Assembly: GCA_030063045.1 (NCBI GenBank)
Contig: JAQSEB010000145.1
Coordinates: 1,054,001 to 1,118,000, forward strand
Reading direction: 5' to 3'
DNA from: Pratylenchus scribneri
Lineage: Eukaryota; Nematoda; Chromadorea; Rhabditida; Pratylenchidae
DNA: 64,000 nucleotides
In this document: positions 1 to 64,000 of the stretch, one piece after another
How positions within the stretch are numbered: position 1 is the stretch's first letter
How the letters are laid out: each line of letters begins with the position of its first letter
Made by a program: the position numbers and the translations under genes
The notes under the pieces: model-generated
Databases searched by the model: none
What the model was told of the DNA's origin: nothing
What the model saw: only the letters and a program-made list of their open reading frames with translations

Positions 1-148
1 ATTTAAATGAATTTGATATTTATTTTTGGTGGATTTATTTTGACCAATATTCATCAAATAATTGAAAATTGTTATGGCCTACTCCAAAAAAATCCAATTT
101 ATTAATACTTTGGTAAATGTGAGAATTTTAATGAATTTACTGGTTGGC

Positions 149-479
149 CGACACTTGCGGACGAAACGGTCTGGAGCCGAAGATGGTAAAGCTGGAATGG
201 CATTTTTTATATTAGATTATTAGGCATAAAATTAGCTACAAAATGACATCAAAAGGTTTGGCAAATTTTGAGTATTCACCGAATTATGGCCAAAAAACCG
301 TTGATTTAATTAAAAATGCGATTTTGAGGGTTTTTTGGCCATAACTTGGTGAATATTTAACATTGGTCAATGCTTTTGATGTCATTTTGTAGCTAATTTT
401 ATGCCTAATAATATGATATAAAAAATGCCACTCCATCTTTACCATCTTCGGCTTCAGACCGTTTCGACCGCAAGTGTCG
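149..479. repeat. Long inverted-repeat (foldback/MITE-like) element
   Basis: The two ends are near-perfect inverted copies of each other. The left end starts CGACACTTGCGG and the right end finishes CCGCAAGTGTCG, and the similarity runs inward for about 150 bp per arm, so almost the whole 331 bp can fold on itself. There is no ORF. I could not see a matching target-site duplication, so the superfamily is unknown. It is most likely a non-autonomous DNA element. Confidence 0.7.
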
Positions 480-960
480 CAATACGGATTTACTCATAAA
501 TTTTCATGCCGAAAAATTCAATTTTTAAGCTAGAATTAACTTAGACTAGGATTTCGGCAGGGTAGATCGTGATTTAGTCACTTTCCATGGACACGAAAAT
601 TTTAATTTTTTACATGATATTACCTATATGTGGGTACCTAAATTAATTATATTTTTTATAGGAGAATTAAAACGATTATCCCTTTACTTATTTAAACAAA
701 TAACTGAGTACTTAGCTATTCTCTGATCTGATCTATTTCATAAGGAAAAAAGATTTCGAAAAATGTGACAAATTCATGGTGATTTATTTTTAATCATTAA
801 TGAATAGTATTTAATGTAAAATTTTTGATTATCTTATCAAACAGGGAATAGGGGGCAATAATAAAAATTGCAATTTTATTTTAAATTGATGATCATTCTT
901 CTTCCATTCCGGAGTCATTTCATTCATTTTCATTCCACCGGATGATTCTTCCAACCAAAA

Positions 961-1558
961 TTAGCCGCAATTGCATCCTTCCTCGTCAAATTTGTCCGAG
1001 CGTTTGATGCCGCAACTTCCAACTCCAACAACACCCGCCGGAGGTGCACTGGGCACAACTTGAGTTGCTTAAATAAAATAAATAATTGTTAAATATTTTT
1101 TAAAATTTGATAAAAATAATATTTTTAAAAAATTGGATTAAAATTAAAATAAATTTAAAATTTGATGAAAATAAAATAATTTAAATTTTGGATTATAAAT
1201 AATACATTAAATAAATAAAAATTTGATAGTAGAATTAAAAATAATTTTAAATTCGATAAAATTAAATAAAAAATAAAATTTAAATTTGGATTTAAATAAA
1301 AAAATAAATTTTGATTAAAATAAATTAAATAATTTAAAATTCGATTAAAAATAAAATAATTTACACTTTAAATTAAAATAAATTTAGTAATTAGTAATTA
1401 CCTTCATTGACAGCAGCAATGGTGCCAATTTCGCCGGAGCCGGTGTTGTCCAAATTTCCTTTCACTTCGGATGTTCCTAGAAATTCAAAAATTGTAAAAG
1501 AAATAATTTATTAAAAATTCTTGCCTTCTTTTGGTTTTGCGGTGGTGTTTGGATCCAT
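961..1558 (-). CDS. Small 3-exon gene, 71-aa Cys-ended protein of unknown function
   Basis: Exons read 1558-1525, 1476-1402 and 1067-961 on the minus strand and join in frame (phase 1 at both junctions), from ATG at 1558 to TAA at 961. The protein starts MDPNTTAKPKE, has a Ser/Gly/Val/Pro-rich middle and ends in a cysteine cluster, GCNCG, with one more Cys upstream (GSCG). There is no signal peptide or membrane segment. The first intron starts GC rather than GT (AG|GCAAGA) and ends CTAG, a GC-AG intron; the second is GT-AG. The third exon could also begin at 1058, nine bases later, because two AGs lie close together, which would drop three residues. An AAAAG acceptor-like site lies just upstream of the ATG and could be a trans-splice site. 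I recognise no family. Open frames across all three small exons make chance unlikely. Confidence 0.6.
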
Positions 1559-2438
1559 TTTTGTTGTCTTTCGCACTTTTGATAAAATTTGGGAAAATTT
1601 TATTGAGGCAATTTTTTGGAGAATTATCTTGAGGGAAAAAATTTAGAAAAATTTTAATTTTTATGCAAATTTTTTGTGATTAAATTTTTGGAAAATTCGA
1701 AATATTTTATTTTTTAAGAAAAATGTGCTAAATGGTTTTATTGGTTTTGGATACAGAATTTTTAAATAATTTTAAAAATTTGAATAATCTAGTCAATTTA
1801 AAAAAAGGAAAATAAAAGTAAAATGGGATCTGAATTTGGACGAAGATTTGCCCACTTTTATAGGCCAAAAGCGGTGGAAGAAAACCGCATGAAATTTGTT
1901 TGTCCCTTTTAATCATTTTTCTCTATTTTGTGGCCTAAAAACTCCCCCATTATTTTCTAGTTTGTGCGGAATTTTCTAGGCCAAATGGACGGGCTTTGTG
2001 TCATTGTTAATAAAAATAAATATTCAAATACTTATATTTTCTATTTTTTTGCATTTTCATCTGAACAAGTGGATGACGAATTTTCTAATTTTATGAAAGC
2101 TACCCAATAGAATAAAATTCTGCTACCATTTTATTGTTCAAACATCAATAATAGAAAACAATTTCTTCTGCATTTTTCTTTGTTATGGCCGATCCTTTTT
2201 AATCCAATTTTTAAATGTTTTGAATTTGTTGGAAACAATGAAAAGGTGAATCATAAAAGATGAAAATGATTTAAAAATTAGGATATAAAATATTGGAAAA
2301 AATAAGAAAATGTAATAAATTAAGTTTTCCTTTTTGAATCCGAATCATGGAGTAAAATATTAATTTAATGAAATTTGGACCATTTAAAATTTATACGAAA
2401 ATGCAGAAATTATTTACTAAAATAATATAATTTTCGAC

Positions 2439-2598
2439 CTTATCGTCCATTTGGAGTGCCGCAGAATGGGGCATCATTTTGATCAATTCCACACAAATTA
2501 GACAATCCTTGATTAACAAGTTCGTAGTGGTTGAGTAAAATATGCCCATCATATCCATTTCAAACAAATAAGCTGCCTTATTCCAAAACATTGGCCAT
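2439..2598 (-). CDS. Isolated internal exon, weak nuclear-receptor LBD resemblance
   Basis: An open stretch runs from an acceptor (TTTCATAG, exon starts 2598) to a donor (AAG|GTCGAA, exon ends 2439). The translation includes CVELIKMMPHSAALQMDDKV. The pattern V-E-x-[IL]-K-x-x-P-x(6)-[LM]-x-x-D-[KQ] resembles helix 3 and the start of the signature region of nuclear-receptor ligand-binding domains, which are greatly expanded in nematodes. No partner exons or zinc-finger DNA-binding domain were found nearby. It may be a relic or part of a gene extending past my exon recognition. The family call is inference. Confidence 0.3.
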
Positions 2599-2770
2599 CT
2601 ATGAAATTAAAATTAAAAATGATGAAAATGATTTAATCAAATTTATTTTAAAAATTTATTATGAAAAGTATTAATTCGTTAAAATTATTAGCATGTTTAT
2701 ATTAAATTTTGTTGTAAAAATAATTTTTATCCTATATAGTATTTGGGCTTTAGTATTTGGGCTTTGCCTC

Positions 2771-3326
2771 CAGGGTTGCCAGAATGTCCCCCCACGGGGG
2801 GCATTTGCCCCCTTTTTGAGATTTTGCCCCCTTTTGTGCCCCCCGAGCCGAGTTGCCCCCCAAATGCCCCCTTTTTAAAATTTTGTCATTTTTTCCCTTT
2901 TTTATTATTTTTTGGTCTAATTTTTCGCTGCGCGGCAAATTTTTGGTCTAATTTTTCGCTGCGCGGCAAATTTTTGGTCTAATTTTTCGCTTCGCGGCAA
3001 ATTTTTGGTCTAATTTTTCGCTGCGCGGCAAATTTTTGGTCTAATTTTTCGCTGCGCGGCAAATTTTTGGTCTAATTTTTCGCTGCGCGGCAAATTTTTG
3101 GTCTAGTTTTTCGCTGCGCGGCAAATTTTTGGTCTAATTTTTCGCTGCGCGGCAAATTTTTGGTCTAGTTTTTCGCTGCGCGGCCATTATTGGAAAAATT
3201 TTTGCATTTTTGGCACTTTTTAAAAATGCCCCCCAAAATGCCCCCTTTTTTACTGAAAATGCCCCCCAAATGCCCCCTTTTTTTTCCAAAATGCCCCCCA
3301 AAGTAAAAATCCATCTGGCAACCCTG
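2771..3326 (+). mobile_element. hAT-type MITE, copy 1
   Basis: The element has terminal inverted repeats CAGGGTTGCCAGA / TCTGGCAACCCTG and is flanked by a perfect 8-bp direct repeat, TTTGCCTC (2763-2770 and 3327-3334). An 8-bp duplication with CAGGG-type ends is characteristic of the hAT superfamily. The interior holds about nine tandem 31-bp units (roughly 2911-3184) containing TTTTTCGCTGCGCGGC, flanked by G/C homopolymer-rich arms. There is no transposase frame, so it is non-autonomous. It is the same family as the inverted copy at 5124-5679. Confidence 0.85.
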
Positions 3327-3369
3327 TTTGCCTCTGTCCGAAATATTCTGATTAAATGCTCGCGTTTTT

Positions 3370-3722
3370 TGGCGTTTTGTATATTTTAAATTTTTAAGAT
3401 TATTTATCCAAAAATTAAATGATAGAGTGAAGAAATAAAGAAAAAGAGATTTTAGAGTAGAAATATAAAGAAATAAAGGAAATTAAAATAAATATTTTGT
3501 GGTGGATTATGAATAATTATAAAAAAATAATAGATTTCATCATTTAAATTCAATTATTTTAGCTAAATCTTTAATAAATAAATACTTTTTATTAAAATTT
3601 AAGTAAACTGTATTGCGGGGAATGTAAATTGATAAAAAAAGGATTTGAGAAGTATTGAAAATTGACAATAGGAGCGGCCGGGAGCCGCGCAGCGGCGACC
3701 GGGCGCTCCCTTCAAGCAATTA
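3370..3722. repeat. Dispersed repeat with GC-rich terminal hairpin, copy 1
   Basis: About 350 bp here reappear in the same orientation at 12650-13000. Shared blocks include TTGGCGTTTTGTATATTTT, ATCCAAAAATTAA, GATAGAGTGAAGAAATAAAG, and a terminal GC-rich imperfect hairpin centred on GCCGCGCAGCGGC (3671-3710). The surrounding DNA is extremely AT-rich, so the GC hairpin stands out. No ORF is present. It is likely a non-autonomous mobile element of unknown class. Confidence 0.65.
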
Positions 3723-3784
3723 TGTCACGAAAAATGTATAATTGAGTACAATCATCAATATAATAGGATTAATGGATGATAAGG

Positions 3785-4800
3785 AATTATTTTAATGAAA
3801 AAGAATGTACAAGGAGGATGAGAAATTAAAAATGGGAGAATGAGAAAAGATGAATGAGAGGATGAGAAGTGATGAATAGAAGGATGAATAGGAAGATGAG
3901 AAGAGATGAATGGGAAAATGAGAAGTGCTAAATGGAAGGATGAATAGGAATAAGAGAAGAGATGAATGGGAGAATTGAGTAGTGATGAATAGAAGGATGA
4001 AAAGGGATGAATAGGAAGAAGATTTAATAGGAAGATGAGAAGAGATGAATGCGAAGATGGGAAGTGATGAATAGAAGAATGAAAAGGATGAATAAGAAGA
4101 TGATAAGAGATGAATGAGTAGAAAGATGAATGGGAAGATGTATGAATAGGAAGATGAGAAGAGATGATTAGAAGGATGAAAATGGATGAATAGGAGGAAG
4201 GATTAATGGGAAGATTAGAAGAGATGAATGCGAAGATGGGAAGTGATGAATAGAAGAATGAAAAGGATGAATAAGAAGATGATAAGAGATGAATGAATAG
4301 AAAGATGAATGGGAAGATGTATGAATAGGAAGATGAGAAGAGATGATTAGAAGGATGAAAATGGATGAATAGGAAGAAGGATTAATGGGAAGATTAGAAG
4401 AGATGAATGCGAAGATGGGAAGTGATGAATAGAAGAATGAAAAGGATGAATAAGAAGATGATAAGAGATGAATGAATAGAAAGATGAATGGGAAGATGGA
4501 TGAATAGGAAGATGAGAAGAGATGATTAGAAGGATGAAAATGGATGAATAGGAAGAAGGATTAATGGGAAGATTAGAAGAGATGAATGGGTAGAAATAGA
4601 AAGATGAATGGGAAGATGGATGAATAGGAAGATAAGAGGTGAATGGGAGTAAGAAAAGGGATGAATGGGAAGATGGATGAATAGGAAGATGGATGAATAG
4701 GAAAATAAGAGGTGAATGGGAGTAAGAAAAGGGATGAATGGGAAGATGAGAAGAGACGAATGGGAGGATGAATAGGGATGAATGAGAGAAACGATAGAGT
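3785..4800. repeat. Polypurine GATGAA-type minisatellite with 179-bp higher-order unit
   Basis: About 1 kb is made almost entirely of purines and T on the plus strand, built from degenerate words such as GATGAATGGGAAGATGAGAAG. Within it a longer unit recurs at a 179-bp spacing: the word GCGAAGATGGGAAGTGATG occurs near 4051, 4230 and 4409. The long open frame on the opposite strand is a by-product of the repeat (Ser/His/Pro/Ile only) and is not called as a gene. Confidence 0.8.
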
Positions 4801-4828
4801 AAATCGAATATGAGAAGAATTTTGCGAG

Positions 4829-5945
4829 GGGAAAAATCGCTAACCCCCGAAATCCCGAAAAGACAAAACCGCGAAAGACGAAATCCCGAATAAAGGGAAG
4901 TGGACGAAACCCCGAAAAGACGAAATCCCGAAAAGAAGAAAATGGGACGAAATCCCGAAAACTTGAACTTGTGGATCAATTTTTTCGATCGATACCTCAA
5001 TCGATGCGTCTTGATTCCAGGATCATGAATATGCCATTTGTTTTTCAAAAAACTCAAAAATAAAAAAGTTATGGCCATTAAAGTTACCATAGGTGTAACA
5101 CAGCTTGACTAAAATGGCCATAACAGGGTTGCCAGATGGATTTTTACTTTGGGGGGCATTTTGGAAAAAAAAGGGGGCATTTGGGGGGCATTTTCAGTAA
5201 AAAAGGGGGCATTTTGGGGGGCATTTTTAAAAAGTGCCAAAAATGCAAAAATTTTTCCAATAATGGCCGCGCAGCGAAAAACTAGACCAAAAATTTGCCG
5301 CGCAGCGAAAAATTAGACCAAAAATTTGCCGCGCAGCGAAAAACTAGACCAAAAATTTGCCGCGCAGCGAAAAATTAGACCAAAAATTTGCCGCGCAGCG
5401 AAAAATTAGACCAAAAATTTGCCGCGCAGCGAAAAATTAGACCAAAAATTTGCCGCGAAGCGAAAAATTAGACCAAAAATTTGCCGCGCAGCGAAAAATT
5501 AGACCAAAAATTTGCCGCGCAGCGAAAAATTAGACCAAAAAATAATAAAAAAGGGAAAAAATGACAAAATTTTAAAAAGGGGGCATTTGGGGGGCAACTC
5601 GGCTCGGGGGGCACAAAAGGGGGCAAAATCTCAAAAAGGGGGCAAATGCCCCCCGTGGGGGGACATTCTGGCAACCCTGGGCCATAACTTTTTTATTTTT
5701 GAGTTTTTTGAAAAACAAATGGCATATTCATGATCCTGGAATCAAGACGCATCGATTGAGGTATCGATCGAAAAAATTGATCCACAAGTTCAAGTTTTCG
5801 GGATTTCGTCCCATTTTCTTCTTTTCGGGATTTCGTCTTTTCGGGGTTTCGTCCACTTCCCTTTATTCGGGATTTCGTCTTTCGGGGTTTCGTCTTTTCG
5901 GGGTTTCGTCTTTTCGGGATTTCGGGGTAGAACCGGGAAAAATAT
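4829..5945. repeat. Large palindrome (arms about 250 bp) interrupted by a hAT MITE
   Basis: The left arm (about 4829-5079) and right arm (resuming at 5680, ending about 5945) are inverted copies. Both contain GATCCTGGAATCAAGACGCA or its complement and end in tandem copies of a roughly 17-bp unit (TTTCGTCTTTTCGGG-like). Before the MITE at 5124-5679 inserted, the arms were separated only by a spacer of about 30 bp (ACCATAGGTGTAACACAGC region). This is a foldback-type element with minisatellite ends. The open frames across it are not coding. Confidence 0.75.
5124..5679 (-). mobile_element. hAT-type MITE, copy 2 (inverted, nested in palindrome)
   Basis: This is the inverted copy of the 2771-3326 element, the same length (556 bp), with the same CAGGGTTGCCAGA ends and the same 31-bp internal tandem units. 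It is flanked by a perfect 8-bp duplication, GGCCATAA (5116-5123 and 5680-5687), which lies inside the right arm of the surrounding palindrome. The duplication identifies the insertion event directly. It carries no transposase. Confidence 0.85.
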
Positions 5946-6061
5946 AGAGGAAAATTGAGTATTATGATTTATGAATAGAGTAGGCTGATAGGTGGTCGAT
6001 GAATTAAGTCTTGAGTCTTCCTTCCAATGTTCTATTAAAAAATTAATTGCTTCCAATATTT

Positions 6062-6569
6062 TATATTTTTAAGAATTTTGACGAGCGTTGGGATGCCGCG
6101 AAGCGGCATCCCAACGCTCGTATAATTTTAAAATAAGAATAAAACAAAATTTTCCTTCGATTTTTAAAAAATATATTTTTTAAAAATAATCTTCTCCAAT
6201 TCTGTTCCTTAAATTGGTCTCCCTTTTCCAACATATTCTCCCTATCCTCTAGCAATTCCCGAATCTCGTTCTGCATTTTCACGAATGTCGCAGGCAATGG
6301 CCTATTTGAATTCCAAATTCGCTTGAAAGCCCGCTCGATTTGCCTCATATAATTTATGAAATGCTCGTCAACAGCCATTTGCAATAACTTTTGAGAAAAA
6401 TTAATAATTTTTATTTTATTAAATAAAATTTATTTTTTTAAAATTAACTTTAAGATATATTTTTAATTTATATTTTTGAATTAAATAAATCAAAGATATA
6501 TTATTAAAAACTTTTCCCAAAAAAATTTGGACAAATTTTACCTGGCTATAATGTAATAGAATAGGAGGA
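6062..6569 (-). CDS. Partial gene, basic/Glu-rich helical protein fragment
   Basis: An exon starting at 6387 (after TTCTCAAAAG) reads LLQMAVDEHFINYMRQIERA and continues through a charged stretch (KMQNEIRELLEDRENMLEKG) predicted to be alpha-helical. The frame stays open to about 6062, but the last 100 bases are AT-rich and run over the perfect hairpin, so the true exon end is unclear. A 28-nt upstream exon (6569-6542, after CTATTTAG and before GTAAAA) joins in frame and adds PPILLHYSQ. No start codon was identified and no family is recognised. It may belong to the same gene as the exons at 6701-7330. Confidence 0.4.
6081..6121. other. Perfect 19-bp stem hairpin, GC-rich
   Basis: ACGAGCGTTGGGATGCCGC, then a 3-nt loop (GAA), then the exact reverse complement. 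The stem has no mismatch and sits in AT-rich DNA just downstream of the minus-strand exon at 6170-6387. The tip (GCCGCGAAGCGGC) resembles the hairpin tip of the dispersed repeat at 3671-3710. It could be a transposon end, a transcription terminator-like structure or a small-RNA hairpin; the sequence does not decide. Confidence 0.8.
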
Positions 6570-6700
6570 CTAAATAGAATTGCAAATTTTTAAGTAATTT
6601 TTTTCTGAAATTTTACAATTAATTTTCAAATCTTTTTAATATTTCTAAATTGATATTTTTATATTTTATTATTTTTAAATTATAAATAATTTATCGAAAT

Positions 6701-7330
6701 TTATATTATTCTGTCTATTAAGCTGCAAATTCCGCCGTCTTTCTCCGAAATTTCAATGAATGTTTTTTGCATGATCTCTATTCGAAATGAGGATAAATTC
6801 ATGCTATTAAAAGGCATTTGTCTATTCAACAGCTCGATGATATATTTTACCTAAAATTTGCCATAAATATAAATGGTAAAAAATTTAAAAAATAACAGAA
6901 ATTTTAGGGGTACTTTTAAATTGGGGTCTTATTTTTGTTCAACTGGGGAAAAGTGAAGTGTCCCCAATTTGGGTCATCAGGTTTAGGGTTAAGGTCAAAG
7001 GGTCATCAGGGATAAGAAATTAACACAGATAAGCCCTAATGACCATAGACCTAACCCTTATGACCCATAATGGGAAACCATTCAAATTTTCCCTTCTCAT
7101 CAAAAAGGGGCCAAACCATATAAGTACCATTCTAGGAATAAAGCTTTAAAGAAAGGTATTGTAATTGCTAACCTTTCTTAAATTTTTATTTTGAATTAAT
7201 TTTTATTGGTGAAATTTAAATATAATAATTTTTAAAAGTATGTTTTACCAATAGTACCAATGTCACAATGGCTGCTTCTAGCTGCCAACCATAAAACATT
7301 TGTATAATTCCGATCGAATGACGACGCACA
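6701..7330 (-). CDS. Partial gene, possible nuclear-receptor LBD-like C-terminal exons
   Basis: The exon 6850-6701 follows ATTTTAG and reads VKYIIELLNRQMPFNSMNLS, then FRIEIMQKTFIEI, ending in TAA at 6701. An upstream exon ending at 7249 (TTG|GTAAAA) joins in phase 0 and gives a hydrophobic stretch (QMFYGWQLEAAIVTLVLL). Together they faintly resemble helices 3-5 of nematode nuclear-receptor ligand-binding domains (E-x-x-x-x-x-x-P-F-x-x-[ML]-x-L...W-I-E-[IL] pattern). The upstream boundary near 7330 is uncertain and no DNA-binding domain was seen. The family call is weak. Confidence 0.3.
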
Positions 7331-7339
7331 TGAAAAATA

Positions 7340-9560
7340 TTTAAAATTATAATTTCTTTTTCAAGTTTTGAAAATTTTAGAAAGAAAAAATTTCAAAGAA
7401 AACACAAATATTTCCAGAACAAGAATAATATGTATTCCAATCCCAAGACAGTCACTTTAATTAGAAATTTCTCCAAATAATGTCTTAAAATAAGTCGTTT
7501 CAGGTCTTTAAAGTTAGGAATTTAAATCTTAAAATTCAACCATAAATAAAATAAAATAGCAATTTATCCGATTGAAATTTTCATTTAACAATTTGGTGTA
7601 TTTTAAATCATTTATTAAATATTATGCATTTCGTGTTTATTTCGAATTTGTTGTTAACAAATAAATAAAAGATTGTATCTGGTTGGAATGATTAACATAT
7701 TAAAATAGAAGCGAGGGGATCATCAAAAATTGATATAGGCGAAGGTCAAGAAGAATTGACCATTATCCCCAAAAGTTAAAATTTTTCAAAATTTTTTTTA
7801 TAAAAATCGAAGCATCTCGACGATCTTAACTTTTTTCATTTTAGATAAATTCAAAAAAACAAGTAAATAAGAACGGAACGGTTTAAAATTTGATTAAATC
7901 TATTGATTATTAATAAGTAAGAGATTTTATTTTGAGGATTATTAGGAGATTGCATACAATACTAGAGGCAACCTGGGGGGTCATCGTTGTGCGATCATTG
8001 TGTCTATTGACATTTGCTGTTGGGATCAATTTAATGATTGGGATTGTTCGTGGAGTTTATATACCCAACCCCCATTTCTAGGAGAGTTGGCGTATCATTC
8101 ATTGCATTCGGTAATTGTCCGTCCTCTGTTCCCCATTTGGCCATGTTAATCTGCGGTGTCAGCTCTACAATATTTGGGTTTGTTCACCATTTAATTCGGG
8201 CAGTGATTTGAGGGCACAACTCCCCTTTAAAGGAGTGATTTGGCGGACCAGTCAGTTCATTATTATCGATTCTAATCGGCGCTGGCCCCTGTTCGTCCCC
8301 ATATGACTGCTTGGTTGTCTCTCCCAAATAATGGGCTTGATCGACCATGCTCTGGATCATTTGGAATGGTTTGTTTGTTCATCCTGAACGATTACTGCAA
8401 AAAGGGATGCGTTTGTTCTAGGCTTGTTGGTTCTTGACAATTATAAAGGAGTGGTTAGTTAAACCATGACTCATGAAACGTCGGCAAATGTTCCTTTTAG
8501 CCTTTCGTGGCTTTACTTTATTTTTTCCATGTCTGTAAGTTTTTGTTTGGTTGTGGCCTTTATCTTATCGTTCGCTTAGGTACATTTCTTTTTCAAAAGT
8601 TACTAGCTTCGCCTCATACTTTGTGATTTCTTCCTGGCAAAGCCAGGGAGAATTGGACAGTCTGACATTTCGCCATCTACTTTGGACATGGCAAGTCGGT
8701 TTTTGATCATTGTTGCTAAGTTTGTTGCGAATGAATTTTAATAAATTATTAATCTTGTAAATTTTTTCCCAGATGAATTTTCTTCCCAAAATCTGGGGTT
8801 TATATGGTCATCGGGTTGTGTATTAGGGCAGTTTCCTTCCCTTTTTGTTAAAAATTTTTAAGAGTATTCACTCTTTTCATTCGCCGAGGCGAGATAGAAT
8901 TTGAAATATTCATTATCTTGCATAGAATATGGTCTTCTATACTCCTCCTTATTCGAGGATAAAACTTGACGCTGTGACCATTACCCACAATATTCCTTCC
9001 TTTTCTTCGTACCAAATACTGCTGTGTTTTTTCCTATCCTGCACACTTTTTCTGTAGAAAATGACGACATATACCTTTTTGCATTCGCCATTACACTGAA
9101 ATAGCAGATGGGCGGGGGGGGGGGTAGCAAGCTCCCTAGTCCCTATAATTTCCATTTATTACAAATAGGATTCTTAATATCTTCTCCGGTTTGCCTCTTT
9201 GCATTCAGAAAATTAATTTTTGCCTTTTCGGCAAGGATGCAAAATGAATTTTTTCAATATTTATTTAAGAGCAAAAATTTTTTAAAAAATTCAAAAATTT
9301 TCAATATTTTCAAAAATATATAAAATTGCGTAATAAAAATCTTCACAATATTGACAAAAATGGTCAAAAATTCCGAAATATTGATGGCAAAAAATGGCAA
9401 AATATTGATGAATATTGATATTAAAAATCAATTAAAACATTGATTAAAACATGTTTTTCGTGGGTTTAAAGCTATTTATTGAAATCATTATAAATCCGCC
9501 CCCTTTCCCATTTATCATAGATATATTTTAAATATCTATAAGAAATTGCTTTTCTTACTA
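7340..9560. other. No gene recognised; locally less AT-rich tract
   Basis: From about 7950 to 9200 base composition becomes more balanced than the neighbours, but all frames are broken by stops every 60-80 codons and I see no splice-linked coding pattern. A run of 11 Gs lies near 9113. A degenerate copy of the 36703-37215 repeat family lies at about 9360-9500. The tract may be a decayed retroelement; I cannot show this. Confidence 0.4.
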
Positions 9561-9618
9561 AACTCGTCGAGATGCTGATTTTATAAAAAAAATTTCAAAA
9601 AATTTTAACTTTCGGTGT

Positions 9619-11578
9619 TCAGCGCGGGAAGAAGAATCCAATTGTTGGCGTTCGCTGGACTGGACGCGGACCATTGAATTGACCATAGTTGGGAGGAATT
9701 GGCTGGACTGGACGCGGATCATTGAATTGACCATAGTTGGGAGGAATTGGCTGGACTGGACGCGGAACATTGAATTGACCATAGTTGGGAGGAATTGGCT
9801 GGACTGGACGCGGACCATTTAATTGACCATAGTTGGGAGGAATTGGCTGGACTGGACGCGGACCATTGAATTGACCATAGTTGGGAGAAATTGGCACTTG
9901 CTGTTGAGTGAACGACTGATATTGTTACATCACTTTAAATTATTATAACAAAAAATTAGAGAAAAAATTTGAATAAAAAATGAAAATCACTTTGCGGTCC
10001 AAATCCCAATCCCATTTGATGTTGAGGGAACGATTGATATTGTTGCATCACTTTAAATTATTTTAATAAAAATTAGAGAAAAAATTTGAATAAAAAATGA
10101 AAATCACTTTGCGGTCCAAATCCCAATCTAATTTGATGTGGATGATTGGCCACAGCCAGAGGCAACTTATTTTGTTGAAAGGGATGCTGATGCTGCGGGA
10201 ATAATTGAATTTGTTGATGATGATCATAAAAAGGTTGAAAAATAAAGGATGCTATTTAATTTGCAGAAAAAATTACTGAAAGTGTAGAAAAGGATGCTTT
10301 ACAGAAAAAAGCTGAAAAAGCAGAAAAGATAATACCGGTTTAGTGGTTTGTCCTCTACACCATAAACCATAACCCAATCGATATATCTCATCGAGTTGCA
10401 TCGAATGGTATATAATTTATCGAGTTTTTGCCAAAAATGAAGGTATTAATCCGCTTATTTAAACCGTCTTTTTTGTTATCGAATCAAAACTTCTTTAAAA
10501 TGGTTAAACCTAAGCTAAATCATTCGAGATCTATCGAAAGGGAATTTGGTTTGTGAGTCTAGGACAAGCAAATAAAATGTTATAAACTGATATAGACTTT
10601 TCTCTATTTTCAGCATTCTTTACTGCAATTTCATTAATTTTTTCTGCAAATAAAATATTTCCCATAAATAAATACCGGATGCTGACGACCACCGTAAAAG
10701 TTATTGTGGAATTGATACGGCAATGACATTCCTTGTTGTTGCTGTTCCATATTAATGCCATTCCGGCCAGCGCCACGATATCCCCATTCACGACCACGAC
10801 CCATAGTGCCATTTCCTCGAACACCTCCCTGATTGAAATTTTGAAAGCCACCTCGAGGGAAAAATGGTGGTGGAGGCGATGGCGGCCATGTAGGAGTCGA
10901 AGCTTGACTACGAGCATCCACATCGTTGTTATCGGCGCTATCATCGTTGCCAATGACTGCACGATTCACATTTGTCTCCCTAAAAAATTTTTTTATCATT
11001 AAACATAATGAAAATTATTTTTGGATATTAAATAATTTGCAGAAAAAATTGAAATTTCAAAAAGACAATTTAATTTATCTATTAGATTGTTAAAAATAGT
11101 GTCTAATTTTTAAGGATTTATCATACATTCATAAACTATATACCATTTTATAAAGCTTGTAAAGACGTATCGAAGATTATTTTTAGGATTTTATCAAAAT
11201 TAAAACATAATAAACCGTTTAAAATTTATGTTTTCGTTTCTAAATTAATTTATAATTATGCAATTATGAATAAATGCTTTTGACGGAATCTATCGAATAT
11301 CGATTATGTATAAGATTAGTTGGTCTAGGACAAATAAGAAATAATGAAAAAATTAGAAACCTTTCTGCAAATTAAATATTTCCTAATAATAAAAAATTTT
11401 ACAAATTATTATTCCGCTTTATTTCAGCTTCAGTAGCTGGTGGAGCTGCTGCCGCTGCTGGCATTGTATTTTCATTTTCGACAGATAGAAGCCCAATTTT
11501 GATTTCATTCTTTGGATCTTTTGGCACAATCGTAGCTTCTTTTTCCTCAATAGTTTCTTGAGGTTCAATTTTGTTCAT
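9619..11578 (-). CDS. Q/P/RGG-rich protein gene with duplicated exon and apparent nonsense change
   Basis: Exon 1 (11578-11403) starts MNKIEPQETIEEKEATIVPK and joins exactly in frame to exon 2 (10979-10676). Exon 2 is Asp/Asn-rich, then Pro-rich (PPSPPPPFF), then RGG-like (GGVRGNGTMGRGREWGYRG), typical of RNA-binding protein tails. A later exon ending at 10108 gives a His/Gln-rich stretch ending LGFGPQ; its 5' boundary (near 10240) is unresolved in phase. Exon 10050-9991 (60 nt) repeats the LGFGPQ module. A third copy starts at about 9928 and should read M-M-Q-Q-Y-Q-S-F, but the first Gln codon is TAA here. Downstream in that frame lie five 16-residue repeats (GPRPVQPIPPNYGQFN) ending in TGA at 9619. 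So either the protein stops early, or this allele is broken, or the exon is skipped. No named family is claimed. Confidence 0.5.
9655..9890 (-). repeat. 48-bp tandem repeat, nearly five copies
   Basis: Unit TGGTCAATTCAATGGTCCGC... repeats every 48 bp with one to three substitutions per copy. Because 48 is divisible by three, all three minus-strand frames stay open. The frame giving GPRPVQPIPPNYGQFN per unit is the one continuous with the adjoining Q-rich exon. The repeat lies in the last exon region of the Q/P/RGG-rich gene. Confidence 0.85.
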
Positions 11579-12640
11579 AGAATTGATTTCGATCAAATTA
11601 ATGAAATAATATTCTATAGAAATATTAATTTTTAAAGATGGATAGTACACGGTAGTCTAAAGCACGGGTTTAGTTTGACGCGAACAGCCCAATTGAATTG
11701 TTCGTCCGCGCAACGCTACCACGTCGGAGTATCGAGTCCCCAACGCAGGCACAAATCGGAATAATTATTGCCCCAATGAAGACACCAAAATTAGTAAAAA
11801 TACTTTTATTTTGAGACTCAAACTCAAACTTGGGTAATTAAACCCCAAAACCCAACCCAAATATACAAATATGAATATGAGGAAAAAATATTCCAATATG
11901 AAGAGAATGATGGCCTTGAACTTCGGCGGCCAATCATTCATAAATGATAAGAATATGTGGTCGGGAATTGGAAGCCGCCTCCGTCCCGATTTATGTGTAA
12001 AATAGGAGAAGGTTTTAGATGGGAATGGAGGCGGCAGCAACAATTAAAGGGAATGGAAAACATGGGAAAATGTTCGAGGGCAATTGGAGGATTGGATATG
12101 GATAATAAAAGGGAAATGAGAGGGAAGGAGGGGGGAGGTGATCAAAGTTCATCTCGAGAATTGACCTTTTCCCTTCCTTCCTTCATCCCGGGTCGCTATG
12201 CGCTAAAATTCCCAATTTAGGATGGCCAATTCGCGACAAGTTTATATTAAACAGATTGAAGAGCCAAGCCTAAGCCTAAAAGTTTGGTAATTTTAAAAAT
12301 GATAAAATTTCTGTGCTCCCTGTTGCGGGCCCTTTTACGGCTAACAAATTGCCCGGACGGGCTTTGGGCAGGTTCAACCCAAAATGATGGGGGATGGAGT
12401 TTGTTTGGATTTAAATGGGTTTTTAATCTTTATTCATTAAAATAAAAATGTGTAAATGTGAAAAGAATGGGTTAAATGGTAAATGAATGAATGAATGGAT
12501 GAATGTTGAGTTTGCCAATGATTTCCTTCCTTCCAGCAGGAGTAGATTGATTCGTGTGAATTAAATTATTGAATCCTATATAGTAAGTGAGCTATGTTAG
12601 TCCGTCCGTCAGTCAGTAAACCAAAAAGGAGCAGTTAAAT
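11579..12640. other. Intergenic stretch with SL1 copy; no supported gene
   Basis: Upstream of the Q/P/RGG gene. A short hairpin-forming GC-rich segment lies near 11678-11710 (arms of GAACA / TGTTC type). Open frames of 80-90 codons near 11765-12220 overlap each other on both strands and have no coding signature. The only strong feature is the antisense SL1 copy at 11823-11844. Confidence 0.4.
11823..11844 (-). ncRNA. Exact 22-nt copy of nematode spliced leader SL1 (relic, no 5' splice site)
   Basis: The minus strand carries all 22 nt of the conserved nematode SL1 leader, beginning GGTTTAATTACCCAAGTT and ending TGAG. In an SL RNA gene the leader is followed at once by GT; here it is followed by TTTGAGTCTC, a partial duplication of the leader end, so no splice donor exists. 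About 30 nt further an Sm-site-like AATTTTGG occurs, closer than in known SL1 RNAs. It is therefore either a decayed SL RNA gene or the 5' end of a trans-spliced mRNA that was reverse-transcribed into the genome. A chance 22-nt match in 64 kb is negligible. Confidence 0.75.
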
Positions 12641-12649
12641 TATTGCCTT

Positions 12650-13000
12650 TGGCGTTTTGTATATTTTTATCTTTAAGATTTTTTATCCAAAAATTAAGTG
12701 ATAGAGTGAAGAAATAAAGAAAAAGAATTTTTAGAGTATAAATAAAAAGAAATAAAAAAAAGTTAAAATAAATATTTTGCCGTGGATTATAATTTATTTT
12801 AAAAATAATATATTTCATCATTTTAATTAATTATTTTAAATAAATCGTTATTAAATAATACTTTTTATATAAAATTAAGTAAATAGTATAAATGGGAAAG
12901 TAAAAATAATAAAAAAAGGATATAAGAAGTATTGAAAATTGACAATAGGAGCGGCCGGGAGCCGCGCAGCGGCGACCGAGTGTTCCTTTAGGCAATTAAA
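12650..13000. repeat. Dispersed repeat with GC-rich terminal hairpin, copy 2
   Basis: Same family and orientation as 3370-3722. It shares TTTGGCGTTTTGTATATTTT, the GATAGAGTGAAGAAATAAAG block, ATTGAAAATTGACAATAGGA, and the GC hairpin GAGCCGCGCAGCGGC. Divergence is a few per cent plus small indels. There is no ORF. Confidence 0.65.
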
Positions 13001-13019
13001 ACAATGGATTGAAAATGAT

Positions 13020-13430
13020 TGAGAGTATAGTGAGCTGTTGCGCGCTGGGCTCAGAGGTGCGGGAATATGATGGAATATCTGGGGTGGAAATTAGAATGGG
13101 TTCGAGGATTTTGGGATTTTGAGCTTTTGGCCTAAAGCTTGAACGGAGTCCCCTGGGAATAAATCTGCTTGGTGTCCCAGCTCTTTTGCTGATTTGACCC
13201 TCTCGATGGCTGGGCCTATTCTCGACTTCTTCTCGACTGAATAGGGGAATTGTGTGGAATAAGCCTTTGAAGGGGGAAAAGGGGCGTTCCAGCCATGGAT
13301 ATGGGAATGAGGAAGGGGATAGTTTGTGTTTATTTTGTTGAGCTCATCATGCCTTGTATTCCAGCCAAATTTCCCTTACAGCTCCCCCCTTTCCATAGGA
13401 TCGTCCTCGATCCTCAAAATTTTGGATTAC
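13020..13430 (-). mobile_element. Possible LTR-retrotransposon 3' end (polypurine tract and LTR start)
   Basis: On the minus strand a polypurine tract (GGAAAGGGGGGAGC, 13394-13381) is followed directly by TGTAAGG at 13380, the arrangement of a PPT abutting a 5'-TG LTR start. The preceding frame reads NFEDRGRSYGKGG, similar in style to the 3' ends of Ty3/gypsy polyproteins. The following roughly 350 bp (to about 13020) are unusually GC-balanced. No second LTR, reverse transcriptase or integrase frame was found, so this would be a fragment or solo LTR. Confidence 0.35.
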
Positions 13431-15735
13431 CATTGAAAACATGTTACTCTTTTAAATTTTTAATTCCTTAAAAAGAATACCAATTAAATAATTCATTTTA
13501 TGATCATGATGTTTGTCAGCCAATCAATTATCCCATTTTTCACTGAACTCTTTGAACTTCTTGGGTCACACCTACAAGCTTCTGCATGGTTTGTTATTCC
13601 TTGATAGGTTTATTTGTACGCCGGATATTACTCTATCACGTATCCAAACGTCACACCATATTACTTTACGTCACACCAGATACAGTTCAATTCCGTTTTA
13701 TACTCCTCTCGACTTAAAGCCGTGTACCACTGTCCTTTTTATTGTTCAATACCAGACTTTCAGCAAGTAATCATGGACACTCTTCATTCTGGATTATTTG
13801 TGAGTCTGATTGATCTTTTGTGGCCAAATGTCACGCAATATCATCCAGCCTCACACCAACAACAATTCATTTTTGACTTTTTGGTGTATTTTCCAGTGAA
13901 CGTATGAACTTTTAATTTCATCTCCTGCCGGCTTGAACAAGGCGATCGATTTTGCTGGGATGAATTGTTCGTCTGATAGTCCTCTATAACATATCCAGAC
14001 GTTAAGCAATTCTTTTGAACTTAACGCAGTTATAAGAGGACCCATGCATTGCATATATATTAGATCAAAGAAATTCCTTTTTTTGATCAATGCTCAAATA
14101 AACTGCTTTATTTCTCATATTCATTAAAAAAATTTTCTTAAATTTGCTTATTTTATGCCTTTCGGCGACATTCTCTTAGTCGGATCGCTGGTTGTTTCAT
14201 TCTAAGATCGAAATAGCAAATAATCTAATTGATCGGTCATAATCTTAAAATCTTTCCTTTGTTTTATTCCCAAATGGTCATCTAAATGAAAAGTTTTGAC
14301 AATTTAATTTACGATTTGCTTATTTGTAGCCTTTCAGCATTTCTTTTTCATCTCGGCTCTATAATTAGTTATTCCTACGTTTTTCATATTTGTGTATGTC
14401 ATTGCCGATGAATAAAGCTATTCCTTGAAATAATTATTCTTTATATATGTCATCCTGAATTTGAATAATTTAATCATTTTCAACTCTTATTTACCCATCT
14501 TTTTTTATTTGATACCGGATCTGAAGTTTAAGATCATTACTAAATTTAAAAAAATTCATTTTCATTACGGGTTCGGCCCAGGTTTATTTGTTTTTGAAAA
14601 AAGTGTGCTTATTTCTGGCCTTCCGGCCCTCTCAATTACCATTTATCTTTTCGGCTTTTTCACCTGTTATTTTACTCAATTTATTTTTTTGACCAAATGG
14701 AATGATGATGAAGATGAAAGAGAATTGGGTTAACTTCTTCGCCGTTCGTCCCTCTTCACTCCAAGTAGCCATCCACCCGGTTTTTCGTGTATTAAACAAA
14801 AAACTCATCCACCATTGAGATGGAGGGGATATAACCACTGTGTGTCCACCTGGTTGTTCATGTGCATTAAATGAATAACTCGTCCACCGTTAGATGGAAG
14901 GAGGGACAGCACACCAAGAACTTTTCGAACAGGGAACAATCAGAGCACATTGAGCTAGCCACATGGGTACTGCCCACTATCAACTTTATGCTTGCCTTCT
15001 CCGTATGCATTTTCATGCATCATTTCCATTCTACTTAGAACATGGCTGAAGATCCGAGTCTCCGTCCCCCGAGATGTGTTCCCAATTGAATAGTGAATGG
15101 AAAGTGTTTTTTTGGCTAGTTTATTTTGATTCATTTATTGAACATTAATTTTTTTATTTAGACCAAGTAATAGCTATTTGTAAAATAGGGATAAGATTGA
15201 TTCTTCCCGATTCGTTTCTTTTTTCAATTTTTTTTCCACATGCTAACCTCAATTTCCTCGCTTTCAAACCGATTATCATGGCACACAATCAATCATGGCC
15301 TACCACCATCATTTCGAATTGTTCGGAGTCCAACTGCTCAACTGCTTCTGTTCATGTTTCATACACATATTCAATGTGCTTTTAGATATGACTTTCCTAA
15401 ATAAGTTAGCCATTAAATGTGGTACTTTTCCAAAAGTCCACTTGGCCACTCAACCCGATAGTCACCATCCAGTTGTCATGATGAGCACTCAAAAAATTTC
15501 TCACTTCCTGTAAAATAAAAAATATAGCCGAGTTGCTAGCAGCATATAGTACAATTTTGGAGCGGAAAAATCAATAATCCACCAGCCCTATCCTATCCGA
15601 ATAATTGGCCAATTAAATGACCTATTGGTCATTTAATTGGATATCATTTAATTATTGATATTTGTTTGACACAATTTTAATTAAATAGGGATTTTGACAC
15701 ACATTTTCAATTAATAATAATAATTTTTTTAAAAT
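13430..15735. other. No gene recognised; degenerate local duplications
   Basis: Stops interrupt all frames. Two imperfect direct repeats of about 75 bp lie at about 14755-14912 (both contain CATCCACC/TCGTCCACC, then GAGATGGA/TAGATGGA-type words). Words such as TCACACC recur around 13565-13860. This may be the decayed interior of the LTR-like element whose PPT lies at 13381-13394. Confidence 0.35.
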
Positions 15736-15741
15736 TCCCCA

Positions 15742-15815
15742 CCCCTGCCGGGAATCGAACCCGACCAACACAAATCGTATTGCCTTCACCTTTCGGCTTT
15801 TCGGCCAATTGGTGA
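15742..15815 (-). pseudogene. tRNA-derived sequence (pseudogene or SINE head)
   Basis: The minus strand has a perfect B box (GGTTCGATTCC, 15761-15751) inside a good T-arm (TCGGG...CCCGG), 34 nt after an A-box-like TGGCCGAAAAGCC (15807-15795), followed by GGTGAAGGC as in Ser/Leu tRNA D-arms. The D-arm carries an 8-nt duplication (GCCGAAAA/GCCGAAAG). A 5-bp anticodon-like stem (AATAC...GTGTT) is present, but the loop lacks the universal U33. The acceptor ends pair poorly. It is therefore not a functional tRNA. Confidence 0.5.
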
Positions 15816-15874
15816 GGGAACAATAATTCTCGCCAATATATTTTCTCATCTACACCCACAACCAAATCCCCATT

Positions 15875-16155
15875 GGCTGAGGAGAAAGGAAATAGGAGGG
15901 AAATGCCCTACTAGGCGGGTGGCTGAGGAGAAAGGAAATAGGAGGGAAATGCCCTACTTGGCGGGTGGCTGAGAATGGATATACGAGGAAAAACACCTAC
16001 TATGCGGGTGGCTGAGGAGAAAGGAAATAGGAGGGAAATGCCCTACTAGACGGGTGGCTGAGAATAGATATACGAGGAAAAACACCTACTAGGCGGGTGG
16101 CTGAGAAGAAAGGAGATATGAGTCTAAAGCCCTACTAGGCGAATGGCTGAGAAAG
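15875..16155. repeat. Minisatellite, 43-46-bp unit, about six copies
   Basis: Units begin GGCTGAGGAGAAAGGAAATA and end CCTACTAGGCGGGT. A shorter variant (GGCTGAGAATGGATATACGA...) alternates with the main one. The last copies are degenerate. Nothing suggests coding. Confidence 0.85.
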
Positions 16156-16492
16156 GAGATGCGCCCAATTCCCCTTTTCTCTCATTGAGAGAATAGGGGA
16201 ACTGCTGGCCATCCTTCCTTCAACAAAAATCTCCTTTCCCTCATTCATCCCACCAATTCCCCTCTTAATTTTCCCTTATTGGCATAAATTAAATAAATTA
16301 AATGACCAATCTGTAAGCCAAAAGCAGTCAATTTTTAAATACCGTATAACCAACCTTTTTTTCTATCGAATATTTTATTTAAAAAAGATCATTAACTCGA
16401 AATTGGCATTTTATGAAAAAAAAACTACAAAAATATATCAAATTCAATAAAAAACATTTGAATTTGAAAGCAAATTAAATTTTAAACAAAAA

Positions 16493-17780
16493 TTATTTTT
16501 CCAGCTTCAGGGTCTTATAGGCCGCAATGCATTTTGGGCAAATTTTGTTCAACAATTCGTTTTTAAATTTATTTACCTATTTCAATTTTTCAGCATGGGA
16601 TTTTTAAATTTTATAAATTTATCAAAAGGAAAATAAATATAAATATGCATAAAGAAATATCATTGGTCATTCATGGCGTAGAAAAAATTGTTTCATACAT
16701 GTTTATAGCCAACGACAATTCCATGTCCATTAATTTAAGAATAGCATTAAAATCAATGTCATCATCGGCGGATTCCATTTTTTCGTTCGACAATGTCAAA
16801 ATATTTTGTTGATAATTTTGGATCATGAAATTTGGTGAATTTGCCATCCCATTTAAATTTTACTTGATAAAATTTATATTTTTCCTGCAAAATTGGCCAT
16901 TTTTAAATTGTTCATTTTCTCCAAAAGATTGTTCAGAAATTTGGGTATTAATTTGGGCAATTTTCCCAAAGGATTGTTCAAAAAATTGATTATTCATTTG
17001 GTCATTTTCTCCAAAGAATTCTTCACTTGATTGTCCATTTGTTGTTGATAAGAATTTTTTATCCTCCGCTTCGTTGGTTGAATTAAACGGATAGTCTAAA
17101 AATTTAGTGGATGTTGGCAATTTAAGAATTTGAATAATTTTTGGTCATTGAATTATTAGAATTCTCGGTTTCCTTCAATCCAAGTCCATAGTCAAAATTG
17201 TCCAGTGGGTCGCCCTCTTGCTCTTCGTCCGTGTGAAATGTTTTCAAATGCCTTCGCAACGAATTGTAGTCCATAAAATTGGAGGGACAATGCTGGCAGT
17301 CGAAAAATTTTTTGCCTAAATTTTTAAAAGGATTACAAATTAAGTTTAAATTTCGGAAAAATTAATAAATAAACCTAAAATTTAAAAAAAATTTTAAAAA
17401 ATGATTTTGGAAAAACCCGGTTTAAAACCGAATTTGTTAGTGTATTTAAAAATAATCATTTAATTCCTTTTAGTATCTCATGAAAATGTTTTTATTATAC
17501 AAATTTAAATCTAGAAAAACATTTTTGAATTTTAATTATCATTTTTATTCCAAATCCTTCTTAACCTATTAAAATTCAGTCCGTTGATTTCTAATTTTAT
17601 AATGTTTTTATAATTTAATAATTTTAAATTTAATTAAAAATAAAATAAAAACAAACCCGAATGCAATTCACGATAATGATAGGCCATTTTATTTTTCGAA
17701 TTGCAAACATATTCGCATTCTCTGGAAGTATAATTTAAAGCAATTTGTCTATTTCGCTGGAGTATCATTTTTACCTGCAT
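16493..17780 (-). CDS. C2H2 zinc-finger gene, exon structure incomplete
   Basis: Exon 17780-17657 begins at an ATG (frame also open upstream) and joins in frame to exon 17315-17122. Across the junction the sequence reads HSGKKFFDCQHC, a TGEKP-like linker leading into a canonical finger: C-x2-C-x12-H-x4-H (DCQHC...RRHLKTFH). The preceding finger is degenerate: its first Cys position is Ser (S-x2-C-x12-H-x4-H, RECEYVC...YHYRELH). After an acidic tail this frame stops at 17122, yet coding-like sequence continues in the next frame (17120-16860, Gln/Phe/Asn-rich with repeated EQSFGEN words), then after a TAA in the same frame at 16847-16671 (acidic, ESADDDIDFNAILKLMDMEL). A last exon-like piece, 16576-16493, contains CPKC. 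Either short introns are hidden or the 3' part is decaying. A nucleic-acid-binding regulator is the likely role. Confidence 0.55.
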
Positions 17781-17799
17781 TTTAGGCGAATTCCCTTTT

Positions 17800-19600
17800 T
17801 GACTGCTATCAAATCCATTGAAAAAAAAATAATTAGGGGATTTTTTGGTGCAAATAAAATTTGAATATATTCTTAAAAATTAAAAAAATTTTGGAAAAAT
17901 TAAATTCTATCTATTTCAATATTTATCGAACAAGAATTTTACGCTTCCATTAGGGCAATCAAAAAAGTGCTTTTGTTAATTATCCCGGGGCTGGTTTGAA
18001 ATTTTTTTGCAATTTTTAATTTGCTTTATTCATATTTGATTGTAAAAAAATTTACCCAATAAAATTTGGCTAAATTCCGATTAATAACGGATTTTATTCA
18101 TTTTTGGTCTTATCATATCCAGAAGAAAAGTGATTTGAATAGAAAATAGATTTCATTCATTGCTCGAATAAATTAGTAACTTAAACTTTAATTAAATGAA
18201 TTTATCAACACTAAAAATGAATTAGATCCCTTCTAATAAATGAGATCATTTGGGCTTGGGAGAGGAGAAGGGGCCAAGTTGGGACAGATTAAACTGTAGT
18301 GATCAACACACGGTCGAACCCCTTCATTTGGTTCCTATTTAGGGAATGGAGGGATATATTTGAATGTGAATGAAGCAATGCCGATGCCAGGAATTGAGAG
18401 AAAATGGAGGAAAATGGATGGAAATAAATGGATTATGGGAAGGTATGATGCAGATGTTGGGACCGATTTAAAGCCTGGATCAGGCCCCAACAAATATGTT
18501 TTGATGGGAATTGAGGAGGACAGGGATATAGTCCGTTTGAGAGCCAATATCCGTACAGACAGATCAACATTCCGGACGAAAATAAAATAATATTAATATT
18601 TTTATTAATTTAAAAAATTTCATGAGATTAATTAGAGATGAATGATATTTCTGTCCCATTATGAATTTAGTTAATTAATTAATTTATTAGATTAATTAGA
18701 GGCGGATTGAATTTAAAATTAAAGATTGATGCCCAGAAGATAAATTATTATTTATCAGATATCTAATTCACTCAGAAATGATATTTTTCCTTATTTTAAT
18801 ATTTATATTGTAAAATGTAAAACTATGAAAAAATCCTATGTTAAATTTGGGTGTAACATAAACCTTTGGGTGACTTTGGGAGTGAAATAATTTGGAGATA
18901 AATAACCGATCAGCCCAGAATCCTTTTCACAAAAAATAAAACAAGAATTAATGTGTAAAAATTGCCAGTAAAAATTTGGAATTGAAATGAGAGGCTCTAT
19001 CTATAAGACAATAGATGATCGATTATGAAAAATATTTAATAGTTTGGTAATAGTAGGGTTTGTTCCCCCCCATTTTTTTGAAAATTTTTTTTTATTTTAT
19101 TTTAAGCTAAAAACGTCTAATAAAATTTAAGAAAGGGTCATTGAAAACAAAGAATAAACAATTAAAAAAATGTCAAACAAAATTTATTATTGTTGACATT
19201 TATTAATGTGAAGAATTTTTCACTAATTTTCAATTTCACCAGTGTTAGATCGTCTCAAAAAAATATGGGATGATAAACTAATTTTTGGATGCAAGTGAAT
19301 GGAAAATTATAGAGAAATTACTTGGGACAAGGTGGGTTGCTCGTTTGGTTTCAGTTTTCGAAAATTTGATGAAAATTAAAAACCATAATTGGAAATAGCT
19401 TAAATAAAAATAATACAAAATTGAAGAAAGGGTAACCGAAAAAAATTATTAAAAATACAAGGCATTGAATGCGGAATTATTCACTAATATAGCACTTCAA
19501 CAAAACTAGACTTATTTCATTCCAAAGTCCTAAAAAATTATTTTCAATTTGAAAATATTCGAAACATTCATACAATTGAAGATCTATTCAATCAGTCCGT
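17800..19600. other. Intergenic; no gene supported
   Basis: Two overlapping open frames on opposite strands at 18335-18590 (about 70-76 codons) have no splice support and neither resembles a known protein. AT-rich, loosely duplicated words recur at about 19080-19500 (TTAAGAAAGGGT / TTGAAGAAAGGGT). Nothing else is visible. Confidence 0.35.
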
Positions 19601-19624
19601 TCTAATTTGCTTCCGGCAATTTTC

Positions 19625-19735
19625 TTCAATTTCCCATTTTTAAATATTCATCAAACTTTCATTTTTCAACAAATTCCCATAGAGTGCTGCTGCCCTAAAT
19701 CATCACTCATTGTGCAGATTCGTATTATATGTGAA
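19625..19735 (+). promoter_or_regulatory. Conserved upstream block of SKP1-F-box fusion copy A
   Basis: This block is recognisably repeated at 23211-23311, upstream of the second copy. Both share CAACAAATTCCCA-like and GCAGATTCGTATTAT words at similar distance from the coding start. It shows that the duplication unit (about 3.6 kb) included upstream DNA, and these are the best candidates for shared promoter sequence. Confidence 0.5.
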
Positions 19736-19905
19736 TAAAAAATGCCATTATTCAGATTGCAGATAGAGTCATAAATTTGTTAATCATTCATTAAATTGTA
19801 TTCCAATTTCTACTCTAATAATTTGTTATTTGTTAAACAGAAAAAAAATTGAAAAATAAATTCGCTCGATGAATTTTCTACTTGATTGGTTTGCATTTTT
19901 GTGGA

Positions 19906-22464
19906 ATGGACTTCGACAATTTATTCGGCAAACACATCGAATCATTATCTAAATCTGAATCATCGCCTAAACCTGAATCAATGCCTAAACCGGAATTAAT
20001 AATATCTGAACCTGCTGAATTATTACCACTTGAATTGGAAAATGGCGAAGGAAAAGGTCAAATATATTTTTGTATATTTATAATTATTTTTACAAAAAAA
20101 AACGTAGCAATTTAAAATTTTAATTTTTTCAGTCGAAAACACAATTTACACTGAAGAACAACTGAAAAGGAAAGTTAAATGCACAACAAAAGAGGGCAAA
20201 TTTTTCGAGGTCAATTTTTGTAAAATTATTTATTTATTTATTAACCTTAAATTTCTTCAGAAATTTATTAATTTTTGCCTTAAAAATTATATATTTTCCA
20301 GGTACCCTGGTGTTTGATGATGCAATCCAAAATATTCTCGGATATGTGGACAAATTTGGGTCAAGAGGAAAAAGTGATGGCCACAACAAGAAAACAAGGA
20401 ATAAATGCCGGGAATAATGAGCATAATATAAATAATGATGAGCAAAATTCTATTCCGGAGCCATTTGCTTTCTATTTACCAACAATTAGCGAAAAATGTT
20501 TTCGACGAATTGTGGACTGGATGCGACATAGACATGGACAGCCCGAATTTGAATTGAAATTTGGGAAAGAAACAGGACAGGTCCTAAAACACTGAAATTA
20601 ATAAAATCGATATTTTTGGCCTTTTGGTTTTAAAAAATTAATACAAAAATATAAAAATAATTTTTGAAATATTTTTTACAGCAAATTTGGTTCAAACCGG
20701 ATAAATGGGAACAAAAATTTGGTTTTGACAATGGAATAATTAATATTGATTTTGAGGAACTTTATTTGGCAGCAAATTATCTTGATCTCCCTTCTTTATT
20801 CCATTATTGTGAGTTTTTATTTAAATTAAATTGTTAGAAATCTAGCCACTGAAAATACATTTTTTTGCGGTAAAAATAATTGAAAAACTAAGACAAAAAA
20901 TTATTCCAAATTTATTGATATTTTATTTTATATATAATAAATCTATTTTATTATAAAAATGCATATAAATTTTCTAATAATAAAATATGATTATATATTT
21001 CCAACAACAGGGCTACCAATAGAGAAGGGTATAATAAATTTCAGAGACCATCTAGAGAGGGCTACAAAAAGAGAGGGTGCTTCTAATAGAAAGAAGGCCA
21101 CTAATAGAAGTATTCTAAATATTTTTTTAAATTAAATTTTAATTCACAGGCGTTCAAGAATTTGCCCTTGCTATTATTCAGGCGAACAAATTGGAAAAAG
21201 TTCAAGAAATGTTATGCCTAGCAGATGTCACAAATTTTAAATAATAAAAAATTAAATTTTAATTCTTAAAATTAAAGGATTTGAGCCACGAGGAAAAAAC
21301 GGAAATCTACCAAGAATTTGGTATTCACCATTCTAAGGTATTCGAAATATCATATTTTTACATTTTATTTTTAAATATTTAGAAAATATCAAAACATTGG
21401 GAAAAGGAGACCAAAATTGTCGGAAATTTAACAAAACCCCTTCCTGCGGAATTGGTGCATCCAATTTTGGCCAAATTATCTCTGTCTGATCAACGTTGGT
21501 TGCTTCCATTGAATCGAAATGCTTACAAATATTTGGCCGATCGAGTCAGGAAAAATTGGTCAAAATGGATGGTTAGTATCAAAACCAGGATATTTTGTTT
21601 ATTAATATAGCTATTCAATTTAATATTATTAATGCTAATAATTAATAAAACTTATATGGTGCTAAAAATAATAATAATTTAAAAATTATTATTTTATTTT
21701 TCTATTAATTAATAAAATTTAATGCTAATAATAATAATTTAAAAATTATTATTTTATTTTTTTAATAATTAATAAAATTTAATGCTAATAATAATAATTT
21801 AAAAATTATTATTTTATTTTTTTAATAATTAATAAAATTTAATGCTAATAATATAAAATTATTTTGTAATGAATTAATAATTTTTTAATTATTTTTTTAG
21901 AATATGCTCAAAGTATATTTCATTGATGAAAATCCAAACTGGTATTATGGATATCCTACTAGTTCAAATATTCCAAATTTGGATGCCAGTCAGCCTTCCA
22001 TTGAATGGACTCTAACCAATTTGTTTGCGAACCAACCACTTCAAACCGAAATGTTATTGACCCAGAATTTTGTGGCTCAAAAATTAAATTCAATTGAGGC
22101 TGCTTATGATGAACTTACGCAAAAACATAATAAAAATAAACATTTGAAGGTATAAAGCCTTGAGAAATACCTTTTTTATTAATAGCTTTTAATTTCCTTT
22201 TTTTAGTCCATTTTATTACGTGCAATTGAACGCATGGACAAATTGTTCCGGATCGAAACAATATTTTTAGAACAATTGGTCAAAGTTTCAAAGCGATACT
22301 CGAATGCAAGCTCCATGAATTCCTATAAACGTGGCCTCTTTCATTTGGTGGAAGAACGGAATCAAATTTTGGAAGAATTGGAGACAAATGGGATGGAAGA
22401 TTTTAAGAAAAAATTGGCGGATTTGGAAGAAGACAATAATGAATATTGGGTCAATCGACTATAA
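19906..22464 (+). CDS. SKP1-like / F-box-like fusion protein, copy A (488 aa)
   Basis: Nine exons: 19906-20056, 20133-20209, 20302-20580, 20682-20808, 21150-21226, 21278-21337, 21383-21571, 21901-22149, 22207-22464, all GT-AG and in phase. Residues about 1-50 are a Ser/Pro/Glu-rich leader. Residues about 53-257 follow the SKP1 plan: a BTB/POZ-like start (VKCTTKEGKFFEVPWCLMMQ), then FRRIVDWMRHRHGQP (SKP1: W-x-x-x-H), LYLAANYLDLPSLFHYC (SKP1: AANYLDIKxLL), VQEFALAIIQANK, and DLSHEEKTEIYQEF (SKP1: DFTPEEE). Residues about 276-310 are F-box-like: PLPAELVHPILAKLSLSDQR (F-box: LPxELxxxIxxxLxxxD). The C-terminal 170 residues are unlike anything I know and end in a charged coiled coil. SKP1 proteins are usually about 160 aa and lack an F-box. 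It would act in SCF-type ubiquitin ligase assembly; that is inference. The start was chosen as the first in-frame ATG. Confidence 0.8.
21600..21860 (+). repeat. 60-bp tandem repeat in intron 7 of copy A
   Basis: Three near-identical 60-bp units built around ATTAATAAAATTTAATGCTA and AATTTAAAAATTATTATTTT, with a partial unit on each side. The paralogous intron of copy B lacks them, so the expansion postdates the gene duplication. Confidence 0.8.
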
Positions 22465-23210
22465 AATTGTGATTTAAACAAGAAAAGATGATCAGGGACT
22501 GAATATTACCATTTTTAATCGGATAATAAATTGGAAAATGTTCAATTGTTAAAGTAATTTGCTTTGATTAACAATAAATTTCATATATGTATTTTATTTC
22601 TCTATCATAAAAATTAAGTATGGTAATACTTTAAAATGATTTTGGCTGAATGCCAGAAAAACCCCCATTATATTTCAATAATCAAATAAATTAAGCCAGC
22701 AATTGTTACGCTTTTAAATTAAATTTTAGCCTGTTAATTTTTTATGTCTAAATTTTTAACCCTCATAATTATATCAAATTATACAAAAATTTTCTCATCA
22801 GCTAAATAAAATGTTTTTTTTAATATTTTTTATTTTAAATTAAGCTCTGCTGGTATCAAAATATTTTAAATAATTAATTAGGACACAAATGACAACTGAG
22901 TAACGAGTTGAAGATTTTCAAAGTCAATTTCCTGCTGTCTGCATTCAAATGCATGGCCACCGGTTTAATTTATATTTATATTTGTGCCTTTATATTTATA
23001 TATTCATTTAATTTTATATTATAATAAATAAAATGAATAAATTTAATACTTTAAAAATGTTCTTTTTTTCCTATTCTGATGCGAAATATTCGAAATATTA
23101 GCCCAAATTTATAATTTCATAAAAATTCAGCAATCATATCGCTCTTTTGAAATTTTAAATTATAATTTGCTTCAAGCAAATTCTGTCTTAATTGCTTTGA
23201 GCAAATTTCT

Positions 23211-23320
23211 TCCATTTTCGATTTTTCAATATGCATCATTCAAATTAAACAAATTCCCAGACATTGCAGCCCTCAATTAAATCATCATAGCAGATTCGTA
23301 TTATTGTGCACTGGGAAAGC
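23211..23320 (+). promoter_or_regulatory. Conserved upstream block of SKP1-F-box fusion copy B
   Basis: Counterpart of 19625-19735 (shared CAAATTCCCA and GCAGATTCGTATTAT). It lies about 240 bp upstream of the copy B ATG. No TATA element can be singled out in DNA this AT-rich. Confidence 0.5.
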
Positions 23321-23554
23321 TATGCTGAATCATAAATTTAAAATTATTTCATTCATTTGTCTATTCTTCAAAATTCAACAAATTTATTCCAGCAATAATT
23401 TTGTTAACTAGGAATAAAAAATTACAAGGGGAATTAGAAAATTTCCAATACGCATTCATTGTCCTTTTCTATAATTAAATTTTACATTCCTAATAATTCA
23501 TATTATAGAAGATAACAATTTTTAATTCTAATAATATATCAATTTCACGAAAAT

Positions 23555-25808
23555 ATGCCAAGAAACGGATCAAAGAAACAAAAAATTGTTAATAATGCTT
23601 CAAAGAAAGTGACTGCGAAAACACAAATTGTTGTGAAAAAGCAGCCAAAGAATGAGAGCAAAAAAGCGCGAAATATTCGTATTTCAGAGGAAAATAAAAA
23701 TGCCACCACCGAATCATTGCCACTTGAGTTGGAAAATGGCGAAGGGAAAGGTCAATTTTTAAAAAGAATTTTCTATCAAATTAACAATTAATTTTCAGCT
23801 GAGAACACCAAATTTACAGAGGTCCAATTGAAGCGAAAAGTTCAATGCCGAACAATGGAGGGAAAGATCATTGAGGTCAAAATTTAAATTTTAATATAAA
23901 TTTGAGTTAATTTTTATTAAAAATTAGAGTTAATTTTAATTAAATTTGAATTAATTTTAATAAAGATTTGAATTTCTTCAGGTTCCATGGTGTTTGATGA
24001 CGCAGTCTCAGGTATTCGCCGAAATGTGGACAAATTTGGGGCAGGAAAATGAAGTTGCTGTAAAAGAGAAAAATGAAGTGGCCAAAGAGGAATCCAATCA
24101 GCCATTCGTATTCAATTTGCCAACAATTGGCAAAAAATGTTTCCGTCGAATTGTGGATTGGATGCGTCATAGACACGGACAACCCGTATTTGAGCTTAAA
24201 TTTGGGAAAGAAACTGGACAGGTTCGAATAATTTAATAAATATTTCTAAATTATTTTTATAGCAAATTTGGTTCCAACCGGATGAATGGGAATGCAATTT
24301 TGGTTTTGGCGGCGGAAAGAATAAAATGAATTTGGAGGCGGTCAAAGATTTGTATTTGGCGGCTAATTTTCTTGACCTTCCTTCACTGTTCCATTATTGT
24401 AAGTTATACCAATTAAAATTGAGATTAAAATAATTTTAAAAAGCATAAGAATTAATTTATTTGGTACTAAAATGGTTTAATTGGTTTAAAATGAGTCTAA
24501 GATTTTTTGATATTAATTTTAATTTGTTCTAAATGACAATATTTTTTAATATTTATTAAATAAAAACTATGGCATTCAAGTTCAACTTCAACCTGAATGA
24601 AAATATAGTTCATTTTTGTGGATATAAAACTACTATAAAAATTTGCAATAAAATTTGTTGAAATATTAATTATTAAATTTGCAGGTGTACAAGAATTTGC
24701 TTTTGCTGTTATTCAAGCGAACAAATTGGAACAAGTACGCGAAATTTTATGCCTTATTGATGTAAGAATTTTTAAATAATATAAAAAAATAAATTCATAT
24801 TTGAGGATTTGACTGATGAGGAAGAAAAAAAGGCCATTTACCAAGAATTTGATATTCCACTGCCAAAAGTAATTTGAATGAAAATAATATTCTGTATTTT
24901 ATTAATATTTAGGAGAAAATGTTGAATTATTGGGAGCAAAAGCAAACCAAAATTGTTGGAAAAATACAAAATCCTCTTCCTCTGGAATTGATGCATCCAA
25001 TTTTTGCCAAATTATCTCTGTCTGATCAACGCTGGTTGTTGCCATTGAATCGAGATGCTTACAATTATTTGGCCGATCGAGTCCGAAAAAATTGGCCAAA
25101 ATGGATGGTTAGAATCAATAATAATATATTAATAATTCAAGAAAAAATACATTTTCCTAGGATACACTTAATGTATTTATCATTGATGTAAGTCCTTCCT
25201 GGTATTATGGATATCATGGAGTTCATATCCCATCTTTACAACATGGTCAGCCTACTTTTCAATGGACAGCGTCGCATTTTTTGGCCCATCGATCACTTCA
25301 AACGGAAATGTTAATCACACAGAATTTCATTGAACATCAAATTAATTCGATTAATGCGGAGCCAATTGCAACTGAAGACCAGATGGAAAAACTTTGGAGA
25401 GAAAATTGCAAAAAGAAACAAATAACTGTAAGGAATTAAAAAATTTTTTCTTTTATAATTTTCGGCTTATTTTTCTCATTTATTCTATAATAATTTAATT
25501 TAAAAATATAAATTTTAATTTGATTTTTTAAATTTAAAATTTTTTAGTCCATCTTATCTCGGGCCATTCAACACATGGACGCATTGCTAGGCAGAGGTGA
25601 AAGAACATTGCAACAAAAAATGGAAGCAATTTCAAAACTTTATGAGGATATGACTCCAATGAATTCCTATAAGAGAGGATTAATTCATTTGGTGGAGCAA
25701 CGACGACAAATTTTGGAAGAATTGGAGGCAAATGAAATGAAAGAATTGAAGAAAAAATTGGCCGATTCGGAAAAAGGCATCAATGAATATTGGGTTCAGC
25801 GTCTATAA
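23555..25808 (+). CDS. SKP1-like / F-box-like fusion protein, copy B (503 aa)
   Basis: Nine exons with the same order and phases as copy A: 23555-23750, 23799-23875, 23982-24221, 24263-24398, 24685-24761, 24806-24868, 24913-25107, 25161-25427, 25548-25808. The N-terminus differs completely from copy A: it is Lys-rich and NLS-like (SKKQKIVNNASKK...KKARN) until the shared LPLELENGEGK. SKP1-like landmarks: VQCRTMEGKIIEVPWCLMTQ, RRIVDWMRHRHGQP, DLYLAANFLDLPSLFHYC and DLTDEEEKKAIYQEF. The F-box-like segment begins at about residue 284: PLPLELMHPIFAKLSLSDQR, then LPLNRDAYNYLADRVRKNW. The C-terminal part contains SWYYGY, LQTEML(I/L)TQNF and a terminal coiled coil (RRQILEELEANEMKELKKKL). It sits about 1.1 kb downstream of copy A on the same strand with its own upstream region, so it is a tandem duplicate rather than an operon partner. 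Confidence 0.8.
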
Positions 25809-26218
25809 TTAAAAAAAGAAAAGATGAATGGGTAAATTGATTATAACAAGAAAAGATGAATGGGGAATGAATATTTCCAATTATAATCAAATATTAAAAT
25901 ATGTTAATTGGAAAATGTTTAATTGTTAAATTACTTTAATTTCATCAATAAATTTAATTTTCAATATCAAAAAACGATAATAATAAAAATTAGTTGGAAT
26001 GATATTTAATCGAATGCAGGAAAACCAAAAAATAATCATCAAACTCCGTTATATATTTCAATAATCAAATAAATTTGCCTGTAAGCTCCAACAGCTCTTA
26101 TGTTTTTAAATTATAATAGTACAAAAATTTCACATCAGCCAAAACATTTTAATTTTAATCACTTATATTTAAATTATACTTTGGTATGTTTTATTATTAA
26201 AATATATTTAATAATTGA

Positions 26219-26437
26219 ATGTTATCAAAAGAAATTTCTCGATGACCATCAAAAGCAACGAGGATTTTCTCAACACCAACAACAAATTCAACAATCATTT
26301 TTTCAACAAAATCCATTACAACAAGATCAGACATTCCAAAAAAAAGGCAAAATATTCCAGTTTCGGAAGAGAATAAGGCCATCGAATCATTTCCGCTCGA
26401 GCTGGGAAATGGCAAAGGGAAAGCTCAATTTAATTGA
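26219..26437 (+). pseudogene. Truncated third copy: exon 1 only of the SKP1-F-box fusion family
   Basis: The 3' half matches copy B exon 1: copy B reads ISEENKN...ESLPLELENGEGK and this fragment reads VSEENKAIESFPLELGNGKGK. The reading frame is broken by TGA at 26243, the splice donor GGTCAAT has become GCTCAAT, and no further exons follow. It lies about 410 bp after copy B ends. It shows that the cluster once had, or attempted, a third member. Confidence 0.7.
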
Positions 26438-26519
26438 TAAAATATATTTTTACCTATTATTTTATTTTTCCATTTTTTTGCCCAAAAAAATAATTTTTTG
26501 ATTTCTAATTAATCCGAAA

Positions 26520-26990
26520 CCGATTTTAGACAGACAAATTTTATACAAATTTGAGATCTCATCCAGACGCGTTTTTTGACATTTACATTTCTTAGTTTAA
26601 TTCGAAACTGAACTACGCAAACATCGAATGGCCGAAATTGAACCGATTAATTCTCCAATGTTACTATTTTTTAACACCAAAAGTATTTTTTTTACCACTA
26701 AAACTGTTTTCTAATAAATCAGAAACCGGTTTTAGACCCAACAAATCTAACATATATCATTTTGTAAATCTCATTGAGATGATATGCATTGAATGTTATA
26801 TAAAATGTCAAGTTTTGGCTCAAAATAAAGAACTGAAATACGGAAATATGGTTTAAACGGTTTAATATCCTTTAATTTCTGGCCAAAATCTGACATTTTA
26901 TATGCAGTACTGTTTGATGCGTTTCGATGAGACTACAAATTGGTATAATGTTTTTTGAGGTCTGAAACCGATTACTGATTTATTTAAAGT
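26520..26990. repeat. Decayed palindromic repeat related to 33194-33539
   Basis: Words such as AAACCGGTTTTAGACC, TCTCATTGAGATG, GCATTGAATGTTATATAAA and the complementary GTTTCGATGAGACTACAAATTGG occur in inverted arrangement about a centre near 26820-26870. The same words occur at 10340-10440 and 33194-33539. It is a dispersed foldback family. Confidence 0.5.
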
Positions 26991-26999
26991 CAAAAACTT

Positions 27000-28195
27000 T
27001 ATTTGGTGGTAAAAAATTTTCTATTCCCCAATATATTAAGAATATATTTCATTAAAAATATTCATTCATCATTTTTATCATAATCCATTGGAAAAATAAT
27101 AATAAAATAATATTTGTTTGTGTGTGGTGAATTTAATATTAAAATTTGTATAAAAATATTAGCGCATCCAAAAAAAAAGAAAAAAATTACAAAAAAATGA
27201 AATGATCAACCAAAGGGGAATACCACAAATTTGAATAAAAATTAATCAATAAAAACCTCTTTTCTTATACAAATATTATTTATAAAATATATTCATTTTT
27301 ATGCCATTGGACTGGAATATGTGTGTTTTTTATTTTTAGGGGTGGTGGAAAAAACAAATATTAATGTGAAAAATTGGTGGGAGAAAATCATCGGAAAAAT
27401 TTGGAAAAAAAATATAAATGGATGGATTTTTAGGGTTGGAGATTTGAATGGATTTGATTATGTTTTTGTTGAATGGAAGAATTAATTAATTAATTAAATA
27501 TTTTGGTTGGATTATGTGAATTTATTTTAATTCAGAATTTGAAGGAAATTTAGCCGAATAAAAAAATCAAAATAATTTAAATAAAAGAAAAGAATTATTT
27601 CTAAACAAAAATAAAATATTTTTGGTAGCATTCATTTGGGTCTAAAACAAAAAAAAAAATAAATACAAATATTATTTTTTTGATATCACAATTTAAATGG
27701 GAATTTTTGGATTAAATTTGGCATCGAATTTTTTGGTTGATGAATTTTTGAATTAATTTTCTATAATAAAAGCACCAAAATTGGAGGAGGAAAATGACTG
27801 GGACAAGCAAAGGGAAAAAATAACTCGCAAAAAAGAGGCACTAAAAATGACAATAAAAAAGCAGCAAAAAAGGAAAGGAAAGGAGGGAGGGACACGCGCG
27901 AATCCACAGGGAGTTTTGTGTGCCAAAATCACAACATTAAATTTTAATAAAATTCATAAAAATGGAAGAAAGGTGAATTTGTAAATTCCATGGAAAAATG
28001 ATTAATTTGGTGGTTTTTGTATACTTCTTCGTTGGTTCAGAAAGCGCTATTTGTAAAAGAGGAAGAAATTTGGAAACTGGAAAGAAAAATGTGGGGTCCA
28101 AAAATGATACAAACAATAATAATTAATTAAATTGGTGATTGACTGGATGAAATGTAGCAAAGACGATGAATTTGTGGATTGGCCAATTTTGCTTT
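27000..28195. other. 3' flank of the FNDC3 gene; no other gene supported
   Basis: Downstream of the FNDC3 stop codon on the minus strand. The plus-strand frame at 27781-27984 is Lys-rich by composition and has no splice support. Many TTTATT (AATAAA on the minus strand) words occur, so no single poly(A) signal can be chosen. Confidence 0.4.
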
Positions 28196-28198
28196 CAT

Positions 28199-28772
28199 TC
28201 AATTCAAATAATAATTGTTCAACAGGATTGCAATGCCAAATGCCAAAATGACGAAAAAGAACTGTAAAATATATAAAAATATTAATTTAATTAATTAAGA
28301 AAATATTTTTAATTTTGGAATTTTCTTAATCAAAAATTTCTAAAATAATTAATTTTATTAAAATTAAAATAATTTATTAAAAATTGTAATAAATAATTTT
28401 ATTAAAAATATCTATTCAGAAATTAAATAAAATAAAAAAATTTTTTAAATAAAAATTTTTAAGTAATTAATTTGAATATATTTTAAAAGTTTTTTAAAAA
28501 TTAGAAATAATTTTCTCAAAAAAAATTTAAAATTAAAAATTAATTAAAAATATTTAAAAATAAATTTTAAAGGATTAAAAATAAAATTTTAAATTAAAAA
28601 ATTTTATTTACCAAAACAATGAGTGCGCAATCCTTTTCCGAGACTGTTTTCTTCATCCAACTTCCGAATCGTTTCAAACGTTTGTAAAAGCCCATTTTTG
28701 TTGGCTCCTTCGGTGTTGGATAATGGACTGCTGTTTGATGCTGACGACCACGACCAGTCGATGTGGTGGGGC
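28199..28772 (-). other. FNDC3 C-terminal tail anchor (last two exons)
   Basis: The penultimate exon ends KKTVSEKDCALIVL. The last, only 63 nt, encodes FFFVILAFGIAILLNNYYLN and TGA. Joined, they give a hydrophobic segment of about 20 residues a few residues from the C-terminus, after a basic stretch (YKRLKRFGSWMKK). This is the tail-anchored topology of FNDC3 proteins, whose human members have the same S-[DE]-[EK]-x-C-A-x-x-[IV]-[LV] entry to the membrane segment. The exon is too short for ordinary ORF calling. Confidence 0.85.
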
Positions 28773-31700
28773 CTGAAAAAATTTTATAATTTATAAAAAA
28801 TATTTTTAAAATATTTTTAAAAAAATTTTTCAAAAATATTTTAAAAAATATTTTTCAAAAAAATTTACAAAAAATTTTTGAAAATTTAAAAAATTATTAA
28901 AAATAATTCACTTTGTGCATTTTTGCCTCCTTGCAATGGTCGTTTCTTTGGCGATTCATTCGGCGTTTTTTGTGAAGAGAATACAACAATAGGTGATGGA
29001 GCCGATTGGCATTCATCCAACATTTGGCCATCGGCACCAACAAATTGTTGCACAATAAAAAGGCGAGCCTGACGCGTTTGTAAGCTGGCATTCGGTACAG
29101 GCACAGTGCATTGGGTTGAAGTCTGCATAAATAGAATATATAAAAAATTTTTATTAAATATATTATAATTTTTTAATTATATTTTACCCAAAATTTATTT
29201 AAATATTTTATCCAAAAATCAGTGAATTTATCAAAAAATTTCATCCAAAAATCAATGAATTTATAGAAAAATATTATTTGGATAAAATTGGAAATATTTA
29301 GTCAAGGCAATTTAACAATATTTAGAATTTATTAGGATAAATTAGCCAAAATATGGGCTAAAACATCAATGATATATTTTAAGCCTATTAGGTTAATTAA
29401 TAAAGCCTTAAATTAACCTGATTTTCGTACTAAATTTATTGATAAATTCACTGATTTATTGGAAAAGTTTAAATTTTTCCATTTCTAATTTTTATATATT
29501 TTATTTTGAATTTAATTCGCAGAAAAAATGTCTTACCCCTTCATAGACGGTTTTCCACACTTCCACAGCGGACTTTTCCTTGGCCGAAGTGCTCACTTTC
29601 GGTGCAATCTTAAAAAATGGAAATGCCAAATAATTAATTTTATAAACCACTTGTAATCGATAATAGAACTGCTCCTGTTCATCCGGTTGGTCGCATTGTT
29701 CATCTGTGCCAGGCGAAGGCTCTTTGCCGCGAATGGCAGCCCATTCCAATTGGAAAAGATCGGCGTTCAATTCGGTGGCAATTGGGGCCTGTAACAATAT
29801 TTTTATTTTATCGAATGAATATTTTAAAAATAAATTTAAATAAAAATATAAAAAAGGGGCTAGAATTTTCAAAATTTTTGTTATTGGAATTCTGCTTGGG
29901 ATTGTTAGAAATTTTAAAATTTGCTTTTGAAATTCTGCCAGGAGAGCGATAGAATTTTTAAAATTTTTGTTTTTTGAAATTCTATCAGAGATGTTAGAAT
30001 TTTTAAATTTTTTGGTTTTTGAAATTTTCCTGAGGGGTTGAATTTTTAAATTTTTTTCAAATTTTCTGGGGGTTAGAATTTTTGAAATTTTTGTTTTTTG
30101 TAATTTTCCTGGAGGGTGGGAAGAATTTTTAAAATTTTTGTTTTTTGAAATTTCCTGGGGAGTTAGAATTTTTAAAATTTTTATTTTTTGAAATTTTCCT
30201 GGGGGTTAGAATTTTCTAAATTTTTTTTTGTAATTCTGCTAGGGTGTGAGAATTTTCAAAATTTTTGTTTTTTGAAATTTCCTGGGGGTTAGAATAAAAT
30301 TTTTTTTTGAAATTTCCTGGGGAGTTAGAATTTTTAAAATTTTTATTTTTTGAAATTTTCCTGGGGGTTAGAATTTTTAAAAATTTTTTTTTGAAATTTT
30401 CCTAGAGGTTGAATTTTAAAAATTTTTGTTTTTTGAAATTTTCCTAGGGGTTGAATTTTTAAAATTTTTGTTTTTTGAAATTTTCCTGAAGGGTTAGAAT
30501 TTTTGTTTTTTGAATTTACTAGGGGGAGTTAGAACTTTCGAAATTTTTAATCAATAATTTCCATACCTGTTTTGGAGCCGGTGGTGGCTGTCTGGTTGTT
30601 TGGAAAGAAAATCGTTTTGACCAAGGGCCAAGCATGAGGCCTTTTGCAGCCGCTGCCCTAATCCGGAAATGATGAATGGTACGCTCCCGAAGGCCTTTCA
30701 CTTTGGCAGTGCGCAAATCGCCCTATAATTTAATTTTATTATAATAATAAAATTTAAAAAATTTAATAAAAAATAAATTTTATTACCTCATACACTGGCG
30801 AATATGTGCCATTCTCATTTTCACGCTCCAAATAATAGTATTGATTGGCAGAGGAGGCAGATTCTGAATAAATAATTAAATTAAAATTAAATTAAGAAAG
30901 TATTTTTTTTAATTTTTATTTAAGAAATTTTTGTAATTAAATTAATAAAATTGAAAGAATATTCTTTTTGATTATCAAATTTAGTAAAAAATTAAATTAA
31001 ATTAATAATTAAAGATTTTTTAAATTTTTAATTCTTGAAATAAATTAATAAAAATCAATTTTTTAAAATTTTTAATCCCCAAATAATACTAAATAAATAA
31101 TAATTTATAAAAAATTTTGGATAAATAAAATTAAATAACATTTTTTAAATTTAAAAAACTTGGAAATGAATTAAAATAAAAATTTTAAAAAAATTATATT
31201 CCTCACCTCCAACTGAATTCCATTTCAATTTCAGCGTATTTGCCGTAGCCTGAGCCAGAGACAATTCCGGTGGATTTGGAGGCTCGGCCATTGTGGCACA
31301 TCGTAAATGTTCTCGGGCACTTTTGCCAACGGCATTTTCGGCTTGCAAAACCAATTCATAGTCAGTTTCGGTTTCCAGCGATTGAACGAGAACAAGTCGT
31401 TGGGTGCCAGGAACAATCTGTGAAAAATTTTAAATTAAATATTTAAAAAAAAATATTAAAAATTAATTTAATATTATCTAAAAATTATATTAAAAAATTA
31501 AATTAAAATTAATTTTTTTATTAAAAAATTTATATAAAAAATTAAATTTTTTTTTTTTCGAAATTAATCAAAAATTTTTGATTTACCTGTTGGCTGACCA
31601 ATTGCCGTTGACGACCGCTAATCGAGGAGGAAGTGGCGGAGGATTCTGTAGTCAAATTTCGTGTATTGTAAAGCTTGAAGCAATTTAAATGGTAAGAGAT

Positions 31701-34700
31701 GATTGGTGCCCCATTCGTCGATGCCGGTTCCGACCAACTCAATTGCAATTCGGATGTGCTCAATGCCTGAAAATATTATATATAAAACTATGATAAAAAT
31801 AACCCAATACTAATTAAATTACTTTATTTTATTATTAATTAAATTTTTTTAAAAAAATGCCAGAAAATTTTGCTCAAATTTTAATAAATTTATGAAAAAA
31901 TTTCAGAAAATTTATGTTTATTTTTTATAAATTTTGAATAAAAATTTCAATAAATTTTTACTCTATTTTATCAAATTAAAAGAAATAATTTCATTAAATT
32001 TTGTTAATTTTATTTTATTAAATTAAAAAATAATAATTCCATGCATTTTTGTTTAATTTTAGAATATTAAATTTTAAAAAATATGCCAAAAAATTTTACT
32101 CAATTTTTTTCAATAAATTCCTTAATTTAATTGTGGATATTCCCAATAAATTTAAAAATTTTTCTTAAAGATAAATATAAGAAAAAAATTATATAAATTT
32201 TACCTCAGCATGGAAATCCCTTGGCGCTTCCGGCACACTGGGTGGACTGATATATTCGAATGGTGGTTCGGATCGAGGCGAAGCGCCCGCCTCATTATGG
32301 GCACACACCGTGAACAAATATCGATGTGCCGGTTGAAGACGAGGCGTCTGGAATTGAGGTTCACTGCTGGAGCCGAGCAAACGTTCCTCCAATGCTTTTT
32401 CACCGCTTAAATCATCCAAAGTGAATCTGAAAAATGGCGAAAATTTGAGAAATTCTATTTTTTTTGCCATTTTTAGAGTCAAGCTTATAGAATATAGGGA
32501 ATTTTATTACTGCGAAAAATAAAAAGTGAAATATTTTATTTGCAAAAAAGATTGAAATTTAAGAAAATTTTTAATGGTGAAAAATATCTTTTCCTCGAGG
32601 CTTTATAATATAACTTGCACTTAAACAAAGTGTTGGTGCTTTAGATTAAGGCCTAGAGCTCTTTGAGCAAAAATTAAAGAAAACTCTTAAAATAGTCTTT
32701 TGTAGAGTAGGACAGAGTCGGTTTTGGGTTTGAGAAAATCGATGAATTTTCAAATCGAAATTTGGAAATTAAAATAACCGAAAATAGGAGGGGAAATCGA
32801 AAACCGAACTTTTTTTTTCAAAAACCGAAAACCGAACTTTTTTTTTCAAAAACCGAAAACCGGGTTTTCAAACCGAAACCGTCTCCGACCTCTGTCCTAC
32901 TCTAGTCTTTTGTTTGAAGCTATAAAACTTGCTTATAAGTAAGTTATAAAACAAAGTGTTGGTGCTTTTAGATTAGGTTAGTAATAGGTTTAGATTAATA
33001 AGGCCTAGTTCTTTGATCAAGCTAGTCTTAAAAACTGTTTGTACTAAATAATGGACCCAAAAAAAAAGATTGTTTTTTGACATGTGAAAAATTAAATTAA
33101 TTTTTCTGAAATATTTACAACACTCCTCCTTCACTAAAATTGGATTCTAAATGGTAGAATTTTCTATTTCATTCAAATTGAACGGTGCTATGTCGATTCC
33201 ACAAAAGTAAAAATGTGAGCGTTTTCGACTTATAATTAATCATAAAAAGTTTTAGTAGACCCTATAAACCGTATACCATTTTGTAGATCTCATCGAGACG
33301 CATCGAATGATATATAAATTGTAATGGTTTGGCCTAAAATTAAAGAGTTTAAAACCAAAGACTGAAAAAAGTGGTTGAACGGTTTAATACTCTCAAATTT
33401 TAACTAAACCATGACAATTTATATGCCATTCGATGGGTCTGGATGAGATCTACAAAATGGAATAAGATTTGTAGGGTCTAAAACCGGTTTTTGATTTATT
33501 ATAAATCGAAATACCCACATTTTTACTTTTGTGGAATCGTCCCTGGACGAAATTGAACATAATTAAAAATTGAAATTGGAATCTTTGTCCAATTTTTTAC
33601 TCTTAGAATTTTGAGAATTGGTTAAAAAAATTTTTGGGATTTTCCAAAATTACCACAAAATTTTCCCTTCTTAACAAAAAATTAATTTTAATTTTAATCG
33701 CTCTAATCTACTTAATTCCAAAAAATTTCATTTAAATTACTTTTTTGCATAGATGCTGTATTCCGTGATCTGTGCCCCATTGATTTGGGCGGGAGGATCC
33801 CAGCAAATTTCGATTGAATTGCCAGGTCCATGGGATGTTGAGGACTTTTTGCTCCTAATTTCCTCCTCTTCCGTGCATTCGGATTGATTGCCACTGGCCG
33901 TGGTAGTGGGTGATTCCGGCTGCAGTGGACGCACATTTCTGGGTGCAGTAGGTGCTGCACTCAAAGTGCAAGCTGAACCCACTTGTGACCATTCACCCTG
34001 AAAATTTAATAATATATTTATTTATTATAATTGATTATTGATAGTTTGATAAAAATTAGGTTGTAAAAAATAGGTTACGGTTCGGGAAAATCGTTGTAAT
34101 TCAAAACTGAAATTAGAAATTTTTGCTCAAAAACCGAAAACCGAGTTTTAAAACCGATATCTTTGTAAAACCAACTTTGAGCAACACTAATAAAAATGGC
34201 CAAGAAAAGTACATTTTCAATTAGAATAAATTTATATTATAATTTTTGATTGAATTTAATTATTTTATTTTTTTTAAAAGTTCTAAATTCTGAATATATT
34301 TTAGCTTATGTTATTAAAATAAATTAATGGTTATGCACGAAAACAGAATAAGTTACTTATCGGTTATTTACCATTTAGATTTTTAATACCCCTACAAAAT
34401 CACCTTGTATTTCCTCCAAATTAACAATAAGATTCTAAGCTCTAAAATAGAAATTTTATAGTATTTTATAAATTTATATGTTAAATGAAATCAGATTTCA
34501 AAAATTTTTTCTAAGTGATAGATAATCGATAAATACTAATTAATTTATAAATTTTTTAATTATCTTAATTTTGCGATAATTTATTTAATTAGATATTTGA
34601 CCAATATTTCTAATAATCTTATATAATATTCACTTCGAATCGTTTTCCCTCGGTGTCGAGCAGTACAGCGCGAACTCGAAGCTGCAAATGTTCCACCGGT

Positions 34701-37700
34701 TTGAGGCCTTTCAGCTCAAATTCCGTCTCATTCCCGGAATAGACAATTTGGGGTTGTTGTCGATCCACCCGTTGCAATTCGAACATCATTGCCGCATTTT
34801 GGCCACCACTGCTGGATGAGGCCGCTGCAGTGCCACCACCGCTTTGACCATCCAATGAATTGGCTTTCTTTGGACTGCCACTACCGCCGGGAGTGATCTA
34901 AGAAGATGGGAAAAATAAAAAATTGAATAAAAATTCTTAAAAATTAATAAAAAAAAATTGATTGAAGTTCAAAAAATTTTAAAAATTGAATAAATGAAAA
35001 AATTTAATAAAAATTCATAAAAAAATTTTTAAAAAGTGAATAAAATTTCATAAAAAATTTCAAAAAAAATTTAAAAAATCACAAAAAAATTTTAAAAATT
35101 TTATCAAAAAAAAATTTTTTTAAAAATGAATAAAAATTTAATAAAAATTTTTAAAGAGTTGAGTAAAATTTCAAAAAAAATTTTTCAAAATTTCAATAAA
35201 AATTCATAAAAAATTTTAAAAAATTGAATAAAAATTCTTAAAAAATTAAAAAAATTTCATAAAAATTTAAAATTTTTATAGAGAATCGTTCTAGAAAAAA
35301 TCTTAAAAAATTATCAATAAAATACTCCAATAAAATATTTAAAAAATATGTAAATATGCCCAAATGATACTAACCAATCGCCATGTAACTTTTGCACTTT
35401 CACTGGTCAACAATGTGAATTTCGGCGTTGAACATCCATTAATTTGAGGCTTTTGCTGTTGTTGTGGTTTTTCTTCCTTTGCCTTTGTTTTGGCACTTTC
35501 CACCACTGAAGAGGGTTCATCTGATTCCGTGGATTGTTGTTGAATTTGTTGCTGTGCGGTTTGAGGTGCCTTTGTTTGGCCACCTTTTTTGGATTGACTA
35601 CCGGATGGGGCATTGCTGGTTATTGAACGTTTTTGGCCACCGAATTTATGCTGCTGTTGCCCACCGGTGGCTGGCGATCCCCGATGATGTTGGGGCTCAT
35701 GTTGAGGCTCGTCATCAAATGCTGCACTGAGTTGGGTCTTAAAAATATAAAATATATTTAATTGAGTTAAAATTTTGATAATTTTTTTTTCAGTACAAAT
35801 ATTATGAATTTCGAAAAATTATTTATTATTAAGCCTATTATTTTTCTATAGTATTTTTGAATTATATAATTTTGTATTTTTAAGCGTAAATTTTTTCTAA
35901 AATAATTTTATATTGGAAAAATTATTAATTTTTTTAGCCAAAAATTTTCTATAATATGTTTTGAATTACAAAAATTATTTTATTATTAAAGCCTAAAATT
36001 TTCCTATACTGCTATTTTGAATTATCAAAAATTATTTCTTTTTAGCCTAAAATTTATTTTTGAGCGTAAAATTTTTCTAAAGTATATTTTATATTATTAA
36101 AAATTATTTTATTTTTAGGCCTAAAAATTATTGGATAAGAATTATTAAAGGAAAATTAAAATAAAATTTTGTTTAAGGTAAAATTAAAATAAAATTTAAT
36201 TTTTATATAAATAAAAAAAATTTCAATGACCTATAAGAAATTTTTACCAAAATAATTAATTTTTTCTGCAAAAATTCCCCTTCCATTACCGTACCTTTTC
36301 ACTGTGCCGATCATTCTGTTGTTGCTCATATCGATGATCCTTGTAATGCGAAGAAGCCGGCTCATTTCCACCATGGCTCCGGGTTCGGACGGTCACAAAA
36401 TCGGAATGCAATGTGTCACCATTTGCAGTGTTCACCACCAAACGGAATCGATAGTCCCTGTTGGGTTGAAGGCCATTGATGATGGCAAAAGTGCCGGAAG
36501 CTGCGTAGCATTCCATCGGGATTGGAGCAAAATGTGGAGTGCCTCGAACAGAGAAATCCGACATTTCAAGCTTAATAAGGGGAAAAATATTATTACTAAA
36601 TATTATTAAAATTATTAGAAATAATTCAACTAAAAATTATTTTACAGAAATAAAAAATTGATTAAAAAATAATTCATTTAAGAAATTATTTTTAATAATA
36701 AATAGGGACCGGATTTATATTGACTTTTGACTATAAATCTTTAAAATTGACAAAAATATTGAAGAAATATTGATAAAAATTTTGAATTATGTTTTTCTAA
36801 AAATTTCATAGGAATTTTTTTCCGTTACTCAAAAGTCTAAACCATAAATTATTTTAAATTGAAAGGAATGTTATTTATTTAAAAAATTTTAAAATTAATT
36901 TTCACAAATTTTTCAAAAAATTGGCAAAATATTTTAAAAATTTGTGAAAAATTTTTCAAAAATTTCAAATTTTTTTTCAAAAAATATAAAATTTAGTAAA
37001 ATTCTCTAAAAATCTTCAAAATATTGATGAAAATTCCCAAAATAAACAAAAATGTCAAATAAATAATGACGGCCAAAAAATGGCAAAATATTGATGAATA
37101 TTGGCATAAAAGTCCATGCAAATCAACAAAAAAAATGATAAAAAAAATGTTTTTTCGTTTGTTTAAAGTTAAGTTTGTAAACAAATTATTGAAATCAATA
37201 TAAATACGGTTCCTAATAATAAAAATTAATTAAATATAATAAAATTGATAAAAAAAATTCACCGTAACATTCAAATATTCATGCCCAGGTTGCACATCAT
37301 TCCAAGACATTTTTATTGTTTTGGCCATAACGGAATGCACGGTTGGAGGCAATGGTTTTGGAATCATTGTCTGAGGCGTTGGATGTTGTTGCTGGACTGA
37401 GGAACATGGTGAACTGGCCAATGAAGCTTGTTGGCCTATAATAAATTGGTAAATAAAAAATAGGATTATCTTATGTTTTTAATTATTTTCAAATTCAAAA
37501 TAAATTAAATAAAATTAAAATATTTCAATGGATAATTATTGGGGTAATCGATAAATTTTTTTATCAAAAATTTGGATTTTGAAAAATAGGTAATATTTTT
37601 TCAAAAATTTCTGAAATGGAATTTTTTGACTCAGTTTATTTTTGATAAATTGTATAAAAGTTTAATTTATTTTTTCTTTAATTTTAACGAATACATTTTT

Positions 37701-40700
37701 GTATCAAAGCTTAAAAATTTTAGATATTGTTTTTTATACATAAAATTTTAAATTTTGTTCAGTCGAAAAAAAATAAATAAAAAACAGAATTTAAAAAAAA
37801 TAAAAATTAAATCAAATTAAAAAATATTTTAGATATTAAACTATCTCAATAAATTTCTGAATTTAATATCATTTTTAATCCTAAATATTTTTAAAAAAAT
37901 ATGAAAAAATTTTAAAATAAATTATGAAAAATTTTTGAACAATTAATAACAGAAATAAATTCGAATATTAAATTAAATAATTATTCAATTAATTTATTAA
38001 TACAAATTTTCACCTTTTCCTCCGTATAAATGCTGTTGTTGTTGTTGCTGGCCTTGATAATGCGAATAATGCTGTTGCGATTGCTGCTGACCCCGTTGTT
38101 CATTACTGCTTCTTTCCCCATAAACATTCAATTGAGGGGAATAGTCGGATTGGCCAATTTCATTTCGGCAAAAGAGGCGAAAACGATAGAATCCATTTGG
38201 CTCGAGGCCATTGATTGTTGCCTGCTCTTGGGGACCTTCGTAGACTACCGTATCGAATGGACCAGATTTTCCCTTAAAATAATATTTTTAAATTTATAAA
38301 TTTTTCTAAATTTTTACCTTGGCCATTTGAAGGCAATAGCCAAGAATTGGGGCACCATTACAATTTGGAGGACGCCATTGCAGGGAACAGGAGTTCGAAT
38401 GACGACTCAACAATTTTGGCATAATTGGGGTATCGGGCCGGGAAGAATGTGTGCGAAAGGCGGTATAGGCCGATGGGTGACCGATGATGTTGTGACCGGG
38501 CAAATCAGCGCGAATGCAAATCTGGGGGTTATTTTAGAGTTTAAATTTTTGATCATTTAAAAATTAGAAAAGACATAAATTGGAAAATTTGTAAAAATTA
38601 ATTGATTTTATTTGATATTTAAAATTTAAAGTGATTCTGATTTAATTTTGTCAAAATTCTGATTTAGTTTTTCAGAATTCTGATTTTCTATTTCAGAATT
38701 TTGTTTTATTATTTCAAAATTCTTATTTTATTTTTCAGAATTTTGTTTTTTTTTCAAAAATGTGATTTAGTTTTTCAGAATTCTAATTTTTCTTTTTCGA
38801 AATTCTGATTTATTATTTCTGCCTGATTTATTTTTTTTCAGAATTCTGATTATAATTTAAATATTTATCCGAATTTCTAATAAAAATTATAATAAAAAAA
38901 TTAAATCTCAAAACATTCATTAATCATTACCATATAATCGGTGGCCGGCCTAAGTCGTTGCAAATGCAACACATTCCCACTGTTCGCATCCGTTTTGTAG
39001 AAAACACTGGTCGACGCATTTTGTTCATATAAAATCAGCTGATATGTGAATTCTGACTGGTTTATCTCGGGGAAACCCGGCACTGATGCCGCCGCTTCCG
39101 ATGTGTCCAACTCTTGCCAAACCACATCGGCATCGCGATCAGCAACTACAAAGAGAAAAGTGATATATTTTTAATAAAATAAAATTATTATTCAAATTGA
39201 ACCGAAAAATTTAATTTAAAATTTTTAACAATTAATAAATAAATAAAATAATTTGATTTTTAAATAAATATTTTTAGGTTTTTTAATATTTGTAGAAATT
39301 TATCCCAGAGCAAAAAATAATATTAAAAATAAAATTTATTAATTATTATTTACTTTTATTGTTAGTAAATGACAATATTTTATAAGCTATCAATAATTAT
39401 ATTTTTCTTAATTTTTTTGATCACTCAATATTCTTCAAAATATTACTTTTTCTATAATTTTTTTAAACTCATAAAATATTTTAATTTAAATGGGATAAAA
39501 AAGCATACTAATTTCTTAAAAATAATAATAATAATATAAATATTGTTTGCTTTTCTTTTACATTTTTTTTATTAAACTTAAAAAATTATAAAAATGTCAG
39601 AAATTCAAAAAAATTTCTAAAATTGTTTTTTTATTTATATTTTTCTCACCTCGTGTAACCATTGGCCTTGGCAAAGCGCTGAGAGCATCCCTCAGCCTTT
39701 CCTTCTCGTCATCCTCAATTGACATTGGCACCACATCGGCTGGATGGCCTCCTCCAGCGCCGCCAGGCACAAATGGGCCCAACGGTATCATTGGACCAGG
39801 GCCGCCCAATGGCGCGCCGGTGAAATGTTGTTGCACTTGGGAGGCAGATGCAATTTGTTGCCCGGCATATTCGGGTGCCTGCTGTTCAGTGATTAGAATT
39901 TGTTGTGGATGCTGTTGGTGAATGTATGCGCCGGAGGGGGATTGACTGGCCGCAATCAGCTGCTGCGAAACTGGCTCAATATAGAATGTGCCAAGTGCCT
40001 ATAAAATAATATGATGCAAATTTTCAAGGCCAAATTATATCGAATTTAATTTTCTTAGTTTTTTTTTCTATATTTCTTATTTCTTTGTTTTAGTTTTTCT
40101 CTGATCTAATTAGATTTGTAATTTTCTTAGTTTTTTATAAAATTTAATTTTTTATTAATAGTTTCTATTTAATCTTTATTTTTTCTCATCTAATTTTCCC
40201 AGCCCTTTAAAACCTAATTTTCTTAATTTTTCTAATTTTTATTTTTATTCTAATTTAATTTTTTCTAATTTAATTAAAGTTAGTTTTTCTAACTCTTATT
40301 TTTTTATCTAATTTTTCTATCCTTTTCTAAACTGTTGGTTTTCCCAATCAAATTTTAGTTACTTTTTTAATCTAATTTTTTTTTTATCTAATTTTCCTAG
40401 CCTTTTTCTAATCTGTTATTTTTTCTTATCTGATTTTCTTGGTTTTTTCTATTTATGTATTTTTTTTTTAAATTTAATTTTATCTAATCTAATTTTCTGT
40501 TTTTTCTAATCTAATTTTTTAGTTTACATTCTAATCCTTTATCAATTTTCCCTTACATTCGATGGGCCAGCTATTTGGCCACCACCACCCATTCCTCTTC
40601 GCCCATAATAATGTTGTTGATTTCCTCTTGGGCTCCATTTGTTCAGTGGGTTTGGAGATGGCGCATAGCCAGCACCTTCATTTGTCAAAAATTGTTGATT

Positions 40701-43700
40701 CTGCTGATGTTGATTTTGCTGTGATTGTTCATAGCCCGGTGGTAGCACAAATTGTTGCTGCTGGCCATGGTGATGGTGCTGTTGATTTGGTGGTGAAGCG
40801 GATGAGGAGGGCGAAGGCCGGAATCGCCCAGCGGGTGTGCCCGATTTTTGCGAACTTGGACTGGACTGATGAATATGCGATTGTTGTTGATGATGATGTG
40901 GCTTAAAAGGGAATTTATAATATATATAAATGTAGTAATGAAATTATTAATTTGGCCACAAAAAATTGGAAAAAATTTTTAATTTATTTTTGAGACTATA
41001 ACAAATTTTTGGGGCTTGGATTTGGATTAGATTTAAGTTTAAGGATAGGTTAAGATTAGCGCATATTCTTCGGACCAAAGGAATATTAAAGAGACTAACT
41101 AATTGGCCAAATTATAAAGTCTTTAAAATTATTTTTCGGCACGAATTTCGGCAAAAATTCAATTAAAATTTTTTTCATTTTCTCTCAATTTTTCCATATT
41201 ACTCACCTGTAATTGATTATGATGACGTTGTTGTTGGCCTTGGCCAATTTGTTGTTGGCCCATCGATGGGGCTGGTGGAGTTGGGACAGCCATTGGCGGC
41301 ATTTCTTGCGACATAATGATATGCGAGAGATAGCCCTATATAAATTAAAATGAATTAAAAATGAATTATTGGGTTATTTTGGGTCTTAGAAAATATCCAA
41401 AAAAATTTTTTAGTCAATTATTATAAATAATTAAATTAAATTAATATGAATGAAAATATCAACCATTGGAATTTTACGTCTTTTTATATCAATTTTGGTT
41501 ATTTTTTTTGTTTATTCCCTAAACAAAATTGAATGAATTATATAATTTTTTTTGGGAAATACTAATAAAAATAACAAAAAAATGGAATTTTTGGTTCATT
41601 TTACAACTTAATTACGTAAATATTCCATTTTAAAACTAGAATGAATTTTCGTCAACATTCAAAAAAAATATGCCAAATGCCCAAAATGGAAAAAACATCA
41701 GTCTTTAAAACAAAAAATTTCACCTGTCTGTCCAATAATTGTTGAACAATATGCCCTTGTGGCACATTCATCGGAATTGCCGATGGGGGCACCGATTGGG
41801 AGACCATTCGAATTGTTGCCGGACCATGGATATGTTGAATTTCGTTCCCAACCGCCAATGCGATGGCATCGCCCGGATGAATGTGCACAAAAAGGTCGTG
41901 CCCACCGCTGATTGCTGCCGCAATTTCGGGTGGCACTCCCGGCGGCATAATGGCATTTGCTGAGCCGGGCGGATGCAAAGGGCCGTTTTGTATTTGTTGG
42001 CATTGTTGCTGGGCACCTCCATTTGAGGTTGGCCCATTCATTGTGGTGGACGGCATGCCACCGCCTCCTCCCTCATTTGATTGATCCCCGGATTGTTGTT
42101 GATTTGCAGCTTCGCCTCCTCCGTTGGCCTCATCATTTTCGGCAACTCCTCCAGCTGAAATTTTTAAAAATTTACTTTAATTTAATGAAAGAATAAAATT
42201 GTTTGAAAATTTGACTAATTTCTTTAAGGGATCTTGATCTTATTAGAGTATAGGGTTCCAGTATTTTTTCTTTTATTAATATTTATTATTAAATACTAAT
42301 ATTAACATGTAATTTCTGATTTGTAATAATTCAAATTTCTGGAATTTTTCTGATTTATAATTTTGATTTCTAAATTTATTCTGATGTTTAAATTTGTTCT
42401 GATTTCTGAATTCTGAAATTATTTTGATTTGTAATTCTGATATTTAAAATTTATACTGATTTATAATTCTGAATTTAAAATTTATTCTGATTTTCAAATT
42501 AATTCGGATTTTTAAAATTTATTCTGATTTATAATTCTGATTTCTAAATTTATTCTGATTTTTAATTCTGATTTCTAAATTTATTCTGATTTGTAATTCT
42601 GATTTTTAAATTTATTCTGATTTGTAATTCATATTTTTTTACAAATTATTGCGTAATCGAAAAATAAAACGAAAACTTACAATTTCCGCCTCTACTCTCG
42701 CCAGCATTTTGTGCAGCATTAGCTACAGAATGTTGCTGGAAACCAGGAGGTGGAGTGCATTGCTGTTGTGGGGGCATTGGCGATTGGCCATCATCATCTT
42801 CACAAACGGATGCTTGTTGTTGCGCGGTAGATGGTGGCGGAATTAATGGAGGCGCGGATGCGCATGGCTCCAATGTGACATGGTAGCCGGCGGTGACCGC
42901 TGCGGCACCGACCGAAGCCAGAGCCGCTGTTTCGCCTTAAAGCAAAATTCATATTTTTAAATAGAAAAGAGCAAGTTGCCCAAAAATTGGATTTAGAAGA
43001 GTGATTATGTTGAGAATTTAGATTCTTGACTAAACTTGGAAATTCCTCTGATTTTTTGAGGTTCTAGCAGTTTAAGTGGCCCGGAAAGAATGAAAATTTA
43101 AATTCAGAATTTCTCTTAAACTTGAATAAATAAAGTTGAAAATGTCAAGCTTGTTTCTATGTATTCGTAAGTTTTTTAGGCTAGGTGCAGATTTTACACA
43201 CTCAAAACTCTCCATGGTTTCCATTTCCAGAAATTAAATTAGTCATTTTATTGTCTCATCATTATTGTTGGACCAATACAATATCCATATCCATCTCAAA
43301 AAATTGAAGGAAAAAATCCAGGCTACGACCAATATAGGAGTGAGGGAAGGTGTTCTTAATCTATAAAAAGAAAACTGAATTTTTGTAACAATTAAAATTA
43401 CGAATTTGCTCATTAATAGAAGAAAAAGAAATTATTTCTTTAGTTCAGGAAATGTGGGTGGGCTTAATTAAAATAATAAAGGTTAGCTCTCCCTAACTAT
43501 ATTCTCATTATATATGCTTACTTAAATAATCATGCATGCACTCACAGGTCATCGTGTAGAGTGCGCGGCCGCCACCCATCAATTGTTGTTGTTGACCATC
43601 ATTTGGCAACAAAATTTGTTCTGGTTTCTGCTGATTTTGCCCAATATTTTGCGGTGGCGATGCATTCCATTGATTATTGTTTGACGAATGCGGTTGAGGT

Positions 43701-46700
43701 GGCCTTTGATGAGGAGGCGGCATTCGGGCAGAATTTCCATCATAAATTGGGCCACCACTCAACGGAATTGGGGAATTTCCTGCAGCCGTATTCGGTTGCT
43801 GATGTCCCGAAGCTGCTCCGGCCGCCGTTGGCGGGAGCATGGCTGCTGCCGCAACAGCTGCTTGCAATGCGTCTGAAAATGAGGAATTTTATGTACGAAC
43901 CGATTAAAAAATTTTTCAATAAATTTTAATATTTTTATTTATATAGATAATTTTTAAATCATTAATTTTGATTTTATTTTTAAGAATGGAAAATTGGTTT
44001 AAAAAAAATTGAACATTTATATCCAAATTAATATGGACAAATTCATTTATTTTACTTAAGAAACCTGGCAAAAAAAGGGATTTTTATGAGATTTTTAAAT
44101 AAATTTTAAATATATTTTTTTTGAATTATTATAATTAATCGGCAAAAAAATTATAAATCGTAATTTAGAGGGCCAAATTCAATTTATTTTTGTTTAAGAA
44201 ATTCAGTAAAAGTTTCATTAAAAAAATAAGTATATTGTTTATTCAATCAGATCCTTTTATTTAAATTTTTTTTCACAATATATTAAGATTAAAAGGTAAA
44301 AAAAATTTAAATGAATCATAACATAAAATTCCTACTAAATTGTGCAACGGCAGCCGCCGTTGCCGGATGATGTTGGAAATGTTGCTGCAACATATTTGGA
44401 TGTTGTTGCAGTCCATTTGGCTGATAATGTTGTTGAATATGTTGATGGCCATTTTGAATGGATGGGGACGATGAGCCACCGGCTGCATTTGAATGGCCAG
44501 CAGCAGATGTGGTTGTGAGGAAGGCACCGAATTGTTGATGGGAATGTGGGAGGGCATTTGGAGGGAGTACGGCAACGGGCAACGGCGCAGCATTGGAGCC
44601 GATAATGCCCGGAGGTGGACTCGAAAATATTTGTTGTTGATGTGGGATTGGTTGGGGTTGTTGCTGGACCAATGTTGGAATGGACGAGACCTATATTTGA
44701 TGGAATTATATAATTAAAATTTTAATTAATTAAAAATTATAAAAGAAATGGTATTATTATTTTTTGTATAAATTTTAAGAAAAAATAATAATAAAAAATT
44801 TATAAAATTTTTTGAATTTATTTTTATTATTTTTAGATTGAAAGAAAAAAATCATAAAAAAATTACAAAATTATTTTGATTTTTTTTATTATTTTTTTTT
44901 ATTAATTTTCAAATGAAAAAAATAAAAAAAAAAGTTATAAATTATTTTGAATTTAATATTATAATTTTTTTTTATAAATTTTAGAAAGAAAAAAAAATTA
45001 ATAAAAAATCTCAATTTTTTATTTTTTTGAAATTTTTGAAAGTAAAAAATTATAAAATCATTTTTTTATAATGTACCGGCGAAATGGTTTTGGCCGAGGA
45101 CACCATGCTTTGTGTCAATGTTGCGGTGGCCACCAAAGAACGATGTCCATTTTGTTGGGCCATTGCATCGATTGGATTATTATTCGGATTTGTCCCAGGA
45201 CTGCTGGAAATTGGTCCTCCACTGTCTCGGGAATCGTGAGAACAGTCGGCAATCACCGAATTGTTCGATGAGCTCGAAATGGAACAGCCTGAAACAATTT
45301 AAACAAATAAATATTATATAAATATCTAATATTTTTAATTTATTATAATGAATTTAATTATTGGTCATTAACTTGTGAAAATTTATTTTATAAATGTAAT
45401 AATGAAAATTTTATTCAATGACGTAGAATAGACAAATTCAAAAAAAGTGATTCATAAAAAAGGTAAAATCAAAAAAAAATTCTAAATTGAAATTTTATTA
45501 AAATATATTAAATAATAATTTTAATTAAAAAAATACTAAAATTTTTCTCATTAAATTTAAACTTTTTCTTACCACTTTCGCCGCCCTTTATTGGTGTACC
45601 CATTCCGCCTAGACCCGAACTGGAACCACAATCCGACGAATCTTGATGATGGTTGGAAGCGTTCAGTGGCGGTGCCGAATGTTGGTGAATTAATGTGCCT
45701 GAAAAATAAAAAAAATAATATTTAAATAATTTGGCACTTATGTATATATGTACTTTGTATCTCCTTTTTGGGTAGAGTTGGACAAAGTCGGTTTCGATTT
45801 GAGAAATTCAATAAAATTTCAAATCGAAATTGGAAATTTTTGCTCTTTTAAACCGAAAATAGGAGAAACCGAAAACCGACATTTTTTCAAAAACCGAAAA
45901 TCGGGTTTTCAAACCGAGACCGTCTAAAAATAGACTTTGTCCAACCCTAGTAAATTGGAGAAAAGTGAAAGATCTCCCAACCTATGGGTATCAGAATTAG
46001 GGTTAGGGTCATAACTCATAAGGTATCATTCAGGGATAGGATATCATCACAGGTAACCCCTAATGACCCTAAACCTAATCCTCCGATGATCCAAAAGTGG
46101 CTTCACTTTTCTCTAGTTTACCCAAATGGGATACAAACTATATTAATATAAATAATTTTTAATTAATTTTTTTTATCAAAATGCCGACCATTCATGCCGC
46201 CATGATTTTGTGAATGATTATGCAAATGTTGGGCATGATAAGGCGGAGTACTCGACTTTTGATGGGCATTATTATGATGATGGCGATTGGCATTGGAACC
46301 CCCTCCTGACGCAGAATGATCAAAGGCATAGGAGGCACGTCGCAAAGGCACGGGTCCGGCACAACTTCCATCCACCGAATGGGCACGATCAATCTACAAA
46401 ATTTTGGGATTAAATTTGATTGATCAAAATTTGATATTTAGATCAGGAATGGCATCGATTTTCAGCATGTTTAAATTTGGTCCGACGGTCATTTTGATAA
46501 ACGAAATTTCGATTTTCGATTTCGAAAATTTGTAAAACTTCGAAATTTTGATTTTGAAAAATTTGTCACCCTCATAATTTTTTTTCGAAAAATTTCTGAC
46601 CCTTAGTAATTTCGATTTTCAATTTCGAAAATTTTTTACACTTCGAAATTTTGATTTCGAAAAATTTATGACCCTCAGAAATTTTCGATTTTGAAAAATT

Positions 46701-47104
46701 TTTGACCCTCAGAAATTTCTATTTTCGATTTCTTAAAATTATTGACCCTCTGAAATTTAAATTTTTAAAAATGTTACCCTAAAATTTTCAAATATAAAAA
46801 AGAAATTTTGATTGGTAAAATGACCAATTTAATGCGCTAAAATAATTTTTATTAATTTTTAATTAATTAATCAAATTTAAAATTTACCACATCCGGAGCG
46901 ACCATTGGTGAGGGTGAATGTCGCCGCTGGGGCAACAATTTTTTATTGTTCCGCATTCCCTTGTTGTTGCCACTGTTATTGACCAATCCGCCTTTGTTGT
47001 TGGCATTTGAATTCGTTGGCCCAGTGGTGGCGGCCGTCTTTCCATTTGCTGAACTGACCACTGAAGAAGTTGGCGGCGGTGGTACTGTAGCGGCGGAAAT
47101 CATC
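28199..47104 (-). CDS. FNDC3-family protein, 28 exons, about 2172 aa
   Basis: Exons (high to low): 47104-46888, 46393-46189, 45698-45573, 45288-45077, 44690-44336, 43872-43522, 42935-42681, 42154-41724, 41335-41207, 40901-40557, 39998-39650, 39145-38931, 38521-38318, 38272-38014, 37435-37263, 36570-36295, 35737-35375, 34897-34634, 33997-33741, 32426-32204, 31766-31587, 31417-31207, 30863-30787, 30722-30567, 29788-29537, 29122-28912, 28772-28612, 28261-28199. All junctions hold phase and the coding total is a multiple of three. The first about 990 residues are Gln/Pro/Gly/Asn-rich, with FVHIHPGDAIALAVGNEIQH and VLPPGYEQ, which match the N-terminal N-P-G-E-A and VPPGYAP landmarks of animal FNDC3. 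About eight FN3 modules follow and a membrane anchor ends the chain. Vertebrate FNDC3A is about 1200 aa, so this N-terminus is greatly expanded. FNDC3 proteins are Golgi/ER- or vesicle-associated; the role here is inferred. The ATG at 47103 is provisional. Confidence 0.85.
29609..29647 (-). other. Possible 39-nt mini-intron inside an FNDC3 exon
   Basis: Within exon 29788-29537 a segment GTTTATAAAATTAATTATTT...TTTTTTAAG is GT...AAG-bounded, AT-rich and a multiple of three. Translated it adds 13 residues (VYKINYLAFPFFK) in the middle of an FN3 strand. Removing it joins YYRLQV to IAPKV smoothly. It is either a very short intron or a frame-neutral insertion. Confidence 0.5.
29870..30545. repeat. 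Intronic tandem repeat, about 45-bp unit
   Basis: About twelve degenerate copies of a unit with TTTTTTGAAATTTTCCTGGG followed by GGTTAGAATTTTTAAAATTT fill most of the intron between FNDC3 exons 30722-30567 and 29788-29537. It is non-coding. Confidence 0.85.
32703..32904. mobile_element. hAT-like MITE, ACCGAAAA family
   Basis: TIRs TAGAGTAGGACAGAG / CTCTGTCCTACTCTA enclose 202 bp and are flanked by a perfect 8-bp duplication, GTCTTTTG (32695-32702, 32905-32912). The interior contains repeated AAAACCGAAAACCG words. It lies in an FNDC3 intron. Related copies: 34070-34190, 45773-45949, 47330-47500 and 60941-61125. Confidence 0.8.
33194..33539. repeat. Palindromic MITE-like element in FNDC3 intron
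   Basis: Ends CGATTCCACAAAAGTAAAAA and its inverted copy at 33539. The interior is an extended imperfect palindrome (TAGACCCTATAAACC ... TAGGGTCTAAAACC; TGTAGATCTCATCGAGACG ... TGGATGAGATCTACAAAAT). No clear target duplication. It is the same word family as 26520-26990 and 10340-10440. Confidence 0.7.
36703..37215. mobile_element. MITE with 8-bp flanking duplication in FNDC3 intron
   Basis: Ends TAGGGACCGGATTTATATTG and, inverted at 37215, TAGGAACCGTATTTATATTG. The flanks share ATAATAAA (36695-36702, 37216-37223), consistent with a hAT-type 8-bp duplication although the word is low complexity. The interior has repeated AAATTTTTCAAAAA and GGCAAAATATTGATGAATAT words, the latter also at 9400-9420. 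Confidence 0.6.
38640..38860. repeat. Intronic TTCAGAATTCTGATTT repeat
   Basis: Degenerate tandem units of about 25-30 bp containing TTCAGAATTCTGATTT fill part of the intron between FNDC3 exons 39145-38931 and 38521-38318. It is non-coding. Confidence 0.75.
42340..42640. repeat. Intronic TTCTGATTTATAATTCTGAT repeat
   Basis: About ten degenerate units of 25-32 bp (TTATTCTGATTT[AG]TAATTCTGATTTCTAAA) in the intron between FNDC3 exons 42935-42681 and 42154-41724. The core word TTCTGATTT resembles that of the 38640 repeat. Confidence 0.75.
45773..45949. mobile_element. Second copy of the ACCGAAAA MITE family
   Basis: Ends TAGAGTTGGACAAAGTC and, inverted, TAGGGTTGGACAAAGTC. Interior ACCGAAAATAGGAG and AAAACCGAAAATCGGG as in 32703-32904. 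No target duplication is recognisable. It abuts the different element at 45951. Confidence 0.7.
45951..46120. repeat. 170-bp inverted-repeat element
   Basis: Ends TAAATTGGAGAAAAGTGAA and, inverted, TAAACTAGAGAAAAGTGAA (17 of 19 identical). The interior TAGGGTTAGGGTCAT and TAATGACCCTAAACCTAA is also inverted. A related but decayed sequence lies at about 6940-7090 (GGGGAAAAGTGAAGTG, TAATGACCATAGACCTAACC). Confidence 0.65.
46480..46790. repeat. Intronic TTCGATTTTCGATTTCGAAA repeat
   Basis: Degenerate tandem words of GAAATTTCGATTTTCGATTTCG with GACCCTCAGAAA spacers in the first FNDC3 coding intron. They are partly self-complementary. It is non-coding. Confidence 0.75.
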
Positions 47105-47329
47105 CTTAAAATTTTAAATAATTTTTATTTTAAATAATTCCATTAAAGTATTCTTTATTCTATTTAAAAAAAAATTTCAAAAATATTTATGATATTTTTC
47201 AGACCAAACACAGCCATAAATAAGATTTCAACTTTCAATTGGCTTTATAAAAGTTTAATTTAATTTTTTCCAAAAAATATTATCCCATGAGAGTAAAGAC
47301 TGAAATTTGTATTTTGCCTAAAATATTAA

Positions 47330-47500
47330 GGTTGGATCAAGTCGGTTTTCAAACGTGTTGATTTAAAACCCGGTTTTTGGTTTTTGAAATAACGGTTTCG
47401 ATTTCTCGAATTTTCGGTTTTTTGAGTAAAATTTCCCAATTATATTTTGAAATTTCATCATTTTTCTCAAATCAAAATCGATTCTGTTAACCCTATAAAA
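47330..47500. mobile_element. Decayed ACCGAAAA-family MITE
   Basis: AAGTCGGTTTTCAAAC, AAACCCGGTTTTTGGTTTTTG and ATTTTCGGTTTTTTGAG match the complement of the 32703-32904 element. The ends are degraded. It lies between the first called FNDC3 exon and the candidate 5' exon. Confidence 0.55.
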
Positions 47501-47546
47501 TGCCTCTCTATTCTATTCTAATTTGTATTTTCCATCTTTATTGTAC

Positions 47547-47640
47547 CTTATTAAATTAATTGAATGTCTTTGGTGTTGTTGTTTTTGTTGATGTTCTGAA
47601 ACTCCTTGTTGCGCGTTTGGCCAATATAAATTCAGTTTGG
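47547..47640 (-). CDS. Candidate extra 5' coding exon of the FNDC3 gene
   Basis: A Gln-rich open stretch (GVSEHQQKQQHQRHSINLI) ends in a good donor (ATAAG|GTACAA, exon end 47547) and joins in frame to the exon at 47104 (AG+G, then ATG ATT TCC). A possible acceptor lies just upstream (AAACAG, exon start 47640). An in-frame TGA lies further upstream and no ATG occurs in this piece, so it would need another 5' exon. Alternatively it is 5' UTR. Confidence 0.35.
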
Positions 47641-48529
47641 CTGTTTTTCAATGATTTTTTGGATACGTTGAAAATTCCAATTTAAGGAGCAAAAAGAGGA
47701 GAGAGCCAAAGCCCGAAATTTTGATGGGAAACGGGCGAAATGCTCGCAGGCCCGCTTTTTTTTTAATAAAAATTTTATAGCTGAAATAAAAAAATTTAAA
47801 ATATATAAAATTTTTAAAATTGTAAAATTTATGAATTATTTTCATTTTTAATATTAGAATGAGATTAAAATGAATTTTTTATTCCATTTTTTGTTAATGG
47901 AATTTGATAGGGGATGGAAATTAAAAGGTAGGGAAAGGTACTGAATGACGTGTAAAATTATGTATAAAAAAAATGATGTGGCTTAAATTATTTTATTTGC
48001 ACATTTATGGAAAACTAACAAATTGGATGATGGATTTGATGGGCCAAAAAAGAATAGTAATTATTTTTGTGTTAATTCATTTAATATTTAATTGGATTGA
48101 ATGAGCCAAAATTACGTCAAGAACCCAATTACCGTATATATTCTTTTAATACCCCATGGGGAATTATTTTTTCAACCCCTCAAAAATTGGGAAAATTTGT
48201 GGTCTAACTTCTTAATTTGCGGACATTTTACATTTTTGAACAAATTATAGCGGATTTTATTGAGCGATAGGGAAAATAAGAAAATGATATAAAAATTATT
48301 TTTAAAGTTTGCTCTACAAGGAGCTCTGCGTCCTCATAGTCGAGGATGGGGAATTATTAAAGAAAGACTGGGCTAAAAATGAATAAAAAAATATTTTTGA
48401 CCCAATTCATTTAATATTTAATTGGATAGAATGAGCCAAAAAATTACGTCAAAAACCCAAATACAAGCAGGTGCGCAAAAATATATTTAACCTTATTTAG
48501 GGTATTATTACATGCATAAATCTCATTCT

Positions 48530-49450
48530 GTTTTATAATTGGATTGATTGCAGGGGTAAAAAAAATTGCGTAGGATGATGAAGGGAGAAATTGCCATGAA
48601 AAAGGCACATAGAAAGGCGCATTTTTTGAAGGAAATGGGTGGCTTTACGTCGCCATCTGGCGGCAAGAATGTTGGAAAAAAAACGAAAAGGGGGATGGCC
48701 ATAAAAGTCTCGCGTCATTTTTGGAGGCAGCCGGCCGTCGCTGCTTTCACTCAACACAGTAAAAAAAAGTGGCGGCCAAACAGTGGAAAAAGGGAATATC
48801 GGGAAGGAAAGAGAAGGGAAAAGGGGAAGAGCGTGGGCCGAAATTCACAAGGACGGCCGGGGTTGGGGCTGGGCCCAATGGTAAAAGCAGCAAGCATTGC
48901 CTTCCATGGAAGCAAGCGGGGTGGAGGCACACAGAAGACGACCGTCGGTTTGCTGCCAGCCGACCAATGACAGCCGAGAGCCGACCCCACATCCATCCAT
49001 CTCCATTCTGCTGCTCTACTACAACACTCCGTACACTCCCACGGAAATGTCATCGTCATTTTGGGGGGCGAATGGGAATTGGAAAGGAGAGAAAGAAGAC
49101 GTGAAAAAGGCAAGCAAAATAGGAGGGAGAAAATTCGCTTGCCAATATCTGCCCAAAAGGCAGCTTCTCGTTCCTTCCCCATATCCACATTTGCCTATGC
49201 CTTTACGTCTCTGCTTAATGCCATTCCCGAATGGTGGATTTGGGTAAAGTTGCCTCCGGGCTCAACTGGTAGCAGTGGAAAGCGCAGCCGAAAGGAAGCA
49301 TAAATGAAAATGCCGGCCGCTAACGGAATTTGGTTGGAGTCTAGGAGGCTTGAGGGGATATAGGGCAGAGAGAGGGAGGTAAATAGAAATGGCATGAAAA
49401 TTGATTGGAGGCAAAAAGTGCCATTTGGATACAAAATACAAGGGAGAAGT
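48530..49450. other. GC-richer block upstream of FNDC3, possible promoter or 5' region
   Basis: Composition is clearly less AT-rich than the flanks, and several 80-145-codon frames overlap on both strands in all phases, which is what low stop density alone produces. Words such as CATCCATCCATC and GGCAGCCGGCCGTCG occur. No splice-supported gene was found. It lies between the satellite and the FNDC3 start and may hold the FNDC3 promoter or a 5' exon. Inference. Confidence 0.35.
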
Positions 49451-49799
49451 GTAAAGGTTTTTTTCAATTTGGAAATATAGAAAAAGAGTAAAATAAAGTG
49501 GTAAAGATAATTTTTCAATTTGTTGAAAAGGAAAAATAATATCATTTCCTTTTCTGGTATTTTTTGGTGGGTATTTCTTTTATGTATTGTCCTATTTGTT
49601 GTTTAGCTTAAAAGAATTGTTATTCTTTTTAATATTTTATAGAAGATTCAGAGAGTCGGAAAGTTGGATTGGTGGTAAAAAAATTTTTCTTATATTTATG
49701 ATCAAATGAAGGTTTCGTTTTATTAAATTAAATTATTATTATTATTTTATTTTTAATAATTTTGAAATTTCATTTTAGAAATATAAATAAGTTTTAAAA

Positions 49800-52700
49800 T
49801 AGGCGGAATCAAAACAGACGGAATTAAAATAGGCCGGAATTAAACTTAAGTCAAACAGGCGAAATAAAACAGTCAAACAGGCAGAATTAAAACTTATTAG
49901 TCAAACAAGCGGAATTAAAACTTAGTCAAACAGGCAGAATTAAAACTTATTAGTCAAACAAGCGGAATTAAAACTTAGTCAACCAGTCGGAATTATTAAA
50001 ACTTAGTCAACCAGGCGGAATTATTAAAACTTAGTCAACCAGTCGGAATTATTAAAACTTAGTCAAAAAGGCGGAATTATTAAAACTTAGTCAACCAGTC
50101 GGAATTATTAAAACTTAGTCAATCAGGCGGAATTATTAAAACTTAGTCAACCAGTCGGAATTATTAAAACTTAGTCAATCAGGCGGAATTATTAAAACTT
50201 AGTCAACCAGTCGGAATTATTAAAACTTAGTCAAACAGGCGGAATTATTAAAACTTAGTCAACCAGTCGGAATTATTAAAACTTAGTCAACCAGTCGGAA
50301 TTATTAAAACTTAGTCAACCAGTCGGAATTATTAAAACTTAGTCAACCAGGCGGAATTATTAAAACTTAGTCAACCAGTCGGAATTATTAAAACTTAGTC
50401 AACCAGTCGGAATTATTAAAACTTAGTCAACCAGTCGGAATTATTAAAACTTAGTCAACCAGTCGGAATTATTAAAACTTAGTCAACCAGTCGGAATTAT
50501 TAAAACTTAGTCAACCAGTCGGAATTATTAAAACTTAGTCAACCAGTCGGAATTATTAAAACTTAGTCAACCAGTCGGAATTATTAAAACTTAGTCAACC
50601 AGTCGGAATTATTAAAACTTAGTCAACCAGTCGGAATTATTAAAACTTAGTCAACCAGTCGGAATTATTAAAACTTAGTCAACCAGTCGGAATTATTAAA
50701 ACTTAGTCAACCAGTCGGAATTATTAAAACTTAGTCAACCAGTCGGAATTATTAAAACTTAGTCAAACAGGCGGAATTATTAAAACTTAGTCAACCAGTC
50801 GGAATTATTAAAACTTAGTCAAACAGGCGGAATTATTAAAACTTAGTCAACCAGGCGGAATTATTAAAACTTAGTCAACCAGGCGGAATTATTAAAACTT
50901 AGTCAACCAGGCGGAATTATTAAAACTTAGTCAACAAGTCGGAATTATTAAAACTTAGTCAACCAGTCGGAATTATTAAAACTTAGTCAAAAAGGCGGAA
51001 TTATTAAAACTTAGTCAACCAGTCGGAATTATTAAAACTTAGTCAACCAGTCGGAATTATTAAAACTTAGTCAACCAGTCGGAATTATTAAAACTTAGTC
51101 AACCAGTCGGAATTATTAAAACTTAGTCAACCAGTCGGAATTATTAAAACTTAGTCAACCAGTCGGAATTATTAAAACTTAGTCAACCAGTCGGAATTAT
51201 TAAAACTTAGTCAACCAGTCGGAATTATTAAAACTTAGTCAACCAGTCGGAATTATTAAAACTTAGTCAACCAGTCGGAATTATTAAAACTTAGTCAAAA
51301 AGGCGGAATTATTAAAACTTAGTCAACCAGTCGGAATTATTAAAACTTAGTCAACCAGTCGGAATTATTAAAACTTAGTCAACCAGTCGGAATTATTAAA
51401 ACTTAGTCAACCAGTCGGAATTATTAAAACTTAGTCAACCAGTCGGAATTATTAAAACTTAGTCAACCAGTCGGAATTATTAAAACTTAGTCAACCAGTC
51501 GGAATTATTAAAACTTAGTCAACCAGTCGGAATTATTAAAACTTAGTCAACCAGGCGGAATTATTAAAACTTAGTCAACCAGGCGGAATTATTAAAACTT
51601 AATCAACCAGGCGGAATTATTAAAACTTAGTCAACCAGGCGGAATTATTAAAACTTAGTCAACCAGTCGGAATTATTAAAACTTAGTCAACCAGTCGGAA
51701 TTATTAAAACTTAGTCAACCAGTCGGAATTATTAAAACTTAGTCAACCAGTCGGAATTATTAAAACTTAGTCAACCAGTCGGAATTATTAAAACTTAGTC
51801 AACCAGTCGGAATTATTAAAACTTAGTCAACCAGTCGGAATTATTAAAACTTAGTCAACCAGTCGGAATTATTAAAACTTAGTCAACCAGGCGGAATTAT
51901 TAAAACTTAGTCAACGAGGCGGAATTATTAAAACTTAGTCAACCAGTCGGAATTATTAAAACTTAGTCAACCAGTCGGAATTATTAAAACTTAGTCAACC
52001 AGTCGGAATTATTAAAACTTAGTCAACCAGTCGGAATTATTAAAACTTAGTCAACCAGTCGGAATTATTAAAACTTAGTCAACCAGTCGGAATTATTAAA
52101 ACTTAGTCAACCAGTCGGAATTATTAAAACTTAGTCAACCAGTCGGAATTATTAAAACTTAGTCAACCAGTCGGAATTATTAAAACTTAGTCAACCAGGC
52201 GGAATTATTAAAACTTAGTCAACGAGGCGGAATTATTAAAACTTAGTCAACCAGTCGGAATTATTAAAACTTAGTCAACCAGGCGGAATTATTAAAACTT
52301 AGTCAACCAGTCGGAATTATTAAAACTTAGTCAACCAGGCGGAATTATTAAAACTTAGTCAACCAGTCGGAATTATTAAAACTTAGTCAACGAGGCGGAA
52401 TTATTAAAACTTAGTCAACCAGTCGGAATTATTAAAACTTAGTCAACCAGTCGGAATTATTAAAACTTAGTCAACCAGTCGGAATTATTAAAACTTAGTC
52501 AACCAGTCGGAATTATTAAAACTTAGTCAACCAGTCGGAATTATTAAAACTTAGTCAACCAGTCGGAATTATTAAAACTTAGTCAACCAGGCGGAATTAT
52601 TAAAACTTAGTCAACCAGTCGGAATTATTAAAACTTAGTCAACCAGGCGGAATTATTAAAACTTAGTCAACCAGTCGGAATTATTAAAACTTAGTCAACC

Positions 52701-55700
52701 AGTCGGAATTATTAAAACTTAGTCAACCAGTCGGAATTATTAAAACTTAGTCAACCAGGCGGAATTATTAAAACTTAGTCAACCAGTCGGAATTATTAAA
52801 ACTTAGTCAACCAGTCGGAATTATTAAAACTTAGTCAACCAGTCGGAATTATTAAAACTTAGTCAACCAGTCGGAATTATTAAAACTTAGTCAACCAGGC
52901 GGAATTATTAAAACTTAGTCAACCAGGCGGAATTATTAAAACTTAGTCAACCAGTCGGAATTATTAAAACTTAGTCAACGAGGCGGAATTATTAAAACTT
53001 AGTCAACCAGTCGGAATTATTAAAACTTAGTCAACCAGGCGGAATTATTAAAACTTAGTCAACCAGTCGGAATTATTAAAACTTAGTCAACCAGTCGGAA
53101 TTATTAAAACTTAGTCAACCAGTCGGAATTATTAAAACTTAGTCAACCAGTCGGAATTATTAAAACTTAGTCAACCAGTCGGAATTATTAAAACTTAGTC
53201 AACCAGTCGGAATTATTAAAACTTAGTCAACCAGTCGGAATTATTAAAACTTAGTCAACCAGTCGGAATTATTAAAACTTAGTCAACCAGGCGGAATTAT
53301 TAAAACTTAGTCAACGAGGCGGAATTATTAAAACTTAGTCAACCAGGCGGAATTATTAAAACTTAGTCAACGAGGCGGAATTATTAAAACTTAGTCAACC
53401 AGTCGGAATTATTAAAACTTAGTCAACCAGTCGGAATTATTAAAACTTAGTCAACCAGTCGGAATTATTAAAACTTAGTCAACCAGTCGGAATTATTAAA
53501 ACTTAGTCAACCAGTCGGAATTATTAAAACTTAGTCAACCAGGCGGAATTATTAAAACTTAGTCAACCAGGCGGAATTATTAAAACTTAGTCAACCAGTC
53601 GGAATTATTAAAACTTAGTCAACGAGGCGGAATTATTAAAACTTAGTCAACCAGTCGGAATTATTAAAACTTAGTCAACCAGGCGGAATTATTAAAACTT
53701 AGTCAACCAGTCGGAATTATTAAAACTTAGTCAACCAGTCGGAATTATTAAAACTTAGTCAACCAGTCGGAATTATTAAAACTTAGTCAACCAGTCGGAA
53801 TTATTAAAACTTAGTCAACCAGTCGGAATTATTAAAACTTAGTCAACCAGTCGGAATTATTAAAACTTAGTCAACCAGTCGGAATTATTAAAACTTAGTC
53901 AACCAGTCGGAATTATTAAAACTTAGTCAACCAGTCGGAATTATTAAAACTTAGTCAACCAGGCGGAATTATTAAAACTTAGTCAACCAGGCGGAATTAT
54001 TAAAACTTAGTCAACCAGTCGGAATTATTAAAACTTAGTCAACGAGGCGGAATTATTAAAACTTAGTCAACCAGTCGGAATTATTAAAACTTAGTCAACC
54101 AGTCGGAATTATTAAAACTTAGTCAACCAGTCGGAATTATTAAAACTTAGTCAACCAGTCGGAATTATTAAAACTTAGTCAACCAGTCGGAATTATTAAA
54201 ACTTAGTCAACCAGTCGGAATTATTAAAACTTAGTCAACCAGTCGGAATTATTAAAACTTAGTCAACCAGGCGGAATTATTAAAACTTAGTCAACGAGGC
54301 GGAATTATTAAAACTTAGTCAACCAGTCGGAATTATTAAAACTTAGTCAACCAGGCGGAATTATTAAAACTTAGTCAACCAGTCGGAATTATTAAAACTT
54401 AGTCAACGAGGCGGAATTATTAAAACTTAGTCAACCAGTCGGAATTATTAAAACTTAGTCAACCAGGCGGAATTATTAAAACTTAGTCAACCAGTCGGAA
54501 TTATTAAAACTTAGTCAACCAGTCGGAATTATTAAAACTTAGTCAACCAGTCGGAATTATTAAAACTTAGTCAACCAGTCGGAATTATTAAAACTTAGTC
54601 AACCAGTCGGAATTATTAAAACTTAGTCAACCAGTCGGAATTATTAAAACTTAGTCAACCAGTCGGAATTATTAAAACTTAGTCAACCAGTCGGAATTAT
54701 TAAAACTTAGTCAACCAGGCGGAATTATTAAAACTTAGTCAACGAGGCGGAATTATTAAAACTTAGTCAACCAGTCGGAATTATTAAAACTTAGTCAACC
54801 AGTCGGAATTATTAAAACTTAGTCAACCAGTCGGAATTATTAAAACTTAGTCAACCAGTCGGAATTATTAAAACTTAGTCAACCAGTCGGAATTATTAAA
54901 ACTTAGTCAACCAGTCGGAATTATTAAAACTTAGTCAACCAGTCGGAATTATTAAAACTTAGTCAACCAGTCGGAATTATTAAAACTTAGTCAACGAGGC
55001 GGAATTATTAAAACTTAGTCAACCAGTCGGAATTATTAAAACTTAGTCAACCAGTCGGAATTATTAAAACTTAGTCAACCAGTCGGAATTATTAAAACTT
55101 AGTCAACCAGTCGGAATTATTAAAACTTAGTCAACCAGTCGGAATTATTAAAACTTAGTCAACCAGGCGGAATTATTAAAACTTAGTCAACGAGGCGGAA
55201 TTATTAAAACTTAGTCAACCAGGCGGAATTATTAAAACTTAGTCAACCAGGCGGAATTATTAAAACTTAGTCAACCAGGCGGAATTATTAAAACTTAGTC
55301 AAAAAGGCGGAATTATTAAAACTTAGTCAACCAGTCGGAATTATTAAAACTTAGTCAACCAGTCGGAATTATTAAAACTTAGTCAACCAGTCGGAATTAT
55401 TAAAACTTAGTCAACCAGTCGGAATTATTAAAACTTAGTCAACCAGTCGGAATTATTAAAACTTAGTCAACCAGTCGGAATTATTAAAACTTAGTCAACC
55501 AGTCGGAATTATTAAAACTTAGTCAACCAGCCGGAATTATTAAAACTTAGTCAACCAGTCGGAATTATTAAAACTTAGTCAACCAGTCGGAATTATTAAA
55601 ACTTAGTCAACCAGTCGGAATTATTAAAACTTAGTCAACCAGTCGGAATTATTAAAACTTAGTCAACCAGTCGGAATTATTAAAACTTAGTCAACCAGTC

Positions 55701-58700
55701 GGAATTATTAAAACTTAGTCAACCAGTCGGAATTATTAAAACTTAGTCAAACAGGCGGAATTATTAAAACTTAGTCAACCAGTCGGAATTATTAAAACTT
55801 AGTCAAACAGGCGGAATTATTAAAACTTAGTCAACCAGGCGGAATTATTAAAACTTAGTCAACCAGGCGGAATTATTAAAACTTAGTCAACCAGGCGGAA
55901 TTATTAAAACTTAGTCAACCAGTCGGAATTATTAAAACTTAGTCAACCAGTCGGAATTATTAAAACTTAGTCAAAAAGGCGGAATTATTAAAACTTAGTC
56001 AACCAGTCGGAATTATTAAAACTTAGTCAACCAGTCGGAATTATTAAAACTTAGTCAACCAGTCGGAATTATTAAAACTTAGTCAACCAGTCGGAATTAT
56101 TAAAACTTAGTCAACCAGTCGGAATTATTAAAACTTAGTCAACCAGTCGGAATTATTAAAACTTAGTCAACCAGTCGGAATTATTAAAACTTAGTCAACC
56201 AGTCGGAATTATTAAAACTTAGTCAACCAGTCGGAATTATTAAAACTTAGTCAAAAAGGCGGAATTATTAAAACTTAGTCAACCAGTCGGAATTATTAAA
56301 ACTTAGTCAACCAGTCGGAATTATTAAAACTTAGTCAACCAGTCGGAATTATTAAAACTTAGTCAACCAGTCGGAATTATTAAAACTTAGTCAACCAGTC
56401 GGAATTATTAAAACTTAGTCAACCAGTCGGAATTATTAAAACTTAGTCAACCAGGCGGAATTATTAAAACTTAGTCAACCAGGCGGAATTATTAAAACTT
56501 AGTCAACCAGGCGGAATTATTAAAACTTAGTCAACCAGGCGGAATTATTAAAACTTAGTCAACCAGGCGGAATTATTAAAACTTAGTCAACCAGGCGGAA
56601 TTATTAAAACTTAGTCAACCAGGCGGAATTATTAAAACTTAGTTAACCAGTCGGAATTATTAAAACTTAGTCAACCAGTCGGAATTATTAAAACTTAGTC
56701 AACCAGTCGGAATTATTAAAACTTAGTCAACCAGTCGGAATTATTAAAACTTAGTCAACCAGTCGGAATTATTAAAACTTAGTCAACCAGTCGGAATTAT
56801 TAAAACTTAGTCAACCAGTCGGAATTATTAAAACTTAGTCAAACAGGCGGAATTATTAAAACTTAGTCAACCAGTCGGAATTATTAAAACTTAGTCAAAC
56901 AGGCGGAATTATTAAAACTTAGTCAACCAGGCGGAATTATTAAAACTTAGTCAACCAGGCGGAATTATTAAAACTTAGTCAACCAGGCGGAATTATTAAA
57001 ACTTAGTCAACCAGTCGGAATTATTAAAACTTAGTCAACCAGTCGGAATTATTAAAACTTAGTCAAAAAGGCGGAATTATTAAAACTTAGTCAACCAGTC
57101 GGAATTATTAAAACTTAGTCAACCAGTCGGAATTATTAAAACTTAGTCAACCAGTCGGAATTATTAAAACTTAGTCAACCAGTCGGAATTATTAAAACTT
57201 AGTCAACCAGTCGGAATTATTAAAACTTAGTCAACCAGTCGGAATTATTAAAACTTAGTCAACCAGTCGGAATTATTAAAACTTAGTCAACCAGTCGGAA
57301 TTATTAAAACTTAGTCAACCAGTCGGAATTATTAAAACTTAGTCAACCAGTCGGAATTATTAAAACTTAGTCAACCAGTCGGAATTATTAAAACTTAGTC
57401 AACCAGGCGGAATTATTAAAACTTAGTCAACCAGGCGGAATTATTAAAACTTAGTCAACCAGGCGGAATTATTAAAACTTAGTCAACCAGGCGGAATTAT
57501 TAAAACTTAGTCAACCAGGCGGAATTATTAAAACTTAGTCAACCAGGCGGAATTATTAAAACTTAGTCAAAAAGGCGGAATTATTAAAACTTAGTCAACC
57601 AGGCGGAATTATTAAAACTTAGTCAACCAGGCGGAATTATTAAAACTTAGTCAACCAGGCGGAATTATTAAAACTTAGTCAACCAGGCGGAATTATTAAA
57701 ACTTAGTCAACCAGGCGGAATTATTAAAACTTAGTCAACCAGGCGGAATTATTAAAACTTAGTCAACCAGGCGGAATTATTAAAACTTAGTCAACCAGGC
57801 GGAATTATTAAAACTTAGTCAACCAGGCGGAATTATTAAAACTTAGTCAACCAGGCGGAATTATTAAAACTTAGTCAACCAGTCGGAATTATTAAAACTT
57901 AGTCAAAAAGGCGGAATTATTAAAACTTAGTCAACCAGGCGGAATTATTAAAACTTAGTCAACCAGGCGGAATTATTAAAACTTAGTCAACCAGTCGGAA
58001 TTATAAAAACTTAGTCAACCAGTCGGAATTATTAAAACTTAGTCAACCAGGCGGAATTATTAAAACTTAGTCAACCAGGCGGAATTATTAAAACTTAGTC
58101 AACCAGTCGGAATTATTAAAACTTAGTCAACCAGGCGGAATTATTAAAACTTAGTCAACCAGTCGGAATTATTAAAACTTAGTCAACCAGTCGGAATTAT
58201 TAAAACTTAGTCAACCAGTCGAAATTATTAAAACTTAGTCAACCAGGCGGAATTATTAAAACTTAGTCAACCAGTCGGAATTATTAAAACTTAGTCAACC
58301 AGTCGAAATTATTAAAACTTAGTCAACCAGGCGGAATTATTAAAACTTAGTCAACCAGTCGGAATTATTAAAACTTAGTCAACCAGTCGGAATTATTAAA
58401 ACTTAGTCAACCAGTCGGAATTATTAAAACTTAGTCAACCAGTCGGAATTATTAAAACTTAGTCAACCAGTCGGAATTATTAAAACTTAGTCAACCAGTC
58501 GGAATTATTAAAACTTAGTCAACCAGTCGGAATTATTAAAACTTAGTCAACCAGGCGGAATTATTAAAACTTAGTCAACCAGTCGGAATTATTAAAACTT
58601 AGTCAACCAGTCGGAATTATTAAAACTTAGTCAACCAGTCGGAATTATTAAAACTTAGTCAACCAGTCGGAATTATTAAAACTTAGTCAACCAGTCGGAA

Positions 58701-59060
58701 TTATTAAAACTTAGTCAACCAGGCGGAATTATTAAAACTTAGTCAACCAGTCGGAATTATTAAAACTTAGTCAACCAGTCGGAATTATTAAAACTTAGTC
58801 AACCAGTCGGAATTATTAAAACTTAGTCAACCAGTCGGAATTATTAAAACTTAGTCAAAAAGGCGGAATTAAAACTTAGTCAACCAGGCGGAATTAAAAC
58901 TTAGTCAACCAGGCGGAATTAAAACTTAATCAACCAGGCGGAATTAAAACTTAGTCAATCAGGAGGAATTAAAACTTAGTCAATCAGGCGGAATTAAAAC
59001 TTAATCAACCAGGCGGAATTAAGACTTATCAAACAGGCAGAATTAAACAGGCGGTATTAA
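49800..59060. repeat. 28-bp satellite array, about 320 copies
   Basis: The unit is CGGAATTATTAAAACTTAGT plus CAACCAGT (28 bp). It runs almost without interruption for about 8.9 kb (about 49985-58860). Variants differ mainly in one window: AACCAGTCGG, AACCAGGCGG, AACGAGGCGG, AAAAAGGCGG, AAACAGGCGG. Both edges consist of shorter or more divergent 25-bp units lacking ATT (CGGAATTAAAACTTAGTCAA...), as expected for an array that expands from the centre. Each unit holds TAA/TAG stops on both strands, so it is non-coding. Confidence 0.95.
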
Positions 59061-59099
59061 AATAGACGAAATTAAAAATAGGGGAATTAAAATTCTACC

Positions 59100-59990
59100 A
59101 ACTAAAAATTCATATAAATATTCTGTTTAGAATTTTTTTTGATTAATGATTAAATTAAGGGAATGATAGATTCCGAAAATATTGGCCTCAAATGACCATC
59201 GATGAGTGAGGTCCATGCTCTGATCCGCCTAAAATATGATGATGATTCATCATCCCGCCGGTCATGCTTTTTGAAAAGTTGAAAAGCATCCATTTTAAAA
59301 TGGATGAAGGGAGGGACAGCAGGAAGGATGAATGATGTGGCCAACTAGTCCAATTGTTATGGCTTTCCCAAAGGATAAGAGGAGATCAATGCGATGCAAT
59401 GATGGCTGCCTCTTGGAGGGGAGACATTTTGCTCTCGATGAGGTCGCGAAATAAAGTCGAGACTCTCGAGAGTAGATTTGGAGGGATGACGGACGGAAAT
59501 CAAAGGGTAGAGAAATATAGGAGAAAAGTGGAGAGAAACAGGAAATAGAAATGCAAAGGCTGATGCGAGAAAGGCGGGAGAATTGGCAACGATGGCCGTT
59601 TTTGTTTATCCGTCGCCGTCGTCGCGGTCAACACACACACAACAATTGCTAATAATCAAAAATGTGGCCCACCCAAAGGCGAAAGGGTACAGCCCCAGGC
59701 GCCAGGCCAGTACGTGTTTATTCTCGCGGACTACTGGGCCTGGGCCATAAAAATGGAGGCCTAAATAAATGGCCTCAAATGGATGGGGCGGGGGCAAAGG
59801 AGAGAAAATAATATTTATTTTATTATTTTTATTGGCCCCATTCCCATTTTCCACATTCATTTATCTCCCTGGAGCATTGTTTTTATTCCTATGGGCATAT
59901 TGGCTTGTGGTTAAAAAACAAAATAATTATATTTATTGATGGAGATTGTGGTGTGCGTGTGAATATTCCGTTTCCCTTTTTTTATTGAAT
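59100..59990. other. Unique, less AT-rich flank of the satellite; no gene supported
   Basis: Short overlapping frames (60-85 codons) occur on both strands without splice links. A CG-rich patch, CGTCGCCGTCGTCGCGG, lies at about 59611-59627 next to an ACACACACAC run. This could be a regulatory block, but nothing in the sequence proves it. Confidence 0.35.
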
Positions 59991-59999
59991 TGTCGAGAA

Positions 60000-60520
60000 A
60001 TTGGATTGAATTTTTTTGCTTCTGTCTTTGAAAACGGAAGGAATAATTTATTAAAATGTGCGTTGGAGGAATTTATTAAAAATGAGCGTTGAAGGAGGAA
60101 ATGGATGGCTTTCTTCCCTTCAAGGGCAATCCTTTTTAAATTGGAAGAAGCAATAAAAAATTTAAATTGAATTGGGTCTATTTCCATTCCCCCATATTTA
60201 TATGTCAAATAGTTAGGCTTTTTTGAATTTAAATGAAAAAATGAAGGAACAAAATCTGAGAAATTTGCTTATATTAATCTCTGATTTGGATATTTAGAAT
60301 AATTAATCAGAAGAATTGGATTGAATTTTTTTATTCTCTCTTTGGAAAACGGAAGGAATAATTTATTAAAAAGTGTGCTGGAGGAGGAAATGGATGGCTT
60401 TTCCCTTCAGGGGCAATGGTGAAAAAGCAATAAAAAATTATAAATTCCAAGGGTCGATATATTAAATAGGCTTTTTCAATTTAAAAATGAAATTTAGGAA
60501 CAAAATCTAAGAGGTAATCT
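60000..60520. repeat. Direct duplication, about 310-bp period
   Basis: The segment TTGGATTGAATTTTTTT ... AACGGAAGGAATAATTTATT ... GGAGGAAATGGATGGCTTT ... GGGCAAT at 60000-60130 is repeated at 60316-60440 with small indels. The copies share order and orientation. Confidence 0.75.
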
Positions 60521-60536
60521 CTGATTTGGCCATTTG

Positions 60537-60809
60537 GAACAGTTAATCAAATTTAAAAATGAAGAGGAAAATCCGCCAAAATATTGGCTGAATAAATACA
60601 AAAATTGGGATAAATATGATTGTTTTGCGTCATCAAATCATCCGCGCTTATACCCAAAATTTTTATTGGGCACAAATAATGATTGGCTGCTTTGTATTGT
60701 ACAATATTGGAGTGGAACAATGAATGCACAAAAATGGATATCAATTTTAATTAATAAAAGGGATAAAAATGGAAAAATTTCTAAATTAAAATTGTTCTTG
60801 TGTTTTTAA
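60537..60809 (+). CDS. Unplaced 3' exon-like frame, unknown protein
   Basis: After an acceptor-like GAACAG the frame reads FKNEEENPPKYWLNKYKNWD and continues with CFASSNHPRLYPKFLLGTNN, then DWLLCIVQYWSGTMNAQKW, ending in TAA at 60807-60809. Composition is protein-like rather than repeat-like, rich in Trp/Tyr/Asn. There is no ATG near its 5' end, so it would be a terminal exon. Upstream exons were not found among the duplicated repeats. Confidence 0.35.
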   Translation, partial: EQLIKFKNEEENPPKYWLNKYKNWDKYDCFASSNHPRLYPKFLLGTNNDWLLCIVQYWSGTMNAQKWISILINKRDKNGKISKLKLFLCF

Positions 60810-60940
60810 TTAAATAATTAAAAAAAATTAAAAATACAAAATTAAGAGCTTTATAGACAATAATTCATTTATTAATTTGACAAAGAGAATCTATTTTAAT
60901 TTAATCTTATTGGACTTTTAATTTAAATATAATAGTAACT

Positions 60941-61125
60941 AGAGTAGATCGTGGTCGGTTTAGGTTGCAAAAAATCGATGTATTTTAGTACCAATTTTGG
61001 GAATATTTATTCTTTAGAAGCGAAAATAGGAGGAATCGGAACCGAAAATCGACGTTTTTTTCAAGAATAGAAACCCAGGTTTTAGAAGCGAGACGGTCTA
61101 GGAACTCGACCATGATCTACATTAG
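60941..61125. mobile_element. Third intact-ended copy of the ACCGAAAA MITE family
   Basis: Starts AGAGTAGATCGTGGTCGG and ends with the inverted counterpart ACTCGACCATGATCTACATT. It is flanked by TAGTAACT on both sides (60933-60940, 61126-61133), an 8-bp duplication. Interior GCGAAAATAGGAGGAATCGG matches the family. Confidence 0.65.
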
Positions 61126-61394
61126 TAGTAACTTCTGTGTAAAATAAGCTTATTGCGTCATATCACCTTTGAATTGAATTGGATGAGTAATTGTTGTTAA
61201 TAAAATGGGATGGGGCTGTATCGACATTTTAGCAATAAAATGAGAGGACAAATTCCTCCATTTTATCACGCTTTTTCCTTACAAAATTCAGTCGCTCTTT
61301 ACTTGCTTCGCTCTTCGGAGGGAAAGTTTGTTCAGCGGATTAATTCAAGAGGGAAAAAGGGAGGTAAGGATTATTTGTGAAGGTCAGCGGAGTC

Positions 61395-61690
61395 AAAGGC
61401 CACATTGGCCAACGCGAATTCATCATCAATTTTGGGGTGGTCCTAAAATTGGATTGTCTCATTCTCATTCCTACGGGTACAAAAGAAAAGATCTAAAGCT
61501 GCACGCCCTTTTGCATCGGAAGTGCTTGACCAAAGATTAATCAAGAAAGAAAATGGAATTTTAAGATGAATTTTGCTGGGAGACTTAATTAAGGCCAAAA
61601 AATAAATCATCAATTTGAGATGATCCTCAAAATTTGATTGTCTAACTCCCACGGTTACAAAAGAAAAAGAGCAAAAACTGCGCGGTCAAT
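61395..61690. repeat. Local duplication of about 90 bp, 180-bp spacing
   Basis: CATCATCAATTTTGGGGTGG ... GGATTGTCT ... ACAAAAGAAAAGATC at 61421-61495 recurs as CATCAATTTGAGATGATCCT ... TTGATTGTCT ... ACAAAAGAAAAAGAGC at 61608-61672. Open frames here are short and not supported as genes. Confidence 0.6.
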
Positions 61691-62352
61691 TGGAAAGGAA
61701 TGACCATAAATTATTCAAAGAAAAAGATCCAAAAATTAATTTTGCTAGTTAAATTTAATGAATTTAAGTGTCAAAAATATCGAAGTTTTGGCCAAATTAT
61801 TTTGAATTTTTTCATGAAAATGTCAGTATTTAAAATTAAATCATTTTAGGGAAAAATAAAATAATAAAATTGAATAAATAAATTTTAAATAAAATTCGAA
61901 AGTGCATTTTCCTGACATTTTGTTTTATATTTTTTTGCTCATTTTTTATTCTATTGAATTGCTGGAATGAATGGAATGAATAAGCATTTGTCCAAATTCA
62001 TTTATATTATTCCTATTTTCTTTTATGTGTGTTGTTTTGTTTCCAACCATTTTTTCCGCCAATGTTGCGTGATCCCTTCCTTATATTTCCCATTGGAATT
62101 ATATGGAAATTGGAGAGGCAAAAAACATTTTTTTTGTTGACATCGTAAAATTGGCAACGTACTATTCCTTACAATTCTTTGAATAATTATAATTAATATT
62201 TACATAAAAGAGAAGATAAAGGAGGAATTTATTCAAATTCAAATGAAGGAGAATTCGGCATTTTTGTATGTAAAAATTGTAACAGTTGATTAAAATGTGA
62301 CGATTGATAGTTTTTTTTATAGTTTTCATTTCAGTGAAAAAAAAGTACGAAA

Positions 62353-62615
62353 ATGGTTAATGGGGAATTGAAGGGAAATGTTGAGGAAATAATAGAGAAA
62401 AATGCAACGGGCTCATTAAAAATATTAAATTTACCTACTATATTTTTTATTTTATCTTTAAAATGGGAAATGGAATTTTCAAAATGGGTAAAAATTTTTT
62501 CTCAAAAAAATTATTTTTTTATTTTTAAAAATTTCTTTAAAAATATTAAAAATTCTAAGCATTTATTCCACATTTTCAGACCAAAAAAGAAGAACACAAT
62601 GTCATTTTAAATTAA
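62353..62615 (+). CDS. Small two-exon gene, 56-aa protein of unknown function
   Basis: Exon 1 is 62353-62487 (ATG; MVNGELKGNVEEIIEKNATG, then a hydrophobic segment TIFFILSLKW) and ends TGG|GTAAAA. Exon 2 is 62580-62615 after CATTTTCAG, giving TKKEEHNVILN and TAA, in phase 0. A TTTCAG acceptor lies about 20 nt upstream of the ATG, a good place for spliced-leader addition. The central hydrophobic run of about 15 residues could be a single membrane segment. No family recognised; it could also be the 5' end of a longer gene. Confidence 0.45.
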
Positions 62616-62789
62616 GCACTGGAATGGAATCAATGGATTGAAATTAAGAGTCAATGACGCCTTTCCCTTCCAAAGCTGGCTGCCAGTATTTTTCATTTTC
62701 GGCCAATCCCTTACCCCTTCTCAATGTTCCCCTTCATTCTCGGGGTCCATTTGGAATTCTGGCACGGCTTTTCCTTTGCTTTTTGCCTT

Positions 62790-63960
62790 TTTTTTCTCTT
62801 CAATTTCATTCATTGTCTTTTGCCTTTTCGAGAGTCAGGCGCGCGCCATAGAGAGGAAAAGCGGAAATGCGGCACAGCCACAAAAGAAGGAATTGAAATG
62901 GATGTTAATTGGTAATGGGGGAAGAAGAATGGAAAGGAATAGGGTCGAATTCAAAAGGGAAAGGATATATTCGAATAGACCCAAACGAACATTCTATTCC
63001 ATTAATGGTCTATTTGGTTGTGTTTTTAGGATAAAAAGCATAATTGGTGATGGTGATGGTGATTTCAATTCACTCTCAACAGAGTACAGTGTCATTTACG
63101 CCTTTTTGGTCGGTATGTGAAATTGTTTAAAAAGGAAAAATGTTAAGAATATGCCCAAAGGCATTTTTGGATACATTCCATATCATTAATGGCTTGGCTT
63201 ATTTATTTGTGTTTTTAGGGCAAAAATAACATAATTGTTGGTTTCAATTCCATCTTCAACAGAGTCCAATGTCAGTTTTTGTACCATTTGCTCAGTACGA
63301 AACTTTTGGATAAGCATTTTTAGGGTAAATAGAGCATAATTAGCGATTTCAATTATCACTTCCAACAGAATGCAGTCAGTTTTATGTCCTCATTTGCTCA
63401 CTCAGTATGAAACTTTTGGATAATTAGACAGTTGGAAAATTGGAAGCCATTTTTCTCTTCAATTTCATTCATTGTCTTTTTGGCTTTTCGAGAGTCAGGC
63501 GCGCGCCATAGGGGGGAAAGGCGGAAATGCGGCACAAGCACAAGGCAAAGAATTGAAATTGAAATGGATTAGTAATGGAGAAAGATGGCCTCTGATGAAT
63601 AAGGAAAGAATGTTCGAAAAGGCAGAAGGGCATTTGAAGCATTTGAATATATTCCTTCCATTAATGGTAATTTTTAATTTTGTTTTAGGGCAAAAAAAAT
63701 AAATTGGTAATTTCAATTTTCACTTCCCACTTAAATCAGTCAGTTTTTGGCCTCATTTGATTGGTATGAAACTCTTTTATAAACATATTTAGGCCAAAGA
63801 GAACATAATTGGTGATTTCAATTCTACCCTCACTCAACAGAGTCCAGTGTCATTTTTTGTCCTCATTTTCATTTGCTCGGCATGAAACTATTGGATAATT
63901 AGATATTTGTAAGAAAATTGGTAGTTTCGGTCATTTTTCTAAAGGGAAATATCATGGTTA
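62790..63960. repeat. Mosaic of direct repeats (two long, five short copies)
   Basis: A unit with TTCTCTTCAATTTCATTCAT ... CTTTTCGAGAGTCAGGCGCG occurs at about 62796 and 63453. A second unit (CATAATTGGTGATTTCAATT ... CAACAGAGTCCAGTGTCA ... GCTCGGTATGAAACT) occurs near 63035, 63220, 63325, 63690 and 63800. The 160-codon frame at 62638-63120 spans one copy, but the second copy does not preserve it beyond about 30 residues, so I do not call a gene. Confidence 0.7.
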
Positions 63961-64000
63961 CTAATTTGTGAGTGGAATTTTCTGATTCACCTAATCTTAA

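Follow-up and report, generated by a model that had tools for sequence, protein, structure and literature searches.

SKP1 and F-box proteins are parts of the protein-disposal machinery and are normally separate proteins; in SCF ligases the SKP1 subunit is exchangeable, and many F-box proteins compete for it. Two tandem genes of the root-lesion nematode Pratylenchus scribneri, here called A and B, raise the question of whether an adaptor of the SKP1 type and an F-box-like motif can share one polypeptide chain, and what such a protein would do. The genes lie on the forward strand of the window, the 64,000-nucleotide stretch of genomic DNA analysed here, and together span positions 19906 to 25808.

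Gene models and the fused family

An earlier note had proposed that each gene encodes both domains in one polypeptide, and the gene models bear this out. Gene A (19906-22464, + strand) encodes 488 aa in nine exons, at 19906-20056, 20133-20209, 20302-20580, 20682-20808, 21150-21226, 21278-21337, 21383-21571, 21901-22149 and 22207-22464. Gene B (23555-25808, + strand) encodes 503 aa, also in nine exons, at 23555-23750, 23799-23875, 23982-24221, 24263-24398, 24685-24761, 24806-24868, 24913-25107, 25161-25427 and 25548-25808. Once GT-AG introns are removed, each gene yields a single uninterrupted frame, and exon phases are identical across all nine exons between the two; exons 6 and 7 are separated by a phase-0 intron in both. 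Alignment of protein B to the genome reproduced the borders of gene A from inside exon 1 onward, and gene B itself has a copy on contig C37 with 90.9% identity. The predicted order in both proteins runs from a divergent SKP1 domain through a linker, an F-box-like block and a variable region to a tail predicted to be helical. The gap between the last SKP1 residues (..EF) and the PLPxEL motif is short, as the note had stated, with its length revised from about 20 residues to 24 in A and 26 in B. A search for transcripts of A or B themselves found none. The open frames and conserved intron phases support the prediction that A and B are each a single protein combining an SKP1-like adaptor with an F-box-like motif.

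The arrangement recurs elsewhere in the genome. The F-box-like exon is present at 16 loci on 8 contigs, alongside SKP1-like exons of the same strand, and 15 of these loci give open gene models that hold the two parts in a single frame; the remaining locus, L033, is disrupted in the F-box-like exon and was left out of the family models. Linker length across the family is 20-37 residues, rising to about 72 in divergent members. One relative is represented by an intron-free record of 1213 bp (P0001) with an open frame of 365 aa, which matches locus L038 at 98.5% identity over 337 aa once six GT-AG introns (46-1113 nt) are taken out. Its frame joins the SKP1 C-terminal half, the F-box-like block and the tail, and does not reach the POZ half. 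Because the record is intron-free where the locus has six introns, it supports the fusion on one mRNA for that family member. These observations weigh against the view that gene prediction has merged two adjacent genes, SKP1-like then F-box-like; the lack of RNA evidence for A and B themselves would leave room for it, but with one open frame and a phase-0 intron at the junction in both genes, 15 open models and a relative's record crossing the join, we consider it very improbable.

The SKP1-like domain

The SKP1-like domain, comprising a POZ half followed by dimerisation helices, is encoded by exons 2-6 of gene A (20133-21337, + strand) and of gene B (23799-24868, + strand), as indicated by Pfam and by a family profile. 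Taken singly, neither gene reaches a curated Pfam cut-off: gene A matches Skp1_POZ (E 0.0018; 18.9 bits against a cut-off of 21.9) and Skp1 (E 0.082), and gene B matches Skp1 (E 0.005; 17.1 bits against 22.3). Among eight family members scanned with the Pfam Skp1 profiles (PF03931, PF01466) at a reporting limit of E ≤ 10, all matched Skp1 (best E 6.1e-7) and seven matched Skp1_POZ (best E 4.3e-5), and a profile of the eight members matched solved Skp1 chains in the PDB (yeast Skp1) at E 4.8e-9. The SKP1-type fold that had been read from the sequence is thus upheld, and the SKP1 homology of the fused family is firm at the profile level.

The family has diverged from the canonical SKP1 genes that are also present in the genome, with about 20-26% identity over alignments of more than 100 residues. 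Both groups have the POZ half, the dimerisation helices and the AANxLD segment, whose residues contact CUL1 in SKP1. All five fixed residues of this segment are common to canonical SKP1 and the four family rows aligned with it; in eight family rows the only change among these residues is at the first A, in one row, and the fourth position is Y or F. The end of helix 8 (NxWCE, or the ..NAWCED tail), which helps to hold F-boxes in known complexes, has not been retained, the family departing from the SKP1 pattern at ..EF in five rows examined. A and B differ further from canonical SKP1 in having approximately 240 residues beyond the SKP1 part.

Closer relatives are found among the SKP1-only loci of the same genome. 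Of 13 such loci, the 12 examined (L043-L054) are related to the fused genes and have a similar exon layout (for example 222/118/74 nt in L044 and L050), and F-box-like motif strings were found in none of these 12 in match-strand frames over a few kb per locus. In the tree, the fused genes make up one clade and fall on one side of a branch apart from canonical SKP1 with support of 100/100, and the SKP1-only loci, of which five of the 12 were used, group with them.

The F-box-like block, variable region and tail

The linker end and the F-box-like block are encoded by exon 7, at 21383-21571 in gene A and 24913-25107 in gene B (both + strand). The block reads PLPxELxHPIxAKLSLSDQRWLL in the two proteins, is highly invariant within the family alignment, and begins with PLPxEL at residues 276 (A) and 284 (B), the positions originally given for it. 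Whether a profile search would find F-box similarity here had been posed as a test, and the outcome was divided. By profile-profile comparison (hhalign) against a profile built on F-box exons of the same genome, the exon 7 profile scored 24.5 (E 3.6e-5, 71.5% probability), which none of 300 column shuffles reached, nor any of 300 in global mode. The match is confined to the first 18-19 F-box columns, the second half misfitting in the global alignment, and true F-box exons (n=10, leave-one-out) scored 33-62. A full-length family profile aligned to the same 19 columns with 14% probability (E 0.002), and in a sliding scan scores above 11 came solely from segments containing the block. Against single decoy segments, the gene A score was equalled or beaten by one of 887; gene B exon 7 scored 23.09 as a single sequence, with one of 887 decoys at 20.9 or above and none at 23.1 or above. 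The block of divergent members scored 17.3, a level at which five of 887 decoys were also found.

HMMER searches with curated Pfam models, the other side of this test, gave no F-box match in any of eight full-length members at E 10, nor, at E 0.1, in exon 7 of either gene. Of ten isolated segments, one matched the F-box model (E 0.062), which does not reach the curated PF00646 cut-off, and two unrelated families matched more members in the same ten-segment scan than the F-box did. A search of the PDB with the block profile returned no F-box chain at E 10. The AlphaFold model of P0001 contains helices at residues 226-308, 312-333 and 336-364, with blockwise pLDDT mostly 74-93, falling to 42-78 in the F-box-like stretch and to about 42-44 in its first helix. 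The second helix of this stretch is long and continuous in the model; in an F-box, two short helices take its place. Foldseek found no PDB match to the model at E 0.001 and none in the F-box-like stretch. Foldseek rows to SPOP were weak, at E 4.5 and up, and do not count as evidence that these proteins belong with the BTB-BACK receptors.

These comparisons show in part that the block resembles the opening half of an F-box, and its homology to the F-box is only partly supported. In the chief alternative, the proteins work as SKP1-like adaptors that have a helical tail peculiar to the lineage; the block would be a short helix motif that arose by convergence and would not dock on SKP1, and the SKP1-like domain would pair with other F-box proteins or partners. 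The missing curated and PDB matches, the 18-19-column extent of a similarity that is weak from the full-length profile, and the poor predicted structure of the stretch are all in its favour. However, the similarity falls on a highly invariant block, exceeds 300 of 300 shuffles and lies directly behind an SKP1 domain, with which an F-box naturally pairs, and we regard convergence as a serious but unlikely explanation.

Beyond the block lie a variable region encoded by exon 8 (21901-22149 in gene A, where it is the candidate substrate-binding part, and 25161-25427 in gene B; both + strand), distinguished by dN/dS comparison, and a long-helix tail predicted from the P0001 model and encoded by exon 9 (22207-22464 and 25548-25808, + strand). 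Over residues 66-503, dN/dS was 0.15-0.30 in the nine of ten pairs for which it was defined, and over the F-box-like block 0.08-0.25 in nine of ten. Values for the block were lower than for exon 8 in seven of the eight pairs with both defined, and exon 8 exceeded exon 9 in six of eight comparable pairs; both exons remained below 0.6 wherever defined (exon 8 in eight of ten pairs, exon 9 in nine). These estimates show purifying selection on the fused family, with strong constraint on the F-box-like exon in most pairs.

The selection on exons 8 and 9 bears on the idea that the proteins are decoys, which would bind CUL1 (or F-box proteins) after losing their receptor surface, compete with canonical SKP1 and damp SCF ligases. 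Such a role would fit an F-box match covering half of the domain, the loss of the helix 8 tail and the coexistence of canonical SKP1 genes, but a pure decoy would not need the constraint seen in every defined pair, and we think it improbable.

Proposed function and relation to known systems

With a probability we place a little short of even, A and B serve a CUL1-type ubiquitin ligase as single-chain substrate receptors; they belong to a family whose predicted proteins join SKP1-like and F-box-like parts. The SKP1-like fold would dock on the cullin through the retained AAN-[YF]-LD helix, the F-box-like helix would fold back over the linker onto the SKP1 C-terminal helices, and the variable exon 8 region with the helical tail would hold a target or partner. 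Adaptor and receptor are already combined in one chain in the BTB-BACK (MATH or Kelch) receptors of CUL3 ligases, and the predicted protein would do for CUL1 what these do for CUL3. The likeness is one of working design, as the fused family instead has an SKP1/CUL1-type adaptor and an F-box-like link. With F-box proteins the block has in common the LPxEL..I..L...D pattern; unlike them, it lacks a recognisable second half and has its SKP1 partner in the same chain.

The earlier note knew of no protein with this architecture, consistent with our topic searches, in which the open-access literature, as far as it was covered, yielded no description of an SKP1-then-F-box single chain. A 363-aa record from Tanacetum cinerariifolium (P0007, 'SKP1-like protein 1B') also has Pfam F-box and Skp1 matches together, but in the reverse order, F-box then SKP1 C-terminal repeats, and as a single record it could be a merged gene model. 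Action outside the nematode, with the proteins delivered into plant cells to target the SCF ligases there, a role proposed for the SKP1 of Meloidogyne secretions, seems quite improbable. The secretome of M. incognita is reported to contain SKP1, as is, by citation in the same paper (PMC2568823), a Heterodera gland, but the portion of that source consulted calls the reported protein an SKP1 homologue and mentions no fusion, and A and B have charged predicted N-termini, with no signal peptide by inspection.

Returning to the single-chain receptor, it is conceivable, although we hold this broader scenario with clear reserve, that a lineage of root-lesion nematodes fused SKP1 to its F-box receptor once and that the fusion was then copied until it occupied about 16 loci. 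The result would be a natural single-chain arm of the SCF system with a one-protein design as in CUL3 ligases, every copy being tied to a target surface of its own and freed from the common pool of SKP1. Routine annotation can miss such a family, since both halves of A and of B stay under their Pfam cut-offs. If the single-chain reading is true, a family with its own SKP1 would escape both competition for SKP1 and SKP1-F-box exchange, and its tethered SKP1/F-box scaffold would be ready-made for structural work. Such a ubiquitin gene family, lineage-specific and carried by a crop pest, would also be a natural test of why CUL1 and CUL3 receptors differ in construction.

Two tandem genes and their genome-wide family

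Genes A (19906-22464) and B (23555-25808) lie in tandem on the plus strand of the window, as the earlier note had described, each with a single open frame. Nine exons joined at GT-AG introns give stop-free proteins of 488 amino acids (A) and 503 amino acids (B), with identical intron phases and 61.6% identity over 463 aligned residues. Exon 7, which carries the F-box-like block (21383-21571 in A, 24913-25107 in B, both +), has the highest DNA identity between the genes (86.2% vs 60-80.5% in the other eight exons). Located 3' of B at 26327-26430 (+) is a relic of a third family copy, in which an exon-1-like stretch ending FPLELGNGKGKAQ is the only recognisable part. Elsewhere in the window, an open frame at 36286-36636 (-) has a fibronectin type III match below threshold (E 0.005) and has long minus-strand frames rich in Q and G in its neighbourhood (35-45 kb), perhaps an FNDC3-like gene, and overlapping repetitive S/F/H-rich frames at 3755-5108 (-) have the appearance of a tandem repeat.

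Searching the assembly (227,248,964 bases, 276 contigs; PMC10138993 gives 227.24 Mb and 276 contigs for the Pratylenchus scribneri draft, with diploidy and 41.4% duplicated BUSCOs) with protein B returned 99 exon matches, among them the F-box-like exon at 16 loci on 8 contigs. Gene models were rebuilt with a custom protein-to-genome aligner that forbids stop codons, and at 15 of the 16 loci, A and B among them, this yielded open models that carry the SKP1 and F-box-like parts in a single frame, some with uncertain ends and one (on contig C205) stopping short of the gene end; exon 7 is disrupted at the remaining locus, L033. The end of the SKP1 part and the block are separated by a linker of 71-72 residues in the two divergent models and of 20-37 in the other 13. 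L033 and second copies at loci L031, L032, L035 and L040 (contigs C37, C175 and C43) are broken, shortened or only partly covered by the retrieved sequence; at L031 and L035 an A-like copy adjoins an open B-like gene and its middle exons are absent from the models.

The SKP1 part alone was matched at 13 further loci, and no F-box-like strings were found within the retrieved stretches of the 12 inspected, whose exon layout is similar to that of the fused genes. With no F-box-like exon detected, these 12 divergent SKP1-like genes make up an expansion of their own beside canonical SKP1. A tree was built from 23 SKP1 domains: 15 from fused genes, 3 canonical and 5 drawn from the 12 SKP1-only loci. 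In it the fused genes occupy one side of a single branch (support 100/100), and the SKP1-only rows cluster with them, apart from canonical SKP1. The simplest reading would be a single fusion event in a divergent SKP1-like lineage, followed by multiplication.

SKP1 homology and a putative spliced message

At the profile level the family can be considered SKP1. Pfam Skp1 was matched by 8/8 members and Skp1_POZ by 7/8, the family profile matched Skp1 chains in the PDB (E 4.8e-9), and BLAST to canonical SKP1 linked all 15 models and a fused relative, P0001 (E 8.7e-11 to 1.3e-4); as single sequences, A and B both fall below the Pfam cut-offs for SKP1. When a canonical SKP1 of the assembly was compared with 120 returned proteins, the best of them was from Meloidogyne (86.7% identity); among other genera Ditylenchus followed (84.1%), as would suit a tylenchid. 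The Skp1 model PF01466 matches six loci of the assembly with scores of 103-106 bits and another six with scores of 87-95 bits, comprising at least two sequence types.

The earlier proposal that both parts reside in one polypeptide is supported for one family member, neither A nor B, by P0001, which links the SKP1 helices to the F-box-like block and the tail. P0001 is a 365-residue open frame in a 1213-bp record tagged 'lgn', a tag that may denote assembled sequencing reads; it begins within exon 4, and the POZ half (the N-terminal half of the SKP1 domain) lies outside its span. The record looks like spliced RNA, because it matches locus L038 (98.5% identity over 337 residues) after removal of six GT-AG introns of 46-1113 nt. 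Word-based searches of 5.8 billion proteins, which can miss distant relatives, found no other fused relatives.

Similarity of the exon 7 block to the F-box

The F-box assignment predicted from the window stood only in part. Pfam F-box was found in 0/8 full-length members and in 1/10 isolated segments (E 0.062), and a PDB profile search with the block found no F-box chain. A block that only resembles an F-box is one of two main rival readings, less likely than the one favoured below. As reference we used 20 exons of the same genome above the Pfam F-box cut-off, 19 of them in the main profile, which the exon 7 profile matched over 18 columns (score 24.5, E 3.6e-5, probability 71.5%); none of 300 column shuffles scored as high (maximum 17.6). 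Global alignment gave 16.1 (0/300 shuffles as high, maximum 13.6), with the second half misfitted across a 12-residue gap (probability 3.4%).

An earlier alignment with all 20 exons scored 23.7 (0/300 shuffles), the full-length family profile matched the same 19 columns (24.7, probability 14%), and 60-residue windows outside the block scored at most 11. Single sequences scored 21.1-23.9 in 13 of 16 rows and 17.3 in three divergent rows. Among 887 decoys (241 window frames, 251 returned-protein pieces, 275 other family pieces and 120 reversed family pieces), five scored 17.4 or more, just one 20.9 or more (its score was 22.9), and no decoy attained 23.1; true F-box exons scored 33-62 when left out one at a time (n=10). 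The profile, decoy and leave-one-out scores together suggest that the first F-box helix is likely present in the block and that the remainder is unrecognisable or rebuilt.

The block is constrained: dN/dS is 0.08-0.25 in nine of ten pairs, which share ancestry and are not independent, and of the 8 pairs that allow the comparison, 7 show tighter constraint on the block than on the variable exon 8 (0.23-0.57). The exception is A-B, at 0.58 with dS of just 0.18 vs 0.85 over residues 66-503; this low dS and the high exon 7 DNA identity hint at possible gene conversion. AlphaFold, from an alignment of 27 rows, gave pLDDT of 54-87 for the SKP1 helices, 42-78 for the block and mostly 74-93 for the tail; Foldseek ranked Skp1 chains first, at a non-significant E of 0.13.

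Precedents and a possible single-chain receptor

Among the matches listed from the open-access literature, no title or abstract opening described an SKP1-F-box fusion. Excerpts of PMC12062965 report nematode F-box fusions with transposon domains; the paper names SKP1 three times, none of these in the excerpts. Passages of PMC2568823 report SKP1 in the Meloidogyne incognita secretome, an excerpt of PMC5678704 makes a general statement about E3 domains, and the main text of PMC10138993 mentions neither SKP1 nor F-box. One deposited plant protein carries both Pfam domains, F-box and Skp1, in an order reversed relative to the A/B family.

The sequences show a fused reading frame, a gene family, constraint and SKP1 homology. 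The other main rival, that the fusion serves as a decoy, seems improbable. Ordinarily an F-box protein and SKP1 are two chains, whereas a CUL3 receptor is one; on these grounds we tentatively favour a single-chain CUL1 receptor as the best explanation, at somewhat less than even odds. In such a receptor the kept AANxLD segment would bind the cullin, the F-box-like helix would fold back within the chain, and the exon 8 region and tail may bind the target.
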